NCBI RefSeq assembly: GCF_035920345.1
Contig: NZ_CP109149.1
Coordinates: 5,146,001-5,210,000 of the forward strand
DNA length: 64,000 nucleotides
DNA from: Nocardia vinacea
GTDB lineage: Bacteria > Actinomycetota > Actinomycetes > Mycobacteriales > Mycobacteriaceae
Direction: 5' to 3'
In this document: piece by piece, positions 1-64,000 of the stretch
Position numbering within the stretch: position 1 is the stretch's first letter
How the letters are laid out: every line of letters starts with the position of its first letter
Made by a program: the position numbers and the translations under genes
The notes under the pieces: generated by a model
Database searches by the model: none
What the model saw: the letters and a program-made list of their open reading frames with translations, nothing else
Told to the model about the DNA's origin: nothing

Positions 1-360
1 GATATCGAAACCGTCTTCACCAAGGACGATCTGCTCACCCACGCCATGATCTTCTGGGTCACCAATTCCATCGGCACCTCGATCCGCACCTACGCCAATA
101 ACAACCGGTACCCCTGGACCCCGTCCCATGACCGCGACCCCGTCATCGAGGCCCCCACCGGTATCACTTTCGTCGGCTACGAGAATCCGCCCGGCGTCAC
201 CACCGCCGCCCGCGTCGAGCACTTCCGCGCCGGCGACCGCGGCCCCTGGTACAACCACGTCAACCTCACCGCCCACGACCAAGGCGGCCACTTCATCCCC
301 TGGGAAATCCCGGATCTCTGGACTCGGGACCTCCGCCGCACCTTCCGCGGCCGCCGCTAG
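1..360 (+). CDS. Epoxide hydrolase (EHN-type alpha/beta hydrolase), C-terminal part
   Basis: The reading frame is open from the first base, so the gene starts outside the window; about 119 residues are visible. The end carries GGHFIPWEIPDLW, the usual place of the catalytic histidine near the C-terminus of microsomal-type epoxide hydrolases (EHN family). Such enzymes open epoxides to diols using an Asp-His-Asp/Glu triad; the nucleophile Asp would lie upstream and cannot be seen. The stop codon (358-360) overlaps the stop of the convergent TetR gene. The family call rests on the C-terminal motif and is fairly secure; the substrate is unknown. Confidence 0.75.
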   Translation, partial: DIETVFTKDDLLTHAMIFWVTNSIGTSIRTYANNNRYPWTPSHDRDPVIEAPTGITFVGYENPPGVTTAARVEHFRAGDRGPWYNHVNLTAHDQGGHFIPWEIPDLWTRDLRRTFRGRR

Positions 361-989
361 GCGGGGGCTTGTAAAGCCGGGAACCAGATGTCGGTGAGGA
401 CGTCGGCAGCCTGGTCGGCCGAGACATCGATGGTGCCCTGCATGGCCCAGCGGGTGAAGAAGCGTTCCAGTTGGGCGACAAGGAGTTCGACGCGTAGGCG
501 CGCCTCGTCGCGACGGTCTTCGGGCCAGCGGGCGAGGTAGGAGGTCATGGCATTGGGCAGGGCCAGGATGCCGCGGCGGGCGATTTCGCGGAATTCCGGT
601 TCCAGTGCGGTTGCCTCGTCCCAGGCGGGCAGCAAGTCCTTGTATTCGTGGAACCAGGCGATGGCGCGGGTCACCCAGTCCACGAATTCCGGGCGTGAGC
701 CGGTGTCGAGTACCCGGTCCAAATCCTCGTAGAAGTGCAGTGCGGTCGGCGCGGTGCTCTGTTCGGCAATGGCGCGCAGGATCTCGAGTTTGCTGCTGAA
801 GTGCAGGTAGAAGGTGGCGCGGCTGCAGCCGACGGCGGCGGCGATGTCGTCGACCCGGACCGCCGCATAGCCCCGTTCGGTGAACAGCGCCTTGGCGCCG
901 TCCATCAGTCTGGCGCGGGTCTGCAGCTTCTGTTCGTCGCGCAGGCTCAGTCCGGGCGGGTTCGACTTGGTCGGCATGGTAGACATCAT
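357..989 (-). CDS. TetR/AcrR family transcriptional regulator
   Basis: A protein of about 210 residues with a typical N-terminal TetR helix-turn-helix (VDDIAAAVGCSRATFYLHF, about residues 45-65) and a divergent ligand-binding C-terminal domain. A GTG at 998 is possible, but it lies inside a perfect palindrome (996-1016). I therefore prefer the ATG at 989 (another ATG follows at 986), which puts the palindrome directly upstream as an operator. The gene is divergent from the flavin monooxygenase operon starting near 1132, so it probably represses that operon and itself; this is inference from position. It is convergent with the epoxide hydrolase, whose stop it overlaps. Confidence 0.85.
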   Translation of the reverse strand: MMSTMPTKSNPPGLSLRDEQKLQTRARLMDGAKALFTERGYAAVRVDDIAAAVGCSRATFYLHFSSKLEILRAIAEQSTAPTALHFYEDLDRVLDTGSRPEFVDWVTRAIAWFHEYKDLLPAWDEATALEPEFREIARRGILALPNAMTSYLARWPEDRRDEARLRVELLVAQLERFFTRWAMQGTIDVSADQAADVLTDIWFPALQAPA

Positions 990-995
990 GTCATT

Positions 996-1016
996 CACTA
1001 GACACCACGTCTAGTG
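996..1016. promoter_or_regulatory. Palindromic operator, likely for the adjacent TetR
   Basis: CACTAGAC (996-1003) and GTCTAGTG (1009-1016) form a perfect 8-bp inverted repeat around a 5-nt spacer (ACCAC). It sits between the divergent TetR gene and the monooxygenase operon, the usual location of an autoregulatory TetR operator. Confidence 0.7.
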
Positions 1017-1131
1017 AGTGCTAATTTGTTGCCTACGTCACTCCACATGCCGCAGGCGGCGCGGGATGGTTCGCCGCACCGGATCCGGTGCCGCCCACGT
1101 GACGGCAATCCTTCGGACGAGGACTACGGAA

Positions 1132-2499
1132 TTGACTCACAGCAATCTGCCCAGGGTATGCGTCATCGGCGCGGGCCCCTCCGGAATCACCGCCGCAAAA
1201 CGCCTGCAGGACTTCGATATTCCCTTCGAGGTCTTCGAGGCGAGCGATGAGGTCGGCGGCAATTGGTATTTCAAGAATCCCAATGGGATGTCTGCCTGCT
1301 ACCAGTCGCTGCATATCGATACCAGCAAGTTCCGGCTCGCCTTCGAGGACTATCCGGCGCCCGCGGAATGGCCGGACTTCCCGCACCATTCGCAGCTGTT
1401 CCAGTACTTCAAGGATTACGTCGACCATTTCGGCTTCCGCGACAAGATCCTGTTCAATACCAAGGTCACCGCGGCCGAGCGGCAGGACGACGGCAGCTGG
1501 CTGGTCACCGCGAGCGATGGCCGCACCCGGGCCTACGACGTCCTGATCGTCTGCAATGGCCACCACTGGGATCCGCGCGTTCCGGACTATCCGGGCGAAT
1601 TCGACGGCGTGCTGATCCACAGTCACGCCTACAACGATCCGTTCGATCCGGTGGATATGCGCGGCAAGAAGGTCGTGGTGGTCGGCATGGGCAATTCCGG
1701 TCTGGATATCGCCTCGGAACTGTCGCAGCGCTTCGTCGCCGAGAAGCTCACCGTTTCCGCGCGCCGCGGGGTCTGGGTGCTGCCGAAGTATGTGAACGGC
1801 AAGGTCGGCGACAAACAGAGTGTGCCGCCGTGGATTCCGCGCAAGGTCAGCCTGAAGCTCAAGCAGCGCTTCGTGCGCAAGTTCCGCGGCGATATGGAGT
1901 TCTACGGACTACCGAAGCCGGATCACAAACCGTTCGAGGCACATCCGTCGGCGAGTGAAGAGTTCCTGCATCGCGCGGGCTGCGGCGATATCGCCTTCAA
2001 ACCGGCCATTACCGCGCTGGAGGGGCCGCAGGTGCGCTTTGCCGACGGCAGCACCGAGGAGGTGGACGTCATCGTCTGCGCCACCGGCTATCACATCAGC
2101 TTCCCGTTCTTCTCGGATCCGAAGCTGGTGCCGGACGAGCAGAACCGCATCCCGCTGTTCAAGCAGATGATGAAGCCGGGTGTGGACAATCTGTTCTACC
2201 TCGGTCTGGCCCAACCGCTGCCGACGCTGGTGAATTTCGCCGAACAACAGAGCAAGTTGGTCGCGGCCTATCTGACTGGTAAGTACCTGCCGCCGGCGGA
2301 GGCGGAGATGAATGCCGAGATCGAGGGGGCCGAACAGCGCCGCAGCGGACGGTATTACAACTCGCCCCGGCATACGATTCAGGTCGAGTTCGAGCCCTAT
2401 GTGCGCGACATGAACCGGGAAATGGCAAGGGGCGCAAAGCGAGCCGCCGCCGTTGGCAATGCCCTGCCGGTGCCCGCCAGGGCACTCGAGAACGCGTGA
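1132..2499 (+). CDS. Flavin-containing monooxygenase (class B)
   Basis: About 455 residues. GAGPSG near residue 13 is the FAD-binding Rossmann loop, FDGVLIHSHAY (about 157-167) fits the FMO signature FxGxxxHxxxY, and GMGNSG (about 185-190) is the NADPH-binding loop. The enzyme should use NADPH and O2 to hydroxylate or insert oxygen into a small organic substrate. The open frame extends upstream to 1018, but homologues begin shortly before the FAD loop. I chose TTG 1132 (Met-Thr-His-Ser), with GTG 1099 as the alternative. It is the first gene of an operon with a serine hydrolase, alcohol dehydrogenase, acyl-CoA ligase and amidohydrolase, suggesting oxidation of a ketone or aldehyde-type compound to a CoA ester. 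Confidence 0.85.
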   Translation: MTHSNLPRVCVIGAGPSGITAAKRLQDFDIPFEVFEASDEVGGNWYFKNPNGMSACYQSLHIDTSKFRLAFEDYPAPAEWPDFPHHSQLFQYFKDYVDHFGFRDKILFNTKVTAAERQDDGSWLVTASDGRTRAYDVLIVCNGHHWDPRVPDYPGEFDGVLIHSHAYNDPFDPVDMRGKKVVVVGMGNSGLDIASELSQRFVAEKLTVSARRGVWVLPKYVNGKVGDKQSVPPWIPRKVSLKLKQRFVRKFRGDMEFYGLPKPDHKPFEAHPSASEEFLHRAGCGDIAFKPAITALEGPQVRFADGSTEEVDVIVCATGYHISFPFFSDPKLVPDEQNRIPLFKQMMKPGVDNLFYLGLAQPLPTLVNFAEQQSKLVAAYLTGKYLPPAEAEMNAEIEGAEQRRSGRYYNSPRHTIQVEFEPYVRDMNREMARGAKRAAAVGNALPVPARALENA

Positions 2500-2509
2500 G
2501 GTCGGCGCG

Positions 2510-3649
2510 ATGACGACATCAGGATTCTGTACGGACGAATTCGCCGGTGTGCGAAAAGAATTGGCTGACCAGATCGCCTCGGGTGCGGAACTCGGGGCAG
2601 CGATCTGCGTGACCGTCGACGGCGAACCGGTCGTCGATATCTGGGGTGGGCACCGCGATCTCGAGCGGACCGTGCCGTGGACCGAGGACACCCTGGTCAA
2701 CGTCTTCTCCATCAGCAAGACCATGACCGCGCTGTCGGCGCTGCTGCTGGTGGACCGCGGCGAGCTGGATGTGCAGCAGAAGGTCGCGCACTACTGGCCG
2801 GAATTCGCCGCGAATGGCAAGGGCGATATCGAGGTTCGCCACCTGCTCGGCCACACCTCCGGAGTCTCGGGTTGGGAGCGGCCGATCGAGCTGGCCGATA
2901 TCTACGACGCCGAGGCGGCGAGCGCGCGGCTCGCTACCCAGCCGCCGTGGTGGGAGCCGGGCACCGCATCGGGCTATCACGCACTGAACTACGGGCATCT
3001 GGTCGGCGAGGTGATCCGTCGAATTACGGGCCGCACCCTCGGCCAGTTCTTCGCCGAAGAACTCGCCGGACCGCTCAATGCCGACTTCCATATCGGCACA
3101 GCACCCGAAAATCATCACCGCATCGCACCACTCGTCCCGCCGCCGCTGCTGGAATTCGATATGGCCACGCTCGATCAAGACAGCATCCTGGTCAAGACGC
3201 TCACCAGTCCCCTGCTCGATATTCCGGAGGCCAATAGTGCCGCATGGCGGAAGGCCGAGATCGGCGCGGTGAACGGGCACGGCAATGCGCACTCGGTGGC
3301 GGCGGTGCAGTCGCTGGTCGCCTGCGGTGGCGAGCTGCGTGGCCGAAGGTTGTTGTCGGAGAAGACAATCGATTTGATCTTCGAACAGCAGTCCGACGGT
3401 GCGGATCTGGCGCTGCTGCTGCCGCTGCGCTTCGGCCTCGGTTACGGACTCCCCCAGTCGCAGACCGCGCCGGAGGTACCCGAGGGGAAGGTCTGCTGGT
3501 GGGCCGGATTCGGCGGCGCCATCGTGGTCAACGACCTCGATCATCGAGTCACCTTCGCCTACACCATGAACAAGATGGCGCCGGGACTCATCGGCTCCGA
3601 TCGTGCGAATGCCTATCTGCGCGCGGTGTTTTCGGTGGTGCGCGGATGA
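2510..3649 (+). CDS. Serine hydrolase of the beta-lactamase (class C/EstB) family
   Basis: A protein of 379 residues. SISK (Ser67, Lys70) is the SxxK catalytic motif, and Tyr156 in GYHALNYG occupies the second-motif tyrosine position. These are features of EstB-like esterases and LACTB-like hydrolases rather than secreted beta-lactamases; no signal peptide is visible, so it should be cytoplasmic. The ATG at 2510 is chosen because a GAGG-type ribosome site lies just upstream and the previous gene ends at 2499. Its last codons overlap the alcohol dehydrogenase start (ATGATG). In this operon it could hydrolyse an ester made by the monooxygenase, if that enzyme has Baeyer-Villiger activity. Confidence 0.85.
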   Translation: MTTSGFCTDEFAGVRKELADQIASGAELGAAICVTVDGEPVVDIWGGHRDLERTVPWTEDTLVNVFSISKTMTALSALLLVDRGELDVQQKVAHYWPEFAANGKGDIEVRHLLGHTSGVSGWERPIELADIYDAEAASARLATQPPWWEPGTASGYHALNYGHLVGEVIRRITGRTLGQFFAEELAGPLNADFHIGTAPENHHRIAPLVPPPLLEFDMATLDQDSILVKTLTSPLLDIPEANSAAWRKAEIGAVNGHGNAHSVAAVQSLVACGGELRGRRLLSEKTIDLIFEQQSDGADLALLLPLRFGLGYGLPQSQTAPEVPEGKVCWWAGFGGAIVVNDLDHRVTFAYTMNKMAPGLIGSDRANAYLRAVFSVVRG

Positions 3650-4689
3650 TGCGGGCACTGCAGCTCACCGAACCCGGTGTGCTCGAACTCCGCAAGGTCG
3701 CGGTGCCCGCGATCGGGCCGACGGATCTGCTGCTGCGCGTCGGTGCGGCGGGTATCTGCCATTCCGATCTGCATGTGCTGCATATTCCGTTCAAGATGCG
3801 CGAGGATCCGCTGACGCTAGGGCATGAGATCGCGGGCACCATCGAGGCTATCGGCAGTGATGTCGACGGTCGGGTGGTCGGTGAGCGCGGGATCGTCTAC
3901 CTGTGCTGGTCCTGCGGTGTCTGCCGAGAATGTGTGAGCGGCAATGAGAATGTCTGCCTCGCCGCCGGACGTACCGCCATGCCGCCGTGTCCGGGACTCG
4001 GCCCGGATGGTGGCATGGCCGAGTACATCCGCATTCCCGCAAGCGCTTTCGTACCCATCGGGGACCTGGATTTTTTGCAGGCGGCACCGCTGGCCGATGC
4101 GGCCCTGTCCAGTTATCACGCCATCGACGGCGCACGAGAGCAGTTGTACCCCGGTTCGGTCGCGGTGGTCATCGGCATCGGCGGACTCGGCCATGTCGCG
4201 GTACAGGTCCTCACCGCGATCAGCGCCACGCGGGTGATCGCCGTTGATGTGAACGAGGACAAACTCGCTCTGGCCGCCCGCTGCGGTGCGGCCGAGGGCC
4301 TGCTCGCCGGTGCCGATACCGCGCACGAAATCCTGGAACGCACCGACGGCCGCGGGGCCGACGCGGTCTTCGACTTCGTAGGTGTCGATGCGACCGCAAG
4401 GCTGGCGGTGGAATCGGTTGCCCCCAATGGCGCGTACCGGATGATCGGACTCGGCGGCGGCGCACCGGAAATCACCGCTGGACCGGCGGGCGGACCCGGC
4501 TGGCCGTGGGGCGCTTCGATCCGAAAGTCCTACGGCGGCACCAAATCCGACCTGATCAACTCCGTTGCCCTGGCCCAGTCCGGCCGCCTCACGGTTGAAA
4601 TCGAACGCTTCGATCTGGCGGACGGCCGCGCAGCCCTCGACCGACTGGAGCGCGGGCTCATCACCGGCCGCGCCGTACTCGTGCCCTGA
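3646..4689 (+). CDS. Zinc-dependent alcohol dehydrogenase
   Basis: A 347-residue medium-chain dehydrogenase. Cys38 (GICHSDLH) and His60-Glu61 (LGHE) are catalytic-zinc residues. Cys90, Cys93, Cys96 and Cys104 form the structural zinc loop, and [13 protein letters not shown] is the NAD(P) Rossmann loop. It should interconvert an alcohol and an aldehyde or ketone. The ATG at 3646 overlaps the stop of the upstream hydrolase (translational coupling); the next ATG at 3649 is equally possible. Its product aldehyde or acid would feed the downstream acyl-CoA ligase after a further oxidation. Confidence 0.9.
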
Positions 4690-4708
4690 AGCTATAAGGA
4701 AGCCTTCC

Positions 4709-6388
4709 ATGACAAAGCCTTTCGATCCACAGGCATTGGCCGCACAGGCCGTGGCGCGGCTGACCGGCCCCGGCGGGCCATTCGAGATGACAGTCGAAGA
4801 TGTACTCGGCGCGCCGATTCCGGTGATCAAGGACCGGGTCCGCTCTTTGCGCGAAGTGCTCGCGGGTTCGATCGCACTGGGTGATCGCGACTACTTGGTC
4901 ACCGAGGACGGGCGAATGTCCTATGCCGAGCACGCTGCTGCGGTCGGCGCGTTGGCTCGTGCGCTGCGGGACCGATACGGCGTCGAAAAGGGCGATCGGA
5001 TCGGCATTCTCGCGGCCAATACTCCCGAATGGGTCGTGGCATTCTGGGCCGCTCAGACTCTCGGTGCGATCGCGGTCGGCTACAACGCCTGGTGGATGCC
5101 GCGCGAAATCGCCTACGGCCTGGAGCACACCAGCCCCGCGGTCCTGATCGTCGATGCGAAACGCGCGGGACAGGTGGCGCAGCTGGACATTCGGGTTCCC
5201 GTGCTCACCATGGAGCACGACCTGCCCGCGCTGATCGCCGAATTCGGCGACGGCGAGCTGCCGCATGCTCCGGTGGACGAGGACGATCCCGCGGTCATCC
5301 TCTACACCAGCGGCACCAGCGGCCGCCCCAAGGGTGCGGTGCATTCGCATCGAAACCTGGTGGCGGTCATCGACTATCACCGTTTCAACGATGCACTCGC
5401 CGCCGCCTTCCAGGGCGGCGTCGACGACGGCAGTCCGAAGGGGCGCCGCTTCCTTCTCACCTCCCCGCTGTTCCACATCGCCAGCCTGCACAATCTGGTA
5501 CTGCCGCGCATGGTGACCGGCGATACCGCCGTCATCTACCAGGGCGCGTTCGATGCCGAGCGGATACTGCGGCTGATCGAACGGGAGCGGATCAGCAACT
5601 GGGGTGCGATGCCGACCATGGCGAGTCGCCTGCTCGAAGTGGATCTGTCGAAGTACGATCTGACCTCGCTGGCCGCCTTCTCGCTCAACTCGGCGCCGTC
5701 TTCGGCCGCACTGCAACAGCAACTGCGCGAACAACTTCCGGTTGCCAAGACCGCGCTGGTGACCAGCTACGGCATGACCGAGTGCAGTACCGCGGCGACC
5801 ATTGCCGCACCGGCCGAACTCGCTGCCTTCCCGGACACCGTCGGCCGACCGGTGATCGGGGTCGACCTGCGGATCCGCGATGCGCTCGGCGAACCCGTCG
5901 GCGAAGGCGTCGAGGGTGAGATCTGGGTACGCAGCCCCTATGTGATGCTCGGCTATTGGGCGGACGAGGCCGCAACCGCAGCCGCCATCACCTCCGAGCG
6001 CTGGTTGCGCACCGGCGATATCGGTGTCCTGGAGCAGGGCCGACTCCGATTGTCCGGCAGGCGTTCGGATCTCATCCTGCGCGGTGGCGAGAATGTCTAC
6101 CCGACCGAGGTCGAGCAGTGCCTGGACGAACATCCCGCGGTGCGCGAATCAGCCGTCGTCGGGCTGCCCGATGAGGATCTCGGCCAGGTGGTCGCGGCAC
6201 TGGTTGTCGTCGAGAATGCTTCCGCTACAACGGAACAGGAACTGGTCGAATTTGCGAAGCAGCGCATCGCGTACTACAAGGTGCCCGCAAAGTGGCGAAT
6301 CACCACAACGCCCCTGACCCGCAATGCGACCGGCAAGGTCGTGCGCGCCGGGATCGCCGAAACCCTATCCGACTCCGCGGCGGAGTGA
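4709..6388 (+). CDS. AMP-dependent acyl-CoA synthetase (FadD-like)
   Basis: A 559-residue adenylate-forming ligase with all core motifs: P-loop [11 protein letters not shown] (about 199-209), YGMTE (354-358), TGD (about 435), the hinge region [16 protein letters not shown], and the C-terminal catalytic lysine in NATGKVV (Lys543). It activates a carboxylate to acyl-AMP and then acyl-CoA. Which acid is used cannot be read from the sequence. The start is supported by AAGGA at 4696-4700, 8 nt before the ATG. It is 19 nt after the dehydrogenase and 4 nt before the amidohydrolase, so all are probably cotranscribed. Confidence 0.9.
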
Positions 6389-6392
6389 CGTC

Positions 6393-8135
6393 ATGTACGA
6401 CACCATCATCAAAGACGGACGGTGGTTCGACGGCACCGGCTCGCCGTCGGCCATCCGCCATCTCGGAATCCGGGAAGGTTCTATTGCCACAGTTTCGGCT
6501 GAACCGCTCGACGAGGCCGACTGCCCGCAGGTCATCGATGCCGCCGGCAAATGGGTGATACCCGGCATGATCGATATCCACACCCACTACGACGTCGAGG
6601 TGCTGCAGAGTCCGGCGCTGGCCGAATCCATCCGGCACGGCGTCACCACCGTGCTGCTCGGGTCGTGCTCGCTGTCGACGGTGCATGTCGATGCCTCGGA
6701 CGCCGGTGATCTGTTCGGCCGGGTGGAGGCCATTCCGCGCAAACATGTGATCGCGGCAATGACCGAAATCAAGTCCTGGACTTCGGCGCACGAATATGTC
6801 GAGGCGCTGGAGGCACTCCCGCTCGGACCGAACCTGGCCGCCTTCATCGGACATTCCGATATTCGGGCCGCCGAGATGGGACTGGATCGCGCCACCCGCA
6901 AGGGGATTCGGCCGACAGATGCCGAATTGGCCGCCATGGCGGCGAAACTCGATGACGCATTGGACGCGGGCTTCGTCGGCATGTCCTCCCAACAGTTGCT
7001 GTTCGACAAGCTCGACGGTGAGGTCTGCCGATCACGCACCCTGCCCTCGACCTATGCGACCACCCGAGAACGTCGCAGGCTGAATGCGATCCTGCGGCGT
7101 CGCGGCCGCGCACTACAGGGCGGTCCGGATGTGGCCCGGCCGCAAAGTCTCGTCGCGATGGCGGCGAGCAGCCTCGGCATCTTCCGCAAACCACTCAAGG
7201 TCAGCCTGCTGTCCGCGGCCGATATCAAGGCGATTCCCGCTGTCGCCCAGATCTTTCCGTTGATTGCGCGGGTGATCGATCGGCTGGGCGGCGACTTCCG
7301 CTGGCAGCATCTGCCTGTGCCGTTCGAGGTCTACTCCGACGGTATCGATCTGCCGGTTTTCGAGGAATTCGGTTCGGGCGCGGCGGCACTGCACCTGTCC
7401 AACCAGTTGGAGCAGCGCCGGGAGCTACTGCGCGACGAAGGTTATCGACGCCGATTCCGCAAGGATTACGACAAGAAGTTCGGGCCGCGGGTGTGGCATC
7501 GCGATTTCTTCGACGCCGAAATCGTGGAGTGTCCGGACGCTTCGGTGATCGGCAAGACCTTCGGTCAGGTCGGGCAGGATCGCGGTGGCCTGCATTCGGT
7601 GGACGCATTCCTGGACCTGGTCGTCGAATACGGTGGCAAAGTGCGTTGGCGCACAACGATTTCCAATCATCGGCCGCAGGTGCTCGACAATTTTGCCGCC
7701 GATCCGGGTGTGCAACTCGGCTTCTCGGATGCGGGCGCGCACCTGCGGAATATGGCCTTCTACAACTTCGGGCTGCGGTTCCTGCGCAGGGTGTACGACG
7801 CCGAGCGCGCCGGCCGGCCGTTCCTGTCCCTCGAACATGCGGTGCATCGCATCACCGGTGAACTCGCTGACTGGTACGGCATCGACGCGGGCCATCTGCG
7901 ACCCGGCGATCGCGCCGATCTGGTCGTGATCGATCCCGTCCATCTGGACGAGACCGTCGAGGCGTACGCCGAAGCCCCGATCGCCGTATTCGACAACCTG
8001 TCGCGCATGGTCAACCGCAATGACGCGACGGTGGTCGCGGTACTCGTCGGCGGGGAGTACGTCTTCGGCGGGGGCGTGGCGGGGCCGGTCCTCGGTGTCC
8101 GCCGCACGGGTCGCTTCCTCCGGGCGGGTGCCTGA
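6393..8135 (+). CDS. D-aminoacylase / N-acyl-D-amino-acid deacylase-type amidohydrolase
   Basis: A 580-residue amidohydrolase-superfamily protein. It has the metal motif HxH (His63, His65 in IDIHTHYD) after the small beta domain, SDAGAH near residue 445 with the catalytic Asp, and a C-terminal end typical of N-acyl-D-amino-acid deacylases (LRPGDRADLVVIDP). Family members hydrolyse N-acyl or cyclic amide bonds; many of this length in actinomycetes have no proven substrate. Only 4 nt separate it from the ligase stop. It closes the monooxygenase operon, so an amide-containing substrate for the pathway is conceivable but unproven. Confidence 0.8.
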   Translation: MYDTIIKDGRWFDGTGSPSAIRHLGIREGSIATVSAEPLDEADCPQVIDAAGKWVIPGMIDIHTHYDVEVLQSPALAESIRHGVTTVLLGSCSLSTVHVDASDAGDLFGRVEAIPRKHVIAAMTEIKSWTSAHEYVEALEALPLGPNLAAFIGHSDIRAAEMGLDRATRKGIRPTDAELAAMAAKLDDALDAGFVGMSSQQLLFDKLDGEVCRSRTLPSTYATTRERRRLNAILRRRGRALQGGPDVARPQSLVAMAASSLGIFRKPLKVSLLSAADIKAIPAVAQIFPLIARVIDRLGGDFRWQHLPVPFEVYSDGIDLPVFEEFGSGAAALHLSNQLEQRRELLRDEGYRRRFRKDYDKKFGPRVWHRDFFDAEIVECPDASVIGKTFGQVGQDRGGLHSVDAFLDLVVEYGGKVRWRTTISNHRPQVLDNFAADPGVQLGFSDAGAHLRNMAFYNFGLRFLRRVYDAERAGRPFLSLEHAVHRITGELADWYGIDAGHLRPGDRADLVVIDPVHLDETVEAYAEAPIAVFDNLSRMVNRNDATVVAVLVGGEYVFGGGVAGPVLGVRRTGRFLRAGA

Positions 8136-8204
8136 CGTGGCCGGACCGACCGCCCGCTAGTCGATTCGCTTCGCCGCCGGATCCGCGCTAACTTGAGCGT
8201 TACT

Positions 8205-8224
8205 GGCGAACACAAGTGTTCGCC
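8205..8224. promoter_or_regulatory. Perfect inverted repeat upstream of the alpha/beta hydrolase
   Basis: GGCGAACAC (8205-8213) and GTGTTCGCC (8216-8224) form a perfect 9-bp inverted repeat with a 2-nt centre. It lies 12 nt before the AAGGAGG ribosome site of the hydrolase gene, a position typical of a repressor operator. The regulator is not evident nearby. Confidence 0.65.
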
Positions 8225-8246
8225 TATCCACTCGCAAGGAGGCGAC

Positions 8247-9110
8247 GTGGCGATCTTCACGCATCGCGGTCGGGATGTTGTCTATGACCGCGTCGGCAGC
8301 GGCGCACCGGTCATCCTGCTGCACAATGCGGGCGCCCAGCGCCACATCTGGGACGACCAGGTCGGCGAATTGCGGCACGAGCACGAGGTATTCGCGCTGG
8401 ATCTGCCCGGTTACGGCGAATCCGACCAACCCGCGGACGGCTATCGCCTCGCCGATTACGTGAGCATGCTCGAGACCTTCCTGGCGGAACAGGAACTCAC
8501 CGATGTCGTGCTGATCGGCAACTGTCTGGGGGCCGCCACCTCACTGCGCTACACGATGACGCATCCGGACAACGTGCGCGCTCTGGTGCTGTGCAATCCC
8601 CTGACCTGGAACACCATGCGCGCCGGACGCCAGTCCGGACTGGCGTGGGTCGACGCCAGACTCCCGCTGGCGCCGGTGGCCCGCAGGGTGGCGCTGCCGG
8701 ATGCGGTCATCTCCCGGATCGTCGCCGACCAACTCGGCGCGAACGGGCGGCGGCGCAATCTGCACCACTCGCCGCGTCTCATGGCGCATTGGGGCGATAA
8801 GGGCCGGTTACAGGCGCTGCACGGCCTGGTGCAGGACTTCCCGTCCTATGCCGAACTAGATGTTTTCACCCCCGGCCCCGGATTCCCGCCGATCTGCACC
8901 ATCTGGGGTGAGCAGAACCGCATCCTGTCGGCCCGCGCCGGCGCCCGACTCGACGACACACTGCATCCGCACACCCGAATTCGGCTCACGGAATGCGGTC
9001 ACCTGCCTATGGTGGAGGATTCAGAGACCGTAACGAACATCATCATCACCTTTCTGTCCAGTCCGGAGGTACGGCCGTTCGGCGCGACGGAACACCCGGT
9101 CAAACCTTGA
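8247..9110 (+). CDS. Alpha/beta hydrolase with altered catalytic residues
   Basis: A 287-residue alpha/beta-hydrolase fold protein (HNAGAQRHIWDDQ oxyanion region, nucleophile elbow IGNCLG, C-terminal His252 in ECGHLP). The elbow residue is Cys93, not Ser, and the usual acid position in WGEQNRIL is Asn224, not Asp. Either it is a cysteine-type hydrolase (as in dienelactone hydrolases) or its chemistry differs. GTG 8247 is chosen because AAGGAGG (8236-8242) sits 4 nt upstream; the frame itself stays open back to 8193. It follows the amidohydrolase by 111 nt with its own palindrome, so it is probably separately controlled. Confidence 0.8.
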   Translation: MAIFTHRGRDVVYDRVGSGAPVILLHNAGAQRHIWDDQVGELRHEHEVFALDLPGYGESDQPADGYRLADYVSMLETFLAEQELTDVVLIGNCLGAATSLRYTMTHPDNVRALVLCNPLTWNTMRAGRQSGLAWVDARLPLAPVARRVALPDAVISRIVADQLGANGRRRNLHHSPRLMAHWGDKGRLQALHGLVQDFPSYAELDVFTPGPGFPPICTIWGEQNRILSARAGARLDDTLHPHTRIRLTECGHLPMVEDSETVTNIIITFLSSPEVRPFGATEHPVKP

Positions 9111-9186
9111 TTCCGAGTGTTGATCTTGTTGTTTGACGGCGCCGAACGCGGTTACCCGAACCTCAGCCATCGAGGAAAGGGACGTC

Positions 9187-10473
9187 ATGTTGCTACGCCG
9201 ATTTGCCCGACCACTGCTGGCGACCGCGTTCGTCGCCGATGGGGTCGACGCGCTGGTCCACCCCGAGCCGCGCACCCAAGCGGCATCGGCCCTGGTCCAG
9301 CAGGGACAGCAGTCGCTGCCCGACAATATCGCCGCGAAATTGCCATCGGATCCGGGGACGTTCGTGCGGATCAATGCGCTCACCCAGGTCTCGGCCGGTG
9401 TGCTGCTTGCCCTCGGTAAGTTTCCGCGCCTGGCCTCGCTCACGCTGGCCGCGACGGTGATTCCCGCTACGGTCACCGAACAGGATTTCTGGGCGGAGAA
9501 GGATCCGGAACGCAAGGCGGCCAAGCGCAAAGCCTTCGTCAAGGATGTGAGTCTGCTCGGCGGTCTGATGATCGCCAGCGCGGATACCGAGGGCAGGCCG
9601 TCACTCGGCTGGCGGGGTCGACGTGCCGCGAGCAATGCCACTGCGGCGGTTTCGGCCGCATTGCCATTCACCGCAACGGATTCGGCCACCGGCGACGCAT
9701 TGCGCCGCCATGCGCGCGATGCCGCCGTGCGGGCCCGCGAACTCGGCGATGTCGCGCAGGAGCGGGGCTCCGATATCGCGGAGACGGTCAAGGAACACGG
9801 TCCGGAATGGGCCGAGCTGGCCAAGGAACGCGGTGCGAAGTGGGCCGAGAAGGCGGCGGAACTCGCGGAGATCGCCAAGGAGCGCGGCCCGGAACTCGCC
9901 TCGACGGCGCGGGAGCGCGGTGTGCACTTCGCCGAACTCGCCAAGGAACGCGGCCCGGAACTCGCCTCGACCGCACGCGGACGCGGTGCCGAACTCTCGG
10001 ACAAAGCACAGAAACGTAGCGCGCGGTTGGCCGAGAAGGCCCAGCACCGTGGCATCGAACTCACGGAGCTCGCCAAGGAACGTGGGCCCGGAATCGCCGC
10101 GACCGCACGGGAACGCGGCGCGCACCTCGCCGAAATAGCACAGCACCGCGGTGCCGAGATCGCCGAAATAGCACAGCACCGCGGCACCGAGATCGCCGAA
10201 ATAGCACAGCACCGCGCCGCCGAGATCGCCGAACTCGCGAGGGAACGCGGGCCGGAACTCGCCTCGACCGCCCGCGGACGCGGTGCGGAACTCTCGGAAA
10301 AGGCGCAGAAGCGCGGCGCGCGGTTGGCCGAGAAGGCGGAGCGGCGTGCCAAGAAGGCGCAGCCGCGGGTCGACAGGGCTCTGCGCCGTCTCGATAAGGC
10401 TCAGGAGCAGGCGGTACTGGCGCAGGAACGGATCGCGAAGGCGCGGGCCCGCGTGGAGGCGCGGCGCGGCTGA
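9187..10473 (+). CDS. DoxX-like membrane protein with long 11-residue repeat tail
   Basis: A 428-residue protein in two parts. Residues 1-125 look like a DoxX-type small integral membrane domain (hydrophobic segments, ARPLLATAFVADGVDALVHP at the start). From about residue 170 to 395 there is a charged Ala/Glu/Arg/Lys-rich region built of 11-residue units such as AEIAQHRGAEI and ELAKERGPELA. This predicts a long helical rod or coiled coil. Three units are encoded by nearly identical 33-bp tandem repeats at 10129-10227. A GAGGAAAGG ribosome site (9170s) supports ATG 9187. Function of the tail is unknown; scaffolding or membrane association are possibilities. Confidence 0.75.
   Translation: MLLRRFARPLLATAFVADGVDALVHPEPRTQAASALVQQGQQSLPDNIAAKLPSDPGTFVRINALTQVSAGVLLALGKFPRLASLTLAATVIPATVTEQDFWAEKDPERKAAKRKAFVKDVSLLGGLMIASADTEGRPSLGWRGRRAASNATAAVSAALPFTATDSATGDALRRHARDAAVRARELGDVAQERGSDIAETVKEHGPEWAELAKERGAKWAEKAAELAEIAKERGPELASTARERGVHFAELAKERGPELASTARGRGAELSDKAQKRSARLAEKAQHRGIELTELAKERGPGIAATARERGAHLAEIAQHRGAEIAEIAQHRGTEIAEIAQHRAAEIAELARERGPELASTARGRGAELSEKAQKRGARLAEKAERRAKKAQPRVDRALRRLDKAQEQAVLAQERIAKARARVEARRG
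10129..10227 (+). repeat. 33-bp tandem repeat, three units, inside the DoxX-tail gene
   Basis: Units begin at 10129, 10162 and 10195, each starting GCCGAAATAGCACAGCACCG and spaced exactly 33 bp, encoding an 11-residue helical repeat. Only a few bases differ between copies, so expansion is recent. Unit number may vary between strains. Confidence 0.9.
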
Positions 10474-10482
10474 ATCGCGCGA

Positions 10483-10517
10483 ACCCTACACCGGGGCGGC
10501 ACATCCCGGTGTAGGGT
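10483..10517. terminator. Hairpin between convergent DoxX-tail and STAS genes
   Basis: A perfect 13-bp stem (10483-10495 with 10505-10517) around a 9-nt loop. It overlaps the last codons of the STAS gene and lies 10 nt after the stop of the DoxX-tail gene. There is no long T tract, so it may end transcription in both directions inefficiently or protect 3' ends. Confidence 0.6.
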
Positions 10518-10947
10518 CCGCGAGCGCCGCGGCCAAGGAACCGACGCGGCGGAAGTTCGTGGCAAGTCCGGTGAGCTCGATCGCTCGATCGACACAGCGC
10601 ACCGTGGTGATCAAAACCATTCGGCGGTCGGCCTTTCCGGCCGCCATCTGGGCCTCGATCAGGGTTGCCAGTCCGGCGGCGGCGAAGAAGGTGACCGGGG
10701 ACAGGTCGACGACCATGATCGAGCCCCGAGAACCGAAGGCGCGCAATAGTTTGTCCCTTAGTCGCGGCGCGGTCCACAGATCGACCTCGCCCGTGACGAC
10801 CACCAGCGTGACATCGCCACGCGGATGGCTCACCGTGCATTGGATGATTCGAGCTCCGGGCACGGTCGAAATATCGACGCGCTCACCGTGTTCCGTTTTG
10901 TCACGGTCAGCGGGTCTACCTGCCGGATAAGCGAAATGGGTCGACAT
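10486..10947 (-). CDS. STAS-domain protein (anti-sigma factor antagonist-like)
   Basis: A 153-residue protein whose middle (about 45-140) is a STAS domain: VTLVVVTGEVDLWTAPRLRD, then VDLSPVTFFAAAGLATLIEA. In SpoIIAA-type antagonists the loop after DLS-V-F has a phosphorylated Ser (usually D-S-x-G); here it reads A-A-A-G, so kinase-controlled phosphorylation at that site is not possible. It may be a constitutively active or purely structural STAS protein. No anti-sigma kinase or sigma gene is directly adjacent. It is convergent with the DoxX-tail gene and shares the terminator hairpin. Confidence 0.8.
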   Translation of the reverse strand: MSTHFAYPAGRPADRDKTEHGERVDISTVPGARIIQCTVSHPRGDVTLVVVTGEVDLWTAPRLRDKLLRAFGSRGSIMVVDLSPVTFFAAAGLATLIEAQMAAGKADRRMVLITTVRCVDRAIELTGLATNFRRVGSLAAALADPTPGCAAPV

Positions 10948-11040
10948 GCGCTAGCTCCTGCGGTCCGATCAGACCTGTCACACAAGTCAAGCAGGGTCGG
11001 CCGGGTCTGTACAGGGATCCTGCGCGTCACACGGTAACGG

Positions 11041-11085
11041 ATGCGAAAAATTTCCGGGAACCAGGGCATGGGGCCGTACGACTAA
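11041..11085 (+). CDS. Candidate 14-codon leader ORF before the ABC importer
   Basis: ATG 11041 opens a 14-codon frame whose TAA (11083-11085) touches the ATG of the binding protein (11086). No clear ribosome site precedes either. It could couple translation to the lipoprotein gene or be chance; low confidence. Confidence 0.25.
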   Translation: MRKISGNQGMGPYD

Positions 11086-12132
11086 ATGTTCATGCAGCAC
11101 ACAGCACTGCTGGCCTTGGCCGTTGGCACCATTGTCATCACCGGATGTTCGACCACGGTCACCGAATCCGCGCCCACCACACCCGCCGCTGCGACCGAGG
11201 GCGTCACGAAATATCCCGTCGCCGTGGCGAACTGCGGTAGGAGCTACACCTTCACCGAGGCACCGAAGCGGGTCGTGGTGATGAACGGCGGCTCCATCGG
11301 CGAGGTTTCGGCGTTGGTCGCTCTCGGTGTCGCAGACCGCGTCGTCGCCAATGCCCAGTCCTACGGCTCCTCCGATGTGTCCGGCCGCGCCGATGCCATC
11401 GCGGCCCTGCCGACCGGCGGTATCACGCCGAACAACCTGCAGGACATCCCTCGCGAGGCCATGCTCGCCCAGCATCCCGATCTCGTCATCTCCACCGGAG
11501 GTGGCGGGTTCTCCGCCGATCAAGGTTTCGCCACCCGCGCCGAGCTGTCCAGTGCGGGTGCCAATACCTATGTGCCCCGGGCCAATTGCGGTGTAACCGG
11601 TGCGATCACCGGCACGCCTACCATCGAGGACAGCTACGCCATGCTGCGTGATTTCGGCACGATCTTCGATGTACCCGGCCGCGCCGAACAGCTCATCGAA
11701 AACACCGAGCGCAAGATCGCCGAGACGTCCGCACGGGTGGCCGGACAGCCCAAGAAGAATGTGCTGCTCATCTTCCCGGGGATGGACATGGGCGATGGGG
11801 GCGACTTTTCGGCCATTGCGGCGGGAGGCATCTGGAACGACATTATCGACAAGGCCGATGCGGTGAATCCGTTCAACCGCACGGACGGCACCACTTTTGT
11901 GACGATCAGCAAGGAACAGCTCGCCGTCACCCCGATCGACGGGCTCATCGTGGTCGACTACCGCAATCCCGATATCGATGGCGCGGCCAAGCGGATCCTC
12001 GACCAGTTCCCGCAGTGGAACGCGAGCAAGAACACCGACTACACGGTGCTCTCGGATTCGATCTACCTCGGTCCGAGCAATGACATCGCGGTCGACAAAA
12101 TCGCCAGACTCGTACACCCCGAACAGTTCTGA
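11086..12132 (+). CDS. ABC importer substrate-binding lipoprotein (iron-siderophore/heme/cobalamin type)
   Basis: A 348-residue secreted lipoprotein. The N-terminus is a lipoprotein signal peptide with lipobox VITGC (Cys21), followed by a Thr/Ala/Pro linker. It then has the FecB-like fold start (ANCGRSYTFTEAPKRVVVMN), which is typical of binding proteins for metal chelates. It should be anchored outside the membrane and hand its ligand to the permease encoded next. The last codons overlap the permease start (ATGA at 12132). The exact ligand (siderophore, heme or cobalamin) is not decidable from sequence alone. Confidence 0.88.
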   Translation: MFMQHTALLALAVGTIVITGCSTTVTESAPTTPAAATEGVTKYPVAVANCGRSYTFTEAPKRVVVMNGGSIGEVSALVALGVADRVVANAQSYGSSDVSGRADAIAALPTGGITPNNLQDIPREAMLAQHPDLVISTGGGGFSADQGFATRAELSSAGANTYVPRANCGVTGAITGTPTIEDSYAMLRDFGTIFDVPGRAEQLIENTERKIAETSARVAGQPKKNVLLIFPGMDMGDGGDFSAIAAGGIWNDIIDKADAVNPFNRTDGTTFVTISKEQLAVTPIDGLIVVDYRNPDIDGAAKRILDQFPQWNASKNTDYTVLSDSIYLGPSNDIAVDKIARLVHPEQF

Positions 12133-13181
12133 TGACGAGCACACTTCGACGGCCACGGTCATCAGTGACAACACCCCTGCCCATCGCGATTGCCGTCTCG
12201 CTGGCAATTCTGTTCGTTGTCATGCTGGTGTCCATCGGCGCGGGATCGGTCACGGTCTCTATCGGCGATACCTGCCGAGTCATCTTCGCCCATTTATCCA
12301 GCAGGTCACCGGATGTCGGGTTCACCGTCGACCAGATCGTCTGGAACTATCGCCTGCCCCGGGTCATCCTCGCCGCACTTTGCGGCTGCGGCCTGGCGAT
12401 TTCGGGCGTGATTCTGCAAGCGCTGGTGAACAATGCGCTCGCCGACCCGTATGTGCTCGGTTTGTCCTCCGGCGCCTCGCTCGGTGCGGTGACCGTAATC
12501 GTGACCGCGGGTGCGGCACTGGGCGGTATCGGCGTCTCGGCCGCCGCTTTCATCGGCGCAATCGGCACCGCCGCAGTGGTTTTCGCGCTTGGACAACGGC
12601 GCGGCACCCTGGTTCCGACCCGTCTGGTGCTGGCCGGTGTCGCCATCGGATATCTACTGCTGGCGGCGACGAACTATCTCCAGCTGCGTGCCACCCCGAA
12701 CGAGCTTCGCGCGGTGATGTTCTGGACCATGGGCAGTGTCTCCGGCGCGAGTTGGTCCCGACTCGGACCGGTGACGCTGGTGGTCCTCGTGGTCGTCGCC
12801 GTTGTGCTGGCCTTCGGCCGTCGCCTCAATGTGCTCGGCACCGGCGATGAACAGGCGACCGCGCTCGGTGTCGACGTCCGCACCACCCGGATCATTTTGC
12901 TGGTCCTGGCCTCGCTGCTGACCGGCGTGCTGATCGCGGTCGCGGGCGGAATCGGCTTCGTAGGCTTGATGATTCCGCATCTGATACGTCTGGCTTTCGG
13001 CATGGACCACCGTCGGGTACTCCCCCTTGCCGCTCTGCTCGGCGCGGCATACCTGGTCTTGGTCGACCTGCTGTCGCGAACCATCGACGCTCCCAACGAA
13101 CTCCCGCTCGGCATCTTCACCGCCGCCTTCGGCGCGCCGTTCTTCCTCTGGTTACTCCGGCGCGAAGGAGGTCCCGCATGA
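12132..13181 (+). CDS. FecCD-family ABC transporter permease
   Basis: A 349-residue polytopic membrane protein with the FecCD/BtuC pattern: IVWNYRLPRVILAALCGCGL near residue 70, then ISGVILQALVNNALADPYVLG, and about nine to ten hydrophobic segments. It forms the channel for the adjacent chelate importer. Its start overlaps the stop of the binding protein and its stop overlaps the start of the ATPase gene, so three proteins are translationally coupled. Confidence 0.92.
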   Translation: MTSTLRRPRSSVTTPLPIAIAVSLAILFVVMLVSIGAGSVTVSIGDTCRVIFAHLSSRSPDVGFTVDQIVWNYRLPRVILAALCGCGLAISGVILQALVNNALADPYVLGLSSGASLGAVTVIVTAGAALGGIGVSAAAFIGAIGTAAVVFALGQRRGTLVPTRLVLAGVAIGYLLLAATNYLQLRATPNELRAVMFWTMGSVSGASWSRLGPVTLVVLVVVAVVLAFGRRLNVLGTGDEQATALGVDVRTTRIILLVLASLLTGVLIAVAGGIGFVGLMIPHLIRLAFGMDHRRVLPLAALLGAAYLVLVDLLSRTIDAPNELPLGIFTAAFGAPFFLWLLRREGGPA

Positions 13182-14059
13182 CCGGGCACCCCGCCCATAC
13201 CTCGGGCGCCCCGCGCACTGGGTGCCCGGTGGAGACACAGGGTGCCCGGATCGCCGAGTTGTCGGTGGTGGGGGTGACGATCGCATTCGGGGGCGCGCGG
13301 GTGCTGGATGGGGTGACGTTGCAGGCGTTACCGGGGACGTTCGTCGGGGTGGTGGGGCCGAATGGGAGCGGGAAGACGACGCTGTTGCGCATCATTTATC
13401 GCTCGCTGCGGCCGCAGCAGGGCATGGTGCTGATCGACGACACCGATATCAGTGCGATGTCGGTGCGTGCAGCCGCGCGCACCACCGCTGCAGTGCTCCA
13501 GAATGGTTCGGGCGCACCGGAATTGACGGTCGCGGAGCTGATCGGGCTCGGTCGTAATCCGCATCATGCGCTGTTCAGCCGGGATAGCGCCGCCGATCAT
13601 GCGGCGATCGCGGATGCCATGGCGCGCACCGGTGTCACCGACTACGCCGAACGCCCGATCGGCTCGCTATCGGGTGGTGAGCGTCAGCGAGTGCTGCTGG
13701 CAAGGGCACTCGCACAGCAACCGCGCCTGCTCGTCCTCGACGAACTGACCAACCATCTCGACGTGCGCGCCCGATTCGAACTGCTCGATCTGGTCCGCTC
13801 GACCGGCATTACGACGCTGGCCGTGCTGCACGAATTGGATCTGGCGGTGCGCTGCTGTGATCAGCTGGTCGTGCTCGATCACGGTAAGGTCGTCGCGGCG
13901 GGTGCGGTGCTCGAGGTCATGACCCCCGAGCTGCTGCGGAATGTCTTCGGTGTCAATGCCACTGCCGAGCTACACGATGACGGCGTTGTCCGATTGCATT
14001 ACGCTGCAGAGCCTTTGGCCGCCCGCCAAGTAGCCGCTCCCCGTGTGGATTCGTACTGA
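13178..14059 (+). CDS. ABC transporter ATP-binding protein (FepC/BtuD type)
   Basis: A 293-residue ATPase: Walker A GPNGSGKTT, Q-loop in AAVLQNG, signature LSGGERQR, Walker B LLVLDEL with the catalytic Glu, and switch His in VLHELDLA. It powers the importer made with the two preceding genes. The first ~25 residues are an unusual extension and the true start may be internal. The last ~23 residues (from HYAAEPLAARQ) are encoded by the first copy of a ~112-bp repeat, so the C-terminal tail looks like a repeat-derived addition. Confidence 0.92.
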   Translation: MTGHPAHTSGAPRTGCPVETQGARIAELSVVGVTIAFGGARVLDGVTLQALPGTFVGVVGPNGSGKTTLLRIIYRSLRPQQGMVLIDDTDISAMSVRAAARTTAAVLQNGSGAPELTVAELIGLGRNPHHALFSRDSAADHAAIADAMARTGVTDYAERPIGSLSGGERQRVLLARALAQQPRLLVLDELTNHLDVRARFELLDLVRSTGITTLAVLHELDLAVRCCDQLVVLDHGKVVAAGAVLEVMTPELLRNVFGVNATAELHDDGVVRLHYAAEPLAARQVAAPRVDSY

Positions 14060-14335
14060 CCAGAAGCCCGGAGTCAGCCGTTCCCACTTTACCGGCGATC
14101 CGATTGCGTTACGCCACAGAGCCTTTGGTCGCACGCTGCACAGCCGCTCCCCCGGTTGAGATTCGTAGTCAGCGGAAGCCGGAAGTCAACCGTTCGCGCG
14201 GCCGCTACCGACGACCGATTGCATCACGCCGCACAGCCTTCGGCTGCCCGCGAAACAGCCACTCCCCGCTGAGGTTTCGTGCTCAGCGGAAGCCGTCAGC
14301 CGTTCGCGCGGCGCTTACCGCCGAAGCGCGTTGCG
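13991..14335. repeat. Three tandem copies of a ~112-bp degenerate repeat
   Basis: Copies start at 13991, 14101 and 14216, each beginning CGATTGC[AG]T[TC]ACGC and continuing with GCCTT[TC]GG, AGCC[GA]CTCC and AG[TC]CAACCG/GTCAGCCG-type blocks. Copy 1 encodes the tail of the ABC ATPase, copy 2 is intergenic, and copy 3 runs into the 3' end of the sigma factor gene on the other strand. Divergence between copies is roughly a fifth to a quarter of positions by eye. Confidence 0.75.
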
Positions 14336-14862
14336 GCGACGAGGTCTTCGCGCGCGCGTGCCACTCGAGAACGCACCGTCCCCACCGGACACCCGCACAC
14401 CGCCGCCGCCTCGGCGTACGACAACCCGAGCACCTGCGTCAGCACCAATGCCTCGCGCCGCTCCACGGACAAGTCCTCGAGCAACAGTTTGAGCTCGACA
14501 ATGTCGGCGAGCCCATCGTGCCGACCCATCTGACGGTCGGCCGCAGCCACCCAATCGACACCCTGCGCGATGCTCGGCCGGGCCACAGCCATCCGCACCT
14601 GATCGACGACGACGCGACGCGCGATGGACAGCAACCAAGTTCGGGCGCTGGAACGACCCTCGAAGCGCTTGATGCTGCCCAGCGCGCGCAGATACGTCTC
14701 CTGCGTCAGATCATCGGCACGCGACAGCTCGGTGAGATGCGCCAGCAACCGCCAGACATCCTTCTGGGTGGCCCGGATAAAAGCTTCCAGAGCTTGTCGA
14801 TCCCCACGCGCCGCCGCTAGTGCCAGCTGAGTCGTCTCGTCATCCTCGGCGGGCGTCGGCAT
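14296..14862 (-). CDS. sigC: ECF RNA polymerase sigma factor, SigC-like
   Basis: A 188-residue sigma factor with region 2 (ALEAFIRATQKDVWRLLAHL, DDLTQETYLRA) and region 4 (LSYAEAAAVCGCPVGTVRSR, the DNA-binding helix-turn-helix). The sequence closely recalls M. tuberculosis SigC as I remember it, including ATQ-DVWR and the AVCGCPVGT helix. It directs RNA polymerase to a small regulon; in M. tuberculosis SigC has been tied to copper acquisition and ctpB. ATG 14862 is chosen because homologues begin a few residues before DDE-T; the frame stays open further upstream. Its 3' end lies in the third repeat copy. It is divergent from a zf-HC2 gene, not followed by one. Confidence 0.88.
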   Translation of the reverse strand: MPTPAEDDETTQLALAAARGDRQALEAFIRATQKDVWRLLAHLTELSRADDLTQETYLRALGSIKRFEGRSSARTWLLSIARRVVVDQVRMAVARPSIAQGVDWVAAADRQMGRHDGLADIVELKLLLEDLSVERREALVLTQVLGLSYAEAAAVCGCPVGTVRSRVARAREDLVAATRFGGKRRANG

Positions 14863-14926
14863 GGGGTCGACAATAACCCCTGTGCGACCGCGGGAACTTT
14901 GTGGTGCCGGCAGACGACAACTGGAC

Positions 14927-15670
14927 GTGGAGTGCAAGGTATGCCGGACCGCGCTGTCGGCCCGGATCGATGGCGAACGCGAAACCGTGCCCGCGGTACG
15001 CGTCGACGAACACCTGGAACAGTGCGCGGAGTGCTGTTGCTGGTACGCGGCCGCCGTGGAAACCTCGCGCCTGCTGCGCGGCGGTTCGGCGTACGCACCC
15101 GACCTCACCGGCGCCATTTTTGCCGCCGCCGACCTGGAGCGACCACGTACATCACGGTGGCAGACTTCACTTTCCGGGGTCGGCTTATCCGAGTCGACCA
15201 GGCTGCTGCTCGGCCTGCTCGGTGTCGCGCAGTGCGCGCTGGCGATCGGTCAGTTCGCCGGATTCGACTTCGGTATGACCCACCACCACGGCGCCGAAAT
15301 GACCAGGCACCTGATGAACGAGTCGACGGCATGGAGCCTGGCGATCGGCATCGGATTCATCTACTGCGCACTGCGGCCCTACGCCACCTCCGGTGTGCTC
15401 CCGGTGCTCGGCGTGCTGGTGACAGTGCTTACGGCCTTTGTCATCGGTGATCTGCGTTCGGGTGTCGTGCCGGTTTCCCGGGTGCTCTCGCACGGCATTC
15501 TGGTCGCCGCGCTGGTGCTGGTCGTGGTGGTGCATCGCACTCGACGACCGGAAACCTCACCGCCGGCCCGGACCAGCAATCCCGTGCGCACCGAACTCGT
15601 CCTGCCGCCCGGCGCGCGATTCGGCCGCCGCACCCGCCATCTCCGCTCGACCCAAGATCCTGCCGCCTGA
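14927..15670 (+). CDS. zf-HC2 membrane protein, candidate anti-sigma factor
   Basis: About 247 residues. The N-terminus has the zinc-binding pattern of anti-sigma factors: Cys in ECKVC, then HLEQCAEC (HxxxCxxC). Three or four hydrophobic segments follow ([34 protein letters not shown]; a longer pair; [14 protein letters not shown]). Between the first two lies [16 protein letters not shown], rich in His and Met, as in copper-binding sites. GTG 14927 gives the common short Glu-Cys start; the frame is open back to 14861. It is divergent from the SigC-like gene and 16 nt before the copper ATPase gene, so it may sense metal outside the membrane and hold the sigma factor. That role is inferred. Confidence 0.7.
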
Positions 15671-15686
15671 GACCGAACGGAATCGA

Positions 15687-17996
15687 ATGAACACAGCATT
15701 GCGCAGCGATTCGATGAGGGGTGGCGATCGGGCGGCGGGTGGGTCCGATCTCGCCACCCGTCCCGAGGCTGCGACCACCCGCATTTCGCTCGCGGTATCC
15801 GGAATGACCTGTGCCGCCTGCGCGAATCGAGTGGAGCGCAAACTCAACAAAATCGACGACGTACTCGCTTCGGTGAACTACGCGACCGGCGTCGCCACCA
15901 TCGATGCTGCCGAGGATATTTCGGCCGATCAGCTCTGCGCCGAGGTGGTCGCGGCCGGCTATGGCGCTGAGCCGATCACCGATAGCACCGGACCCATATC
16001 GTCCGCCCCCGAGGAAGCGGCGGTCCGGGATCTGTTCCGCCGCTTGGTCCTCGCGCTACTGCTGTTCTTCCCTCTCGCCGATCTGTCGGTGATGTTCGCA
16101 ATGGTCCCGGCCACCAGGATCACCGGCTGGCAGATCATCCTGACCGTGCTGGCGCTGCCCGTTGTGGTGTGGGCGGCCGCGCCATTCCATCGAAAGGCCT
16201 TGGCGGGCGCGAAGAATTTCACCGCGAGCATGGACACCCTGGTATCCGTCGGCGTGACGACCGCGACGCTGTGGTCGCTGGACACCATGTTCCTGCACGC
16301 GGACCGGACCGACATCCCGGACGGCGTTTGGGACGCGTTCTGGTCCGGCGATTCGATCTATCTCGAAGCCGCCGCGGGCGTCACTACATTCGTACTCGCC
16401 GGACGGTATTTCGAGGCCAAGGCCAAGCGTTCGGCGGGCAGTGCATTGCGGGCGCTCGCCGCGCTCGGCGCCCGCGAGGTCACGGTGCTGACTCGCGGCA
16501 ATCGCGAAATGCGGGTCCCCATCGGCGAACTCGTCGAGGGACAGCGATTCGTGGTGCGTCCCGGTGAGACCATCGCCACCGACGGCCTCGTGGTTTCCGG
16601 CGAGTCGAGCGTGGATGCCAGCGCCATGACCGGCGAATCCATTCCGGTCGAAGTGACCGAGGGGATGGCGGTGATCGGCGGCACCACCGCACTCACCGGT
16701 CGGCTGATCGTGGAGGCGGCCGCGGTGGGCAGGGATACGAAGCTCTCCGGCATGATCCGATTGGTCGAGCAGGCGCAGACCGGGAAGGCGCGCATGCAAC
16801 GGGTGGCCGACCGGGTCTCTTCGGTCTTCGTGCCGTTCGTCTTCGCCGTGGCGGCAGGCACTTTCGCAACCTGGTGGCTGCTCGGTTCCGGTGTGGACCG
16901 GGCCGCCTCGCCCGCCCTTGCGGTGCTCGTGATCGCGTGTCCGTGCGCGCTGGGGCTGGCGATTCCGACGGCGCTGATGGTGGCCTCCGGGCGCGGTGCG
17001 CAACTGGGCATCTTCATCAAGGGACATCAGGCGCTCGAGGCCACTCGCGATGTGGACACGGTGGTGCTGGACAAGACCGGCACTGTCACCAATGGCGTGA
17101 TGAGCGTCGTCGGGGTGACCGTGACGGATTCGGTGACCGAGGACGAGGTATTGCGATTGGCGGGGGCGGTAGAGGCGGCCTCTGAACACGCCGTCGCCGC
17201 AGCCATCACCCGGCACGCGAATGCGGTGCTCGACGAACTGCCGGAGGTCGAATCCTTCACAGCGCTACCGGGTTTGGGTGCGCGCGGTCTGGTGGCCGGT
17301 CGCGAGGTAGTGGTCGGCCGCCTGCGCCTGCTGAACGATCGCGGTATCGATGTGCCGCAGACACTGAGTCGTGCTGTGCGCCGAGAGGAACGCGCGGGAC
17401 GCACCGTGGTGCTCGTGGTGATCGACGGGGCGGCCCGCGCGGTGATCGCGGTCGCCGATACCGTGAAGGACACCGCCGCCGATGCCATCGCCCGGCTGCA
17501 CGCACTCGGTCTGCGCGTCATGATGTTCACCGGTGACAATGCCTACGCCGCGCAGTCGGTCGCGGATGAGATCGGCATCGATGAGGTTGTCGCCGAACTG
17601 CTTCCGGAGGGCAAGGTCGAATTGATCGCCCGCATGCGGGAGCAGGGGCGCCGGATCGTCATGGTCGGCGACGGCATCAATGACGGCGCCGCGCTGGCCA
17701 CCGCCGACCTCGGGATGGCCATCGGGGCGGGTACCGATGTCGCGATCGCGGCCGCCGATGTCATTTTGGTCCGCGACGATCTCGCGGCCGTTGCCGATGC
17801 CATCGGACTCGCGCACGCCACCCTGCGCACCATCAAGGGAAATCTGGTGTGGGCCTTCGGTTATAACGTGGTCGCCATCCCGGTGGCCGTGCTCGGCCTG
17901 CTGAATCCGTTGATCGCCGGGGCGGCCATGGCGTTCTCGTCGTTCTTCGTCGTCTCGAACAGCCTGCGGCTGCGGCGGGTTCGGTTCGCGCGCTGA
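15687..17996 (+). CDS. ctpB: Copper-type P1B ATPase, CtpB-like
   Basis: A 769-residue heavy-metal P-type ATPase. An HMA domain carries GMTCAAC (Cys42, Cys45). The membrane metal site is CPC (Cys418, Cys420), the phosphorylated Asp is 462 (DKTGTVT), the nucleotide-domain motif reads SEHAVAAAI, and the hinge is [10 protein letters not shown] (661 on). The variant SEHA instead of SEHP is also what I remember in M. tuberculosis CtpB, as is the C-terminal [13 protein letters not shown]. It moves Cu(I) across the membrane using ATP. ATG 15687 is the first Met after the upstream stop. It is convergent, 1 nt apart, with a CtaG/CopD-type gene, the same arrangement as Rv0102/Rv0103c. Confidence 0.92.
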
Positions 17997-17997
17997 A

Positions 17998-19953
17998 TCA
18001 GCGACGCGACTGCGCCAACTTCTCCAACATGGCGTTGTAGGCGGCGAGTTCGGAGTCTCCGTACTCGTCGTCCTTGCGATCGGTGCGCACCGCGGTGCGG
18101 CGATCCTGGGCCACCCACTGCGTCAGCAGCGCACCGACCACGAGCAGGATCGGGATTTCGCCGGAGACCCAGGCAATTCCACCGCCGACCCGCTGATCAG
18201 CCATCAGATCCATATGCCAGGGCAACTGGAGTTGTTCGTAGAAGCGCGCGCCGATGATGGTATTCATCGACATCACCGCGACGCCGAAGAAGGCGTGAAA
18301 AGGCATGATGGCGAACAACATACCGAGCCGACCCAGATGCGGCAGGCGGCGCGGACCCGGGTCGATGCCGATGATGGCCCAGTAGAACAGATAGCCGATG
18401 ATCAGGAAGTGCACGTTCATCAGGACGTGCCCCCAGTGGTAGCGGATCAGGTTCTGGAACAGCGGCGTGAAGTACAGGCCGTAGAGCGAGAGCACGAATG
18501 CCGTGATCGCGGTGCCGGGGTGGGCCAGCACGGCGGTCGGGCGGGAATGCAGAATCCACAGAACCCATTCGCGCACACCGGGAACCGCGTCCTTGGGTGC
18601 GGCGGGGACGGTGCGCAGCAGCAGGGTCACCGGCGCACCGAGCACCAGCAGCACCGGTACGAACATATTGAGCGCCATATGCGTGATCATGTGCATGCTG
18701 AACATGGCGTAGCCGTAGGTGCCGATGCCCGACGATGTCGAAATCAGCAGGGCCGCACAGCCGCTCGTCCACGACAGCGTGCGCCATGGCGACCAGGCGT
18801 CGCCGCGCTGCCGCAGCCGCAGCACCCCGGTGGCGTACCACGCGATACCGGCGAGAGCGGCGGTACCGAGGACGATATCGAAGCGCCACATGGTCATCAG
18901 CCGCCAGAGGTCGGCCTGCCCCGGCAGATCGAAACCGAGGAACACCTCCTGCGCGGTGAACGAGCGATCGGCGAAGGCCGGAGCCGGTTGGACGGCCATC
19001 GACACCAGGGCGGCCGTCGCCACTACGGACAGCGCGCCGGTACCTGAGATCAAGGCACTCGAATCATGTTCGGCGGCAATCCTTCTCAGCATGATCGCGA
19101 TGACGACAGCCGACCCGACGACCACCAGGGCGAGCCGACCGTAGCCGGTGCTGAACAGCGCCGACCACGGCAGCAGGATGGCACCGAGCACCAACCCGCT
19201 GAGCGTTGCCGCGGCGACACACAACGACCCGATGAGCACGTATCGCCGAACCGCGGTCGCTACCTGGAAACCGTTCCGCCGCACCTGCGCCGCCACACAC
19301 CACGCCAGCCCCGGCAGCACCGAGACCGCCAGTTGGAAGATGATCATCGCGCCGGTGCCGAAGTCGTGGTTCGGCCCCTCCCCCGCATTGCCGACCATTG
19401 CGGGCGGTAGCACCGCGATCAGCGCCAGCACGGTCGGCACCACTAGCCCGGTCCACGCCAACGTCAGCCGCGTCACCAGCGCGACGACGCCGGCCAGCAC
19501 CGCGACCACGATCCAGGCCTTCGGCTTCTCGCTCGCATCGATCAGCACGCCGATCGCACCCCGCTCGAGCGCGGAACTCATCGACAACCCGGCTACATTC
19601 GCCGCACTCACCGGGATCAGGACCAGCGCCGAGACGAGCCACATCAGACTCGCCCGCTCCGCCACCCGGACCCCGGCATACCCGTCCACGTCGACCCGAC
19701 CGTGCGCGGTGACAACGGTGCAGCAGAGTGCGTAAATCAACGCGCCGAGGGTGAGCGCGCCCGCCAGCGCGGCGACCACCCGCAGCGCGACATAAAGCAG
19801 GACATCCAGGAACCCGGGATAGGCGATACCCGCCGACCGGTAGGGCATATCACCGGCCGCGAGCACCGAAAGCAGCACGAGCGCACCGGCGACGAGCACC
19901 GCGATCAGCCAGAAGAGGCGGTCGGGCGAGCGCTTGACCTGCACGTATTCCAC
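17998..19953 (-). CDS. CopD/CtaG-type copper and cytochrome c oxidase assembly protein (Rv0102-like)
   Basis: A 651-residue polytopic membrane protein. The N-terminal half has eight or so hydrophobic segments in a CopD (copper resistance) pattern. The C-terminal half matches the caa3-type CtaG family (MHMITHMALNMFVPVLLVLG, then RYHWGHVLMNVHFLIIGYLF and PFHAFFGVAVM), with several membrane His and Met residues suited to copper. It probably delivers copper to cytochrome oxidase or across the membrane. The frame is open to 20310, but that would overlap the P450 gene. GTG 19953 has a GAGG site 4 nt upstream and is chosen. The gene faces the CtpB-like ATPase, consistent with a shared copper role. 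Confidence 0.87.
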   Translation of the reverse strand: MEYVQVKRSPDRLFWLIAVLVAGALVLLSVLAAGDMPYRSAGIAYPGFLDVLLYVALRVVAALAGALTLGALIYALCCTVVTAHGRVDVDGYAGVRVAERASLMWLVSALVLIPVSAANVAGLSMSSALERGAIGVLIDASEKPKAWIVVAVLAGVVALVTRLTLAWTGLVVPTVLALIAVLPPAMVGNAGEGPNHDFGTGAMIIFQLAVSVLPGLAWCVAAQVRRNGFQVATAVRRYVLIGSLCVAAATLSGLVLGAILLPWSALFSTGYGRLALVVVGSAVVIAIMLRRIAAEHDSSALISGTGALSVVATAALVSMAVQPAPAFADRSFTAQEVFLGFDLPGQADLWRLMTMWRFDIVLGTAALAGIAWYATGVLRLRQRGDAWSPWRTLSWTSGCAALLISTSSGIGTYGYAMFSMHMITHMALNMFVPVLLVLGAPVTLLLRTVPAAPKDAVPGVREWVLWILHSRPTAVLAHPGTAITAFVLSLYGLYFTPLFQNLIRYHWGHVLMNVHFLIIGYLFYWAIIGIDPGPRRLPHLGRLGMLFAIMPFHAFFGVAVMSMNTIIGARFYEQLQLPWHMDLMADQRVGGGIAWVSGEIPILLVVGALLTQWVAQDRRTAVRTDRKDDEYGDSELAAYNAMLEKLAQSRR

Positions 19954-20062
19954 CAATCCTCGATACCGGAGATCCGCGACGGGCAATGGATGCGCCAGCC
20001 CTCGCACACAGGTCGGTCGCGGCCCGATGCTAGTTCCCGGGCCGCGACCGATGCGGCGCACC

Positions 20063-21388
20063 TCACATGGTGCGCGTTTGTGGCGTTCGAAGCGACGCCG
20101 GATTTTGTGTGCGCGGGGAGCCGAGCGCAACCGGAATATGCTGGTAGCCACGCAAATTCGCCAATCCACGGTGCGGCGCGTCACCCACGATCCGAAGATC
20201 CGGGAACCGCTCGTACAAAGTCCGCAGGGCGATCGCGCCCTCCATCCGGGCCAGGCTGGCGCCGAGACAGGCGTGCACACCGCTGCTGAACGACAGGTGG
20301 TCTTTGGCATTCGGGCGGTCGATATCGAAGGTGTTCGGATCCGCGAATACCGCCGGATCCCGATTGGCGGAGCCGAGCAGCAGCGAGATCATCTCCCCCT
20401 CGGCGATCCGCATGCCCACGATCTCGGTGTCGCACAGGGCCGTTCGACTCGTCATCTGCACCGGACTGTCGAAGCGCAGCATCTCCTCGATCGCACCGGG
20501 CCAGCGTTCCGGATCGGCACGCAGCAGTTCGAGCTGGTCCGGATGCTGATGCAGCAGCATCGCCCCATTGCCGATCAGATTGACGGTCGTCTCGAAACCG
20601 GCGCCCGCGACAAGCGTTGCGGTGGACATGAGTTCGGGCGCGCTCAGCTGACCGCCGATGGCGAGATCACTCAAAATATTGTCACCCGGATCGGTGCGCA
20701 GCCGCTCGATATGCCCGACCAGGAAGTCCTGACCGCTCCGCAGCGCGGCCACCGCTCGACGGAACACCGACCACGAAACCCCGATATCCAGCAGCGGTGC
20801 GCCTGCGTGCCCGACCTCGAGCATGAAGTCGCGTTTCTCGGCCGGCACGCCCAGGATTTCGGTAATGATCGCGATCGGCAGCCGGACGGCGAAATCCCCG
20901 ATCAGATCGGCCCGATCACGTCCGGCCAGACCGTCGAGCAGTTCGTCGGTCACCTCGACGATCCGGTCGTGCAGCCGGTCGACCGCGCGCGGGGTGAAGG
21001 CCTGCGCGACGGTTTTGCGGTATCTGGTGTGCTCCGGCGGGTCGACCACCAGCATGGACGGCGGTTCGACCGGACTGGCCAGTTTCAGATCGCTGGCCCG
21101 CATCAGCGCACGCATCGGTCGTGGCAGTTGCAGGCTCTCGGGCGGTGTCGCACCGAATTTCTTGTCGCGCAGGATATTCCGGCAGATCTCGTGATCGGCG
21201 CTGGCCCAGGTGAACGGGGTGCGCACTATGCGCCCTCGAGCACGGATCCGGTCGCCGTAGGGATATGGATTCTCCCTCGCCCGCGGGTCCGAGAGCAGCA
21301 CGCCCAGCGGATCACCGCGCCGCGCCTGCAGCCGAAGGAACAGTCCCGGCGTGCCGTGCAGCATCGCCCATCGCATCAAGCTCTTCAT
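20063..21388 (-). CDS. Cytochrome P450
   Basis: A 441-residue soluble P450. Visible are the I-helix oxygen-binding motif AGAGFETT, the ExxR of the K helix (EEMLRF), and the heme loop FSSGVHACLG with the axial Cys at about residue 374. No membrane anchor is seen, as usual for bacterial class I enzymes that need a ferredoxin and reductase encoded elsewhere. Substrate is unknown. It is followed 110 nt later by the CtaG-like gene on the same strand and is divergent from the cytochrome oxidase subunit I gene. Confidence 0.93.
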   Translation of the reverse strand: MKSLMRWAMLHGTPGLFLRLQARRGDPLGVLLSDPRARENPYPYGDRIRARGRIVRTPFTWASADHEICRNILRDKKFGATPPESLQLPRPMRALMRASDLKLASPVEPPSMLVVDPPEHTRYRKTVAQAFTPRAVDRLHDRIVEVTDELLDGLAGRDRADLIGDFAVRLPIAIITEILGVPAEKRDFMLEVGHAGAPLLDIGVSWSVFRRAVAALRSGQDFLVGHIERLRTDPGDNILSDLAIGGQLSAPELMSTATLVAGAGFETTVNLIGNGAMLLHQHPDQLELLRADPERWPGAIEEMLRFDSPVQMTSRTALCDTEIVGMRIAEGEMISLLLGSANRDPAVFADPNTFDIDRPNAKDHLSFSSGVHACLGASLARMEGAIALRTLYERFPDLRIVGDAPHRGLANLRGYQHIPVALGSPRTQNPASLRTPQTRTM

Positions 21389-21602
21389 CGCGCTTCAACG
21401 TCCCCGATCGGCCGCGTCCCCAATTGACGTATTTTCACGCTACGGCGCGCGTGACCGGCGCACATCCCACCGTGGTCGCAGCCGGACTCATACCGTGGCA
21501 GCAGACATGACGGCGGCAATGGGGCAAAGCGCGCATGTCGGAGATCGAAAAGGCGCATAATTCGGACAAGGCTGCTCAGCGATCGGAAGGTGGCGACGGC
21601 CC

Positions 21603-23348
21603 GTGAGTACCACTACTCAACTCGAGGTAGTTCGGCCCTATCCGCAGCGGGTCGGGCCGAAGGGCTCCTATTTCTGGAAAATGATCACGACCACCGATCC
21701 GAAGGTGCTCGGGGTCATGTATCTGACCACCGCGATGACCTTCTTCTTCATCGGTGGTCTCATCGCGCTGCTGATGCGCGGCGAGCTGGCACGCCCAGGT
21801 ATGCAGTTCCTGTCGACCGAGCAGTTCAACCAGCTGTTCACCATGCACGGCACGATCATGCTGCTGTTCTATGCGACGCCGATCCTGTTCGGCTTCGCCA
21901 ACTGCGTACTGCCGCTGCAGATCGGTGCGCCGGATGTTGCGTTCCCCCGACTCAATGCCCTCAGTTACTGGCTGTACCTGTTCGGCGCGACCATCGCCAC
22001 GGCGGGCTTCGTCACGCCCGGCGGCGCCGCCGACTTCGGCTGGACCGGCTACACGCCGCTGAGCACCATCGAGCACGCGCCAACAGCGGGCGCGGATCTG
22101 TGGATCATGGGCTTGGCGATCTCGGGTCTGGGCACCATTCTCGGCGGCGTCAATATGATCACCACGGTGATCTGCCTGCGCTGTCCGGGCATGACCATGT
22201 TCCGGATGCCGATCTTCACCTGGAATATCCTGGTCACCAGCATCCTGATCCTGCTCGCCTTCCCGATTCTGACCGCCGCGCTGATGGCGCTGGCCTTCGA
22301 CCGTCACCTCGGCGGGCATATCTACGATCCGGCCACCGGCGGCGTCCTGCTGTGGCAGCACCTGTTCTGGTTCTTCGGCCATCCCGAGGTGTATATCGTC
22401 GCGCTGCCGTTCTTCGGGATCGTCACCGAGATCTTCCCGGTCTTCAGCCGCAAGCCGCTGTTCGGTTACACCACACTGGTTTACGCGACGCTGTCCATCG
22501 GCGCGCTGTCGATCGCGGTGTGGGCGCACCACATGTACGCCACCGGCGCCGTGCTGCTGCCGTACTTCTCGTTCATGACCTTCCTGATCGCCGTCCCGAC
22601 CGGTGTGAAGTTCTTCAACTGGATCGGCACCATGTGGCGCGGCCAGCTGACCTTCGAGACGCCGATGCTGTTCTCGGTCGGCTTCCTGGTGACGTTCCTG
22701 TTCGGTGGTCTGTCCGGTGTCATCCTTGCCAGCCCGCCGCTGGACTTCCACGTCACCGACTCGTACTTCGTCGTCGCGCACTTCCATTACGTGCTCTTCG
22801 GCACCATCGTGTTCGCTACGTTCGCGGGCATCTATTTCTGGTTCCCGAAGATGACCGGCCGACTGCTCGATGAGCGCCTCGGCAAGTGGCACTTCTGGAC
22901 CACACTCGTCGGCTTCCACCTGACCTTCCTGGTGCAGCACTGGCTGGGCGCCGAAGGCATGCCGCGCCGCTACGCCGACTATCTGCCCGGCGACGGATTC
23001 ACCGCGCTCAATACGGTTTCCACCATCGGCGCATTCGTCCTCGGTGCGTCGATGCTGCCGTTCATCTGGAACGTGTTCAAGAGCTACCGCTACGGCGAAG
23101 TGGTCACCGTCGATGATCCGTGGGGTTACGGCAACTCGCTGGAGTGGGCCACCACCTGCCCGCCGCCGCGACACAACTTCTACGAACTGCCCCGAATCCG
23201 TTCCGAGCGACCGGCATTCGAGCTGCACTATCCGCATATGGTCGACCGCATGCGCAGCGAATTGCACGTCGGCTGGGGCTCGGGCGCCAAACACGCCGCG
23301 GCGGTCGCGGAACAGCACACGGCGGAGGCTCCCGCGTCGGAGTCCTGA
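21603..23348 (+). CDS. ctaD: Cytochrome c oxidase subunit I (aa3 type)
   Basis: A 581-residue heme-copper oxidase subunit with twelve membrane segments. Key residues visible: TMHGTIM for heme ligand His, WFFGHPEVY with the CuB His and cross-linked Tyr, WAHHMY with the two further CuB His, and HFHYVLFG with heme a/a3 His. It is the catalytic subunit of the terminal oxidase. The start is GTG 21603 with GGAAGG about 12 nt upstream. Other oxidase subunit genes are not adjacent, which is common in this group. Placement near copper-delivery genes is fitting, although a P450 lies between. Confidence 0.95.
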
Positions 23349-23354
23349 CGCTGG

Positions 23355-24638
23355 TTACCGCGCGGCAGCTTCCTGTAGGTCAGCTGCCGACCGTCGCAGG
23401 TGAACAGCGGCGGCGGCGAATAATGCGAGCGTGAGCCAGATGTATCCGTTGTGGACGAGTGTCGTGAGGTGGCTTCCCACGGGATAGTCGTAAATGCTGC
23501 TCATCGTCGGGTCGAAGAAGGCGATCACACCACCCGATGCGACCGCCGCTGCGATGAGCAGGCCGATCGACGCGACCACACCGCGCCTGCGCAGGGCGAG
23601 ATCAGCCAGATAGACCAGCAGCGGTGCGAGCCAGACCCAGTGATGGGCCCAGCTGTACGGAGACACCGCGGTGGTGGTGAGTCCGACCAGTACCACCGCG
23701 GGCAGTTCGTTTCCGGTCAGCGACAGCCGCCGTGCCAGGTACAGGCAGGCCGCCGCGATGGCGAAAGCACCTGCCAGCCAGAGCAATTGGTGCACACCCT
23801 CGACGCCGATGGTCCGCGCGAGCAGGCCGCGCAGCGATTCGTTGCGTGGATTCTCCGGCACACCGACGCGCTTGGGGTCGGCGAATGCGCCGCTCCAGAA
23901 GGTCAGCGAATCCTTGGGCATGGCCGCGAGACCGATCAGAACGGTCGCCACGAACGCACCGATGGCCGTCCCAGCGGCCCGATACCTGCGGGTGACCAGC
24001 AGATAGACCACGAAGAAGGCGGGGGTGAGTTTGATGCCCGCCGCAATCCCGGTCAGCACGCCCTTCCAGCGCGACGTATCCGGCAGTGCCATATCGGCGA
24101 TGACCAGCAACAGCAGGAAGATATTGATCTGACCGAAGGCCATGGTCTCGCGCACCGGCTCGCACCACATCAGCAGTCCGGCGATCGGCACGCCCAGCAG
24201 CACCAGCCGCAGGTCGCGCCGATAGCCGAGCATCGACAGTGCCGCCCACACCGACGCCGTCAGCATGGCGAAGTTGCCGAACGCACCGACATAGGTGAAG
24301 ACATCACCGTGCAGATTGACCAGCGGCACGAACAGCAGCGCGGCGAACGGTGTGTAGACGAACTCCCATACGCCGCGGGTATGGCCCAGCAGGGGCGTGT
24401 CGTAGATGGAGGCGCCGTCGACCACCCGGTGCCCGGCGATCTGATAGACGCCCAGATCCATCAGATGCATCATCACCTGCATCGTTTCGCGCACCTGGTG
24501 GATGTAGTACACACCGGCGACCATCCCGAGGACCGAGATCACCCAGAACGCGGTTGTGGGGATGGTGCGGCGTTCGGGCTCGGTCGGCGCCGCGGTCGGC
24601 GCCGCCGCATTCTCGATCGTCGATACAGGCACGCTCAT
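23355..24638 (-). CDS. GT87-type polyprenyl-phosphate mannosyltransferase-like membrane protein
   Basis: About 427 residues with ten or so membrane segments. The pattern fits the DUF2029/GT87 family (MDLGVYQIAGHRVVDGASIYD with the catalytic-type Asp in the first outer loop, and FAYTPFAALLF-like VYTPFAALLFVPL). In mycobacteria such enzymes (PimE, Rv2181) add alpha-1,2-mannose to PIM, LM and LAM from polyprenyl-phosphate mannose outside the membrane. The frame is open to 24749, which would overlap the divergent TetR gene; ATG 24638 is preferred. It ends 7 nt after the oxidase gene's stop, so the two are tightly convergent. Confidence 0.82.
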   Translation of the reverse strand: MSVPVSTIENAAAPTAAPTEPERRTIPTTAFWVISVLGMVAGVYYIHQVRETMQVMMHLMDLGVYQIAGHRVVDGASIYDTPLLGHTRGVWEFVYTPFAALLFVPLVNLHGDVFTYVGAFGNFAMLTASVWAALSMLGYRRDLRLVLLGVPIAGLLMWCEPVRETMAFGQINIFLLLLVIADMALPDTSRWKGVLTGIAAGIKLTPAFFVVYLLVTRRYRAAGTAIGAFVATVLIGLAAMPKDSLTFWSGAFADPKRVGVPENPRNESLRGLLARTIGVEGVHQLLWLAGAFAIAAACLYLARRLSLTGNELPAVVLVGLTTTAVSPYSWAHHWVWLAPLLVYLADLALRRRGVVASIGLLIAAAVASGGVIAFFDPTMSSIYDYPVGSHLTTLVHNGYIWLTLALFAAAAVHLRRSAADLQEAAAR

Positions 24639-24730
24639 CTCCCAGCAATCGGGGTCCGGACTCGCCGCCCCACGGTAGTGGCACTCCGCGTGCGGCGCAC
24701 ACCGCTCAGTAACACCGGTACTGTCCTCGG

Positions 24731-25363
24731 ATGACTGCTGGCGGCTCATCGCGGATGTACGACGGACGGCCCGTCGCCGACCGCCGTGCGCAGCGGCGAG
24801 AGCAGTTTCTGGCCGCCGCGGTCGCGGTATTCGGGGAGAGCGGCTACCAGAACAGTTCGATTACCGCGCTGTGCCGGGCGGCCGGACTGGCGCGCAGCCA
24901 GTTCTATGAGCATTTCGAGAACCGCGAGGATCTGTTGATCGCGGTGTACGACCGGATCCAGACCGAGGCCAGGCAGGCGGTCACCGCCGCGACGGATGCG
25001 GCGGCGGCATCGGGTGATGCGGTCGGTCTGGCGCAGGCGGCGGTGCGGGCCTATGCGGAGTCGATCGGTCGTGACCCGCGCGTGGCCCGGATCGCGCATG
25101 TGGAGGTCGTCGGGGTCGGTGAGCGGGTCGAGCAGCGCAGGATGGAGCAGCGAGCGCTGTGGATGGACTTCTTCGCGGACCAGATGCGGCGAGCGCTCGG
25201 ACCCGATTTCGTGCCACCCGGTGGGTTCCACACCGCCGTGACCGGATATTTCGGCGCACTGCTCGCGCTGGTACACCAGTGGAGCACCGATGACGCGCAG
25301 ACCGACCTCGCCGGGATCACCGAGGTACTGACCCGATTCCTGATCAGCCTGATGACACCGTGA
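24731..25363 (+). CDS. TetR family transcriptional regulator
   Basis: A 210-residue regulator with N-terminal HTH (SSITALCRAAGLARSQFYEHF, about residues 40-60) and a C-terminal TetR_C-type domain. It is divergent from the GT87 gene and ends 2 nt before the convergent oxidase gene. ATG 24731 is the first start; an ATG nine codons on (24755) is an alternative. No operator palindrome is obvious in the short divergent gap. Target unknown; one of its two neighbours is the simplest guess. Confidence 0.87.
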   Translation: MTAGGSSRMYDGRPVADRRAQRREQFLAAAVAVFGESGYQNSSITALCRAAGLARSQFYEHFENREDLLIAVYDRIQTEARQAVTAATDAAAASGDAVGLAQAAVRAYAESIGRDPRVARIAHVEVVGVGERVEQRRMEQRALWMDFFADQMRRALGPDFVPPGGFHTAVTGYFGALLALVHQWSTDDAQTDLAGITEVLTRFLISLMTP

Positions 25364-25364
25364 T

Positions 25365-26513
25365 TCAGCGCCTCGACCGGATATTCTCGCGCACCGCCGC
25401 GATATTCGGATAGCCGTTGACCGCCATCAGCAGATCGGCCTCCGCCAGGATCATCCGCAGCACGTGCACCAGACCCGAAACCCCGCCCAGCGCAAGGCCG
25501 TACACGTACGGGCGGCCGATGCCGACCATCGTCGCGCCCAGGCCGAGCGCCTTGATCACATCGCTGCCCGACCGCACACCGGAATCGAACAGCACCGGCA
25601 CCCGGTCGGCGACGGCATCGACCACCCCGGGCAGCGTCTCCAGCGAGCTGAGACCGCCATTGGCTTGGCGCCCACCGTGATTCGAGCAGAAGATGCCGTC
25701 AACGCCCGCATCGATCGCGCGGCGCGCGTCATCGGGATGGGAGATGCCCTTGAGGACGATCGGCAGTTCGGTCAGCGATCGAAGCCACTCGAGATCGTCC
25801 CAGGTGAGCGAATTTCCGAAGGTCTGCACCCAGTGCAGCACGATGGACTGCGGATCGTCCGAGCCGACCATCTTCTGGAAGACGGGGTCGGAGGTGTAGT
25901 TCTTCAGCACGTGCCCGCGCAGCTGCGGGAAGTTCCCGATCGACAGATCACGCGGCCGCCAGCCCGGAACCCAGCTGTCCAAGGTGACCGCGATGCCGCG
26001 ATATCCGGCGGCCTCGGCCCGGCTCACCAGACTCGCGGCCAGGTCTCGATTCTTCGGCGTGTACAGCTGGAAGAAGCTCGGCGTCGCACCAGCGTGGCCG
26101 ATGACCTCCTCCAGCGGATCCTCCATGAGCGTCGAGAAGACCGCGGGCACACCGGATTTCGACGCCGCTTCAGCAACAGCGATATCGCCGTGCTTATCGC
26201 CGACCAAGCCGATCACGCCGACCGGGGACATGAAGATCGGGCTGGGGAAGGTGAGTCCCCAGGCGTGCACCGACAGGTCGCGCTGCGTCGCACCGACGAG
26301 CATCCGCGGGACCACACCCCAGTCCTCGAAGGCCTCGACGTTGCGCCGCTGGGTCAGCTCGTCACCGGCTCCGCCCGCGATATAGGAGTACAGCGTTGCG
26401 GGCAGCGCGGCCGAGGCCTTCGCCTCGAGCGTCGCGAAGTCCATCGGGAACTCCGGGGCATGCCCGCCGAGGGCCGCGAAGTAGATCTCGTTCTGATAGT
26501 CCGCGAACGCCAC
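25365..26513 (-). CDS. FMN-dependent alpha-hydroxy acid oxidase, lactate 2-monooxygenase-like
   Basis: A 382-residue FMN enzyme. The N-terminal substrate Tyr region (LYSYIAGGAGDE), FFQLYTPKNRDLAASLVSRAE, LKGISHPDDARRAIDAGVDG and the active-site SNHGGRQ (His and Arg) are typical of L-lactate oxidases. The long form and the loop around YTPKNRD resemble lactate 2-monooxygenase of Mycobacterium, which converts L-lactate to acetate and CO2. Other 2-hydroxy acids are possible. It is convergent with the TetR gene, and its upstream region (26514 on) has no partner gene. Confidence 0.88.
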   Translation of the reverse strand: MAFADYQNEIYFAALGGHAPEFPMDFATLEAKASAALPATLYSYIAGGAGDELTQRRNVEAFEDWGVVPRMLVGATQRDLSVHAWGLTFPSPIFMSPVGVIGLVGDKHGDIAVAEAASKSGVPAVFSTLMEDPLEEVIGHAGATPSFFQLYTPKNRDLAASLVSRAEAAGYRGIAVTLDSWVPGWRPRDLSIGNFPQLRGHVLKNYTSDPVFQKMVGSDDPQSIVLHWVQTFGNSLTWDDLEWLRSLTELPIVLKGISHPDDARRAIDAGVDGIFCSNHGGRQANGGLSSLETLPGVVDAVADRVPVLFDSGVRSGSDVIKALGLGATMVGIGRPYVYGLALGGVSGLVHVLRMILAEADLLMAVNGYPNIAAVRENIRSRR

Positions 26514-27029
26514 TGTTCTGCCCTTCGGTAGGGTCGATCGGAGGGGTAGCCTCCGCTTGCCGGAATATTAGACGCTAATGTCCATGATCAACCGCGAAAC
26601 ATTCGACCACGGCACGGCGAAGGGGTCTGTGCTATGTGTGTCACAGTGCCGGGGTGTTCGAACCGTATGACCTGCGCATCGAGGTCCGATGGCCGTACCT
26701 GCTGTAGCGCGAGTAACCGCTGGAGCGACGGGTAATCCGGGAGCAGCTGACAGATTGTGAGAACCGCGCCGTGAATCTCGACTACCTCGATAGACCTGGT
26801 GACCACGACCTTCTGGTGGCTAATCAGATCAAGAGCCCGCCACTACGCCGCCTGGTGCAGCTGACGCTCGGACTGTCCACCGAGTCCATGGACCTGCTCA
26901 CGGCACTCACCGACCGATTACGAACCGCGGAGGGCGCGCTGGCCGACCCGGCAACCACCGGTGAGTTCTAGAACTAGCCTCGCGAGCCGTGATCACAGTG
27001 GGCAGAGGCATCCGCACTCGGCGCCGACT
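26514..27029. other. Gene-poor region with a degenerate ORF
   Basis: About 500 bp between the lactate-monooxygenase-like gene and a small membrane protein gene. It holds the degenerate frame described at 26618-26971 and otherwise nothing I can support. The presumed promoter of the oxidase gene should lie in the first ~60 bp. Confidence 0.5.
26618..26971 (+). pseudogene. Degenerate ORF with two in-frame stops
   Basis: One frame reads protein-like from about 26618 (GLCYVCHSAGVFEPYDL), is broken by a TAG at 26705 and a TAA at 26714, and continues from a GTG at 26771 as 66 residues (NLDYLDRPGDHDLL and STESMDLLTALTDRL). The last part could still be made as a short protein. It resembles the tail of a small regulatory protein, but I do not recognise a family. 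Confidence 0.3.
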
Positions 27030-27419
27030 TCACCATCGCCGACCTCCAGCACGCCACAGCCAGCGCCAGCGCGGCAGCTCCGCGATCACCGTGAGCACCG
27101 CCAGCACACCGACCAAGACGGCGAGCCACACCGGCCAGGCAACCCAGGCGGCGATGACCGCCGCGACCAGTTGCAGCACTATCAGCGCGATGGTGCCCCA
27201 CCCTGGTACAGCGACGAGCACCTGTTTCTTGTCACCGGGCGTGGCGAACACGGTGGGCAGCCCAATCAGGACAACAACTGAAAGCACAGCTAGCACAACC
27301 GAATGCCCGGCCAACGCCCAAGGCGTCGCGATCCAGGCGATGAGCTCGGTCGCAAAACGCAGTACCGACGCAATCCGGCCCTGACCCGTGAGATTCGGAC
27401 ACGGACGCCAGCGTGCCAT
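27030..27419 (-). CDS. Small integral membrane protein, unknown function
   Basis: About 129 residues with three or four membrane segments (RFATELIAWIATPWALAG; VVLAVLSVVVLIGLPTVF; GTIALIVLQLVAAVIAAW; WLAVLVGVLAVLTVI). The phrase GLPTVFATPGDKKQV in a loop is a feature I have seen in conserved actinobacterial membrane proteins, with no known function. ATG 27419 is chosen; the frame is open to 27533. It lies 156 nt downstream of the response regulator gene on the same strand, but cotranscription is not certain. Confidence 0.65.
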   Translation of the reverse strand: MARWRPCPNLTGQGRIASVLRFATELIAWIATPWALAGHSVVLAVLSVVVLIGLPTVFATPGDKKQVLVAVPGWGTIALIVLQLVAAVIAAWVAWPVWLAVLVGVLAVLTVIAELPRWRWLWRAGGRRW

Positions 27420-27575
27420 GCACTGTGTCCCGATGCTTGGTGAAGCCCCGGGCCGAAGGGGATGGTCCGGGGCTTCACTGGAGATTATCGCTCGAATTGG
27501 TCGCCGGGTTAACCGCGCGCAACGGTGTGTCATGCCAGTCGAGCCGGAAGCCTTTGGCGCGAGTGGTTGGCCCTG

Positions 27576-28238
27576 CTAGTGGCCGTGCGGAGGGACGAGC
27601 CCGTGCTTGTGTGCATACACGACTGCATGAATGCGGTCGCGCACACCGAGTTTCGCCAGCACCCGGGATACGTGTGTCTTGACCGTCTCTTCGCCGACAC
27701 CGAGCGCCCCGGCGATCTCGGCATTGCTGCGCGCGTCTGCCAGGAGCAGCAACACTTCTCGTTCCCGGGCGGTGAGTTGTTCCACCGCGGGTGGGGTGTC
27801 GGGCGGGGCGAGCGTGCCCGCGAACCGCGATATCAACCGTCGGGTCATCGACGGATCGATCAGCGCGTCACCACGGGCCGCGATCCGGATGGCGGCGACC
27901 AATTCCTCGGGCGGGAGGCTTTTCAGTAGGAACCCGCTGGCGCCGGACTGCAGTGCGCGATAGAGGTTGGCATCGCTGTCGTAGGTGGTGAGCACGAGTA
28001 CGCGGGTGCCGCCCGCCGCGACAATGGCCGCGGTGGCAGCGAGCCCGTCCAGCTTCGGCATACGCACATCCAGAATCGCGACGTCCGGGCGTAGCCGCGC
28101 GGTTTCGGTGATGGCGCTGCGGCCGTCGCCGACCTCGGCGACGCATTCGAGATCGGTCTGACTGTCGACGACCGCGCGCAGTCCGGAGCGGAACATGCTG
28201 TGGTCGTCGGCGATCAATACGCGGACCGGTGCGTTCAC
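27576..28238 (-). CDS. NarL/LuxR-family response regulator
   Basis: A 220-residue response regulator: receiver domain with acidic pair Asp11-Asp12 and phospho-acceptor Asp57 (ILDVRMPKLDG), conserved Thr and Lys (LTTYD, LLKSLP), then a LuxR helix-turn-helix (LTAREREVLLLLADARSNAE and VKTHVSRVLAKLGVRDR). GTG 28238 overlaps the stop of the kinase gene (GTGA), with GGAGG just upstream, showing translational coupling. It should be phosphorylated by that kinase. A likely target is the divergent hydroxylase gene or the pair's own promoter. Confidence 0.92.
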   Translation of the reverse strand: MNAPVRVLIADDHSMFRSGLRAVVDSQTDLECVAEVGDGRSAITETARLRPDVAILDVRMPKLDGLAATAAIVAAGGTRVLVLTTYDSDANLYRALQSGASGFLLKSLPPEELVAAIRIAARGDALIDPSMTRRLISRFAGTLAPPDTPPAVEQLTAREREVLLLLADARSNAEIAGALGVGEETVKTHVSRVLAKLGVRDRIHAVVYAHKHGLVPPHGH

Positions 28239-29425
28239 GAACCTCCGATCGGCAGGGAAACCCTGGTGTGCCAATGGTTTTGCGCGCCGTCCGGACCGAA
28301 TCGCAGGTCGCCGCCGAATAATTCGGCACGTTGGCGAATACCGCTGAGTCCACGGTGCTCCGCTGTATCGCCCAATGCGGCCGTGTCGGCGAGCGGATTG
28401 ATCGACTCCAGCACCACCCGGTTCGGCTGATAGTCCACGATCAGCTGTGCGTGCGCGCCGTCGCCATGGCGCAGCGCATTGGTCAGCATCTCCTGCACGA
28501 TGCGATACAGCGTCAGGTTCAGCGAATCCGGCAGCTGGACGGCCGCACCGCGCACGGTGAATTCAACGGCCAGACCGGCCGCGCGCACCCGCTCCAGCAG
28601 ATCCTCGATATCAGCGAGTCCGGGCTGCCGCTGGCCGTCCTCCTCGCGTCCGTGTAGCAGATCGAGCTGGCGGCGCAGGTCGACCATGGCCGCGCGGCTA
28701 CTCGACTCCACCGCGGTCAGCGATCGAGTGGCGGCGGCATTACCGGTGTCGGCCATGGCGATTCGGGCCGCACCGGCGTGGATGCCGATGGCGCTGACGT
28801 GATGGGAGATCACATCGTGCAGATCCCTGGCAATGGCAGCGCGTTCCTCGGCGACGGCGCGGGCGAGTGCGGTCCGCTGCTCCTGTTCGCGCAATTTGGC
28901 CTGCTGCTCGAGATCGGCGATGTACGCGCCCCGTGCTGCCGTATACCGGCCGACCAGCCACGGCACCGCGCCGACCGATACCGTCGAGGCCAGCAGCAGC
29001 CGCCAATCGTGCGAGGTATTGCTGCTGATCAGCAGATGTGCGCTCGCAAAGCCCGCGGACATTGTGCTGACGGTCAGCACCGATTTCGGACCGACCATCC
29101 AGGCGCCCGCCCGATATCCCGCCACCAGGAATCCGACATCGGCGAAGCGTGCGGCGAAGCCGTGCCGGTGCAGCATCAGGGCCTCGGCGAGTCGCAGCGC
29201 CACCTGGATCAAGGCCACGGCACCGGCGGTACGCGGCGGCGCGGCCAGTGCGAGATCGGCCGCGACGATGGCGATCAGCACCGCGGTGGCCTGCCACGGG
29301 GCCACCGAGAAAATGCCGTTCAACGTCAACATCGCGGCATCGACCGCCGCGGCCACCCCCGCGACCACCAGCGATTGGCGGGCCAGCGATCTGCTCACAT
29401 CCAACAGTTCGCACCACCTTCGCAC
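28235..29425 (-). CDS. Sensor histidine kinase, NarL/DesK type
   Basis: A 396-residue kinase: five or six N-terminal membrane segments (to about residue 155), a short coiled linker, a HisKA_3 dimerisation helix with phosphorylated His203 (IARDLHDVISHH), an N-box in EMLTNALRHG and a G-box RGLSGIRQRAELFGG. Kinases of this type with a membrane sensor and no outer domain often sense membrane state or envelope stress. It is coupled to the downstream response regulator and divergent from a sterol-desaturase-type gene, which makes lipid sensing an attractive but unproven idea. Confidence 0.92.
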   Translation of the reverse strand: MRRWCELLDVSRSLARQSLVVAGVAAAVDAAMLTLNGIFSVAPWQATAVLIAIVAADLALAAPPRTAGAVALIQVALRLAEALMLHRHGFAARFADVGFLVAGYRAGAWMVGPKSVLTVSTMSAGFASAHLLISSNTSHDWRLLLASTVSVGAVPWLVGRYTAARGAYIADLEQQAKLREQEQRTALARAVAEERAAIARDLHDVISHHVSAIGIHAGAARIAMADTGNAAATRSLTAVESSSRAAMVDLRRQLDLLHGREEDGQRQPGLADIEDLLERVRAAGLAVEFTVRGAAVQLPDSLNLTLYRIVQEMLTNALRHGDGAHAQLIVDYQPNRVVLESINPLADTAALGDTAEHRGLSGIRQRAELFGGDLRFGPDGAQNHWHTRVSLPIGGS

Positions 29426-29514
29426 AGTCCGGGTCGAGCCGTCCGCGGGCGATCCTACCCAGCGCTCGCCCGTATTCCTCGGACCGAACTCTGCCCGGGC
29501 GCCAGGCGCGGCAC

Positions 29515-29532
29515 ATCCCCCGCCCGGGGGAT
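29515..29532. promoter_or_regulatory. Inverted repeat in the kinase/hydroxylase divergent region
   Basis: ATCCCCC (29515-29521) and GGGGGAT (29526-29532) form a perfect 7-bp inverted repeat with a 4-nt centre, midway between the two divergent genes. Candidate binding site for the NarL-type response regulator. Confidence 0.5.
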
Positions 29533-29613
29533 CGCGAATCCCTCGTCAGCGCGATGTTTGCCCAGGCCAGCGCCCGTAACGTGGCGGTGAAGCAGCAGAG
29601 CGGAGGAGCCATC

Positions 29614-30522
29614 GTGATCGGTGCGCAGCTATTCATCTACGCCATACCGGCGTTCGCCGTACTCATGTTCGTGGAGTGGATCGACTATCGCCGCGACCCG
29701 GATCGCCCGGCCAACGGCCACTCCGGACGCGATATGGCCTCCAATATCACCACCTACCTGCTCGGCCGATTCCTGAAGCCGGTGCTGCAGTATCTGATTC
29801 CGTTCTCGGCGGTGGTGGTCGCGGCCGCGATCACTCCGCTGCACCTGTCGCCGACCACATGGTGGGTGTGGGTGCTCGGGCTGGTGGTCACCGACTTCTG
29901 CTATTACTGGGCCCACCGCGCCGACCATCGGATGCGGCTGCTGTGGACCGCGCACAGCGTCCACCACTCCAGTCAGTACTTCAATCTGTCCACCGCCATC
30001 CGCCTGCCGTGGGTGCATCCGGCGGCCACCATCGTGCGCGGATTCGCCTGGGTACCAGCGGCTTTGATCGGCCTGCCCGCGTGGATGATCTTCCTGCTGC
30101 AGACCATCGGGCTGCTCTATCAGTTCCCGATCCACACCCAGCGCATCCGGACCCTGCCGCGCCCGATCGAGTTCCTGTTCAACACTCCGGCTCACCACCG
30201 CATCCACCACGGTTCGAATCAGCCGTATATCGATAAGAACTACGGCGGCGTCTTCATCATCTGGGACCGGCTCTTCGGCAGCTTCGCCGCGGAGAGCGAA
30301 CCCATCCGCTACGGCCTCACCAAGAACATCGGCACCGATAATCCACTGAAGGTGAACTATCACGAGCTCGGTGCGCTGATCAGCGATGTGCGCCATGCGA
30401 ATACGTGGCGCGGGCGGCTCGGCTACATCTTCGGCCCGCCCGGTTGGGCCGAAGCGGCGCGGGCCGACGACGTGCGTGTCATCCCCGCCGATTCAACCCG
30501 TGAGGGATCGATCGCCGCATAG
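29614..30522 (+). CDS. Sterol desaturase / fatty acid hydroxylase family protein
   Basis: A 302-residue di-iron membrane enzyme. The three His boxes are clear: HRADH (HxxxH), HSVHHSS (HxxHH), and HHRIHHGSN (HxxHH, preceded by further His). Four hydrophobic segments hold it in the membrane. Such enzymes hydroxylate or desaturate lipids using O2. GTG 29614 is chosen because GGAGGAG lies at 29602-29608; the frame is open far upstream through the divergent kinase gene. Position opposite the two-component system suggests control by it. Confidence 0.9.
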   Translation: MIGAQLFIYAIPAFAVLMFVEWIDYRRDPDRPANGHSGRDMASNITTYLLGRFLKPVLQYLIPFSAVVVAAAITPLHLSPTTWWVWVLGLVVTDFCYYWAHRADHRMRLLWTAHSVHHSSQYFNLSTAIRLPWVHPAATIVRGFAWVPAALIGLPAWMIFLLQTIGLLYQFPIHTQRIRTLPRPIEFLFNTPAHHRIHHGSNQPYIDKNYGGVFIIWDRLFGSFAAESEPIRYGLTKNIGTDNPLKVNYHELGALISDVRHANTWRGRLGYIFGPPGWAEAARADDVRVIPADSTREGSIAA

Positions 30523-30595
30523 CGAGAACCTCGATGTGCGCTGCGTCGCGCTCGACTGCACGCCTATGGATCTCGACCACGGCGGCACGGTCCGA

Positions 30596-30997
30596 TCAGG
30601 TTCGGCGGTGCGGGGCCCGGCCGCGGGCGTCGTACGCCTGCCGAGCCTGTTCGACCTTGTCCAGGTTGACCGACCATTCGGCGAGTGCGGCAAACAGCGG
30701 TGCGAGACTGCGTCCCAACTCGGTGATCTCGTACTCCACCCGTGGTGGGACCTCAGGGTAATAGGTGCGCACGACAAGTCCATCACGTTCCAGTTGCCGT
30801 AGCCGCTGGGTCATCACCTTGGACGTGATCGTGGTGATGCGGCGTTCCAGTTCCACGAACCGCTGCCGCCCGAAAGTGTTGAGCGTCCACAGAATCGGCG
30901 TGGTCCACCGACTGAAGACGACATCGACCACCGGAGCGATCGGGCAAGCCCGCTCCGGAGCCACTTCTGCTGTGATGTCGATCACTGCACCCGTCAC
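30596..30997 (-). CDS. HxlR family transcriptional regulator
   Basis: A 133-residue winged-helix protein: Cys18 in ACPIAPVVDVVFSRW at the usual redox-sensitive position of HxlR/YodB proteins, then RQRFVELERRITTITSKVMTQRL and VEYEITELGRSL. It likely senses thiol-reactive or quinone-type compounds and controls the divergent NmrA/azoreductase-like gene. GTG 30997 has an AGAGGAA site just upstream. Confidence 0.9.
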   Translation of the reverse strand: MTGAVIDITAEVAPERACPIAPVVDVVFSRWTTPILWTLNTFGRQRFVELERRITTITSKVMTQRLRQLERDGLVVRTYYPEVPPRVEYEITELGRSLAPLFAALAEWSVNLDKVEQARQAYDARGRAPHRRT

Positions 30998-31004
30998 TTT
31001 CCTC

Positions 31005-31033
31005 TAGGTACCTACTGTCCTTTCGAAAGTACC
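31005..31033. promoter_or_regulatory. Dyad between the HxlR and NmrA-like genes
   Basis: GGTAC (31007-31011) and GTACC (31029-31033) flank a perfect 10-bp palindrome CTTTCGAAAG (31020-31029). This is a plausible HxlR operator; it lies in the 79-nt divergent intergenic region. Confidence 0.5.
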
Positions 31034-31076
31034 GTTCCCGAGGTCCACACAAGAGACCTCGATACAGGAGACGAAC

Positions 31077-31895
31077 ATGATTGTGGTGACGGGCGCGACA
31101 GGGAATGTCGGACGGCCACTCGTACAAGCCCTCATCGACGCAGGCGAGCAAGTGACAGCCGTCTCACGAAGGGGGACCGCCGCGTCTGCCGGCGTTCGGT
31201 CCCTCCGGGCCGACTTGGCCGAGCCGGAGAGCCTCGAGCCCGCCCTCCACGGTGCGAAAGCTCTGTTCCTGCTGACCTCCCCCGACTTTATGGCGAACGG
31301 CAATCTCGGTGATGTCATGAACGTCGTTGTGGCGTCCAGCGTTCGACGGGTCGTATTGCTGTCGTCTCACGGTGTCGGCACACAACGCCACTCCGCGCAT
31401 CTGGAGGACGCCGTAAAAGAGTCGGAGCTGGAATGGATCATGTTGCGCCCGGGCAACTTCGACTCCAACGCGCTCCAATGGGCCGACTCGGTCCGCAGAC
31501 AAAGAGTGGTCGCAGCTCCGTTCGGCGACGTCGCGGTGCCGAGCATCGACCCTGCCGATATCGCCGAAGTCGCCGCCGTCGCGCTGCTCGAACCAGGCCA
31601 TGCGGGCGGGATCTATACGTTGACCGGACCGGAACCGACCTCGCCCCGAGGGCAGGCCGCAGCGATCGGGAACGCCTTGGGCGAGCCGGTCCGGTTCGTC
31701 GAGCAGAGCCGCGCGCAGGCACGCGCCCAAATGTTGGGGTACATGCCAGAACCGGTTGTCGAGGCCACCCTCGACGCTCTGGGCACGCCGTTGGCCTCCG
31801 AGCAGCGCGTCAGTCCCGATGTGGAGCGTCTGCTCGGCCGCCCGCCCCGCTCCTTCGCCGAATGGGCGGCAAGCAACATCTCGGCTTTCGGCTAG
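31077..31895 (+). CDS. NmrA-like NAD(P)-binding protein (quinone/azo-reductase type)
   Basis: A 272-residue atypical short-chain dehydrogenase. TGATGNVGRPLV near the N-terminus is the NAD(P) loop; the second half (LRPGNFDSNAL, GGIYTLTGPEPTS) matches the NmrA/QOR2 group, which lacks the Tyr-x-x-x-Lys catalytic pair. Roles range from quinone reduction to redox sensing. A CAGGAG site precedes ATG 31077. It is divergent from HxlR, a common pairing for detoxification genes. It overlaps the convergent SnoaL-like gene by 4 nt. Confidence 0.85.
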   Translation: MIVVTGATGNVGRPLVQALIDAGEQVTAVSRRGTAASAGVRSLRADLAEPESLEPALHGAKALFLLTSPDFMANGNLGDVMNVVVASSVRRVVLLSSHGVGTQRHSAHLEDAVKESELEWIMLRPGNFDSNALQWADSVRRQRVVAAPFGDVAVPSIDPADIAEVAAVALLEPGHAGGIYTLTGPEPTSPRGQAAAIGNALGEPVRFVEQSRAQARAQMLGYMPEPVVEATLDALGTPLASEQRVSPDVERLLGRPPRSFAEWAASNISAFG

Positions 31896-32698
31896 ATCGA
31901 GTGAATGAATATGCGGATGGCGGTGATTCGTCGACTGTCGGGGGCGAAGTCGATGAAGGCGACGCCCTGGGCCGATTCCAGTCGGACGCTGGCACTCACG
32001 GTTCGGCCTGCAGCGATCAGCTTGTCCCACTGCATATTCCGAGCCCGATTGGTGAACTCCTCCAGCGAAATCCTGGTCCCGGCCGGAAGTTCGATGATCG
32101 CGCGTTCGCTGAGCAGGCGACGAACCCGCGAGATATCCGTGGCCGCCGCGGCCGAGAGCACCTGGGCCGCAGCGTGTTTGCCCGATCGGCCGATACCGCG
32201 CATTGCCTGCATCATGCCGAGCATGCCGTCGAATCCTTGATTCGCGATCAGCTGCGGGCCCAATTTCAGTGCCGCGCCGAGTCCGGGCAGTCCGGTGCGC
32301 AGTAACTGCACGATCATCGCGGCCAGCTCCCAATGAGCGGCCAGCCGGGTGATTTTCCAGACGCCGTCTTCCTCGACGAGGTCGTAGCGCAGGTGCATGG
32401 GCACCGCTACGGTGGCGCCGGTCGACATGGTGGTGCGGATCAGCAGGTCGCGGACCACGGTGGACAGGCCGACGAAGTCGTGGTCGACCCGGAAGGCAAT
32501 GGTGTTGGGGCCGATGAAAGTGTCGTAGAACCGTTCGATCGCCGCGCGGCCGATATGCGGGCGGGAACCGACCGGATCATTGACGGTGGCATCGGCGGTG
32601 AACAGGTCGACCCAGGCCGCCTTGTCGTGTGCCGCCACCGCACGCGGTGACGCCTGGACGGCCGCGATCAGGTCCTTGGCTGTGGAATCCAGCGGCAT
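31892..32698 (-). CDS. SnoaL/ketosteroid-isomerase-like protein
   Basis: A 268-residue protein. The first ~130 residues fit the NTF2/SnoaL fold (AWVDLFTADATVNDPVGSRP, HIGRAAIERFYDTFI, and W in EEDGVWKITRLAAHWEL). The rest (~140 residues) is a less familiar helical region with a second NTF2-like end. Fold members isomerise or hydrate steroid or polyketide intermediates. GGAGG sits before ATG 32698. It is divergent from a 5-alpha-reductase-type gene across a KstR-type box, so a steroid role is likely by context. Confidence 0.78.
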   Translation of the reverse strand: MPLDSTAKDLIAAVQASPRAVAAHDKAAWVDLFTADATVNDPVGSRPHIGRAAIERFYDTFIGPNTIAFRVDHDFVGLSTVVRDLLIRTTMSTGATVAVPMHLRYDLVEEDGVWKITRLAAHWELAAMIVQLLRTGLPGLGAALKLGPQLIANQGFDGMLGMMQAMRGIGRSGKHAAAQVLSAAAATDISRVRRLLSERAIIELPAGTRISLEEFTNRARNMQWDKLIAAGRTVSASVRLESAQGVAFIDFAPDSRRITAIRIFIHSI

Positions 32699-32729
32699 GA
32701 CAATTCCTCCTAGCTACTGCGTCACATGG

Positions 32730-32743
32730 TAGAACATGTTCTA
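32730..32743. promoter_or_regulatory. KstR-type operator
   Basis: The 14-bp perfect palindrome TAGAACATGTTCTA matches TNNAACNNGTTNNA, the consensus reported for KstR, the TetR-family repressor of cholesterol catabolism in mycobacteria and Rhodococcus. It lies between two divergent genes with steroid-type annotations, 31 nt before the SnoaL-like start and 58 nt before the reductase start. Confidence 0.75.
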
Positions 32744-32801
32744 ATTTCGGCGCCGGGGGTTCGGTAAGAAGTGCTCGGCGCCCTGCCCGACAAGGACGCC
32801 T

Positions 32802-33593
32802 ATGGACTGGTACACCGGCAACACCGCCTACGACACCGTGCTGACGATCGGCTTCGCGTTCGCGGCATTCGTGCTGATCGGCGGCCTTTTCGCACAGAGT
32901 CCCTACGGCCGTTTCGGCACCACCGAGATGGGCTTCAACCTCAATCCGAGGCTCGGCTGGTGGTTGATGGAGATTCCCGCGACGGTGGTCTTCGCGGCGT
33001 TCTATCTAACCGGCCCCGACCGCTTCGAGCCGACTGCGCTGGTGCTCGCGGCCATCTGGCTGCTGCACTACGGCAACCGCGGCTGGTTCTTCCCGCTTTC
33101 GATCCGACAGGTCCCGGGCAAGCGCAGCAGCTTCAATGTCTCGGTGATCGCCGCGGGCATGTTCGTCACAGCGCTGCACGGCTACCTCAACGGCGCCCTC
33201 TTCAGCCACGACTACCTGCACCAATACGGCACCGACTGGCTGATCGATCCGCGCTTCCTGACCGGTCTGGTCAGCTACCTCGGCGGCTTCGCGCTGCTGG
33301 TCAGCTCCGAATCGATCGTGCGCAATCTGCGCGATAAGGACAATCCGGGTGCGACCGAATACCGCATCCCGCACGGCGCGGGTTTCCGCTTCGTCAGCAG
33401 CCCCGCTTATCTCGCCGAGCTGATCGCCTGGGCCGGGTTCGCACTGCTCACCTGGTCCCTGGCGGGTGTGGTGATCTTCTTGATCACTGCGGGGAATCTG
33501 GTGCCGCGCGCCTTTGCCACGCACAAGTGGTATCGCGAGAAGTTCGCCGACTATCCGGCCGATCGAAAGGCTTTGATTCCCTTCGTTATCTGA
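32802..33593 (+). CDS. 3-oxo-5-alpha-steroid 4-dehydrogenase (5-alpha-reductase) family membrane protein
   Basis: A 263-residue protein with six or seven membrane segments. The C-terminal third carries the steroid 5-alpha-reductase signature region: GAGFRFVSSPAYLAELIAW, then FLITAGNLVPRAFATHKWY and KALIPFVI. The family reduces the C4-C5 double bond of 3-oxo-4-ene steroids with NADPH; bacterial members may have related substrates. AAGGA precedes ATG 32802. The KstR-type box upstream supports expression with sterol catabolism genes. Confidence 0.85.
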   Translation: MDWYTGNTAYDTVLTIGFAFAAFVLIGGLFAQSPYGRFGTTEMGFNLNPRLGWWLMEIPATVVFAAFYLTGPDRFEPTALVLAAIWLLHYGNRGWFFPLSIRQVPGKRSSFNVSVIAAGMFVTALHGYLNGALFSHDYLHQYGTDWLIDPRFLTGLVSYLGGFALLVSSESIVRNLRDKDNPGATEYRIPHGAGFRFVSSPAYLAELIAWAGFALLTWSLAGVVIFLITAGNLVPRAFATHKWYREKFADYPADRKALIPFVI

Positions 33594-33612
33594 AGGGTCA
33601 TACAGTGACGCG

Positions 33613-34437
33613 ATGGCGATCATCGATGCGTGGGCCCAGCATCCGACGGTACGGCTGCTCCAGCACGAAATGCTGGACTCGCTACGCCGCTGGACCGGCG
33701 ACACCATCCCGGACCAGCCGCCGCCCGTCTCCATGACGCTCGCCGCCATGGACGCCGGCGGCGTCGATACCGCATTGATCAGCGCGTGGTACGGGCCGGA
33801 GGGCGTGCTGATCTCCAACGACGACGTGGCCGGATTCGTCGCGGAATCCGGTGGGCGCTTGGTCGGCGTCGCATCGGTGGACCTGCGCAAACCGATGGTC
33901 GCGGTGCGCGAGCTCCGTCGTGCGGTCACCGAGCTCGGGATGAAGGCGCTGCGGATCGTGCCGTGGCTGTGGGGCCTGCCGCCGAACGACCGGCGCTACT
34001 ACCCGCTCTACGCCGAATGCGTCGATCTGGGAATTCCGTTCTGTACACAAGTCGGGCACACCGGCCCGCTGCGCACCTCCGAAACCGGCCGCCCGATCCC
34101 ATATCTCGACGATGTCGCACTGGAGTTCCCCGAACTTGTGATCGTCGGCGGGCACATCGGCTATCCGTGGACCACCGAAATGATCGCGATGGCAACGAAA
34201 TACCCGAACGTCTACATCGACACCTCCGCCTACACAGTGCGCAGGTACCCACCGGAGCTCGTGGCATACCTGAAGTCCCACGGCCGCGGCAAGGTCCTCT
34301 TCGGCACCAACTACCCGATGATCCCGCCCCAGCGCGCCCTCGCAGGCCTCGACGACCTCGCCCTTGACGACGAAGGCCGCGACCTGTTCCTCTCCGGCAA
34401 CGCCACCCGCATCTTCGGCCTCACCAAGCCCGACTAG
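33613..34437 (+). CDS. Amidohydrolase_2 (ACMSD-like TIM barrel) family protein
   Basis: A 274-residue TIM-barrel protein: TQVGHTGP with His, VIVGGHIGYPW with His, and FGTNYPMI near the C-terminus (usual position of the catalytic Asp in GSDYP; here Asn). At the start, where family enzymes have DxHxH, this protein reads IDAWAQHP, so the two first-strand His ligands are absent. It may be a decarboxylase or hydrolase with altered metal binding, or not an enzyme. It starts 19 nt after the reductase gene and is probably cotranscribed with it, thus possibly in the steroid unit. Confidence 0.78.
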   Translation: MAIIDAWAQHPTVRLLQHEMLDSLRRWTGDTIPDQPPPVSMTLAAMDAGGVDTALISAWYGPEGVLISNDDVAGFVAESGGRLVGVASVDLRKPMVAVRELRRAVTELGMKALRIVPWLWGLPPNDRRYYPLYAECVDLGIPFCTQVGHTGPLRTSETGRPIPYLDDVALEFPELVIVGGHIGYPWTTEMIAMATKYPNVYIDTSAYTVRRYPPELVAYLKSHGRGKVLFGTNYPMIPPQRALAGLDDLALDDEGRDLFLSGNATRIFGLTKPD

Positions 34438-34539
34438 GTCTTGTCTCGAAGTGGGGGCGTCCATCACTGTTCGGCGCGTCTGGTCAGATCTTTGCGCCGG
34501 ACCAGCGGTTTAGTCCGCCGTGTTGGGACACGACAGGCG

Positions 34540-35001
34540 TTAAAGCGCTTGGGCACCCCAGACTGCATGTGAGCCGGAGTCTCCGACGCGGTATACCTGC
34601 GTGGTCGCCGCGCCGCCCGCGGCGATAGCCAATACCGCGGCCAGCACGGTGACCACGCGCCCCACCGGACGCCCACGCTCATCGCGCAGATGGACGACGA
34701 TTAGCAAAGCAGTGACGAGCAGTAGCGGCACGACGTAGTAGATCATCGTGTTGCCGAGGTCGGCATGCTTATCGATGGCGGAGGATCCGCCGAGCTTGTG
34801 CTGGAACCACTGCCCAGCCTCGGTCGTCACCGGTGTCAGGGCTACGGTGATCGCGGCAAGCGCCGTGACCAGCCAGATCAGCCGCCGACGAGCCGCGGGC
34901 CACACCGCCGACAAGATGAGCAGCGCCGCGGTCAGCGGTACGAAGACCACGATGAGGTGCACCAGCAGCACGTGGGCGGGTAACCCGTTGATCGTCGACA
35001 T
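34540..35001 (-). CDS. Small membrane protein, DUF2231-like
   Basis: About 153 residues with four membrane segments (VLLVHLIVVFVPLTAALLIL; LIWLVTALAAITVALTPV; TMIYYVVPLLLVTALLIVV; VVTVLAAVLAIAAGG). The start GLPAHVLLVHLIVVFVPL resembles the H-x-x-x-V-x-F-P motif of DUF2231-type proteins, of unknown function. ATG 35001 is chosen, with GGGAG about 8 nt upstream; the frame is open to 35061. Gene neighbours do not suggest a role. Confidence 0.65.
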   Translation of the reverse strand: MSTINGLPAHVLLVHLIVVFVPLTAALLILSAVWPAARRRLIWLVTALAAITVALTPVTTEAGQWFQHKLGGSSAIDKHADLGNTMIYYVVPLLLVTALLIVVHLRDERGRPVGRVVTVLAAVLAIAAGGAATTQVYRVGDSGSHAVWGAQAL

Positions 35002-35146
35002 GAGGCAACTCCCGGAGTTCGTGACCGCGGCGGCGGATGCGGCCCAAAGTATCTCCCTCACCTAACGGTTCAGCGCGCTACGCGGTTCATCCGGGCCCAT
35101 GAGTCCGGGCGGCGCCGGGCGGCGTCACTGCCCGCGCCACAGCCGA

Positions 35147-36388
35147 TCAGTCCCCCTCGGCAACCTCCGCCGCCTCACCCACCGGATAGAAGCGGTGCAC
35201 CGTGAGCGCCGCCGCGAGCAGCCGCGAGCCATTGGGCTCGCTCGGATCGATGCCGGTGAGTTCGGCGATGCGCTTGAGCCGGTAGCTGAAGGTATTGGGG
35301 TGCACGTGCACTTCGGCGGCTGCCGCCTTCCGATCTGACCCGTGCCGCAGATGCGCCTCCAGCGCCTCGAACAGGTGCGAGCGCAACAGCAGCGGGGCAA
35401 TGCGGTCGGCCAGTCGGTCCCGGGCCGGGCCCGGCCGGGTCAGCTGATACTCGAGCAGTAGATCATCCAGGTCGTACAGTCCGCTCGGCCGGTTGAGCAA
35501 CCGGGCGAGTTCGGCCAGATCGGTCGCCTCCTGCACCGCATGCGGCAGCAGATCCCGTTCGACTGCGCGACGTTCGGCCAGGAAGACATCGACGCCGAAC
35601 TGTTCGGTGAGTTCGGCGGCCAGCCGCTCATACTCCTTGGATTCGGATCCGCTCGGCAACAGCGCGATTCCGGTCGTGCCGTCGAACGTGCTCAAGGCCT
35701 TGGTTCCGGCGATGCCGTCCAATGCCCGCTGCAGCACCCGGATTCGGCGCCGGGTGAGCAGATCGGCGACCACGATCGGGTGATCGTCCGGGCGGATGTG
35801 GATGGCGAGCACCGTATAGCGTTCCGCGAGAACGACATCCGCGCGCGCCGCCAGTTCCTCCGCGGGCTGGCCACGCAACAGGGCCGAACACAGCGCCCGC
35901 CGCGCCTCGCGTTCGGCGTGGTAGATCGACTGCTCCACATCGGTATACGCCTCCACTACGGCGACATTGATATCCCGCAGCAGATCGAGCAGCCGAGCGC
36001 CGAAGGCGATCAGATCGTTCATATCCTCGGGCGTGGCCACCGCCGCCGCCTCCTGCAGGATCACCCGACCGGAGCCGTGCACGGCATGCATCAACAGCCC
36101 CAACGGAATTCGGTCCTCGGCATGCCGCTCGGCCACCGGACCGACGAATTCGATCACCTCGGCCCCGGTGAACACCCGCTGCTCCTGGGTCGCGCGCAGG
36201 AAAGCCTGGCCGCATCCGGCGATCGCGGGCAGCACCTCGCCGGTGAAATGCCCGTCCGGCAGGTCCGCGGCCGGTGGCGTGGAGCCCAGGCCCGCCTCGA
36301 GCATGCGTTCGGCGATTTCGGGTAACCGACGGACCAGTCGGGCGATTATCGGCGCGTCTCCGGACAGCTGGGGCAGAAGAACGGACAT
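35147..36388 (-). CDS. PucR/CdaR-type transcriptional regulator
   Basis: About 413 residues. The last ~60 residues are the PucR_2 helix-turn-helix (RKAAAAEVHVHPNTFSYRLK followed by RIAELTGIDP); the middle resembles a GGDEF-like sensor domain common in this family. It probably binds a small catabolic ligand and activates nearby genes. A 14-bp AT-rich palindrome overlaps the alternative ATG at 36415, so I prefer ATG 36388. It is divergent from the lipase gene, its likely target. Confidence 0.87.
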   Translation of the reverse strand: MSVLLPQLSGDAPIIARLVRRLPEIAERMLEAGLGSTPPAADLPDGHFTGEVLPAIAGCGQAFLRATQEQRVFTGAEVIEFVGPVAERHAEDRIPLGLLMHAVHGSGRVILQEAAAVATPEDMNDLIAFGARLLDLLRDINVAVVEAYTDVEQSIYHAEREARRALCSALLRGQPAEELAARADVVLAERYTVLAIHIRPDDHPIVVADLLTRRRIRVLQRALDGIAGTKALSTFDGTTGIALLPSGSESKEYERLAAELTEQFGVDVFLAERRAVERDLLPHAVQEATDLAELARLLNRPSGLYDLDDLLLEYQLTRPGPARDRLADRIAPLLLRSHLFEALEAHLRHGSDRKAAAAEVHVHPNTFSYRLKRIAELTGIDPSEPNGSRLLAAALTVHRFYPVGEAAEVAEGD

Positions 36389-36712
36389 GACTTGCACGTT
36401 ACCCAACGATGCCATTTATCGATAAATCTCGTAACCGCTCGACTTTGTCTCCGAACACAAGATTTTCGCGGATTCTTCTCGCCCGCGTGCAGTGACAGCA
36501 GCCCTCACATGACGCTGCTCACCTGCGCGTTCCCATGTCCTACCGGGTGACGACGGTCACCGTCAAATCGCGGTTCGGAGAAAAATACCCGACTCAATTG
36601 TGTTTCGGGACAATTATTTTCCCACCCCCGAATTGCTACGTTGAGTATCGGTATTCCGGCGTCATTTCAAATAAACCACCATGCCGGTGCACCCTCGAAA
36701 GGATGTACAGGA
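36389..36712. promoter_or_regulatory. Divergent regulatory region between PucR and lipase genes
   Basis: This 324-bp gap is clearly richer in A+T than its surroundings. It holds the perfect palindrome ATTTATCGATAAAT (36414-36427) close to the PucR gene and an inverted repeat AATTGT/ACAATT (36596-36601 and 36610-36615) about 100 nt before the lipase start. Both are candidate regulator sites; I see no gene here. Confidence 0.6.
36414..36427. promoter_or_regulatory. 14-bp AT-rich palindrome upstream of pucR-type gene
   Basis: ATTTATCGATAAAT is a perfect palindrome 26 nt upstream of the chosen PucR start. A candidate autoregulatory site. Confidence 0.5.
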
Positions 36713-38035
36713 ATGAGCGTGCAGGCCGACGCCGGATGGGAATCGGCGCACCCGATTGCCGAAATATTTCGTTCTGGTCGGCCGCTACAGCCGGAGCTGG
36801 ATCGGTTCTATCGGCCACCCGCCGGATTCGCACGCTTCGCCCCCGGCACCATCCTGCGGACACGCCAAGTCGAGCTGGCGCTGTTCGGCCGTGTACCACT
36901 GAGGTTTTCGGCCTGGCAGCTGCTGTACCGCACCAGCAACTTGCACGGCACCGCGGAGGCGGCGGTGACCACGGTGCTGCTGCCGTGGGGCGCCGACCCG
37001 CGCGAGCCGCGGCCGCTGGTCTCGTTCCAGTGCGCCATCGACGGCGTCAGCTCGAAATGTCTGCCTTCGTACGCACTGCGGCACGGTGCGCGGGCACTCG
37101 GCTCGATTCCGCAGATCGAACTGCCCGTCATCACCTACGCACTGGCCCGCGGCTGGGCGATCTCGGTGCCCGATCACGGCGGGCTGGCCGGACATTTCGG
37201 CGTGCCACGCGAACCCGGCTACCGATCCCTCGACGCCATCCGGGCGAGCCTGCGCTTCGCACCGCTCGGCCTGAGCGAGGCGACTCCCGTTGCGCTGTGG
37301 GGTTATTCGGGCGGTGGTCTCGCCACGGCGTGGGCCGCGGAACTGGCCGCCGGATACGCACCGGAACTCGATATCGTCGGCGCGGTCGCCGGCTCACCGG
37401 TCGGCGATCCAGGTTCGGCCTTCGCACGGTTGAACGGCACCTTCTTCGCCGGTTTTTCGACGGTGTGCGTGGCCGGACTGCGCCGCGCCTACGCGGATCT
37501 GGATCGCATCCTGCGCGCCCATGTGAAGACCGAATTCCTCGATCTGCTCACCGATGCCGAATCGCGGACCACACTGCATCTGCTGTTCCGCTTGATGGGC
37601 AAAAACGTCGACGACTACAGCCACCGCACCTTCGCCGACCTGCTCGCCGAACCCGGCCTGCAGCAGATCATGGCCGATATTCGTCCCGGCGTGCAGGCGC
37701 CCGCCATGCCTATGCTGGTCATCCAGGGCGTCAACGACGAGCTCATCGCCGTCGACGATATCGACCAGCACGTCGCCCGCTACACCGTCCGCGGCGCGCA
37801 TGTGCACTATCTGCGCGACCGCCTGAGCCTGCATATGCCGCTGTTGTTCATCGGCGCGCCGGTCACCATGAACTGGCTGGCGGATCGATTCGACCATCGT
37901 CCGTTGCCCGCGGCGGGCACGAAAACGGTGTGGTCGGTGGCCTTCACGAAGCGAGAGGCACTGGGCCACTTGCGTTTCGCCGTACTCTTCGTGCGCATGC
38001 TCGCAGGCAGACCGATCCGGCAGTTCCATCGGTAG
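36713..38035 (+). CDS. Lipase (secretory lipase/LIP family)
   Basis: A 440-residue alpha/beta hydrolase of the LIP family. The nucleophile elbow is GYSGGG (LWGYSGGGLATAWAAELA), the acid is likely Asp in IQGVNDELI, and the His lies in LSLHMPLL. Family members cleave triglycerides or related esters. No clear signal peptide is seen at ATG 36713, unlike secreted fungal and mycobacterial members, so it may be cytoplasmic or leave by another route. It is divergent from a PucR regulator. Confidence 0.87.
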   Translation: MSVQADAGWESAHPIAEIFRSGRPLQPELDRFYRPPAGFARFAPGTILRTRQVELALFGRVPLRFSAWQLLYRTSNLHGTAEAAVTTVLLPWGADPREPRPLVSFQCAIDGVSSKCLPSYALRHGARALGSIPQIELPVITYALARGWAISVPDHGGLAGHFGVPREPGYRSLDAIRASLRFAPLGLSEATPVALWGYSGGGLATAWAAELAAGYAPELDIVGAVAGSPVGDPGSAFARLNGTFFAGFSTVCVAGLRRAYADLDRILRAHVKTEFLDLLTDAESRTTLHLLFRLMGKNVDDYSHRTFADLLAEPGLQQIMADIRPGVQAPAMPMLVIQGVNDELIAVDDIDQHVARYTVRGAHVHYLRDRLSLHMPLLFIGAPVTMNWLADRFDHRPLPAAGTKTVWSVAFTKREALGHLRFAVLFVRMLAGRPIRQFHR

Positions 38036-38041
38036 GCGGCG

Positions 38042-38061
38042 GGCATGACAGTTGTCATGCC
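38042..38061. promoter_or_regulatory. Inverted repeat between the lipase and VC0807-like genes
   Basis: GGCATGACA and TGTCATGCC form a perfect 9-bp inverted repeat with a 2-nt centre, 7 nt after the lipase stop and about 95 nt before the next start. The centre is too tight for a good hairpin, so a protein-binding site is more likely than a terminator. Confidence 0.55.
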
Positions 38062-38155
38062 GGACCCGTGATGGTTGGCAGATTTGTAGCCGAGCGCCGA
38101 TCCGTAACGTCGTTTCGCGTAGGGCACAGCCGAATTACCAGCCAGGAGCACCCGA

Positions 38156-38809
38156 ATGACGACCACCGCACAGCCTGCGGCTGAGCCGACCGCCGCGCCG
38201 CGCTTCAGCCCGATCCGCGTACTGGCCCCGATCGCCCGTGATGTCGCGGTGCCGATCGGCGCGTACTTCCTGCTGACCGGCCTCGGCTACAGCGACTTCG
38301 CCGGCCTGCTCGCAGGCACCCTGTTCTCGGGTGCGGTGCTGATCATCGAGACGATCCGTTCGCGCCGCCTCGAGCCGTTCGCCGCGATCATGCTCGGCGT
38401 CTTCGCCTTCGGTCTGATCGGTTCGCTCATCAGCGGCGATCCCCGCATGATGATCGTCAAGGATTCCGCGGGTACCGCGATCGTCGGTATCGCCTTCCTG
38501 ATCAGCACCATGGTCGGCAAACCGCTGACCTACCTGTCCGCGCGCAAGGCACTCGCGGCCGCCGGACCGGCCAAACTCGCCGAATTCGAGGCGTCCTACC
38601 AGGCGAATCCGGCCAAGCGCCGCGGCTTCAACACCTTGGCCATGGCCTGGGGCGTCGGCCTCGTCGCCGAAGCCGCGGTCCGCATCCTGCTGGCCTATCA
38701 GCTCCCCATCCACACCATGGCCTGGCTCTCGCCGGTCCTGTCGGTCATCTTCTTCACCCCGCTGATCGCCCTGAGCGTCCGCTTCGTCAAGCGCGCCCGC
38801 CGCGCCTGA
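38156..38809 (+). CDS. VC0807-like integral membrane protein
   Basis: A 217-residue protein with about six membrane segments (AVPIGAYFLLTGLGYSDFAG; FSGAVLIIETIRSRRLEPFA; and ISTMVGKPLTYLSARK). The motif around SAR-K-L and GKPLTYL fits the VC0807 group of inner membrane proteins, whose function is unknown. CAGGAG precedes ATG 38156. It is convergent with the PadR gene. Confidence 0.75.
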   Translation: MTTTAQPAAEPTAAPRFSPIRVLAPIARDVAVPIGAYFLLTGLGYSDFAGLLAGTLFSGAVLIIETIRSRRLEPFAAIMLGVFAFGLIGSLISGDPRMMIVKDSAGTAIVGIAFLISTMVGKPLTYLSARKALAAAGPAKLAEFEASYQANPAKRRGFNTLAMAWGVGLVAEAAVRILLAYQLPIHTMAWLSPVLSVIFFTPLIALSVRFVKRARRA

Positions 38810-38815
38810 TTCCCG

Positions 38816-39370
38816 CTACTTCCGCCGCCGGTCCCGATATTCGGGGTCGGCGGCGAGGTCTTCCCAGAACTCGACATAGGCCTGTTCGTGCAGGATGCCG
38901 AGCCGCAGGATGCGTGCGCGGGAAACCGCCCGCGCCTTGTCACTCGGGTCGATATCGGCGTGCAGCGATCGATAAAGTTCGAGGAGGCGACGATGCTCCG
39001 CGGCCTCGCTGTTCGCCAGGGCGACCACATCGCCCGGCGCGCCCAGATCCGCGAAGAAGAGTTTGAGCTGTGCCGGATCCCGGGTCTCGGCGGGCGGGCT
39101 CTGCGGATCGGCGAGCCAGCGCTTCAGCTCCGCCCGGCCCTTATCGGTCAGATGGAAGAGTCGACGCCGCCGCCCACCGTGCTCGGCCTCCTCGTCGAGC
39201 AACCCCTGCTCGGCCAGGCGCATGGGAATCCGATAGAGCTGCGCATGCGGCACCGGCCAGAAGTAGTCGACACTCTCCTCGAGCTTGGCCTTCAACTCAT
39301 AGGGCGTCAGCGGTCCGTGCCGGGCGATGAGCCCGAGCACGATGTGGTCCTGCGGCCCGAGATCCGCCAT
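38816..39370 (-). CDS. PadR family transcriptional regulator
   Basis: A 184-residue PadR protein: winged HTH at the N-terminus (IVLGLIARHGPLTPYELKAK, YFWPVPHAQLYRIPMRLAEQ) and a Vir_act_alpha_C-type C-terminal dimerisation helix (FFADLGAPGDVVALANSEAA). ATG 39370 has GGAG upstream and begins at the conserved domain; an ATG at 39400 lies within an operator. It is divergent from a SnoaL-like gene with two operator copies between them, so it likely represses that gene and itself. Confidence 0.88.
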   Translation of the reverse strand: MADLGPQDHIVLGLIARHGPLTPYELKAKLEESVDYFWPVPHAQLYRIPMRLAEQGLLDEEAEHGGRRRRLFHLTDKGRAELKRWLADPQSPPAETRDPAQLKLFFADLGAPGDVVALANSEAAEHRRLLELYRSLHADIDPSDKARAVSRARILRLGILHEQAYVEFWEDLAADPEYRDRRRK

Positions 39371-39390
39371 GGCTTCTCCATCCCATTGAC

Positions 39391-39445
39391 ACCGTCTCAA
39401 TGAGACTATAAGTTACTACCATCGAGACCGTATCAATGAGACTAT
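39391..39445. promoter_or_regulatory. Two direct copies of a PadR-type operator
   Basis: GTCTCAATGAGAC (39394-39406, a palindrome around a central A) and GTATCAATGAGAC (39430-39442) are spaced 36 bp apart, each followed by TAT. They fill the 84-nt gap between the divergent PadR and SnoaL-like genes. Confidence 0.75.
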
Positions 39446-39454
39446 TGAGGAGTA

Positions 39455-39859
39455 ATGGTGCGCGACTTCGGCATCACCCTGTTCGACGAATGGACCGCGA
39501 TGTGGAACGGCGACCTGGCGCTCGCGGACAAGATCATGGCCCCCGAATTCACCCTCCGCTACGCCCAGCCGGGCGCCGGCGACTACGACGATATCCACGA
39601 CCCGCGGACCTTCGTCGCCAAGATCGCCGAAGTCCACGAACAGCGTCCCGGGGTCCGATTCACACCCCAGGGCGAACCGGTCGTCGAAATAGACGACACC
39701 CGAACGGGATTCGTCGCAAGGCCGTACGGTGCGGCGTTCACCGGACCGAACGGCGAGCAGGTCGACGTGAGCGGCACCGATATCCTGCGCTTCACCGCCG
39801 GGCTGATCACCGAGGTCTGGTCGGTCTCCGGCGGCGTGGCCGGCCGCAGCTACTACTGA
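39455..39859 (+). CDS. SnoaL-like (NTF2-fold) protein
   Basis: A 134-residue NTF2-fold protein (DEWTAMWNGDLALADKIMAP, FVAKIAEVHEQRPGVRF, DILRFTAGLITEVWSVSG). These proteins act as small isomerases, cyclases or stress-related binding proteins; no catalytic residues can be assigned. ATG 39455 follows GAGGAG. It is probably under PadR control. Its stop overlaps the 3' end of the convergent lipase-maturation-factor-like gene by 7 nt. Confidence 0.8.
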   Translation: MVRDFGITLFDEWTAMWNGDLALADKIMAPEFTLRYAQPGAGDYDDIHDPRTFVAKIAEVHEQRPGVRFTPQGEPVVEIDDTRTGFVARPYGAAFTGPNGEQVDVSGTDILRFTAGLITEVWSVSGGVAGRSYY

Positions 39860-41280
39860 CTCAGGGCCATCGGCGGGAGGTACTCACCGACCAGGGTACG
39901 CCGCCACAGCATGTGCTCCTGCTGGAGTTCGGCGCGAGTCGCGAAGCGGTACAGGTAGATTCGCGCCCGCACATACGTCGGTGGCGAGTCGGGGAAGGGG
40001 CAGCGGCGCAGTAATCGCAGCGTCGCGGGGTCGTTGCGCAGCAGTCGCTCGACGAAAGCGAGCAGCCAGCTGCGGGCGTAGGACGGGGAGATCGCGGCGA
40101 ACCACATCAGCCAGTCCAGCCTGAGGTGGTACGGCGCCCATTGCCGTGGCCATCGGCGCGGATCCCCCGGCTTACCCTTGAACTCGTACTCCCGCCACCG
40201 TGTCTGGTCGGTGAGCTCCTCCTCGTCGGTGCCCTCGAACACCACCTCCTCGCGGCTGCGGCCGATACTGCCGAACGCGCCATAGGTATTGACCAGGTGC
40301 ATGGGGTTGAAGGACGCATTCATTCGCTGCTGGCGCGAGAGCAGATTGCGAGCGGGCCAGTAGCTCAGGAACACCACCACGACGGTGCACGCGAGCACCA
40401 GACCGGCGAACCACGGCGGCGCCGCGGGCATCGACGGCGGACCCGGTACGGGCAGTATCGCTTTCGCCGAGGACACATCGATCACAGTGGCGGCCAATAG
40501 GATCGTCACCCAGTTCAACCAGGCGAAGTTGCCGGAAAGCACCAGCCACAGCTGCGTGACGATGATGAACGCGGCGGCCACGCTCGCCACCGGCTGCGGC
40601 GCGAAAAGTCCCCAGGGCACAACGAGTTGAGCGAAATGGTTGGCCGCCACCTCCACGCGATGCAGAGGTTTGGGCAGGCGGTGGAAGAACCAGCTCAGCG
40701 GGCCGGGCATCGGCTGGGTCTCGTGGTGGTAGTACAGGCAGGTCAGATCCCGCCAGCAGGAATCGCCCCGCATCTTGATCAGACCGGCACCGAACTCCAC
40801 CCGGAACAGCAGCCACCGCGCCAACCACAACACCAGCACCGGCGGCGCGACCCGATCATTGCCGAGGAAGATCGCCAAGAATCCGGCCTCCAGCAGCAGC
40901 GACTCCCATCCGAACGCATACCACGCCTGCCCCACATTGACGATCGACAGGTACAGCGCCCACAGCACCGCCCACATCAGCATCGCCGCCCACAGCGGCA
41001 CCAGATTCAGCGCACCGGCCACCACTGCGGCCGCCAGCGCCGCACCGAACCAGGCGACCACGGCGAAGAACCGGTCCGAATAGTGGAAATGAAAGATGCT
41101 GGGCGACCGGCGAAATTCGACCCGCCGGACGAATCGGGGCACCGGCAACATCCCCTTCGCACCGATGAGTGCCCGGAACTGCCGCGCCGCCGCGACGAAG
41201 GCGATCAGATAGATGACGGCCAGACCGTGCTGGAAAACCAGTCTGCCCAACCAGTACTCGGATTCGGTGAACGATGGCAT
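39853..41280 (-). CDS. Lipase maturation factor (LMF1)-like membrane protein
   Basis: A 475-residue protein with eight or more membrane segments and the LMF signature FGAGLIKMRGDSCWRDLTCL followed by YYHHETQPMPGPLSWFFHRLP, plus NTYGAFG and W-x-EYEFKGKPGD further on. In animals LMF1 helps fold lipases in the endoplasmic reticulum; bacterial homologues are conserved in actinomycetes with no proven role. A link to the lipase at 36713 is tempting but the genes are not in one operon. It lies just downstream of the GH65 gene on the same strand. Confidence 0.87.
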   Translation of the reverse strand: MPSFTESEYWLGRLVFQHGLAVIYLIAFVAAARQFRALIGAKGMLPVPRFVRRVEFRRSPSIFHFHYSDRFFAVVAWFGAALAAAVVAGALNLVPLWAAMLMWAVLWALYLSIVNVGQAWYAFGWESLLLEAGFLAIFLGNDRVAPPVLVLWLARWLLFRVEFGAGLIKMRGDSCWRDLTCLYYHHETQPMPGPLSWFFHRLPKPLHRVEVAANHFAQLVVPWGLFAPQPVASVAAAFIIVTQLWLVLSGNFAWLNWVTILLAATVIDVSSAKAILPVPGPPSMPAAPPWFAGLVLACTVVVVFLSYWPARNLLSRQQRMNASFNPMHLVNTYGAFGSIGRSREEVVFEGTDEEELTDQTRWREYEFKGKPGDPRRWPRQWAPYHLRLDWLMWFAAISPSYARSWLLAFVERLLRNDPATLRLLRRCPFPDSPPTYVRARIYLYRFATRAELQQEHMLWRRTLVGEYLPPMALSQ

Positions 41281-41298
41281 GCCCGCTCCTTCGGACCG

Positions 41299-43644
41299 CT
41301 ACCCCCGCCGATACGGCGCCCGCCCCGCGGGTAGCAATGGCTCGGGTCGATCGGATTGCCGCGGAATCGGCAGCGTCACCGCGACATTGCCGAGCGTCGT
41401 AAAGCGACCGTGATGACGCAGGACGAACGAATCTCCGGACAGCAGTCGATAAGTCGCGGAATCGCCGGTGATCTCGACGGCTAGGCCACTACCGCGCCAG
41501 ATGATCCGGAAGGCCAGGCGCTCGATATTCGCGGGAAGTCGTGGTGCGAAACTCAATTCACCACCGTGGTCGCGCATGCCGCCGAAACCGAAGACGCAGC
41601 AGAGCCAGGCTCCGGCGAGTGAGGCCATATGCAGGCCGTTGGCGACATTGTGATGCAGATCATGCAGGTCGGTCAGTGCGGCTTCGGCGAAATAGTCGAA
41701 GGCGAGCGAGAGGTGGCCGACCTCGGCGGCCATAACGGACTGGCCGGCGGCCGACAGCGAGGAGTCGCGGACGGTCAATGCCTCGTAGTAATCGAAGTTG
41801 CGCGCCTTCTGCTCCGGGGTGAAAGCGTTGGGGCACAAGTACATTGCCAAGCTCAGGTCGGCCTGTTTGACGACCTGCTTGCGATACAGATCGAAGTACG
41901 GGTAATGCAGCATCAGCGGATACTTCTCCGGCGGAGTCGCGGCGAAGTCCCAGCGGGCATGTTCGGTGAAGCCCTCGGATTGTTCGTGCACCCCGAGTTT
42001 CTCGTTATAGGGCAGGTACATACATTTGGCGCGGTCGCGCCAGCCGCGGATCTCCTCCGCGTCGACCTCCAACTGCTCGGCGATATCCGGTTGGCGCACA
42101 CAGGCTTCGGCGGCTTCGTCGAGGTTCCGCTGCGCCATCAGATTCGTATAGATGTTGTTGTCGGCGAGTGCGGAGTATTCGTCGGGACCCGTCACGCCGT
42201 CGATCCGGAAGTTCCCCGCCGTGTCGTAATGGCCCTGGCTCACCCACGAGCGCGCGGTCTCCACCAAAAGCTCGACACCGCAGCCTCTTTCGAAGTGCTC
42301 ATCGCCGGTCGCGGCGAGATATCGGACCACCGCATCGGCGATATCGGCATTGACGTGCACCGCCGCCGTACCGGTCGGCCAGTAGCCGGAACCCTCGTCG
42401 CCGTTGATGGAGCGCCACGGGAACATCGCTCCGGTGTGGCCGAGTTCGTGTGCGCGCCGCCGGGCCCGGTCGAGGGTGGCGTGCCGCCAGCGCAGTGCGT
42501 CGCCCGCCGCCATCGGCATCGTGTAGGTCAATACCGGCAACACGAAAGTCTCTGTGTCCCAGAATGAATGGCCGTCATAGCCCGGCCCGGTCAGCCCCTT
42601 GGACGGTATCGCGCGCGACTCACCGCGTGCGCCCGCCTGCAGTACGTGGAACAGCGCGAATCGTACGGCCTGCTGGAGTTCCGGATCCCCGTCGATCTCG
42701 ATATCGGCGGTGGACCAGAAGTTGTCCAGGTACTCACGCTGCCGGGCCAGCAAGGTATCCCAGCCGGTCTCGAGGCCGGCCGCCAATGCCGCGTCCACCT
42801 GGGCACGCAGCGCCGGTACCGAGCGTCGACTCGACCATCCGTAGCCGAGATACTTCGTCAACCGCACGCGCCGGCCCTTCGCGACATCGACCGCGATCGT
42901 CAAGCGCGCCAGATCCTCCTCGGCGTGCACGCTGCAGCGCGGGGTCGCGTCGACCTCGAGTTCGTGGTCCATGGCCACGGCCATGTGCAGTCCGGAGCGC
43001 CGGGTGTGGTGCACGAGCACCGCGGCGAAATCACGGGCCGCGCAGAAGTCCGCCACCAGCGGACGGTCGAGCGCGACGGCAAGCCGAGGATCGTTATGCG
43101 AAGTCGGAACCGGTTCATTGGCAAGCAGATCCGATTGGATGACCAGCTCGAGATCGTCGTCGAGCGGTTCGACCTCGTAGCGGATCGCGGCCAGGGCACG
43201 TTCGGTGAACGACACCAGCCGCTCCGAGCGGATGCGCACGCACCGACCGGTCGGCGAGGTCCAGACCGTGTTGCGCCGCAGCGTGCCGGACCGGAAGTCC
43301 AGCACCCGTTCGTGTTCGACGGCCTCGCCGTAGCGCATATCCATCGGCTCGTCCTCGACGAGCAGCCGGATGATCTTCCCGTCGGTCACATTGACGACGG
43401 TCTGCCCCTCCTCCGGATAGCCGTATCCCGCTTCGGCATAAGGCAATTGGCGTTTCTCGTAGAAGCCGTTGAGGTAGGTCCCCGGCTTGCCGACCGGCTC
43501 CCCCTCCTCAAAAGTGCCGCGCAGCCCGAGATGCCCGTTGGCGAGCGCGAAGATCGACTCGGTTCGGTGCAATGCCTCGAGATCCAGTCCACACCAAGGC
43601 AAGTGCCATGGCGCGATCTCGAAGCCACGGCAGTCGGTAGTCAT
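41299..43644 (-). CDS. Glycoside hydrolase family 65 protein (trehalose/kojibiose/maltose phosphorylase-like)
   Basis: A 781-residue GH65 protein. The general acid is Glu489 in TGPDEYS. The phosphate-site regions KQADLSLAMYL and HNVANGLHMAS suggest a phosphorylase-type active site, although GH65 also has hydrolases. It should split an alpha-linked disaccharide, giving beta-glucose 1-phosphate. Its ATG (43642-43644) overlaps the stop of the HAD gene, which encodes a beta-phosphoglucomutase-like enzyme that would use exactly that product. The pair matches Rv3400-Rv3401 of M. tuberculosis in order. Confidence 0.92.
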   Translation of the reverse strand: MTTDCRGFEIAPWHLPWCGLDLEALHRTESIFALANGHLGLRGTFEEGEPVGKPGTYLNGFYEKRQLPYAEAGYGYPEEGQTVVNVTDGKIIRLLVEDEPMDMRYGEAVEHERVLDFRSGTLRRNTVWTSPTGRCVRIRSERLVSFTERALAAIRYEVEPLDDDLELVIQSDLLANEPVPTSHNDPRLAVALDRPLVADFCAARDFAAVLVHHTRRSGLHMAVAMDHELEVDATPRCSVHAEEDLARLTIAVDVAKGRRVRLTKYLGYGWSSRRSVPALRAQVDAALAAGLETGWDTLLARQREYLDNFWSTADIEIDGDPELQQAVRFALFHVLQAGARGESRAIPSKGLTGPGYDGHSFWDTETFVLPVLTYTMPMAAGDALRWRHATLDRARRRAHELGHTGAMFPWRSINGDEGSGYWPTGTAAVHVNADIADAVVRYLAATGDEHFERGCGVELLVETARSWVSQGHYDTAGNFRIDGVTGPDEYSALADNNIYTNLMAQRNLDEAAEACVRQPDIAEQLEVDAEEIRGWRDRAKCMYLPYNEKLGVHEQSEGFTEHARWDFAATPPEKYPLMLHYPYFDLYRKQVVKQADLSLAMYLCPNAFTPEQKARNFDYYEALTVRDSSLSAAGQSVMAAEVGHLSLAFDYFAEAALTDLHDLHHNVANGLHMASLAGAWLCCVFGFGGMRDHGGELSFAPRLPANIERLAFRIIWRGSGLAVEITGDSATYRLLSGDSFVLRHHGRFTTLGNVAVTLPIPRQSDRPEPLLPAGRAPYRRG

Positions 43645-44405
43645 TGCGGTGGCCCGAGCTCGGCCAGATCGGTGACGACCACATCCGCACCCGCCCGACG
43701 CAATGCCTCGGCCTGCGTGCCATCACGCACTCGATCGACGCCGACCACATATCCGAAGTCCGCGGCCCGACCGGCCGTCACCCCGGCGATGGCATCCTCG
43801 AATGCCGCGGCCTGCTCCGGCTTGGCGTCCAGTGCCTCCGCGGCCGCGAGAAATGCGTCCGGCGCGGGTTTGCCGCGCAGGCCGCGGCCTGCGATCTCGA
43901 CCCCGTCGATACACACATCGACGAACCGGGTCAGATCCGCGACCGCCAACACCTCATGGGCATTCGCCGAAGCGGTGACCACACCCGTCCGCAACCCGGC
44001 CTCGCGTGCCCCGTTCAGATAGGCCAGCGACCCCGGATAGACGTGTACCCCGTCGCGTTCGAGCACCGACAGGAGCAGCCGATTCTTCCGATTACCGAGC
44101 CCGTGCACGGTCGGCTCCCCCTCCGCCGCATCGGGTTCCCCCTCCGGCAGCGTGATCCCGCGCGACTTCAGGAACTCCCGGATACCGTCCGCCCGCGAGC
44201 GGCCGTCCACATAGCCCAGATAGTCCGCGTCGGTGAACGGGTGGAACGGGCCGGGGCTGCGACCGGCCAGAAACTCGTCGAAGACCGCCTTCCACGCCCG
44301 CCGGTGCACCGCCGCGGTATCGGTCAACACACCGTCGAGGTCGAACAGCGCCACCGAGATCGTTTCGGGCAATCCGAGCCCCCGGAGATCATGGCTGGGC
44401 GTCAT
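43641..44405 (-). CDS. HAD-family beta-phosphoglucomutase-like hydrolase
   Basis: A 254-residue HAD protein: motif I FDLDGVLTDT with Asp22 and Asp24, motif II TASANAH, Lys in GKPAPDAFL, and motif IV FEDAIAGVTAG. Beta-phosphoglucomutase converts beta-glucose 1-phosphate to glucose 6-phosphate. Translational coupling to the GH65 gene supports this pathway. The gene is next to an RpiR-type sugar regulator on the same strand, likely the pair's regulator. Confidence 0.9.
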   Translation of the reverse strand: MTPSHDLRGLGLPETISVALFDLDGVLTDTAAVHRRAWKAVFDEFLAGRSPGPFHPFTDADYLGYVDGRSRADGIREFLKSRGITLPEGEPDAAEGEPTVHGLGNRKNRLLLSVLERDGVHVYPGSLAYLNGAREAGLRTGVVTASANAHEVLAVADLTRFVDVCIDGVEIAGRGLRGKPAPDAFLAAAEALDAKPEQAAAFEDAIAGVTAGRAADFGYVVGVDRVRDGTQAEALRRAGADVVVTDLAELGPPQ

Positions 44406-44446
44406 ATCCCAGCGGTACCCGAGGACGGCACCGGCAAACGGCGCGA

Positions 44447-45316
44447 CTAGTCGAGCAATTGATCGTCGAGGATGTCGGTATCGGTGCCGACGGATCCCAC
44501 GCGCATCGCGACGGCGGTGACCAGGGCGTGCACCAGGGCGGTGAAGGCGGTCAGGGAGCGCAGGACGGTGAGCGAGCCGGTCCCGACATAGAAGGTCACA
44601 TCGGCGATGCGGGCCAGTGGGGAGGACGCGTCATCGGTGAGTGCGATGGTGATGGCGCCGCGGCGACGTGCCGATTCGACCGCACGCACGGTGTCGCTGC
44701 TGTAGCGCCGGATCGATACCGCGATGAGGGCGTCGCCGGGTTCGATATCACGTAGTTCGTCGGTCAGCACCCGGGCGGTCGCCCCGAGCTGGCGGACCCG
44801 GTGGCGCACCAGCTGCAGCTGGTACGTGGCGGCATAGGCGATCGCGAGACAGCGCCGCAGCCCGATGACGTGCACGGTCGAGGCATGCGCCAGCGTCTCG
44901 ACCGCCCGATCCCAGTCGCCGCGATCGATCCGCCCGAAGGTACGGGACATATTGTTGGTGTCGTATTCGGTTATCGCGGTGAAGAACTCGTCGTTCGAGC
45001 TCGGCGGTGGCGCGTCGGCGGGTCTACGCACCAGATACGCCTCGGCGGCGAGTTGTCTGCGGCAGAGTTCGACCAGGCCGGGATAGCCGGGCAGGCCCAG
45101 CATGGTCGCGAATCGCACCAGCGAGGAACGGTGCACGCCCGCGAGTTCGGCGCTCTGGCCGATGCTGCGGAATGCGGTTCCCTCCGGATCGTCCAATACC
45201 AGCCTGGCTATGCGCTGTTGGCCGTCGGCCAGTTCGGGAAGGCGCTGCTGCAGGAGGGCGCGCAGTTCCTGATAGGTGGTGGGAGCGCTGTCCCGCACGG
45301 TGAGCCTCGCGATCAT
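44447..45316 (-). CDS. MurR/RpiR family regulator with SIS domain
   Basis: A 289-residue regulator: N-terminal HTH_6 (FRSIGQSAELAGVHRSSLVRF) and a C-terminal SIS sugar-phosphate domain (ALIAVSIRRYSSDTVRAVES, IALTDDASSPLARIADVTFY). It should sense a sugar phosphate and control the downstream sugar-phosphate genes (HAD and GH65). A small palindrome GACGGTCCGTC (45352-45362) lies 36 nt upstream of the start and may be its operator. Confidence 0.85.
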   Translation of the reverse strand: MIARLTVRDSAPTTYQELRALLQQRLPELADGQQRIARLVLDDPEGTAFRSIGQSAELAGVHRSSLVRFATMLGLPGYPGLVELCRRQLAAEAYLVRRPADAPPPSSNDEFFTAITEYDTNNMSRTFGRIDRGDWDRAVETLAHASTVHVIGLRRCLAIAYAATYQLQLVRHRVRQLGATARVLTDELRDIEPGDALIAVSIRRYSSDTVRAVESARRRGAITIALTDDASSPLARIADVTFYVGTGSLTVLRSLTAFTALVHALVTAVAMRVGSVGTDTDILDDQLLD

Positions 45317-45421
45317 TCGGGGTACTCGAACGATAGGCCGTCACAATAACTGACGGTCCGTCTGGTTCTAGTGCCCCCGGGCAATCACGTTCAACCCACA
45401 GGTTTCTACCAGCTTTCGGGG

Positions 45422-45538
45422 CTATGCGAATGGGTCTCCTTGCTGTGAGGTCAGCTTCCGCATCCGGAGCCCGGACCACGGATCGTTGACCAGTGCATCG
45501 GTGAGGCCGTCGAAATTGTGCGCATGCTCGACCGTCAC
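45422..45538 (-). CDS. Candidate 38-residue small protein coupled to the TrbL-like gene
   Basis: A GTG at 45538 lies 2 nt after the TAG of the TrbL-like gene and opens a 38-codon frame (TVEHAHNFDGLTDALVNDPW in its first half) ending in TAG at 45422. The frame also opens from an ATG (45553) inside the upstream gene's end. The composition is protein-like and the spacing suggests translational coupling. No family recognised. Confidence 0.4.
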   Translation of the reverse strand: MTVEHAHNFDGLTDALVNDPWSGLRMRKLTSQQGDPFA

Positions 45539-45540
45539 GC

Positions 45541-47733
45541 CTACGAAGACCATGGGTTGGGTCCGCCATTCGGATCGAAGCTGTTGAAGTTGGCCAGTTG
45601 CCGGGTCGACCGCTGCAACGCCTGCAGAAGAATCGGGTCGTTCTGCTGGTGGTAATAGTTCGTGGCCGCTTGCTGGTGCTGGAGCGCCAGTTGCCGTCCG
45701 ATGTGTTGGCGAGTATCGCGCCCGGCGTCGCGCCATTCGTCCTGGGTGATGGTTCTGAGCTGATGTTCGTTGCTGTTCATGACCCGCTGCACGAACTGGT
45801 GATCTACGGCGTTCGGGTTCATCGGTGCAGTGGAGTGCCGCACGAAATTGTCCGCAGCGACCACGGCCTGCCCCGCGAATGCCGGCAGCGCGGCGACGCC
45901 TTGGTGGTTCTCCACCGCGTACCCCGCGGCGAGCGCCTTCTGTAAGGGCGCGAAGCCGTTCGGGTTGTAGTCTTTCATGCTGGCCTTCTGGACGGCCAAC
46001 GCGCGCTGGGCATCGATCGCCTGCTGATCGGTCGCACCCATCGCCAGCAGAATCGGAGCGATCATCGAGTCCGGGACCTTGCTGTCGCCCAGACCGTCCA
46101 GAACATTTCCGACACCGAGAGCGGACCTGATTCCGCCGTCTATTCCGTCCAATCGCCCGGCGGCCTTGACCCGCCAGTTCCCGCGGGCAGCGTGGTTGTA
46201 CTCCTGCAATTGCCGCACCATCGGCGAGACGGCGATGTTGTTGAGATCCATCCGCTTCTTCCTGCGCGACAGCGGGTTCAACGGGCCAACCGTGGCCCCG
46301 AGGAGCCACGCGGTCGCGGGTGACGCATTGATCGTGTTCAGCATGCCCATCCCGGACATCAGCCCGCCGTGCAGCGAACCGCCGGCCCGAGCATCACCCA
46401 TGCCGAGTGCCGATCCCCCGCCACCTCCACCTCCAGGGCGCGCTCCAGACCCCTGCACGGCGAGCGCGAACCGGTTGGCGATCCAGTCATTGCCCCGGTC
46501 GAGGCTGCGGCTCAGCCGTTTCAGCTGGGAGACGGCGACGATCTCGACGGTGCCCGCGATGACGATCACCGCCATGGTCTGTCCCTTCGCCTGTGCGAAC
46601 AGATTGCCCATGAACAACACGTAGATGCCGAGGAAGACGGTGTAGGCGGTCATTCGGCCCGCCGCGACAATGCCGTCGACGAGATTGCGGACCAGAAAGG
46701 TCTGCGTCGGTCCGTAGACGAATCCGCCTGCGGCGAAACCGAATATCGACATGAACCCGTGATAGATCGCGTCCAGTGCGGCCTTGATGACCCTGATGCC
46801 GAGCACCACCGCGAAGACCAACAGGATGCCGCCGCAGATCAACAGCATCAGACCGGTACCGACCTGACCCATGGTCGGATTCTGGGCCTTGGCGTAGGCG
46901 GCTGAATCACCGCAGCTCTGCATGCCCTTGCGAACCCGATCATCGTCGCCCGCGATCATCCCCGCGGACCAGGCCGACCGGCAGGCCGGTTGCTCGTCGA
47001 CCACATGCCCGAAATTCCACACCTGCACCGGGCGGCGGGCGAAGTTGTCCGCCAGATCGCGCTGCATGGTCGCCACCAGTTGGTTCGGATTCGGGTTGTT
47101 GTTGCCGTTCAGCCCGGCCGCCACCGAAATTCCCAAATCCCTACCCTGGGCGAGCAATCCGTCCGAGGACAGCACATCGCCGAGCGGCTCGGCCAGGAAT
47201 ACCGGACCGAGCACCGCGACACCGAGCATCGTGACGATCTGCAGCACCGCCTTGGCGTGATAGCCACGCAACCAGAACCAGGCGACGCAGAACGCGCCGA
47301 TCGTGGCGGCGGTGATCAGCAGCATCGGTGTCGCGATCTGACCGGTCAGCCGGTCGGCGACGCCGGTCAATGCCGAGCCGAACATATTGAGCCACTGGAA
47401 GCTCAGCGCATTGCCGATCAACCAGATCGCGGTCGTCACGATGGCGATATAGCCGATGAATTCGAAGCCGAGGATCGCCCAGAGGATCGTCGAGCCCGGG
47501 TTCAGCACCCCGCCGTGGTCGGTCGCGAAGGCATAGTTCGCCAGCGGCACCCCGGACGAATCGCGGATATGCATCCAGCTGAGGCCGTCGATTTCGGAGA
47601 CACTGCTGCCGGTCGCCGCGGACAGGTACTGCGCATTGGCCACCGCGCCGACGAGTCCGGGAAAGACAAATAGGACGAAGATCACGGCCAGCACCCAGCC
47701 GACGCGTCGCCGCCAACGAATTACAGGGGACAT
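45541..47733 (-). CDS. Large polytopic membrane protein, TrbL/VirB6-like
   Basis: About 730 residues. The first ~430 hold eight or so membrane segments with a large outer loop rich in Asn and with three Cys (NGNNNPNPNQ; PACRSAW; MQSCGDS). A linker GARPGGGGGGGSALG follows, then a ~280-residue soluble Gln-rich tail ending HQQNDPILLQALQ. The layout and segments such as IGYIAIVTTAIWLIGNALSF and IRVIKAALDAIYHGFM resemble TrbL/VirB6-type channel proteins of conjugation systems. No other transfer gene is near, so it is an orphan. ATG 47733 is chosen, placing the first membrane helix at residue 9. Function unproven. Confidence 0.6.
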   Translation of the reverse strand: MSPVIRWRRRVGWVLAVIFVLFVFPGLVGAVANAQYLSAATGSSVSEIDGLSWMHIRDSSGVPLANYAFATDHGGVLNPGSTILWAILGFEFIGYIAIVTTAIWLIGNALSFQWLNMFGSALTGVADRLTGQIATPMLLITAATIGAFCVAWFWLRGYHAKAVLQIVTMLGVAVLGPVFLAEPLGDVLSSDGLLAQGRDLGISVAAGLNGNNNPNPNQLVATMQRDLADNFARRPVQVWNFGHVVDEQPACRSAWSAGMIAGDDDRVRKGMQSCGDSAAYAKAQNPTMGQVGTGLMLLICGGILLVFAVVLGIRVIKAALDAIYHGFMSIFGFAAGGFVYGPTQTFLVRNLVDGIVAAGRMTAYTVFLGIYVLFMGNLFAQAKGQTMAVIVIAGTVEIVAVSQLKRLSRSLDRGNDWIANRFALAVQGSGARPGGGGGGGSALGMGDARAGGSLHGGLMSGMGMLNTINASPATAWLLGATVGPLNPLSRRKKRMDLNNIAVSPMVRQLQEYNHAARGNWRVKAAGRLDGIDGGIRSALGVGNVLDGLGDSKVPDSMIAPILLAMGATDQQAIDAQRALAVQKASMKDYNPNGFAPLQKALAAGYAVENHQGVAALPAFAGQAVVAADNFVRHSTAPMNPNAVDHQFVQRVMNSNEHQLRTITQDEWRDAGRDTRQHIGRQLALQHQQAATNYYHQQNDPILLQALQRSTRQLANFNSFDPNGGPNPWSS

Positions 47734-48055
47734 GACGGGGCGCGGACAGCACCCCTTCGGATCCTCGGATCCCCACCTCGGCCGGACCGGCCGCCTCTTC
47801 GACCGTCTGGCCACACCCCTCAGCATGACGCAACTATTGTTGCGTGACAACACCTTTAGGAAACTAATTGTTCACCAAGTGTCCATTTCCTACTGACGCG
47901 CGCCGCGCGCACGATTCACTCGCCACGACCACCGCGGGGCATGAGTCAGGGTCGGGAAATGACCTGGGCGGCCCGCGCGCCGATCCCCCGAAAGCGCCCC
48001 GACCAGCGGGTATCTCTAGGCACGACGCTCACGAACTCAGTAGGGAACAGATAGC

Positions 48056-48295
48056 GTGACATCATCCGAGATCGTCTCGACTCCAGTTCCACAGGCACCC
48101 AAGGGGTTTCCGCTCCTGGGCACGCGTTGCCGCTGATGCGGGATCCGCTGGGATTCCTCGCATCGCTGCCGTCGGGTGGCGACGGCGTGGTGCGGGTGTA
48201 GCTCGGCCCGTTCGGTGCGGTGCTGGTGCGCGATCCGGGATTGACCCAACAGGTGTTGCGCGACGACCTGAGGGTTCGATTTCGACGCCTGGATC
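48056..48295 (+). pseudogene. Broken cytochrome P450, N-terminal fragment
   Basis: From GTG 48056 (AGGGA upstream) the frame reads like a P450 N-terminus (PVPQAPKGFPLLG). It then loses one base near 48119 (CTGGG-CACGCG), continues in the next frame as HALPLMRDPLGFLASLP, meets an in-frame TAG at 48199 where CAG (Gln) is expected, and goes on as LGPFGAVLVRDPGLTQQVL before running out near 48275. The rest of a P450 is missing, so the gene is dead. Confidence 0.75.
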
Positions 48296-48308
48296 CTATG
48301 GGCGCGTC

Positions 48309-48348
48309 GACACTGCTCCCGCTAGTGGGAGATAGCGGGAGCAGTGTC
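48309..48348. terminator. Perfect 16-bp hairpin near the FAD monooxygenase 3' end
   Basis: Arms 48309-48324 and 48333-48348 are perfectly complementary around an 8-nt loop. It lies 30 nt beyond the stop of the minus-strand monooxygenase gene and just after the broken P450. No T tract follows, but the stem is strong enough for termination or 3'-end protection. Confidence 0.6.
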
Positions 48349-48377
48349 AGTTCATCTCGCTCTACAGCTACCGATCA

Positions 48378-49943
48378 TCAGGGCTGATCGGCGACGGCAA
48401 CGGACGTTTTCAGGGGTGCGCCGAACCAGTCGGAGAGCGCTGCGCGCAGCGCGGGCTCGGCGGTGTCGGTCGGCTCGTCGATGGTTGCGGCCCAGGCGAC
48501 GTAAGCGTCCGGGCGGATCAGCAGAGCGTCGGCCGGCCGGTGATCGGTTTCGGCGGTGTGGATTTCGACGCGATGCTGCCAGTCTCGGGCTATCTCACGA
48601 AGCTCCGGTCGGTCGGCGAGGACGAGCAGGATCGGTCGTGCGGTGTGCATGAGTTCCGCGACGCTGGTTTCGCCTCGGTCGGTGTGCAGGGTGAGATCGG
48701 GTGCGAAGGTGCCGGTCAACGGGTGCTCGTTGGGATTGGGTAGCGGGTAGCGGATGTCCGTGCCCGCGATCAGGGCGCCCACGCGGCGCAATGGCTGCTC
48801 GTCGAGCAGCAGTTCCTGGAAGACCTTTCGAAGTGCTTCGGCGGCCGGATCTTGTCCGCGCCGCAGTGCCACCTGGGCCCGTGTATGTAGCAGTGTCCGC
48901 GCGCCGGCCAGGTGGCGTTCGTCGTGATAGGTGTCCAGCAGACCGTCCGGCGCCCAGCCCTCGATGTCGGCGGCCAGTTTCCAGGCCAGGTTGACCGTGT
49001 CGAGCATGCCCGCATTGATCGCCACACCCGTGGCGGGGAACAGGTGGGCCGCATCGCCGGCCAGCAGGATCCGCCCGGCGCGGTACCGTTCGGCCAGCCG
49101 ATCCTTGAAGGTGAAGCGCGACAGCCGAATCGGTTCTCCGAGTGGTAGATCCGCGCCGAGCACCCGGCGGACGCTGTCCTGGAACTCGGCCAGGGTCATC
49201 GGTTCATCGTCGTCGTATTCGGTGGACTCGTCTTCGGTGGTGAAGAGCCCGAGCAGTTCGGGAGTGGTCGACCCGTTCGCGAACATACCGCGGTCTGTTT
49301 GCGTGAATCCCGCACGTATCCTGCCGAACCCCGGGACATCGAGGTCGCCGTTGTCGAGCACGGTCACCGAATCGTGCACGGTGACCTGGACCAGCCGATT
49401 GACCTCCGGATAGGTGGTGCCGGGGAATGCGATGCCCGCCATATCGCGGATCCGGCTGCGCCCGCCGTCGCAGCCCACCAGGTATCGGGCGGTCACTCGG
49501 TACGGCCCGTCCGGCCCGTGCACGTCCGCGGTCACCGTGGCGTCGTCCTGGCTCACCCCCACCACCTCGTGTCCGCGGTGGATGTCGACGCCCAGTTCAG
49601 TGACCCGTTCGGCGAGCACACGCTCCAGCCGCTGCTGTGGGAGCGGCAGCGCGTGCAGCGGGGGATCCGGCAGGCGCGTCAAGTCCACGTGCACACCGCC
49701 GAACGGGAAGCGCGGAGCCGGAATGGGGTCGGTGTTGGCCGCTTCACAGCGTTCCAGCAGGCCGCGGTAGCGCAGCAGTTCCAGGATCCGCCCGCCGATA
49801 CCACCGGCCTTCGGGATGTCTCGGGGTTGCGCCTTCCGCTCCAACACCAGCGGTCGCACACCGCTCAGCCGCAGCTCGGCGGCCAGCATCAACCCGGTCG
49901 GGCCCGCACCCACGATGATCACATCGGTGTCGGTCACATGCAT
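48378..49943 (-). CDS. FAD-dependent aromatic-ring hydroxylase-type monooxygenase
   Basis: A protein of about 521 residues of the FAD_binding_3 class. It has GAGPTGL at the N-terminus (FAD), the CDGGRSRIR (DG) motif binding FAD/NADPH, and GDAAHLFPATGVAINAGMLD (GD motif). A thioredoxin-like C-terminal domain is also visible. Related enzymes hydroxylate phenols or inactivate rifampicin or tetracycline-type drugs; the substrate is not decidable. ATG 49943 is chosen since GGAAG lies 7 nt upstream; ATG 49958 is the alternative. The hairpin at 48309-48348 lies downstream. Confidence 0.87.
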   Translation of the reverse strand: MHVTDTDVIIVGAGPTGLMLAAELRLSGVRPLVLERKAQPRDIPKAGGIGGRILELLRYRGLLERCEAANTDPIPAPRFPFGGVHVDLTRLPDPPLHALPLPQQRLERVLAERVTELGVDIHRGHEVVGVSQDDATVTADVHGPDGPYRVTARYLVGCDGGRSRIRDMAGIAFPGTTYPEVNRLVQVTVHDSVTVLDNGDLDVPGFGRIRAGFTQTDRGMFANGSTTPELLGLFTTEDESTEYDDDEPMTLAEFQDSVRRVLGADLPLGEPIRLSRFTFKDRLAERYRAGRILLAGDAAHLFPATGVAINAGMLDTVNLAWKLAADIEGWAPDGLLDTYHDERHLAGARTLLHTRAQVALRRGQDPAAEALRKVFQELLLDEQPLRRVGALIAGTDIRYPLPNPNEHPLTGTFAPDLTLHTDRGETSVAELMHTARPILLVLADRPELREIARDWQHRVEIHTAETDHRPADALLIRPDAYVAWAATIDEPTDTAEPALRAALSDWFGAPLKTSVAVADQP

Positions 49944-50071
49944 TCGGTTACTTCCCATCTCACACAGGTTCTGGCCTCGGCCAGCGATTCTGCAGCACGA
50001 CCCGGGTCTTGCCGCAATCCCCCGGATGCGTTATATGTTGAGAAGGGAAATGAGTGGGTGCGCCCCGTTTC

Positions 50072-51172
50072 CTAATCGCGGGGGTTTTTGAACCGACCGG
50101 CGAATCCGCGCAGCGGGAGGTCCGCACTGGTCAGCAGTCCCGGCGGGGCGGCGACAACGGACGCGATCGCGTTGAGTGCGGGCAATCCGGTGACGGTCAT
50201 GCCGATCGACGCGAAGTTGTCCGGATCGGAGAGGTCGACGCCGGGCTTCGGGAGAATCATGTGCTTGTTGTAAATGCACGGATCGCCCTTGATCCGAGTT
50301 ATGTAGCAGCCCTTGATATTCCAACTCGGGTCGGTGTACGGGGTCATCTGCCACTCCAGATGCGTCTCGATCCTCGGAACGCCGTCGACCATGCCCTGGT
50401 ACTTGATGTGATTACCCCCGAGCGACCCCTTCGGGAGCCGGTACCAGCCCAGGTCGACATCCTTGGTGCAGGCGCCGAGTTCATAGGTGAACTTCACCTC
50501 GTCGAGTTCCAGACCGAAGCAGTCGGCCATCATCAGCACGCTGTCGGCGAAGACGCTGGTGTATTTCTCCAGCTTGCCGGGGATGCTCGGGTCGTCGACA
50601 GGTGACCCGTAGCCGACCTCGATCCAGGTCTCCTTCGAGTGGTGGCACGACACGTCGACGGATTCGAGGGTGATGATGTTCTCGATCTCGGCGACGTCGG
50701 CGGAACACACCACACCGAGGATCTGGTTCAGGCCCGGGTTCATGCCGGTGCCGTAGAAGGTCGAGCCACCCTTCGCACACGCCTCGCTCAGGAGCGAGGT
50801 CACCGGCTTACCCGACGGATGCGGGTGGTTGGTGTCGCGATGCCAACCGGTGATCCAGTCCGCGGTGGTGACGATGTCGATGCCCGCTTCGAGCACCTTG
50901 ACATAGAGATCCTCGTCGGGGAATACGCCGTGGAAGGTGAGCACATCGGGTGCGGCGGCGATGATCTCGTCGACCGAGCCGGTCGCGATGACGCCGTTCG
51001 GCGCCAGACCGGCGATCTCGCCGGCGTCGCGGCCGATCTTCTCCGGTGTGTAGCAATGCAATCCGACGAGTTCGAGATCCGGATGGTTGCCGATTCGTTT
51101 GATCATCTCGGTTCCGACATTGCCGGTGGCGACTTGGAACACCCGGATCGGCGCTTTGGTTGGTGCGTTCAT
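50072..51172 (-). CDS. NAD(P)-binding dihydrodipicolinate reductase-like protein
   Basis: A 366-residue protein with an N-terminal Rossmann domain (RVFQVATGNVGTEMIKRI) and the DapB-related layout of amine dehydrogenase-like proteins (VTTADWITGWHRDTNHPH, YGTGMNPGLNQILG). It is not the lysine-pathway enzyme; relatives in actinomycetes sit in steroid or xenobiotic clusters. Its start overlaps the stop of the Rieske oxygenase gene (ATGA), so the two act together, perhaps reducing or hydrolysing the oxygenase product. Confidence 0.78.
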   Translation of the reverse strand: MNAPTKAPIRVFQVATGNVGTEMIKRIGNHPDLELVGLHCYTPEKIGRDAGEIAGLAPNGVIATGSVDEIIAAAPDVLTFHGVFPDEDLYVKVLEAGIDIVTTADWITGWHRDTNHPHPSGKPVTSLLSEACAKGGSTFYGTGMNPGLNQILGVVCSADVAEIENIITLESVDVSCHHSKETWIEVGYGSPVDDPSIPGKLEKYTSVFADSVLMMADCFGLELDEVKFTYELGACTKDVDLGWYRLPKGSLGGNHIKYQGMVDGVPRIETHLEWQMTPYTDPSWNIKGCYITRIKGDPCIYNKHMILPKPGVDLSDPDNFASIGMTVTGLPALNAIASVVAAPPGLLTSADLPLRGFAGRFKNPRD

Positions 51173-52185
51173 TGATGCCTGCTTTTCTGGATGCGTTGAT
51201 CGTGCGTCGGGATCGGGTAGAACTGCTCGGCCCAGGTGCGGATGGCGGTGAAGCCCTCGTACTCACTTCCGGACAGTGCCGGTGGATCCGAGTAGCGCTG
51301 GTGCTGCCAGATATTGACGTCCTGGGTGAACTGGCGAATGACCTCTTGGGCGAACGCCTGAGCTCTCTGCTCGGCCTTCGCCGGATCAGAGCTGGACCGA
51401 CGGCCGATGTACACGCCGAAACGAACATCGCAGGTGCTGTCGTCGACCGGGGTGACCGCCGTAATGGTCCGGTTGTCCACCATGCCCCAACTCTTGGTCA
51501 CCGCGACGCCCAGTCCGCCGTTGATCGCCTCGACGCCACTGTTGACATCCTCGATGGACTGCCCGTCGTCGCCTTCGAAGGTGATGGTGAAGTCGACGTA
51601 GGACACCGGTTCGTCGAAGTCGTGCCGAGTGAATACCGGCACGATCGGCGTCTGGTGCACGAACTTGAAATGTGCGAAGTCGACACCGTTTTCGAGCACG
51701 TACTGCGGATGAAGTTCCAGTCGCTCACGGAACAGAGTGGCCTGCGGGTAGTAGTCGGCCGAGCTGCTGTCGTCGCCGAATCCGGTGAATACGTCGGGCA
51801 CTTCGAAGAAGGGCGAGCGGCCGTCGACGTCGTGCCAGATGTAGACCGATTCGTTGCGCTCGACGACCGGGTGGGTGCGGATGCGCCTACCCCGGTTGGG
51901 ATGTTTCTCGTACGGAATGCAGACGTTGCGGCCCTCGTGGTCCCACTGCCAGCCATGAAAGGGGCATTCGATGACATCGCCCTCGACATGGCCGCCGAAT
52001 CCGAGATGAGCGCCCAGGTGCTCGCAGTACGCATCCATCACCGTCAGCAGGCCCGACTGCGCCCGCCATGCCACCAACTCCCGGCCGAAGTACGTCATCC
52101 GGTGGACCGCGCCGACGCCGATCTCGGCCGACCACGCGACTTGGAACCATCCCGTTGGCTTCATCGATAGCGGCGGTTTCGCCAT
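51169..52185 (-). CDS. Rieske non-heme iron oxygenase, KshA-like
   Basis: A 338-residue oxygenase. The Rieske [2Fe-2S] ligands are Cys54, His56, Cys74 and His77 (CEHLGAHLG and CPFHGW). The mononuclear iron site is Asp169, His172 and His177 (NGVDFAHFKFVH). Size and motifs resemble KshA and related steroid or alicyclic ring hydroxylases, which need a separate reductase. Transcription should start near the double operator at 52213-52253, under the divergent TetR. Confidence 0.9.
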   Translation of the reverse strand: MAKPPLSMKPTGWFQVAWSAEIGVGAVHRMTYFGRELVAWRAQSGLLTVMDAYCEHLGAHLGFGGHVEGDVIECPFHGWQWDHEGRNVCIPYEKHPNRGRRIRTHPVVERNESVYIWHDVDGRSPFFEVPDVFTGFGDDSSSADYYPQATLFRERLELHPQYVLENGVDFAHFKFVHQTPIVPVFTRHDFDEPVSYVDFTITFEGDDGQSIEDVNSGVEAINGGLGVAVTKSWGMVDNRTITAVTPVDDSTCDVRFGVYIGRRSSSDPAKAEQRAQAFAQEVIRQFTQDVNIWQHQRYSDPPALSGSEYEGFTAIRTWAEQFYPIPTHDQRIQKSRHQ

Positions 52186-52212
52186 CTCGCGTCCTCTCCT
52201 GCAGCGCCCGAA

Positions 52213-52253
52213 TCACAGTGCCTGCTGTGAAATTATCACAGTGGGTACTGTGA
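52213..52253. promoter_or_regulatory. Two copies of a TetR-type operator
   Basis: TCACAG-6-CTGTGA at 52213-52230 and again at 52236-52253, exactly 23 bp apart. The second copy is longer (TCACAGT/ACTGTGA). They fill the gap between the Rieske gene and the TetR gene. Confidence 0.8.
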
Positions 52254-52326
52254 AACTATGAAAAGCGGCTCGGCGGGGAGAGATTCGAATGCGGCTCGGT
52301 GCGCTCCACCAGCTAACATCTGGAAA

Positions 52327-52962
52327 GTGACCGACCGGGACGCCTCTGAGCGACGCACGAATCGCCGCGGCGATGCCACCCGGGAGAACATGCTGAAAGC
52401 GGCGGTGAAATCGCTGGCCACCGGCGATCCGGGGGCCGTGTCGGCCAGCAAGATCGCCCGCGAGATCGGCGCCACCTGGGGTGCGGTCAAATATCAGTTC
52501 GGCGATAACGACGGACTCTGGGCCGCCGTGCTGCACTACACGGCCGAGCGGCGAGCTGACATGCTCACCTTCACCGACACCGCGGCCCCGCTTCGCCAGC
52601 GCGTCGCCGGCATCATCGACACCCTCTACGCGGGACTCACCTCCCCCGACTCCCGGGCGATCGAGAACCTACGTGCCGCATTGCCGCGCGACCACACCGA
52701 ACTCGAACAGCTCTACCCCCGCACCGCCGCCGAACTCGCATCCTGGGGCCAGGGTTGGCTCGAGACGTGCCAAAACGCCTTCGCAGGCCTCGGCGTGGAC
52801 CCTGCGCGCGTAGAGGAGATCGCAGCGCTCATCCCAGGCGCCATGCGCGGCATCAACTCCGAACGCCAACTCGGCACCTACTCAGACCTCGACAAGGCCC
52901 GGCGCGGACTGACCAACGCCATCGTCGCCTACCTCGAAGATTCGGGCCGATCGACGGTTTGA
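52327..52962 (+). CDS. TetR family regulator of the Rieske operon
   Basis: About 211 residues with an N-terminal HTH (VSASKIAREIGATWGAVKYQF) and a TetR C-terminal domain. The frame opens at ATG 52258, but that start would lie only 4 nt from the operator, where the promoter should be. GTG 52327 with a GGAA site 4 nt upstream is more likely. It is divergent from the Rieske/reductase operon and probably represses it through the two palindromes. Confidence 0.85.
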   Translation: MTDRDASERRTNRRGDATRENMLKAAVKSLATGDPGAVSASKIAREIGATWGAVKYQFGDNDGLWAAVLHYTAERRADMLTFTDTAAPLRQRVAGIIDTLYAGLTSPDSRAIENLRAALPRDHTELEQLYPRTAAELASWGQGWLETCQNAFAGLGVDPARVEEIAALIPGAMRGINSERQLGTYSDLDKARRGLTNAIVAYLEDSGRSTV

Positions 52963-53026
52963 TCGATCACCCGAGCCGGATCGGGAGTCTGGCCACGGTT
53001 GCCGATGCGCGCTCTAGCACCAACGA

Positions 53027-53062
53027 AAAACGGCCCGGAACATTTCTGTTCCGGGCCGTTTT
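53027..53062. terminator. Intrinsic terminator between tetR and the tRNA gene
   Basis: A perfect 16-bp stem (53027-53042 with 53047-53062) with loop TTTC. On the minus strand it is followed by a T run (complement of 53026-53030), so it ends the tRNA transcript; on the plus strand it can end the tetR transcript. Confidence 0.85.
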
Positions 53063-53068
53063 CCCTTG

Positions 53069-53142
53069 TAGCGGGGACAGGATTTGAACCTGCGACCTCT
53101 GGGTTATGAGCCCAGCGAGCTACCGAGCTGCTCCACCCCGCG
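53069..53142 (-). tRNA. Initiator tRNA-fMet (anticodon CAU)
   Basis: The minus strand folds as a complete cloverleaf: acceptor strand CGCGGGG, D arm with AGCTCGGTAGCT, anticodon loop CTCATAA and T arm AGGTTCAAATCCT. Two features mark it as the initiator: three consecutive G-C pairs at the bottom of the anticodon stem (GGG/CCC) and an unpaired 1-72 position (C1 against U72). CCA is not encoded. A -10/-35 promoter lies at 53155-53184. Confidence 0.95.
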
Positions 53143-54261
<1,119 letters not shown>

Positions 54262-54318
54262 CGTAAGAATCCGACGTCACTCGGCAACGGCGCCGAGATC
54301 GGCGTCGGCTCGACGTCG

Positions 54319-54365
54319 ATGAGAACGGCCCCGCCACCCGAAACGGGTGACGGGGCCGTTCTCAT
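54319..54365. terminator. Strong bidirectional terminator between rpf and UPF0182 genes
   Basis: Fifteen perfect base pairs (54319-54333 with 54351-54365), one mismatch, then six more (54335-54340 with 54344-54349) around an AAA loop. It lies between convergent genes. Confidence 0.85.
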
Positions 54366-54369
54366 CGGA

Positions 54370-57300
54370 TCAGCGACCGGCGTCCTGATACGCCTTCACC
54401 GCAGCGTCCAGCTCCTCCAGCGCCTTGCCGAAGTCCTGGAAGTTCCCGGACTTCATGGAATTTCGCACACTCTCGATCTTCTTGCTCAGCTCCGCGGCCG
54501 CGGCATCCTTGGCAGCGGATCCGGTCGCCGGCGGCGGCGTAGTGCCCTGAGTCGGCGGTGTCGTGCCCTGCGTCGGTGGCGTGGCGCCGTGATCCGTCGG
54601 TGGCGTGGTACCCGGTTTCGGCCTGCTCGCCGGATCACCGCCGAACGGGGTGGCCAGCGAACCGGTACCCGGGAGCACCTGATTCAGCGCATCGGCCAGG
54701 GTGGAGGCGAAGCCGACCTTCACACTGCCCGCCACATCGCGATAGCTCACCAGTACCCGCAGCAGCTGCGGGAAGGTGGAACTGCCCGCCCCGGTATTTC
54801 GCTCGTTGTAAAACGGCTCCACATAAAGGATTCCGCCGTCGGCGATCGGCAAGGTCAGCAGATTGCCATATCTGATCTTGTTCGAGTTCGACAGCAGTGT
54901 TTTCTGACTGGAGACTTCAGGCGCCGTCGTCATACTGTTCTGCGTTTGCTGCGGACCCTGCGTCTGCGTATCGGTCGGCAATTGCAAGATCGTGAATTTG
55001 CCGTAGCCGTCCGGATCCGATCGCACCGAAATATAGGCGGACAGGAACTGCCGGTTGTAGCCGACCATAGCGCTGGTCAGATTGAATACCGGCTTATTGT
55101 TCGCCGACGCATCACCCAGCAGCACGTAATACGGTGGCTGATTGAAGGTGCCGCCCTCGGTAGTCGGATCGCTCGGTACCGACCAGAAAGCGTTGTTGGT
55201 GAAGAACTCTCGCGGATTGTCCACGTGGTACTTGGTCAGCATTTCGCGCTGCACCTTGAACAGATCCTCGGGATAGCGGAAGTGCGCGCGCAGTTCCGGT
55301 GAGATCTCGCTCTCCGGCTTGACCGCGCCAGGGAAGACACCGCGCCAGGCCTTCAGCACCGGGTCGGTGGAGTCCACCTCGTAGAGGGTCACCGTGCCGT
55401 CGTAGGCGTCGACGGTGGCCTTCACCGAGTTGCGGATGTAGCTGACCTCCTTGCGCGGCAACAGCCTTCCGGTCTTCTTATCGATGCTGTCCTCGACCGC
55501 GCCCTCCAGCGAGGTGGTCTGCGCGTACGGGTAGTTGTCCAGCGTGGTGTACGCGTCGACAATCCACTGGATCCGGCCGTTGACAACTGCCGGATAGGCA
55601 TTGCCGTCGGTGGTCAGCCACGGCGCGACCTTCTGCACCCGCTCGCGCGGACTGCGATTGAAGATGATCTTGGAGTTGTCCCCGATGGCCGAGGAGAACA
55701 GCAGATTGCGCTCGGTGTACTTGGCCGCGAAGGCCAACCGGTTGAACCAGTTCCCGATCGACACGCCACCCTTGCCGCTGTAGGTGAATTGCGCTGTGTC
55801 GGAATCGTATTCGCGCGGCTGCGAACCGTTCACGGCGCCGACGATCGCGTAGTCCGGATTGGACTGCGAGATCAGCTCGCCGTAGTAGACGCGTGGCTGG
55901 TCGACCTTGATCTGCTGCTGGTCGGTCGAGTTGAACAGGTCGCTGACCAGGAAGATCGGATAGCCGCTGTCACTGCTGCCGCCGGTATTGGCGTTGGGGT
56001 CCTCGTACTGCGGCCGGTTGACCCGGTTGGCGGGCGCCGCGACGAAGCCGTTGCCGTGGGTGTAGACGGTGTGCTTGTTGATCCAGTCGGTCTGATTACC
56101 GCTCAGCGCCGACGGGTGCAGTTCGCGGGCGGCCACGATGTAGTCCTGGGTATCGCCGTTGAGGGCGTAGCGGTCGATATCCAGCGACTCCGGGAAGCCG
56201 TAGAAGTTCTTCAGCTGCTTGAGCTGAGTGAAGGTGGGCGACAAGATATTCGGGTCGAGCAGGCGGGCATTGCCGATGGTCGCCGCGTCGACCGGAACTT
56301 CCAGCGGGCTCTTCGAACTGTCGCCCTTGTAGTCCTTGTACTCGATCTTGTCCGAGGTGATGCCGAACGCCTGTCTGGTCGCGGCGATATTGCGTTCGAT
56401 GTATTCACTCTCTTTGTCCGCGGCGTTCGGGCGCACCGAGAACTGCTCGACGACCAGCGGCCATACCGCGCCCACCAGGACCGAGGAGAGCACGAGCAGC
56501 GCGGCCGCCATCGCGGGCACCCGCAGATCGCGCAGCACGATACCGGCGAAGAAGGCGATCGCACAGATCACCGCGATGGACAGCAGGATCAGCTTCGCGG
56601 GCAGCACGGCGTTGATATCGGTGTAGGAACCACCGGTGAAGGTCGGCTCCTTACGACTGCTCGACAGCAGCTCGTAGCGGTCGAACCAGTAGGCAATCGC
56701 CTTGAGCAGCACGAAGATTCCGGCGATCACCGCGAGCTGGATGCGCGCGGGTCGGGTCAGCGTGCCCTCGCGCCCGGTCAGGCGCAGACCGCCGAAGACA
56801 TAGTGCGTCACCAGGCTGGCGAAAAATGCGATGACCACCGCGACGAACAGCCAGTTCAGCACCATCCGGTAGAACGGCAGATCGAAGGCATAGAACCCGA
56901 CATCGAGGCCGAACTGCGGATCCTTCTGGCCGAACGAGTCGCCATTGAGGAACAGCTGCACGGTCACCCAATTCGACTGCGCCACCAGACCGGACAGCAC
57001 GCCGAGCAGCAGCGGGATGCCGATGCCGAACAGCTTGAGCCGGCTCATCACCGTGGTGCGGTAGCGCGCGATCGGATCGTTCGGCCCCGCCACCGGCACG
57101 AATACCGGCCTGGTCCGGTAGGCCAGCAGCAGCGCCAACCAGACGACGAGACCGACGAACAGCGCGACGACGATGAACAACAGGATCCGCGTGCGCAGCA
57201 CGGTGAGATAGACGTTGCGGAAACCGACCTCGCCGAACCACAACCAGTTCGTATAGGTGTCGGTAAACCGCGGTCCCAGCAGCAGCAGCGCCGCCAGAAT

Positions 57301-57372
57301 GATGGCCGCCACCAGCAGCACTCGGCTGCGTCGGGACAACGAAGGTAAGCCGGTGGGGGGCCGCATGCCCAC
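54370..57372 (-). CDS. UPF0182 family membrane protein (Rv3193c-like)
   Basis: A 1000-residue protein. Seven membrane segments fill the first ~320 residues, a large outer domain follows (typical pieces: FSVRPNAADKESEYIERNI, NGFVAAPANRVNRPQY, YNRQFLSAYISVRSDP), and the end is a Pro/Thr-rich repeat (GTTPPTQGTTPPTQ) and a helical tail. UPF0182 proteins are universal in actinomycetes, of unknown function. GTG 57372 has GGAGAG 7 nt upstream and gives the usual Gly-Met-Arg-Pro start. Its position next to the PDZ protease and Rv3195-3197 homologues matches M. tuberculosis. Confidence 0.93.
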   Translation of the reverse strand: MGMRPPTGLPSLSRRSRVLLVAAIILAALLLLGPRFTDTYTNWLWFGEVGFRNVYLTVLRTRILLFIVVALFVGLVVWLALLLAYRTRPVFVPVAGPNDPIARYRTTVMSRLKLFGIGIPLLLGVLSGLVAQSNWVTVQLFLNGDSFGQKDPQFGLDVGFYAFDLPFYRMVLNWLFVAVVIAFFASLVTHYVFGGLRLTGREGTLTRPARIQLAVIAGIFVLLKAIAYWFDRYELLSSSRKEPTFTGGSYTDINAVLPAKLILLSIAVICAIAFFAGIVLRDLRVPAMAAALLVLSSVLVGAVWPLVVEQFSVRPNAADKESEYIERNIAATRQAFGITSDKIEYKDYKGDSSKSPLEVPVDAATIGNARLLDPNILSPTFTQLKQLKNFYGFPESLDIDRYALNGDTQDYIVAARELHPSALSGNQTDWINKHTVYTHGNGFVAAPANRVNRPQYEDPNANTGGSSDSGYPIFLVSDLFNSTDQQQIKVDQPRVYYGELISQSNPDYAIVGAVNGSQPREYDSDTAQFTYSGKGGVSIGNWFNRLAFAAKYTERNLLFSSAIGDNSKIIFNRSPRERVQKVAPWLTTDGNAYPAVVNGRIQWIVDAYTTLDNYPYAQTTSLEGAVEDSIDKKTGRLLPRKEVSYIRNSVKATVDAYDGTVTLYEVDSTDPVLKAWRGVFPGAVKPESEISPELRAHFRYPEDLFKVQREMLTKYHVDNPREFFTNNAFWSVPSDPTTEGGTFNQPPYYVLLGDASANNKPVFNLTSAMVGYNRQFLSAYISVRSDPDGYGKFTILQLPTDTQTQGPQQTQNSMTTAPEVSSQKTLLSNSNKIRYGNLLTLPIADGGILYVEPFYNERNTGAGSSTFPQLLRVLVSYRDVAGSVKVGFASTLADALNQVLPGTGSLATPFGGDPASRPKPGTTPPTDHGATPPTQGTTPPTQGTTPPPATGSAAKDAAAAELSKKIESVRNSMKSGNFQDFGKALEELDAAVKAYQDAGR

Positions 57373-57741
57373 GATGCCACTCTCCAAGGTCCGGCGGCGC
57401 GCGCGCCGATGTTCTCGGCCGTGACACCGCAGTCCGATGTTGCAGATGGTCCAAAGCGGACCGTTTCGGCCCACTCTACGGAATCGGGCTGTGACAGTGG
57501 CAGCGCCTTCGGCGCTGCGTGTGCTCTGTCTAATTTGCCGCGCCTCCGGCGCGGCGTGTTCGCGGCCCCCTGGTGTCTCGCGTCCGAGTCGTCGAGACTC
57601 GCGCCTGCGGCGCATGCGCTTCGACGACTCGGACGCGAGACGGGCCGCGAACGGGTCGCTCGTAAAACTCGCTCCGTCGTGGTTCCGAGATCACCCTGCC
57701 CTCGCTGCATACACATGGTTGCTGGTGGAAGGATGTCCAGT
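57373..57741. other. Intergenic region with a cluster of palindromes
   Basis: 369 bp between divergent genes. It contains three short hairpins sharing a GCGCC/GGCGC stem and a long nested inverted repeat (see 57500-57652). Promoters for both flanking genes must lie here but I cannot assign them with confidence. Confidence 0.6.
57500..57652. repeat. Palindrome cluster with GCGCC-TNC-GGCGC hairpins and a long inverted repeat
   Basis: Hairpin 1 at 57500-57518 (loop TTC), hairpin 2 at 57538-57554 (loop TCC), and hairpin 3 at 57601-57613 (loop TGC) share the same core stem. Hairpin 3 sits in the loop of a larger inverted repeat. That repeat pairs 21 bp without mismatch (57575-57595 with 57621-57641) plus a further 11 bp (57558-57568 with 57642-57652) across a 6-nt bulge. 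Confidence 0.85.
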
Positions 57742-58323
57742 GTGACCGCTGATCTGCACGCCGAACTCGTCCTCGCCCGTTCCGTCCGTGAAGTGGCGGA
57801 ATTCGCCGATGCCGAGGGTTGGGGCAGACCGCCGCAGATGTTCGCGCTGGTGCCGACGGCCGATCTGGTCGCGGCCGAGCCCGGGTTGCTCGATCAGCTG
57901 GATCAGGGCAGCGAGCTGACTCCCATCGCGCAGGAGTCGTTCCCGGAAGACATCACCGGCGGATCGATGGCGCTGGACGAATTCCTCGCGACCACCAGTT
58001 GGCCCGAGGCCGTGAGCGGCTGTGTGCTCGTCCAGGAGATCGTCGTGCTGCCGCCGGATGCCGAGAGCACCCTCGACGATGCGCTCACCCCGCTGCTCGC
58101 CGATCACGAGGCCGCCGACGCCGCCGCGCGCGCCGCAGCCGAGACGCATCCGGGGCGGCGCACGGCCCGGCTGTTCGCCGCGGTACTTCGCACCGGCGCG
58201 GATCTGTGCCTGCTGCAGGTCAAGCCCGAGGACGATGTCGACGACTTCGGCGATCTCGACCTGCGCACCTATCCGAATCTGGCGCCCAACCTCATCGAGG
58301 CACTGCACCACACAATGGAGTGA
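57742..58323 (+). CDS. PPA1309-family conserved actinobacterial protein
   Basis: About 193 residues, soluble and acidic. Pieces such as VAEFADAEGWGRPPQMFALV and the ending DLRTYPNLAPNLIEALHHTM fit the conserved PPA1309-type family, of unknown function. GTG 57742 is preferred because GGAAGG lies 9 nt upstream; ATG 57733 touches that site. It stands between the UPF0182 gene (divergent) and the PDZ protease gene (convergent, stop-to-stop contact at 58323/58324). Confidence 0.75.
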   Translation: MTADLHAELVLARSVREVAEFADAEGWGRPPQMFALVPTADLVAAEPGLLDQLDQGSELTPIAQESFPEDITGGSMALDEFLATTSWPEAVSGCVLVQEIVVLPPDAESTLDDALTPLLADHEAADAAARAAAETHPGRRTARLFAAVLRTGADLCLLQVKPEDDVDDFGDLDLRTYPNLAPNLIEALHHTME

Positions 58324-59349
58324 TCAGCCGCAGGAGACGGTCTCCCGACCCGCGTTGATGTCGTTGAGGGATTGCACTGCACCGCTGAGGTTTTCGACCT
58401 TCACCAAGCGCAGGCCGTCGGGTGTGCGCTGTTTGGCCTCATTGCAGTTGGCGGCCGGAACCAGGAAGGTCTCCGCACCGGCGTCGCGCGCGGCCATCAT
58501 CTTGTACTGGATGCCGCCGATCGGGCCGACCTTGCCGTCCTGATCGATCGTTCCGGTCCCGGCGACGAACTTGCCGCCGTCCAGTTCACCGGGGGTGAGC
58601 TTATCGATCAGCGCGAGGCTGAACATCAGACCGGCCGACGGCCCACCGATATCGGCGAGATTGAACGAGACCTCCATCGGCGGGCGCGCACCCTCGGTCG
58701 GGGTCAGGCCGAGGTAGCCCTTGTTCGCGTCGTCGGGGCGGGCGGCCAGGGTAATGGTCGCGGTTTGTTCGGTGTTCTCACGCCGGTAGGTCACGGTGAT
58801 CTGCGCGCCGGGCGCCTGTGAGGACACCGCGGCGACGACATCCTTGGGCGCGGTCATCGGTGCGCCGTTGACGCTGACCAGTTCGTCACCGGCGCGCAGC
58901 GTCTCCTTGGCCGGGCCGTCGTCGGAGACCTTGCGCACCAGCACCACCGTCGGCAGGTTCATGAAGTGCAGCGCCGCCACCTCGGCATTGCCCTCGGAAT
59001 CCTTGAAGTCCTGCTGGTTGGACTTGTCGATCTCCTCGCGCGGGACGCCGGGCGGGTACACCTCGGCGCGCGGAACCAGGCCGTGCTCACCGCTGACCCA
59101 GAACCCGAACGCCTCGAAGATGTTGAGTCCGTCGCGCACCGAGACCGTCGTCATATTCAGGTGACCGGTCACCGGGTCCACTTCGGCGCCGCGGACGTCG
59201 ACGACCTGCTTGCCGTCGACCGAGCCGAGGGTATTGAACGTGGGTCCCGGCCCGAGTGCGACGAAGGGCACAGTGAGCAGACTGCCCACCACACCGAGGA
59301 CGAGCACCGGGATCAGGGCGGCCACCAGGGTCAGGATCCGACGATTCAC
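58324..59349 (-). CDS. PDZ-domain Lon-like serine protease (Rv3194c-like)
   Basis: A 341-residue membrane-anchored protease. One N-terminal transmembrane helix (residues 5-30), a PDZ domain (about 128-205), then a Lon-type proteolytic domain with the Ser238-Lys283 dyad (GGPSAGLMFSLAL and GGIQYKMMAARDAG). It probably degrades or processes envelope proteins outside the membrane. GTG 59349 gives the Asn-Arg-Arg-Ile-Leu start I remember for Rv3194c (340 residues); longer frames would overlap the divergent gene. Confidence 0.9.
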   Translation of the reverse strand: MNRRILTLVAALIPVLVLGVVGSLLTVPFVALGPGPTFNTLGSVDGKQVVDVRGAEVDPVTGHLNMTTVSVRDGLNIFEAFGFWVSGEHGLVPRAEVYPPGVPREEIDKSNQQDFKDSEGNAEVAALHFMNLPTVVLVRKVSDDGPAKETLRAGDELVSVNGAPMTAPKDVVAAVSSQAPGAQITVTYRRENTEQTATITLAARPDDANKGYLGLTPTEGARPPMEVSFNLADIGGPSAGLMFSLALIDKLTPGELDGGKFVAGTGTIDQDGKVGPIGGIQYKMMAARDAGAETFLVPAANCNEAKQRTPDGLRLVKVENLSGAVQSLNDINAGRETVSCG

Positions 59350-59440
59350 CTGGACCACAGTAATGATCGCCGCCGCGCCGGGTCGTGCGAGGCGCATATT
59401 TACCGGCGTACGCGTGCCGGAGATTTCGCGCCGCGCGAAC

Positions 59441-59469
59441 ATCGACCCCCTACACCACACGCGTAATGT
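59441..59469 (+). promoter_or_regulatory. Promoter with leaderless start for the metalloprotease-like gene
   Basis: TCGACC (59441-59446) and TAATGT (59464-59469) are 17 bp apart. The -10 element ends 7 nt before ATG 59477, so transcription should begin at or next to the start codon. Confidence 0.6.
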
Positions 59470-59476
59470 TTGGGGT

Positions 59477-60886
59477 ATGAGTGACCTCCCCTTCGGATTC
59501 TCGAACCGCGATGACGACGACCGCAACCGCGGCGACGAGCCGAGCGGTGCCGGGGCGAACGATCCGTTCGGCTTAGGTGGGGCAGGCGCGGGCGGCTTCG
59601 ATCCGGCCCAGCTCGGACAGATGCTCACCTCGCTCGGACAGATGCTCAGTGGGATGGGACAGCCGGGGTCGGCGCAGTCCGGCCCGGTCAACTACGACGT
59701 GGCCAAGCGGTTGGCCCGCCAGCAGCTCGGCACGAGCGTGACGCCGGTATCCGAAAGCACGGTCAAGGCCGTCGCCGATGCCGCGCACCTGGCCGAACTG
59801 TGGCTGGACGGCGCGACCACATTGCCCGCGGGCGCCCCCAGAACCGCGGCCTGGACCGCCAACGATTGGATCGAGGAAACGCTGCCGACCTGGAAGCGGC
59901 TTTGTGATCCGGTGGCCGAGCAGATCTCCGGCATGTGGACCGCACAGTTGCCGGAGGAGGCGCGCGAGTTCGCCGGTCCGATGGTCGGCATGCTCGGGCA
60001 GATGGGCGGACTCGCCTTCGGCTCCCAGCTCGGGCAGGCCCTCGGCCAACTCGCCAAGGAGGTGCTGACCTCCACCGATATCGGACTGCCGCTCGGCCCG
60101 ACCGGCACCGCGGCGCTGCTGCCCGCGGCCATCTCGGAGTTCAGCGCCGGACTCGAGCAGCCGGAAAGCGAGATCCTGGTCTTCCTCGCGGCCCGCGAGG
60201 CCGCCCACCAGCGCCTGTTCGGACATGTGCCGTGGCTGCGTCAGCAGGTGCTCGGCGCGGTCGAGGACTATGCGCGCGGCATCAAGATGGACTTCTCCGC
60301 ACTGGAGTCGGCGGCCCAGAATATCGACCCGATGTCGCTGACCGATCCCTCGAAGCTCGAGGAGATCCTGTCCCAGGGCGCGTTCGAACCGCAGACCACC
60401 CCGGAACAGAAGCAGGCCCTGGAGCGGCTGGAAACGCTGCTGGCCCTGATCGAGGGCTGGGTGCAGGTCGTGGTCACCGAGGCGATCGGTGACCGCCTGC
60501 CGGGAGCGGGTGCACTCGCCGAGACCCTGATCCGCCGCCGTGCCACCGGCGGTCCGGCCGAGCAGACATTCGCGACGTTGGTCGGACTCGAGCTGCGGCC
60601 CCGCAAGCTGCGCGAGGCGGCGGCGCTGTGGCGGCGGCTGACCGCCGATGCGGGCATCGACGCGAGGGACGCCATCTGGGCGCATCCGGATCTGCTGCCG
60701 GATTCCAATGATCTGGACTCCTCCGCGGGCTTCATCGATTCGGTGATCGGCGGCGGCGTGGACGCCTTCGACGATCCGCTGGCCCAGTTGGCCGAAACCG
60801 AGGCACGCGAAAAGGCCGAACGCGAGGCCGCGAAGGGTGACGGTGAATCCGGCCCCAACCTCGGCAAGGACACCGACGCGTCCTGA
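59477..60886 (+). CDS. Zinc-dependent metalloprotease-like protein (Rv3195-like)
   Basis: A 469-residue protein with a disordered Gly/Asp-rich N-terminus and an alpha-helical core. The family signature REAAHQRLFGHVPWLRQQ (about residue 240) is what earns the family the name zincin-like or putative hydrolase; a classical HExxH is not present. A second conserved region is VEGWV-like IEGWVQVVVTEAIGDRLPGA. The tail is charged. No ribosome site is visible upstream, and the -10 element position implies a leaderless message. Order and orientation fit Rv3195. Confidence 0.87.
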   Translation: MSDLPFGFSNRDDDDRNRGDEPSGAGANDPFGLGGAGAGGFDPAQLGQMLTSLGQMLSGMGQPGSAQSGPVNYDVAKRLARQQLGTSVTPVSESTVKAVADAAHLAELWLDGATTLPAGAPRTAAWTANDWIEETLPTWKRLCDPVAEQISGMWTAQLPEEAREFAGPMVGMLGQMGGLAFGSQLGQALGQLAKEVLTSTDIGLPLGPTGTAALLPAAISEFSAGLEQPESEILVFLAAREAAHQRLFGHVPWLRQQVLGAVEDYARGIKMDFSALESAAQNIDPMSLTDPSKLEEILSQGAFEPQTTPEQKQALERLETLLALIEGWVQVVVTEAIGDRLPGAGALAETLIRRRATGGPAEQTFATLVGLELRPRKLREAAALWRRLTADAGIDARDAIWAHPDLLPDSNDLDSSAGFIDSVIGGGVDAFDDPLAQLAETEAREKAEREAAKGDGESGPNLGKDTDAS

Positions 60887-60974
60887 GACGTGTCCTGTTG
60901 ATAAGCGCGAATTCCTGTGGATTACTGCAGGTTTCGCGCTGATTCGCCGGTGACCCGATCCGCATACTGCTGCC

Positions 60975-61841
60975 ATGACGACGAGGCGGATGTGCGGGCC
61001 GATGCTGGCGCCGCGAGTGACGGTATTGGTGCGGTCGTCCGGGGTCGTGCAGTTGGGGTGGGATCCGGAGCGGGCGCTGCTACTCGATCGGACCGCATTG
61101 GATACCGACACCGTGCTGGCGTTTCTGCGGCTGCTGGACGGCATGCACAGTCGCCCGCAGGTCATCTGGCGGGCCGGGGAATGTGGGATCGAACCCGAGG
61201 ACGCGGCGGAGCTGCTGAATCGCATCGGTGACGCAGGGCTGCTGCTGCATCCGGATCCGCGGCTGGGGCGGGTGCGTTCGGTGCGGGTGCACGGGCTCGG
61301 GCCGCTCTCGGATGCGGTCGCGACCGGGTTGCGGCGGCTCGGACTGCGCCCGATCCGATCGCGCGGCTACCGCGGCGACAGTTCGGTGCTGGATTGGCAC
61401 GGTGAACTCGTGGTGCTGGCCGATTCGCTCGTCATCGAACCGCGCCTGGCCAATGAGCTGGTGCTGCACGGGATTCCGCATCTGCAGGTCCGGATTCGCG
61501 ATGGCAACAAGGGTATCGTCGGTCCGCTGGTCTTTCCCGGCCTGACGAGCTGTCTGCGCTGCCTCGACCTGACCCGCTGCGAGTACGACCCGGAGTGGCC
61601 GCAGCTGGCGAGCCAATTGCTCGGTCGGGTCGGGCACGCATCACCTGCCGGAATCCTGGCGACGGCGGCTTTGCTGCTCGGCGAACTCGAAGCGATCATG
61701 CACTGTTCCCCCGAGCGTCAACTCGACACCATGAACACCACGATCGAACTCGAACTCGATACGCACCGGATCTCGCGCCGGGAATGGCCGCCGCACGACG
61801 GCTGCGGATGCCGCCGAATTCTCGCTGGTAGCACTGGATGA
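60975..61841 (+). CDS. ThiF/cyclodehydratase-like protein (Rv3196-like)
   Basis: A 288-residue protein resembling ThiF/YcaO-partner proteins without a clear ATP-binding loop. Cys193 and Cys196 (SCLRCLDLTRC) and Cys277 and Cys279 (HDGCGC) likely form a zinc site as in E1-like and TOMM cyclodehydratase proteins. The segment VFPGLTSCLRC is a typical zinc-loop context. No peptide-precursor gene is seen. CATACT ends 6 nt before ATG 60975, suggesting a leaderless start. Its end overlaps the open frame of the following kinase gene, which however likely starts later (61925). Confidence 0.83.
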   Translation: MTTRRMCGPMLAPRVTVLVRSSGVVQLGWDPERALLLDRTALDTDTVLAFLRLLDGMHSRPQVIWRAGECGIEPEDAAELLNRIGDAGLLLHPDPRLGRVRSVRVHGLGPLSDAVATGLRRLGLRPIRSRGYRGDSSVLDWHGELVVLADSLVIEPRLANELVLHGIPHLQVRIRDGNKGIVGPLVFPGLTSCLRCLDLTRCEYDPEWPQLASQLLGRVGHASPAGILATAALLLGELEAIMHCSPERQLDTMNTTIELELDTHRISRREWPPHDGCGCRRILAGSTG

Positions 61842-61924
61842 GGGTGTCGATTCTTACAGTCCGCCAAGCAGAGACATCAAGATTGGCGTGGCGATTGCAC
61901 GGGTCCGTCCGCCATGATGGGTAC

Positions 61925-63268
61925 GTGTCTGAGATCGTGCGCCGTCGCTCGTCCCGCAATGCCAAGTTAGCCAAGATTCCGCTGGGTATCGCCGGACGAG
62001 CCGCTGTCGGGTTCGGTAAGAAGCTGGCCGGTGGCGATAAGGGGGAGATCAACGCCCAGTTGAACCAGAAGGCCGCCGAGCAATTGTTCACCGTGCTCGG
62101 TGAGCTCAAGGGCGGTGCGATGAAGTTCGGTCAGGCGCTGAGCGTCATGGAGGCCGCGGTTCCCGAGGAGTTCGGCGAGCACTATCGCGAGGCACTCACC
62201 AAACTGCAGGCCGCCGCGCCGCCGATGCCCGCCGAGACCGTGCACCGGGTCCTGGACCAGCAGCTCGGCACCCAGTGGCGGCAGCGCTTTCAATCCTTCG
62301 ACGACACCCCCGCGGCATCGGCGAGCATCGGCCAGGTGCACAAGGCGGTGTGGTCCGATGGCCGGACCGTCGCGGTGAAGGTGCAGTATCCGGGCGCCGA
62401 CCAGGCGCTGCGCGCCGACCTCAAGACACTGTCGCGGATGACCGGTCTGATCGCCTCGGTGATTCCGGGCGCGGATGTGAAGCCGCTGCTGGCCGAGATC
62501 ACCGAGCGCACCGAGGAGGAACTCGACTACCGCAACGAGGCCGCCAACCAGCGCACCTTCGCCAAGGCCTTCGATGGACATCCGGAGATCGTGGTGCCGA
62601 AGGTGGTGGCCAGCGCGCCGAAGGTGATCGTGACCGAATGGTTGGACGGCACTCCGGTCTCACAGATCATCAAGCAGGGGGCCGAGGATCCGGAGGGCAC
62701 GCGGGCGCTGCGCAATCGGGTCGCCGCATTGATGGGCAAATTCCACTTTTCCTCGCCGGAGACCGTGGGTCTGCTGCACGCCGATCCGCATCCCGGCAAC
62801 TTCATGATGCTGCCCGACGGCAAACTGGCCGTCATCGATTTCGGTGCCTGCGCGCCCATGCCGGACGGCTTCCCCGAGGTCCTCGGCCGGATGCTGGCCC
62901 TGGAACTCGACGAACGCTTCGATGAACTGGTCGAGCTCATGTACGACAACGGCTGGGTGATTCCGGGCCGGACCGTTACCGATCAGGAGATCGCCGACTA
63001 CCTGCGGCCGTTCACCGACCCGATCCAGACCGATTCGTTCCACTTCACCCGCAGGTGGATGCAGCGGGTGGCCGGTAAGGCCTCCGAGTTCAGCAGTCCG
63101 GATATGAAAACCGCGCGGGCACTGCAACTGCCCGCGCAGTACGTGATGATCTTCCGGGTGCTCGGCGGTTCGGTCGGCATCCTGGCCCAGCTCGATGCGG
63201 AGCTGCCGTTCATGCAATTGGTGCGGGCGTGGATGCCCGGCTTCCGTGAGGAGCGCTCCGCCAGCTGA
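61925..63268 (+). CDS. ABC1/AarF (UbiB-like) kinase family protein (Rv3197-like)
   Basis: A 447-residue atypical kinase: KxGQ motif (Lys67-Gln70 in GGAMKFGQALS), Ala-rich loop ASASIGQVHKA, Lys in VAVKVQYPG, catalytic HADPHPGN (His285, Asp287, Asn292) and DFG (Asp305). Such kinases act in lipid or quinone metabolism; Rv3197 has also been linked to macrolide tolerance. GTG 61925 matches the usual start (Ser-Glu-Ile after Met). CATGAT 6 nt upstream suggests a leaderless message. It ends at a strong terminator. Confidence 0.92.
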   Translation: MSEIVRRRSSRNAKLAKIPLGIAGRAAVGFGKKLAGGDKGEINAQLNQKAAEQLFTVLGELKGGAMKFGQALSVMEAAVPEEFGEHYREALTKLQAAAPPMPAETVHRVLDQQLGTQWRQRFQSFDDTPAASASIGQVHKAVWSDGRTVAVKVQYPGADQALRADLKTLSRMTGLIASVIPGADVKPLLAEITERTEEELDYRNEAANQRTFAKAFDGHPEIVVPKVVASAPKVIVTEWLDGTPVSQIIKQGAEDPEGTRALRNRVAALMGKFHFSSPETVGLLHADPHPGNFMMLPDGKLAVIDFGACAPMPDGFPEVLGRMLALELDERFDELVELMYDNGWVIPGRTVTDQEIADYLRPFTDPIQTDSFHFTRRWMQRVAGKASEFSSPDMKTARALQLPAQYVMIFRVLGGSVGILAQLDAELPFMQLVRAWMPGFREERSAS

Positions 63269-63293
63269 AAGCCGAAAAAGTTTGGCCGAGAAC

Positions 63294-63338
63294 GCAAACG
63301 AGCCGCCCACCGGATCTCACGGTGAGCGGCTTGTTTGC
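63294..63338. terminator. Terminator between ABC1 kinase gene and whiB7
   Basis: GCAAAC/GTTTGC, AGCCGC/GCGGCT and CACCG/CGGTG pair in order with two single mismatches around a 7-nt loop, followed on the plus strand by TTTCTCGTT. It ends the convergent transcripts. Confidence 0.8.
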
Positions 63339-63415
63339 TTTCTCGTTCCTGGGCCCTGCCCGAATCCGAACCGGCCGGATAGGCCTCAGCGACCGGAGGG
63401 AGGGAATCGCAGATC

Positions 63416-63736
63416 TCATACCGAGATCGCGACCTTGCGTGGACGTCCACGCGGGCGCTTGCGGGCGATCACGACACCCTGGTCGAAGATCTCACCGCCC
63501 CAGACACCCCACGGCTCGCGCCGATCCATGGCCGCGGTCAGGCAGCCCTTTCGGATGGGGCAAGACGCGCACAGCGCCTTGGCCTGCTCCAACTGGACCG
63601 GGCTCTCGGCGAACCAGAGATCGGGATCTCCGGCTCGACAAGGCAGGACCTTTGTGACCTCCCGGGGGCGGGTGGGCCGTGCCACGGTTCGGCATGTCAC
63701 GTCAGTAGTGGCTTGTGGCCTCTCTGCGGTGAACAC
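63416..63736 (-). CDS. whiB7: WhiB7 transcriptional regulator
   Basis: A 106-residue Wbl protein. Four iron-sulfur Cys: Cys33, Cys56, Cys59 and Cys65. Then the sigma-binding turn EPWGVWGG (74-81) and an AT-hook RGRPRK (96-101), which is the hallmark of WhiB7. WhiB7 works with the main sigma factor SigA to activate intrinsic antibiotic resistance genes. GTG 63736 with AAGGAG 6 nt upstream fixes the start; the protein is somewhat longer at the N-terminus than M. tuberculosis WhiB7 (92 residues). A long leader with an intrinsic terminator lies upstream. Confidence 0.97.
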   Translation of the reverse strand: MFTAERPQATTDVTCRTVARPTRPREVTKVLPCRAGDPDLWFAESPVQLEQAKALCASCPIRKGCLTAAMDRREPWGVWGGEIFDQGVVIARKRPRGRPRKVAISV

Positions 63737-63816
63737 GTCGTTCTCCTTCAGCTCGTTTGCAGCGGTACGTTCGTTCGTTCCGCGAAACCGAGGCCGGTGA
63801 TGGCTGAAGGGCCGGT

Positions 63817-63861
63817 AAAAAAATACTGGCCACGGTTTCGCTTCGGGCGATCCGTGGCCAG
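63817..63861 (-). terminator. Intrinsic terminator in the whiB7 leader
   Basis: On the minus strand CTGGCCACGG pairs perfectly with CCGTGGCCAG (63852-63861 with 63826-63835) around a 16-nt loop, followed by TA and seven T (63823-63817). It lies about 80 nt before the whiB7 start. Confidence 0.9.
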
Positions 63862-63887
63862 GAGGTCGGGGAGTGTTCCCTACCTAG

Positions 63888-63905
63888 TTCGACATCTCTG
63901 TCGAA
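63888..63905 (-). promoter_or_regulatory. Leader hairpin between the upstream ORF and the terminator
   Basis: TTCGACA and TGTCGAA form a perfect 7-bp stem with a GAGA tetraloop, 6 nt after the stop of the upstream ORF. A stalled ribosome on the ORF could block or free this region. Confidence 0.65.
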
Positions 63906-63911
63906 TCCTGA

Positions 63912-63968
63912 TCACGGTCGCTGGGTGTGCGGTGCGGCGGAGGCGTGCCTGCAGATCTGCCGGTGCAT
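63912..63968 (-). CDS. Upstream ORF (18 residues) in the whiB7 leader
   Basis: ATG 63968, preceded by a GAGG-type site, opens MHRQICRHASAAPHTQRP and stops with TGA at 63912. It is rich in His, Arg, Pro and Ala. Translation of such an ORF is thought to report ribosome inhibition and so control the downstream terminator. Confidence 0.7.
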   Translation of the reverse strand: MHRQICRHASAAPHTQRP

Positions 63969-64000
63969 ATCCGGCCTCAACTGCGAAGACGCCGGCTTCT

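What the first reader, a model, noticed from the sequence alone, without database searches (positions are those of the whole stretch)
63817..63968. Complete whiB7 attenuation leader
An 18-codon ORF, a GAGA hairpin 6 nt after its stop, then a 10-bp stem with seven T, all before whiB7. The layout matches the translation-dependent attenuation known for whiB7, but the peptide here (His, Arg, Pro, Ala rich) and hairpin arms are particular to this organism. Ribosome stalling in the ORF would favour an alternative fold and read-through.
Basis: partly seen in the sequence, partly recalled or inferred. Interest (0 to 1): 0.7.

Follow-up and report, generated by a model that had tools for sequence, protein, structure and literature searches.

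The report
Nocardia whiB7 leader: attenuator, wrong uORF
The stretch before the drug-response gene whiB7 in this Nocardia looks like an on/off RNA switch of a known kind, but its sensor is most likely a long, genus-wide reading frame that begins outside the window and not the 18-codon frame first proposed.

Summary
The terminator, the GAGA hairpin and the 18-codon frame are at the stated coordinates, upstream of a WhiB7-type gene (minus strand). The attenuation reading is well supported; the assigned uORF is very probably wrong. The genome shows a 124-codon ORF with a strong Shine-Dalgarno and a whiB7-type promoter; it starts 254 nt beyond the window end and stops at 63880-63882, in another frame. 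In 145 Nocardia-genus leaders the ORF behind that Shine-Dalgarno runs 86-139 codons and stops 9-28 nt before the terminator core. The antiterminator arm is uORF segment 63906-63921: it pairs with the terminator's 5' side in 94 of 94 sampled leaders before the 3' arm is made, and in 1 of 94 once a ribosome's leading edge is 25 nt before the uORF stop. The GAGA hairpin is its conserved inner arm, not organism-specific. Another hairpin inside the uORF, beyond the window, covaries; its role is unknown. A self-hidden Shine-Dalgarno was tested and not supported. Verdict: new Nocardia member of the known whiB7/wblC attenuator family; no expression data.

The parts
63416..63736 (-). whiB7 (106 codons, GTG start; C-terminal RGRPRK, AT-hook-like)
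   Evidence: Pfam PF02467 58.4 bits, cut-off 23.6; 147 of 148 genus genomes have a match at E <= 1e-20; the AT-hook reading is recalled knowledge
63817..63861 (-). Rho-independent terminator: stem CTGGCCACGG (63852-63861) / CCGTGGCCAG (63826-63835), inner TCGC/GCGA, U-tract 63817-63823
   Evidence: -24.7 kcal/mol; 14 pairs, 93.7% of cells paired in 94 leaders
63847..63863 (-). terminator 5' side as seen by the antiterminator (TCCTGGCCACGGATCGC)
   Evidence: partner in the 15-pair antiterminator
63880..63882 (-). stop codon TAG of the long uORF
   Evidence: in 145 of 145 leaders the uORF stop begins 9-28 nt before GGCCACGG, 18-28 in 144
63888..63905 (-). GAGA hairpin TTCGACA-GAGA-TGTCGAA, inner arm of the antiterminator; inside the long uORF
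   Evidence: 84.8% of cells paired, 22 both-side-changed cells, reached by 0 of 500 shuffles; loop not conserved
63906..63921 (-). antiterminator 5' arm GCGACCGTGATCAGGA, uORF codons about 112-117
   Evidence: 94.5% of cells paired against 26.4-40.3% in slid controls; forms in 94 of 94 leaders before the 3' arm exists; synonymous codons nearly frozen
63880..64000 (-). in-window part of the long uORF (124 codons; full extent 63880-64254 in window numbering; ATG start behind AGGAGGGAGG)
   Evidence: L007:581-955; equivalent in 145 of 145 leaders; 33 homologous proteins
   Evidence: ATG at 18 codons plus stop in 6 of 128 leaders in which the place was found (17 of 145 not found); stop codon lost in 13 of 128

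Best explanation
It is the Nocardia form of the uORF-controlled whiB7/wblC transcription attenuator. RNA polymerase starts behind an AAAATAGG-TTGTCG-N17-TATGGT promoter, about 500 nt before the U-tract (outside the window; start point guessed). A ribosome loads on a strong Shine-Dalgarno and translates a 124-codon uORF. If it keeps up, it covers codons about 112-117 (the antiterminator arm) when the terminator's 5' arm appears, so the terminator forms and transcription stops before whiB7. If translation is slow, stalled or absent, the exposed arm GCGACCGTGATCAGGA pairs with TCCTGGCCACGGATCGC, enclosing the GAGA hairpin and a small GGGA/TCCC hairpin, and polymerase reads through into whiB7. Shown by sequence and comparison: the uORF, both predicted folds, their exclusivity and their conservation. 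Inferred: that the uORF is translated, that drugs or amino-acid lack trigger the switch, and the transcription start.
For: The ORF behind the conserved Shine-Dalgarno runs 86-139 codons in 145 of 145 genus leaders (stops TAG 136, TAA 8, TGA 1) and stops 9-28 nt before GGCCACGG; GGAGGGAGG stands within 25 nt of the start in 129 of 145. The other two sense frames are open over the same interval in 0 and 12 of 145. Promoter pattern in 145 of 145. Terminator and antiterminator pairs kept in 93.7% and 94.5% of cells. Antiterminator probability above 0.5 before the 3' arm is made in 94 of 94, and in 1 of 94 with the ribosome edge 25 nt before the uORF stop; terminator above 0.5 in 93 of 94 with the edge 12 nt past the stop (window leader alone). 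Codons of the antiterminator arm are nearly frozen at synonymous sites (Val GTG 142 of 142; Ala GCG 139 of 139) while Ala codons in the middle vary (A91: GCA 54, GCC 26, GCG 25, GCT 18). A terminator and a Shine-Dalgarno-led uORF before whiB7 were also picked in 56 of 70 non-Nocardia leaders. Published for mycobacteria: an anti-terminator using sequences shared by uORF and terminator (PMC10727445, passages; PMC9618640, passages).
Against: No expression, ribosome-profiling or drug data for this organism. The uORF pick took the longest ORF behind a Shine-Dalgarno-like site, so absence of stops in it is by construction. The terminator pairs show no both-side change, so their structure rests on identity. 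Antiterminator covariation is modest: 6 both-side cells, reached by 10 of 500 shuffles; percentage paired reached by 35 of 500. At equilibrium the terminator is preferred in 94 of 94, so the antiterminator must be a kinetic product. U-tracts in some relatives are poor (for example TATTCTCC). L176 has lost the inner hairpin, and 19 of 145 leaders have no perfect inner hairpin of 5 bp or more.
Confidence: 0.87

Rival explanations
1. The 18-codon ORF (63912-63968) is the sensing ORF, as first read.
For: It exists, with GAGG ending six nt before its ATG (sequence), and its stop would place a ribosome over the antiterminator arm (inferred from the edge scan). The TGA is present in 115 of the 128 leaders in which the place was found.
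Against: ATG exactly 18 codons upstream with the stop in 6 of 128; any ATG plus stop in 74 of 128; TGC in 8 and TGT in 5 (17 of 145 not located). The ATG is missing at its place in N. abscessus L040, and the stop reads TGC in N. coubleae L056 and TGT in N. transvalensis L072. The TGA triplet is explained by the RNA pairing of GTGATCAGG.
Confidence: 0.04
2. Both frames are translated: the long uORF is the sensor and the short overlapping ORF adds a clade-specific effect in the N. vinacea group.
For: The closest leaders (L008, L009, L011 with 18 codons; L010, L012 with 19) all carry the ATG and stop (the row of L011 was printed there).
Against: These leaders are very alike overall, so retention says little; translation is untested.
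Confidence: 0.06
3. The uORF product is a functional small protein, and the attenuator is secondary.
For: Conserved SASRGILALQGIGLS, QDKPSxGWHP with Trp in 141 of 142 distinct uORFs, and RLRxAHPATVIRxR; 33 homologous proteins.
Against: Two of these three blocks are largely frozen at synonymous sites and coincide with RNA helices; no Pfam or NCBIfam match at E <= 1; length varies 86-139 codons.
Confidence: 0.08

Closest known systems
Mycobacterial whiB7 attenuator (M. smegmatis, M. abscessus, M. marinum, M. bovis)
   Same: Related gene, AAAAT-TTG promoter pattern, Shine-Dalgarno-led uORF, Rho-independent terminator, antiterminator made of uORF-end and terminator sequence (PMC4128351 passages; PMC10727445 passages; loci)
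   Different: In the 10 of 15 named Mycobacterium loci that gave a pick, the uORF has 42-67 codons and 25-39% Ala; the Nocardia uORF has 86-139 codons (124 here) and 16.4% Ala on average. Nocardia leaders have a covarying hairpin inside the uORF; whether mycobacteria have one was not tested.
Streptomyces wblC attenuator (Lee, Lee and Roe 2022, not held; known here through citing papers)
   Same: uORF translation promotes the terminator; inhibited translation gives the antiterminator (PMC11550727 passages)
   Different: No Streptomyces leader was compared here; whether that paper already lists a Nocardia antiterminator could not be checked
ilvB1 attenuator of M. tuberculosis
   Same: Works alike: leader ORF, ribosome position chooses between terminator and antiterminator (PMC13236596 passages)
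   Different: Proposed to sense branched-chain amino acids through regulatory codons; other gene; no sequence relation tested

Membership tests
whiB7/wblC uORF-mediated attenuator | Downstream gene is a WhiB7 orthologue | tested here: met
   Pfam Whib 58.4 bits; one match at E <= 1e-20 in each of 147 of 148 genus genomes, although G000 holds six WhiB genes; no NCBIfam model hit at E <= 1, so orthology rests on similarity and on the leader
whiB7/wblC uORF-mediated attenuator | uORF with Shine-Dalgarno between promoter and terminator | tested here: met
   124-codon uORF behind AGGAGGGAGG; equivalent in 145 of 145 relatives; the 18-codon ORF is not conserved
whiB7/wblC uORF-mediated attenuator | Rho-independent terminator before whiB7 | tested here: met
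whiB7/wblC uORF-mediated attenuator | Antiterminator using sequences shared by the uORF end and the terminator | tested here: met
   predicted fold and conservation
whiB7/wblC uORF-mediated attenuator | AT-rich motif plus -35/-10 of the WhiB7-autoregulated promoter | tested here: met
   pattern AAAAT..TTG in 145 of 145; that it is the WhiB7 target motif is recalled
whiB7/wblC uORF-mediated attenuator | Induction by ribosome-targeting drugs or amino-acid starvation through the leader | not testable with these tools
   needs reporter or RNA-seq
Alanine-starvation sensing by an Ala-rich uORF | Ala enrichment of the uORF above background | tested here: inconclusive
   22 of 124 residues (17.7%) against 12.2% in 25 gene-like window ORFs, per-gene SD 3.1 points; synonymous share of codon differences 0.332 for Ala, 0.34 for Gly, so Ala is not singled out
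Self-sequestered uORF Shine-Dalgarno (SD gate) | SD less accessible once the anti-SD of the uORF is made, more than in synonymous shuffles | tested here: not met
   SD accessibility falls from 0.48 to 0.37, but shuffles give 0.36 (Wilcoxon p 0.31, 90 leaders); per-leader complementarity median p 0.21

The most novel reading that the evidence does not exclude
The Nocardia whiB7 attenuator has a second, start-proximal checkpoint: a hairpin inside the uORF (GAUCCUC/GGGGAUC, codons 25-44 in the window organism, followed by the well-kept GGUCUGUCC) that holds polymerase or couples it to the first ribosome, letting a uORF of about 110 codons act as an integrator of translation speed over its whole length and not as a single stall site.
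Probability: 0.3. Interest if true: 0.5.

Novelty: new member of a known kind. Interest (0 to 1): 0.32.

Why it matters
whiB7 controls inducible intrinsic resistance to ribosome-targeting drugs in actinomycetes. Fixing the likely uORF and antiterminator for Nocardia gives testable coordinates, suggests that a family of Nocardia 'hypothetical proteins' of 101-129 aa are whiB7 leader ORFs, and shows that a short ORF placed neatly before a terminator can be a by-product of RNA pairing.

Tried and rejected
1. The 18-codon ORF as sensor: rejected on conservation. 2. SD gate by intra-uORF anti-SD (GGGAGGC with GCCTCCC): 98.6% of cells pair and 7 cells change on both sides, but the two pairs followed on a tree changed twice each on the SD side, with one or no independent pair in step; complementarity is not unusual against synonymous shuffles (10 of 94 leaders at p <= 0.05; 0 of 45 non-Nocardia), and folding shows no extra occlusion (in the window leader P(SD with anti-SD) is 0.03). 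Not supported. 3. Pairing of the same box with the 5' hairpin: at least 8 bp in 62 of 94. 4. Ala-codon sensing as a special signal: inconclusive. 5. Rfam: no match at gathering score in the window's leader part; one sub-threshold match, E 1.4, on the other strand. 6. The tool's promoter/terminator scan listed neither the promoter nor the terminator. 7. Tree check of covariation: for the uORF hairpin about four of five independent pairs go the same way, none opposite, but fewer than six pairs cannot reach p 0.05; for the GAGA-hairpin pair two of five. 8. Papers on Nocardia whiB7 leaders: 'Nocardia, whiB7, leader' gave one paper, on M. smegmatis (passages), and 'whiB7, leader peptide, Nocardia' none, in an open-licence library only.

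Full report
What was checked. The gene downstream (63416-63736) is a WhiB protein (Pfam 58.4 bits). The genome (10.36 Mb, one contig) holds six WhiB genes; 147 of 148 genomes of the genus have a match to this one at E <= 1e-20, one each. The best named relatives in genome contigs are N. vinacea and N. anaemiae at 98%. So the window is from a Nocardia.

The leader is not complete in the window. DNA fetched beyond 64000 (L007; L007 position p is window p + 63299) shows a promoter-like AAAATAGG-TTGTCG-N17-TATGGT, a 5' hairpin, AGGAGGGAGG, and an ATG that opens a 124-codon ORF ending in TAG at 63880-63882.

Which ORF is real. I took 145 leaders of the genus (of the 147 genomes with whiB7; G015 and G140 missing). 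The script took the longest ORF behind a Shine-Dalgarno-like site 60-190 nt after the promoter pattern, so that it holds no stop is by construction. What is informative: it was found in 145 of 145, at 86 to 139 codons, starts ATG 121 and GTG 24, stops TAG 136, TAA 8, TGA 1; GGAGGGAGG lies within 25 nt of the start in 129 of 145; and it stops 9 to 28 nt before GGCCACGG of the terminator, 18 to 28 in 144 of 145, through whole-codon length changes. Over the same interval the other two sense frames are open in 0 and 12 of 145; one antisense frame is open in 116 of 145, which is common in GC-rich codon usage and a warning against trusting openness alone. The TGA is kept, I infer, because it lies in GTGATCAGG, a pairing segment.

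The switch. In 94 diverse leaders (picked; aligned) the terminator's 14 pairs form in 93.7% of cells, with no both-side change. The antiterminator, GCGACCGTG.TCAGGA with TCCTGG.CACGG.TCGC, forms in 94.5% of cells, against 26 to 40% when slid; four pairs (3 of 500 shuffles reach that) and six cells (10 of 500) change on both sides. The GAGA-hairpin stem forms in 84.8% with 22 both-side cells, which none of 500 shuffles reached; its loop is not conserved. Over all 145 leaders 126 have a perfect inner hairpin of at least 5 bp; L176 has lost it. In the window leader the 75-nt antiterminator segment folds at -37.1 kcal/mol as one structure that encloses the GAGA hairpin and a GGGA/TCCC hairpin; the terminator alone is -24.7; with both present the terminator is preferred. 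In 94 of 94 leaders the antiterminator has probability above 0.5 while the terminator's 3' arm is not yet made; with the ribosome's leading edge 25 nt before the uORF stop, in 1 of 94; with the edge 12 nt past the stop the terminator exceeds 0.5 in 93 of 94; with everything free at equilibrium the terminator exceeds 0.5 in 94 of 94. This is the order of events an attenuator needs, if the antiterminator is a kinetic product. The folding runs treat the ribosome as a hard edge and do not model kinetics.

Codon evidence. Codons of the antiterminator arm are nearly frozen at synonymous sites (Val GTG 142 of 142, Ala GCG 139 of 139, Thr ACC 111 of 112, Ile ATC 99 of 99 among rows with that residue), whereas Ala codons in the middle vary (A91 uses all four). 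A Trp is kept in 141 of 142 distinct uORFs. In the protein collection 33 relatives of the uORF product were found; those whose name gives an organism are Nocardia 'hypothetical' or 'uncharacterized' proteins, and none has a precomputed Pfam domain. Ala makes up 16.4% of uORF residues in the genus and 17.7% here, against 12.2% in 25 gene-like ORFs of the window; but the share of synonymous changes is the same for Gly, so I do not claim alanine sensing. The uORFs of 10 named Mycobacterium loci (of 15; five gave no pick) are much richer, 25-39%.

An extra element. Inside the uORF, beyond the window end, GAUCCUC pairs with GGGGAUC: 97.5% of cells paired, 40 cells changed on both sides, 38 of them at one pair, A-U to G-C, which alters Ile-Ile to Val-Thr in the peptide; no shuffle reached that cell count. 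On a tree built without the leader the two sides of that pair each change six times; about four of five independent pairs go together and none opposite, too few for significance. In the window organism the hairpin carries an in-frame insert in its loop. The 5' hairpin near the guessed transcription start also covaries (26 cells). I infer a role of the uORF hairpin in pacing polymerase against the first ribosome, as in classical attenuators (recalled), without direct evidence. A tempting alternative, that the uORF hides its own Shine-Dalgarno, failed its tests.

Comparison. A terminator and a Shine-Dalgarno-led uORF before whiB7 were picked in 56 of 70 non-Nocardia leaders; those of Mycobacterium printed mostly show TCCGTG near the uORF end and CCACGGA in the terminator. 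Published work, seen as passages: uORF, Shine-Dalgarno, terminator and attenuation before whiB7 in M. marinum and M. bovis (PMC4128351); an anti-terminator built from sequence shared by uORF and terminator, and an annotated uORF protein MAB_3509c (PMC10727445); the same account in reviews (PMC9618640; PMC11550727); weaker whiB7 induction in rpoB S450L (PMC13236596). The founding paper (Lee et al. 2022) and the alanine paper (Poulton et al. 2024; not held) were not read. The system is therefore a new, well-resolved member of a known kind.

Verdict. Ordinary in kind, with a real correction: right switch, wrong ORF, incomplete window. Interest 0.32.

Noticed in passing
L007 about 838-875 (-), i.e. 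window numbering about 64137-64174, beyond the window; also L011: The window organism and L011 carry an in-frame insert in the uORF at the loop of the covarying hairpin (124 codons against 113-114 in L008, L010, L012); the helix letters are kept.
   Followed up: partly
L016, L017, L021 and relatives, after the terminator stem: Several Nocardia relatives have a weak U-tract (TATTCTCC), so termination there may be leaky or factor-aided.
   Followed up: no
L176: A leader whose uORF ends in TGA after 86 codons, 9 nt before the terminator core, and which has lost the inner hairpin and the GGGA/TCCC element.
   Followed up: no
L174, L177, L198, L221: The alignment shows a gap in the inner hairpin, but GAGTCG/CGACTC still offers a 6-bp hairpin in a shorter form.
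   Followed up: partly
G253 (same order): Four whiB7-like matches in one genome, G195 two; the other 140 genomes with a match have one.
   Followed up: no
window about 63294-63340: By eye, an inverted repeat (GCAAACGAGCCGCCCACC with GGTGAGCGGCTTGTTTGC) between the ORF 61838-63268 (+) and the 3' end of whiB7 (-), possibly a shared bidirectional terminator.
   Followed up: no
proteins P0001-P0033: The uORF product sits in public records as an orphan family of Nocardia hypothetical proteins of 101-129 aa.
   Followed up: partly
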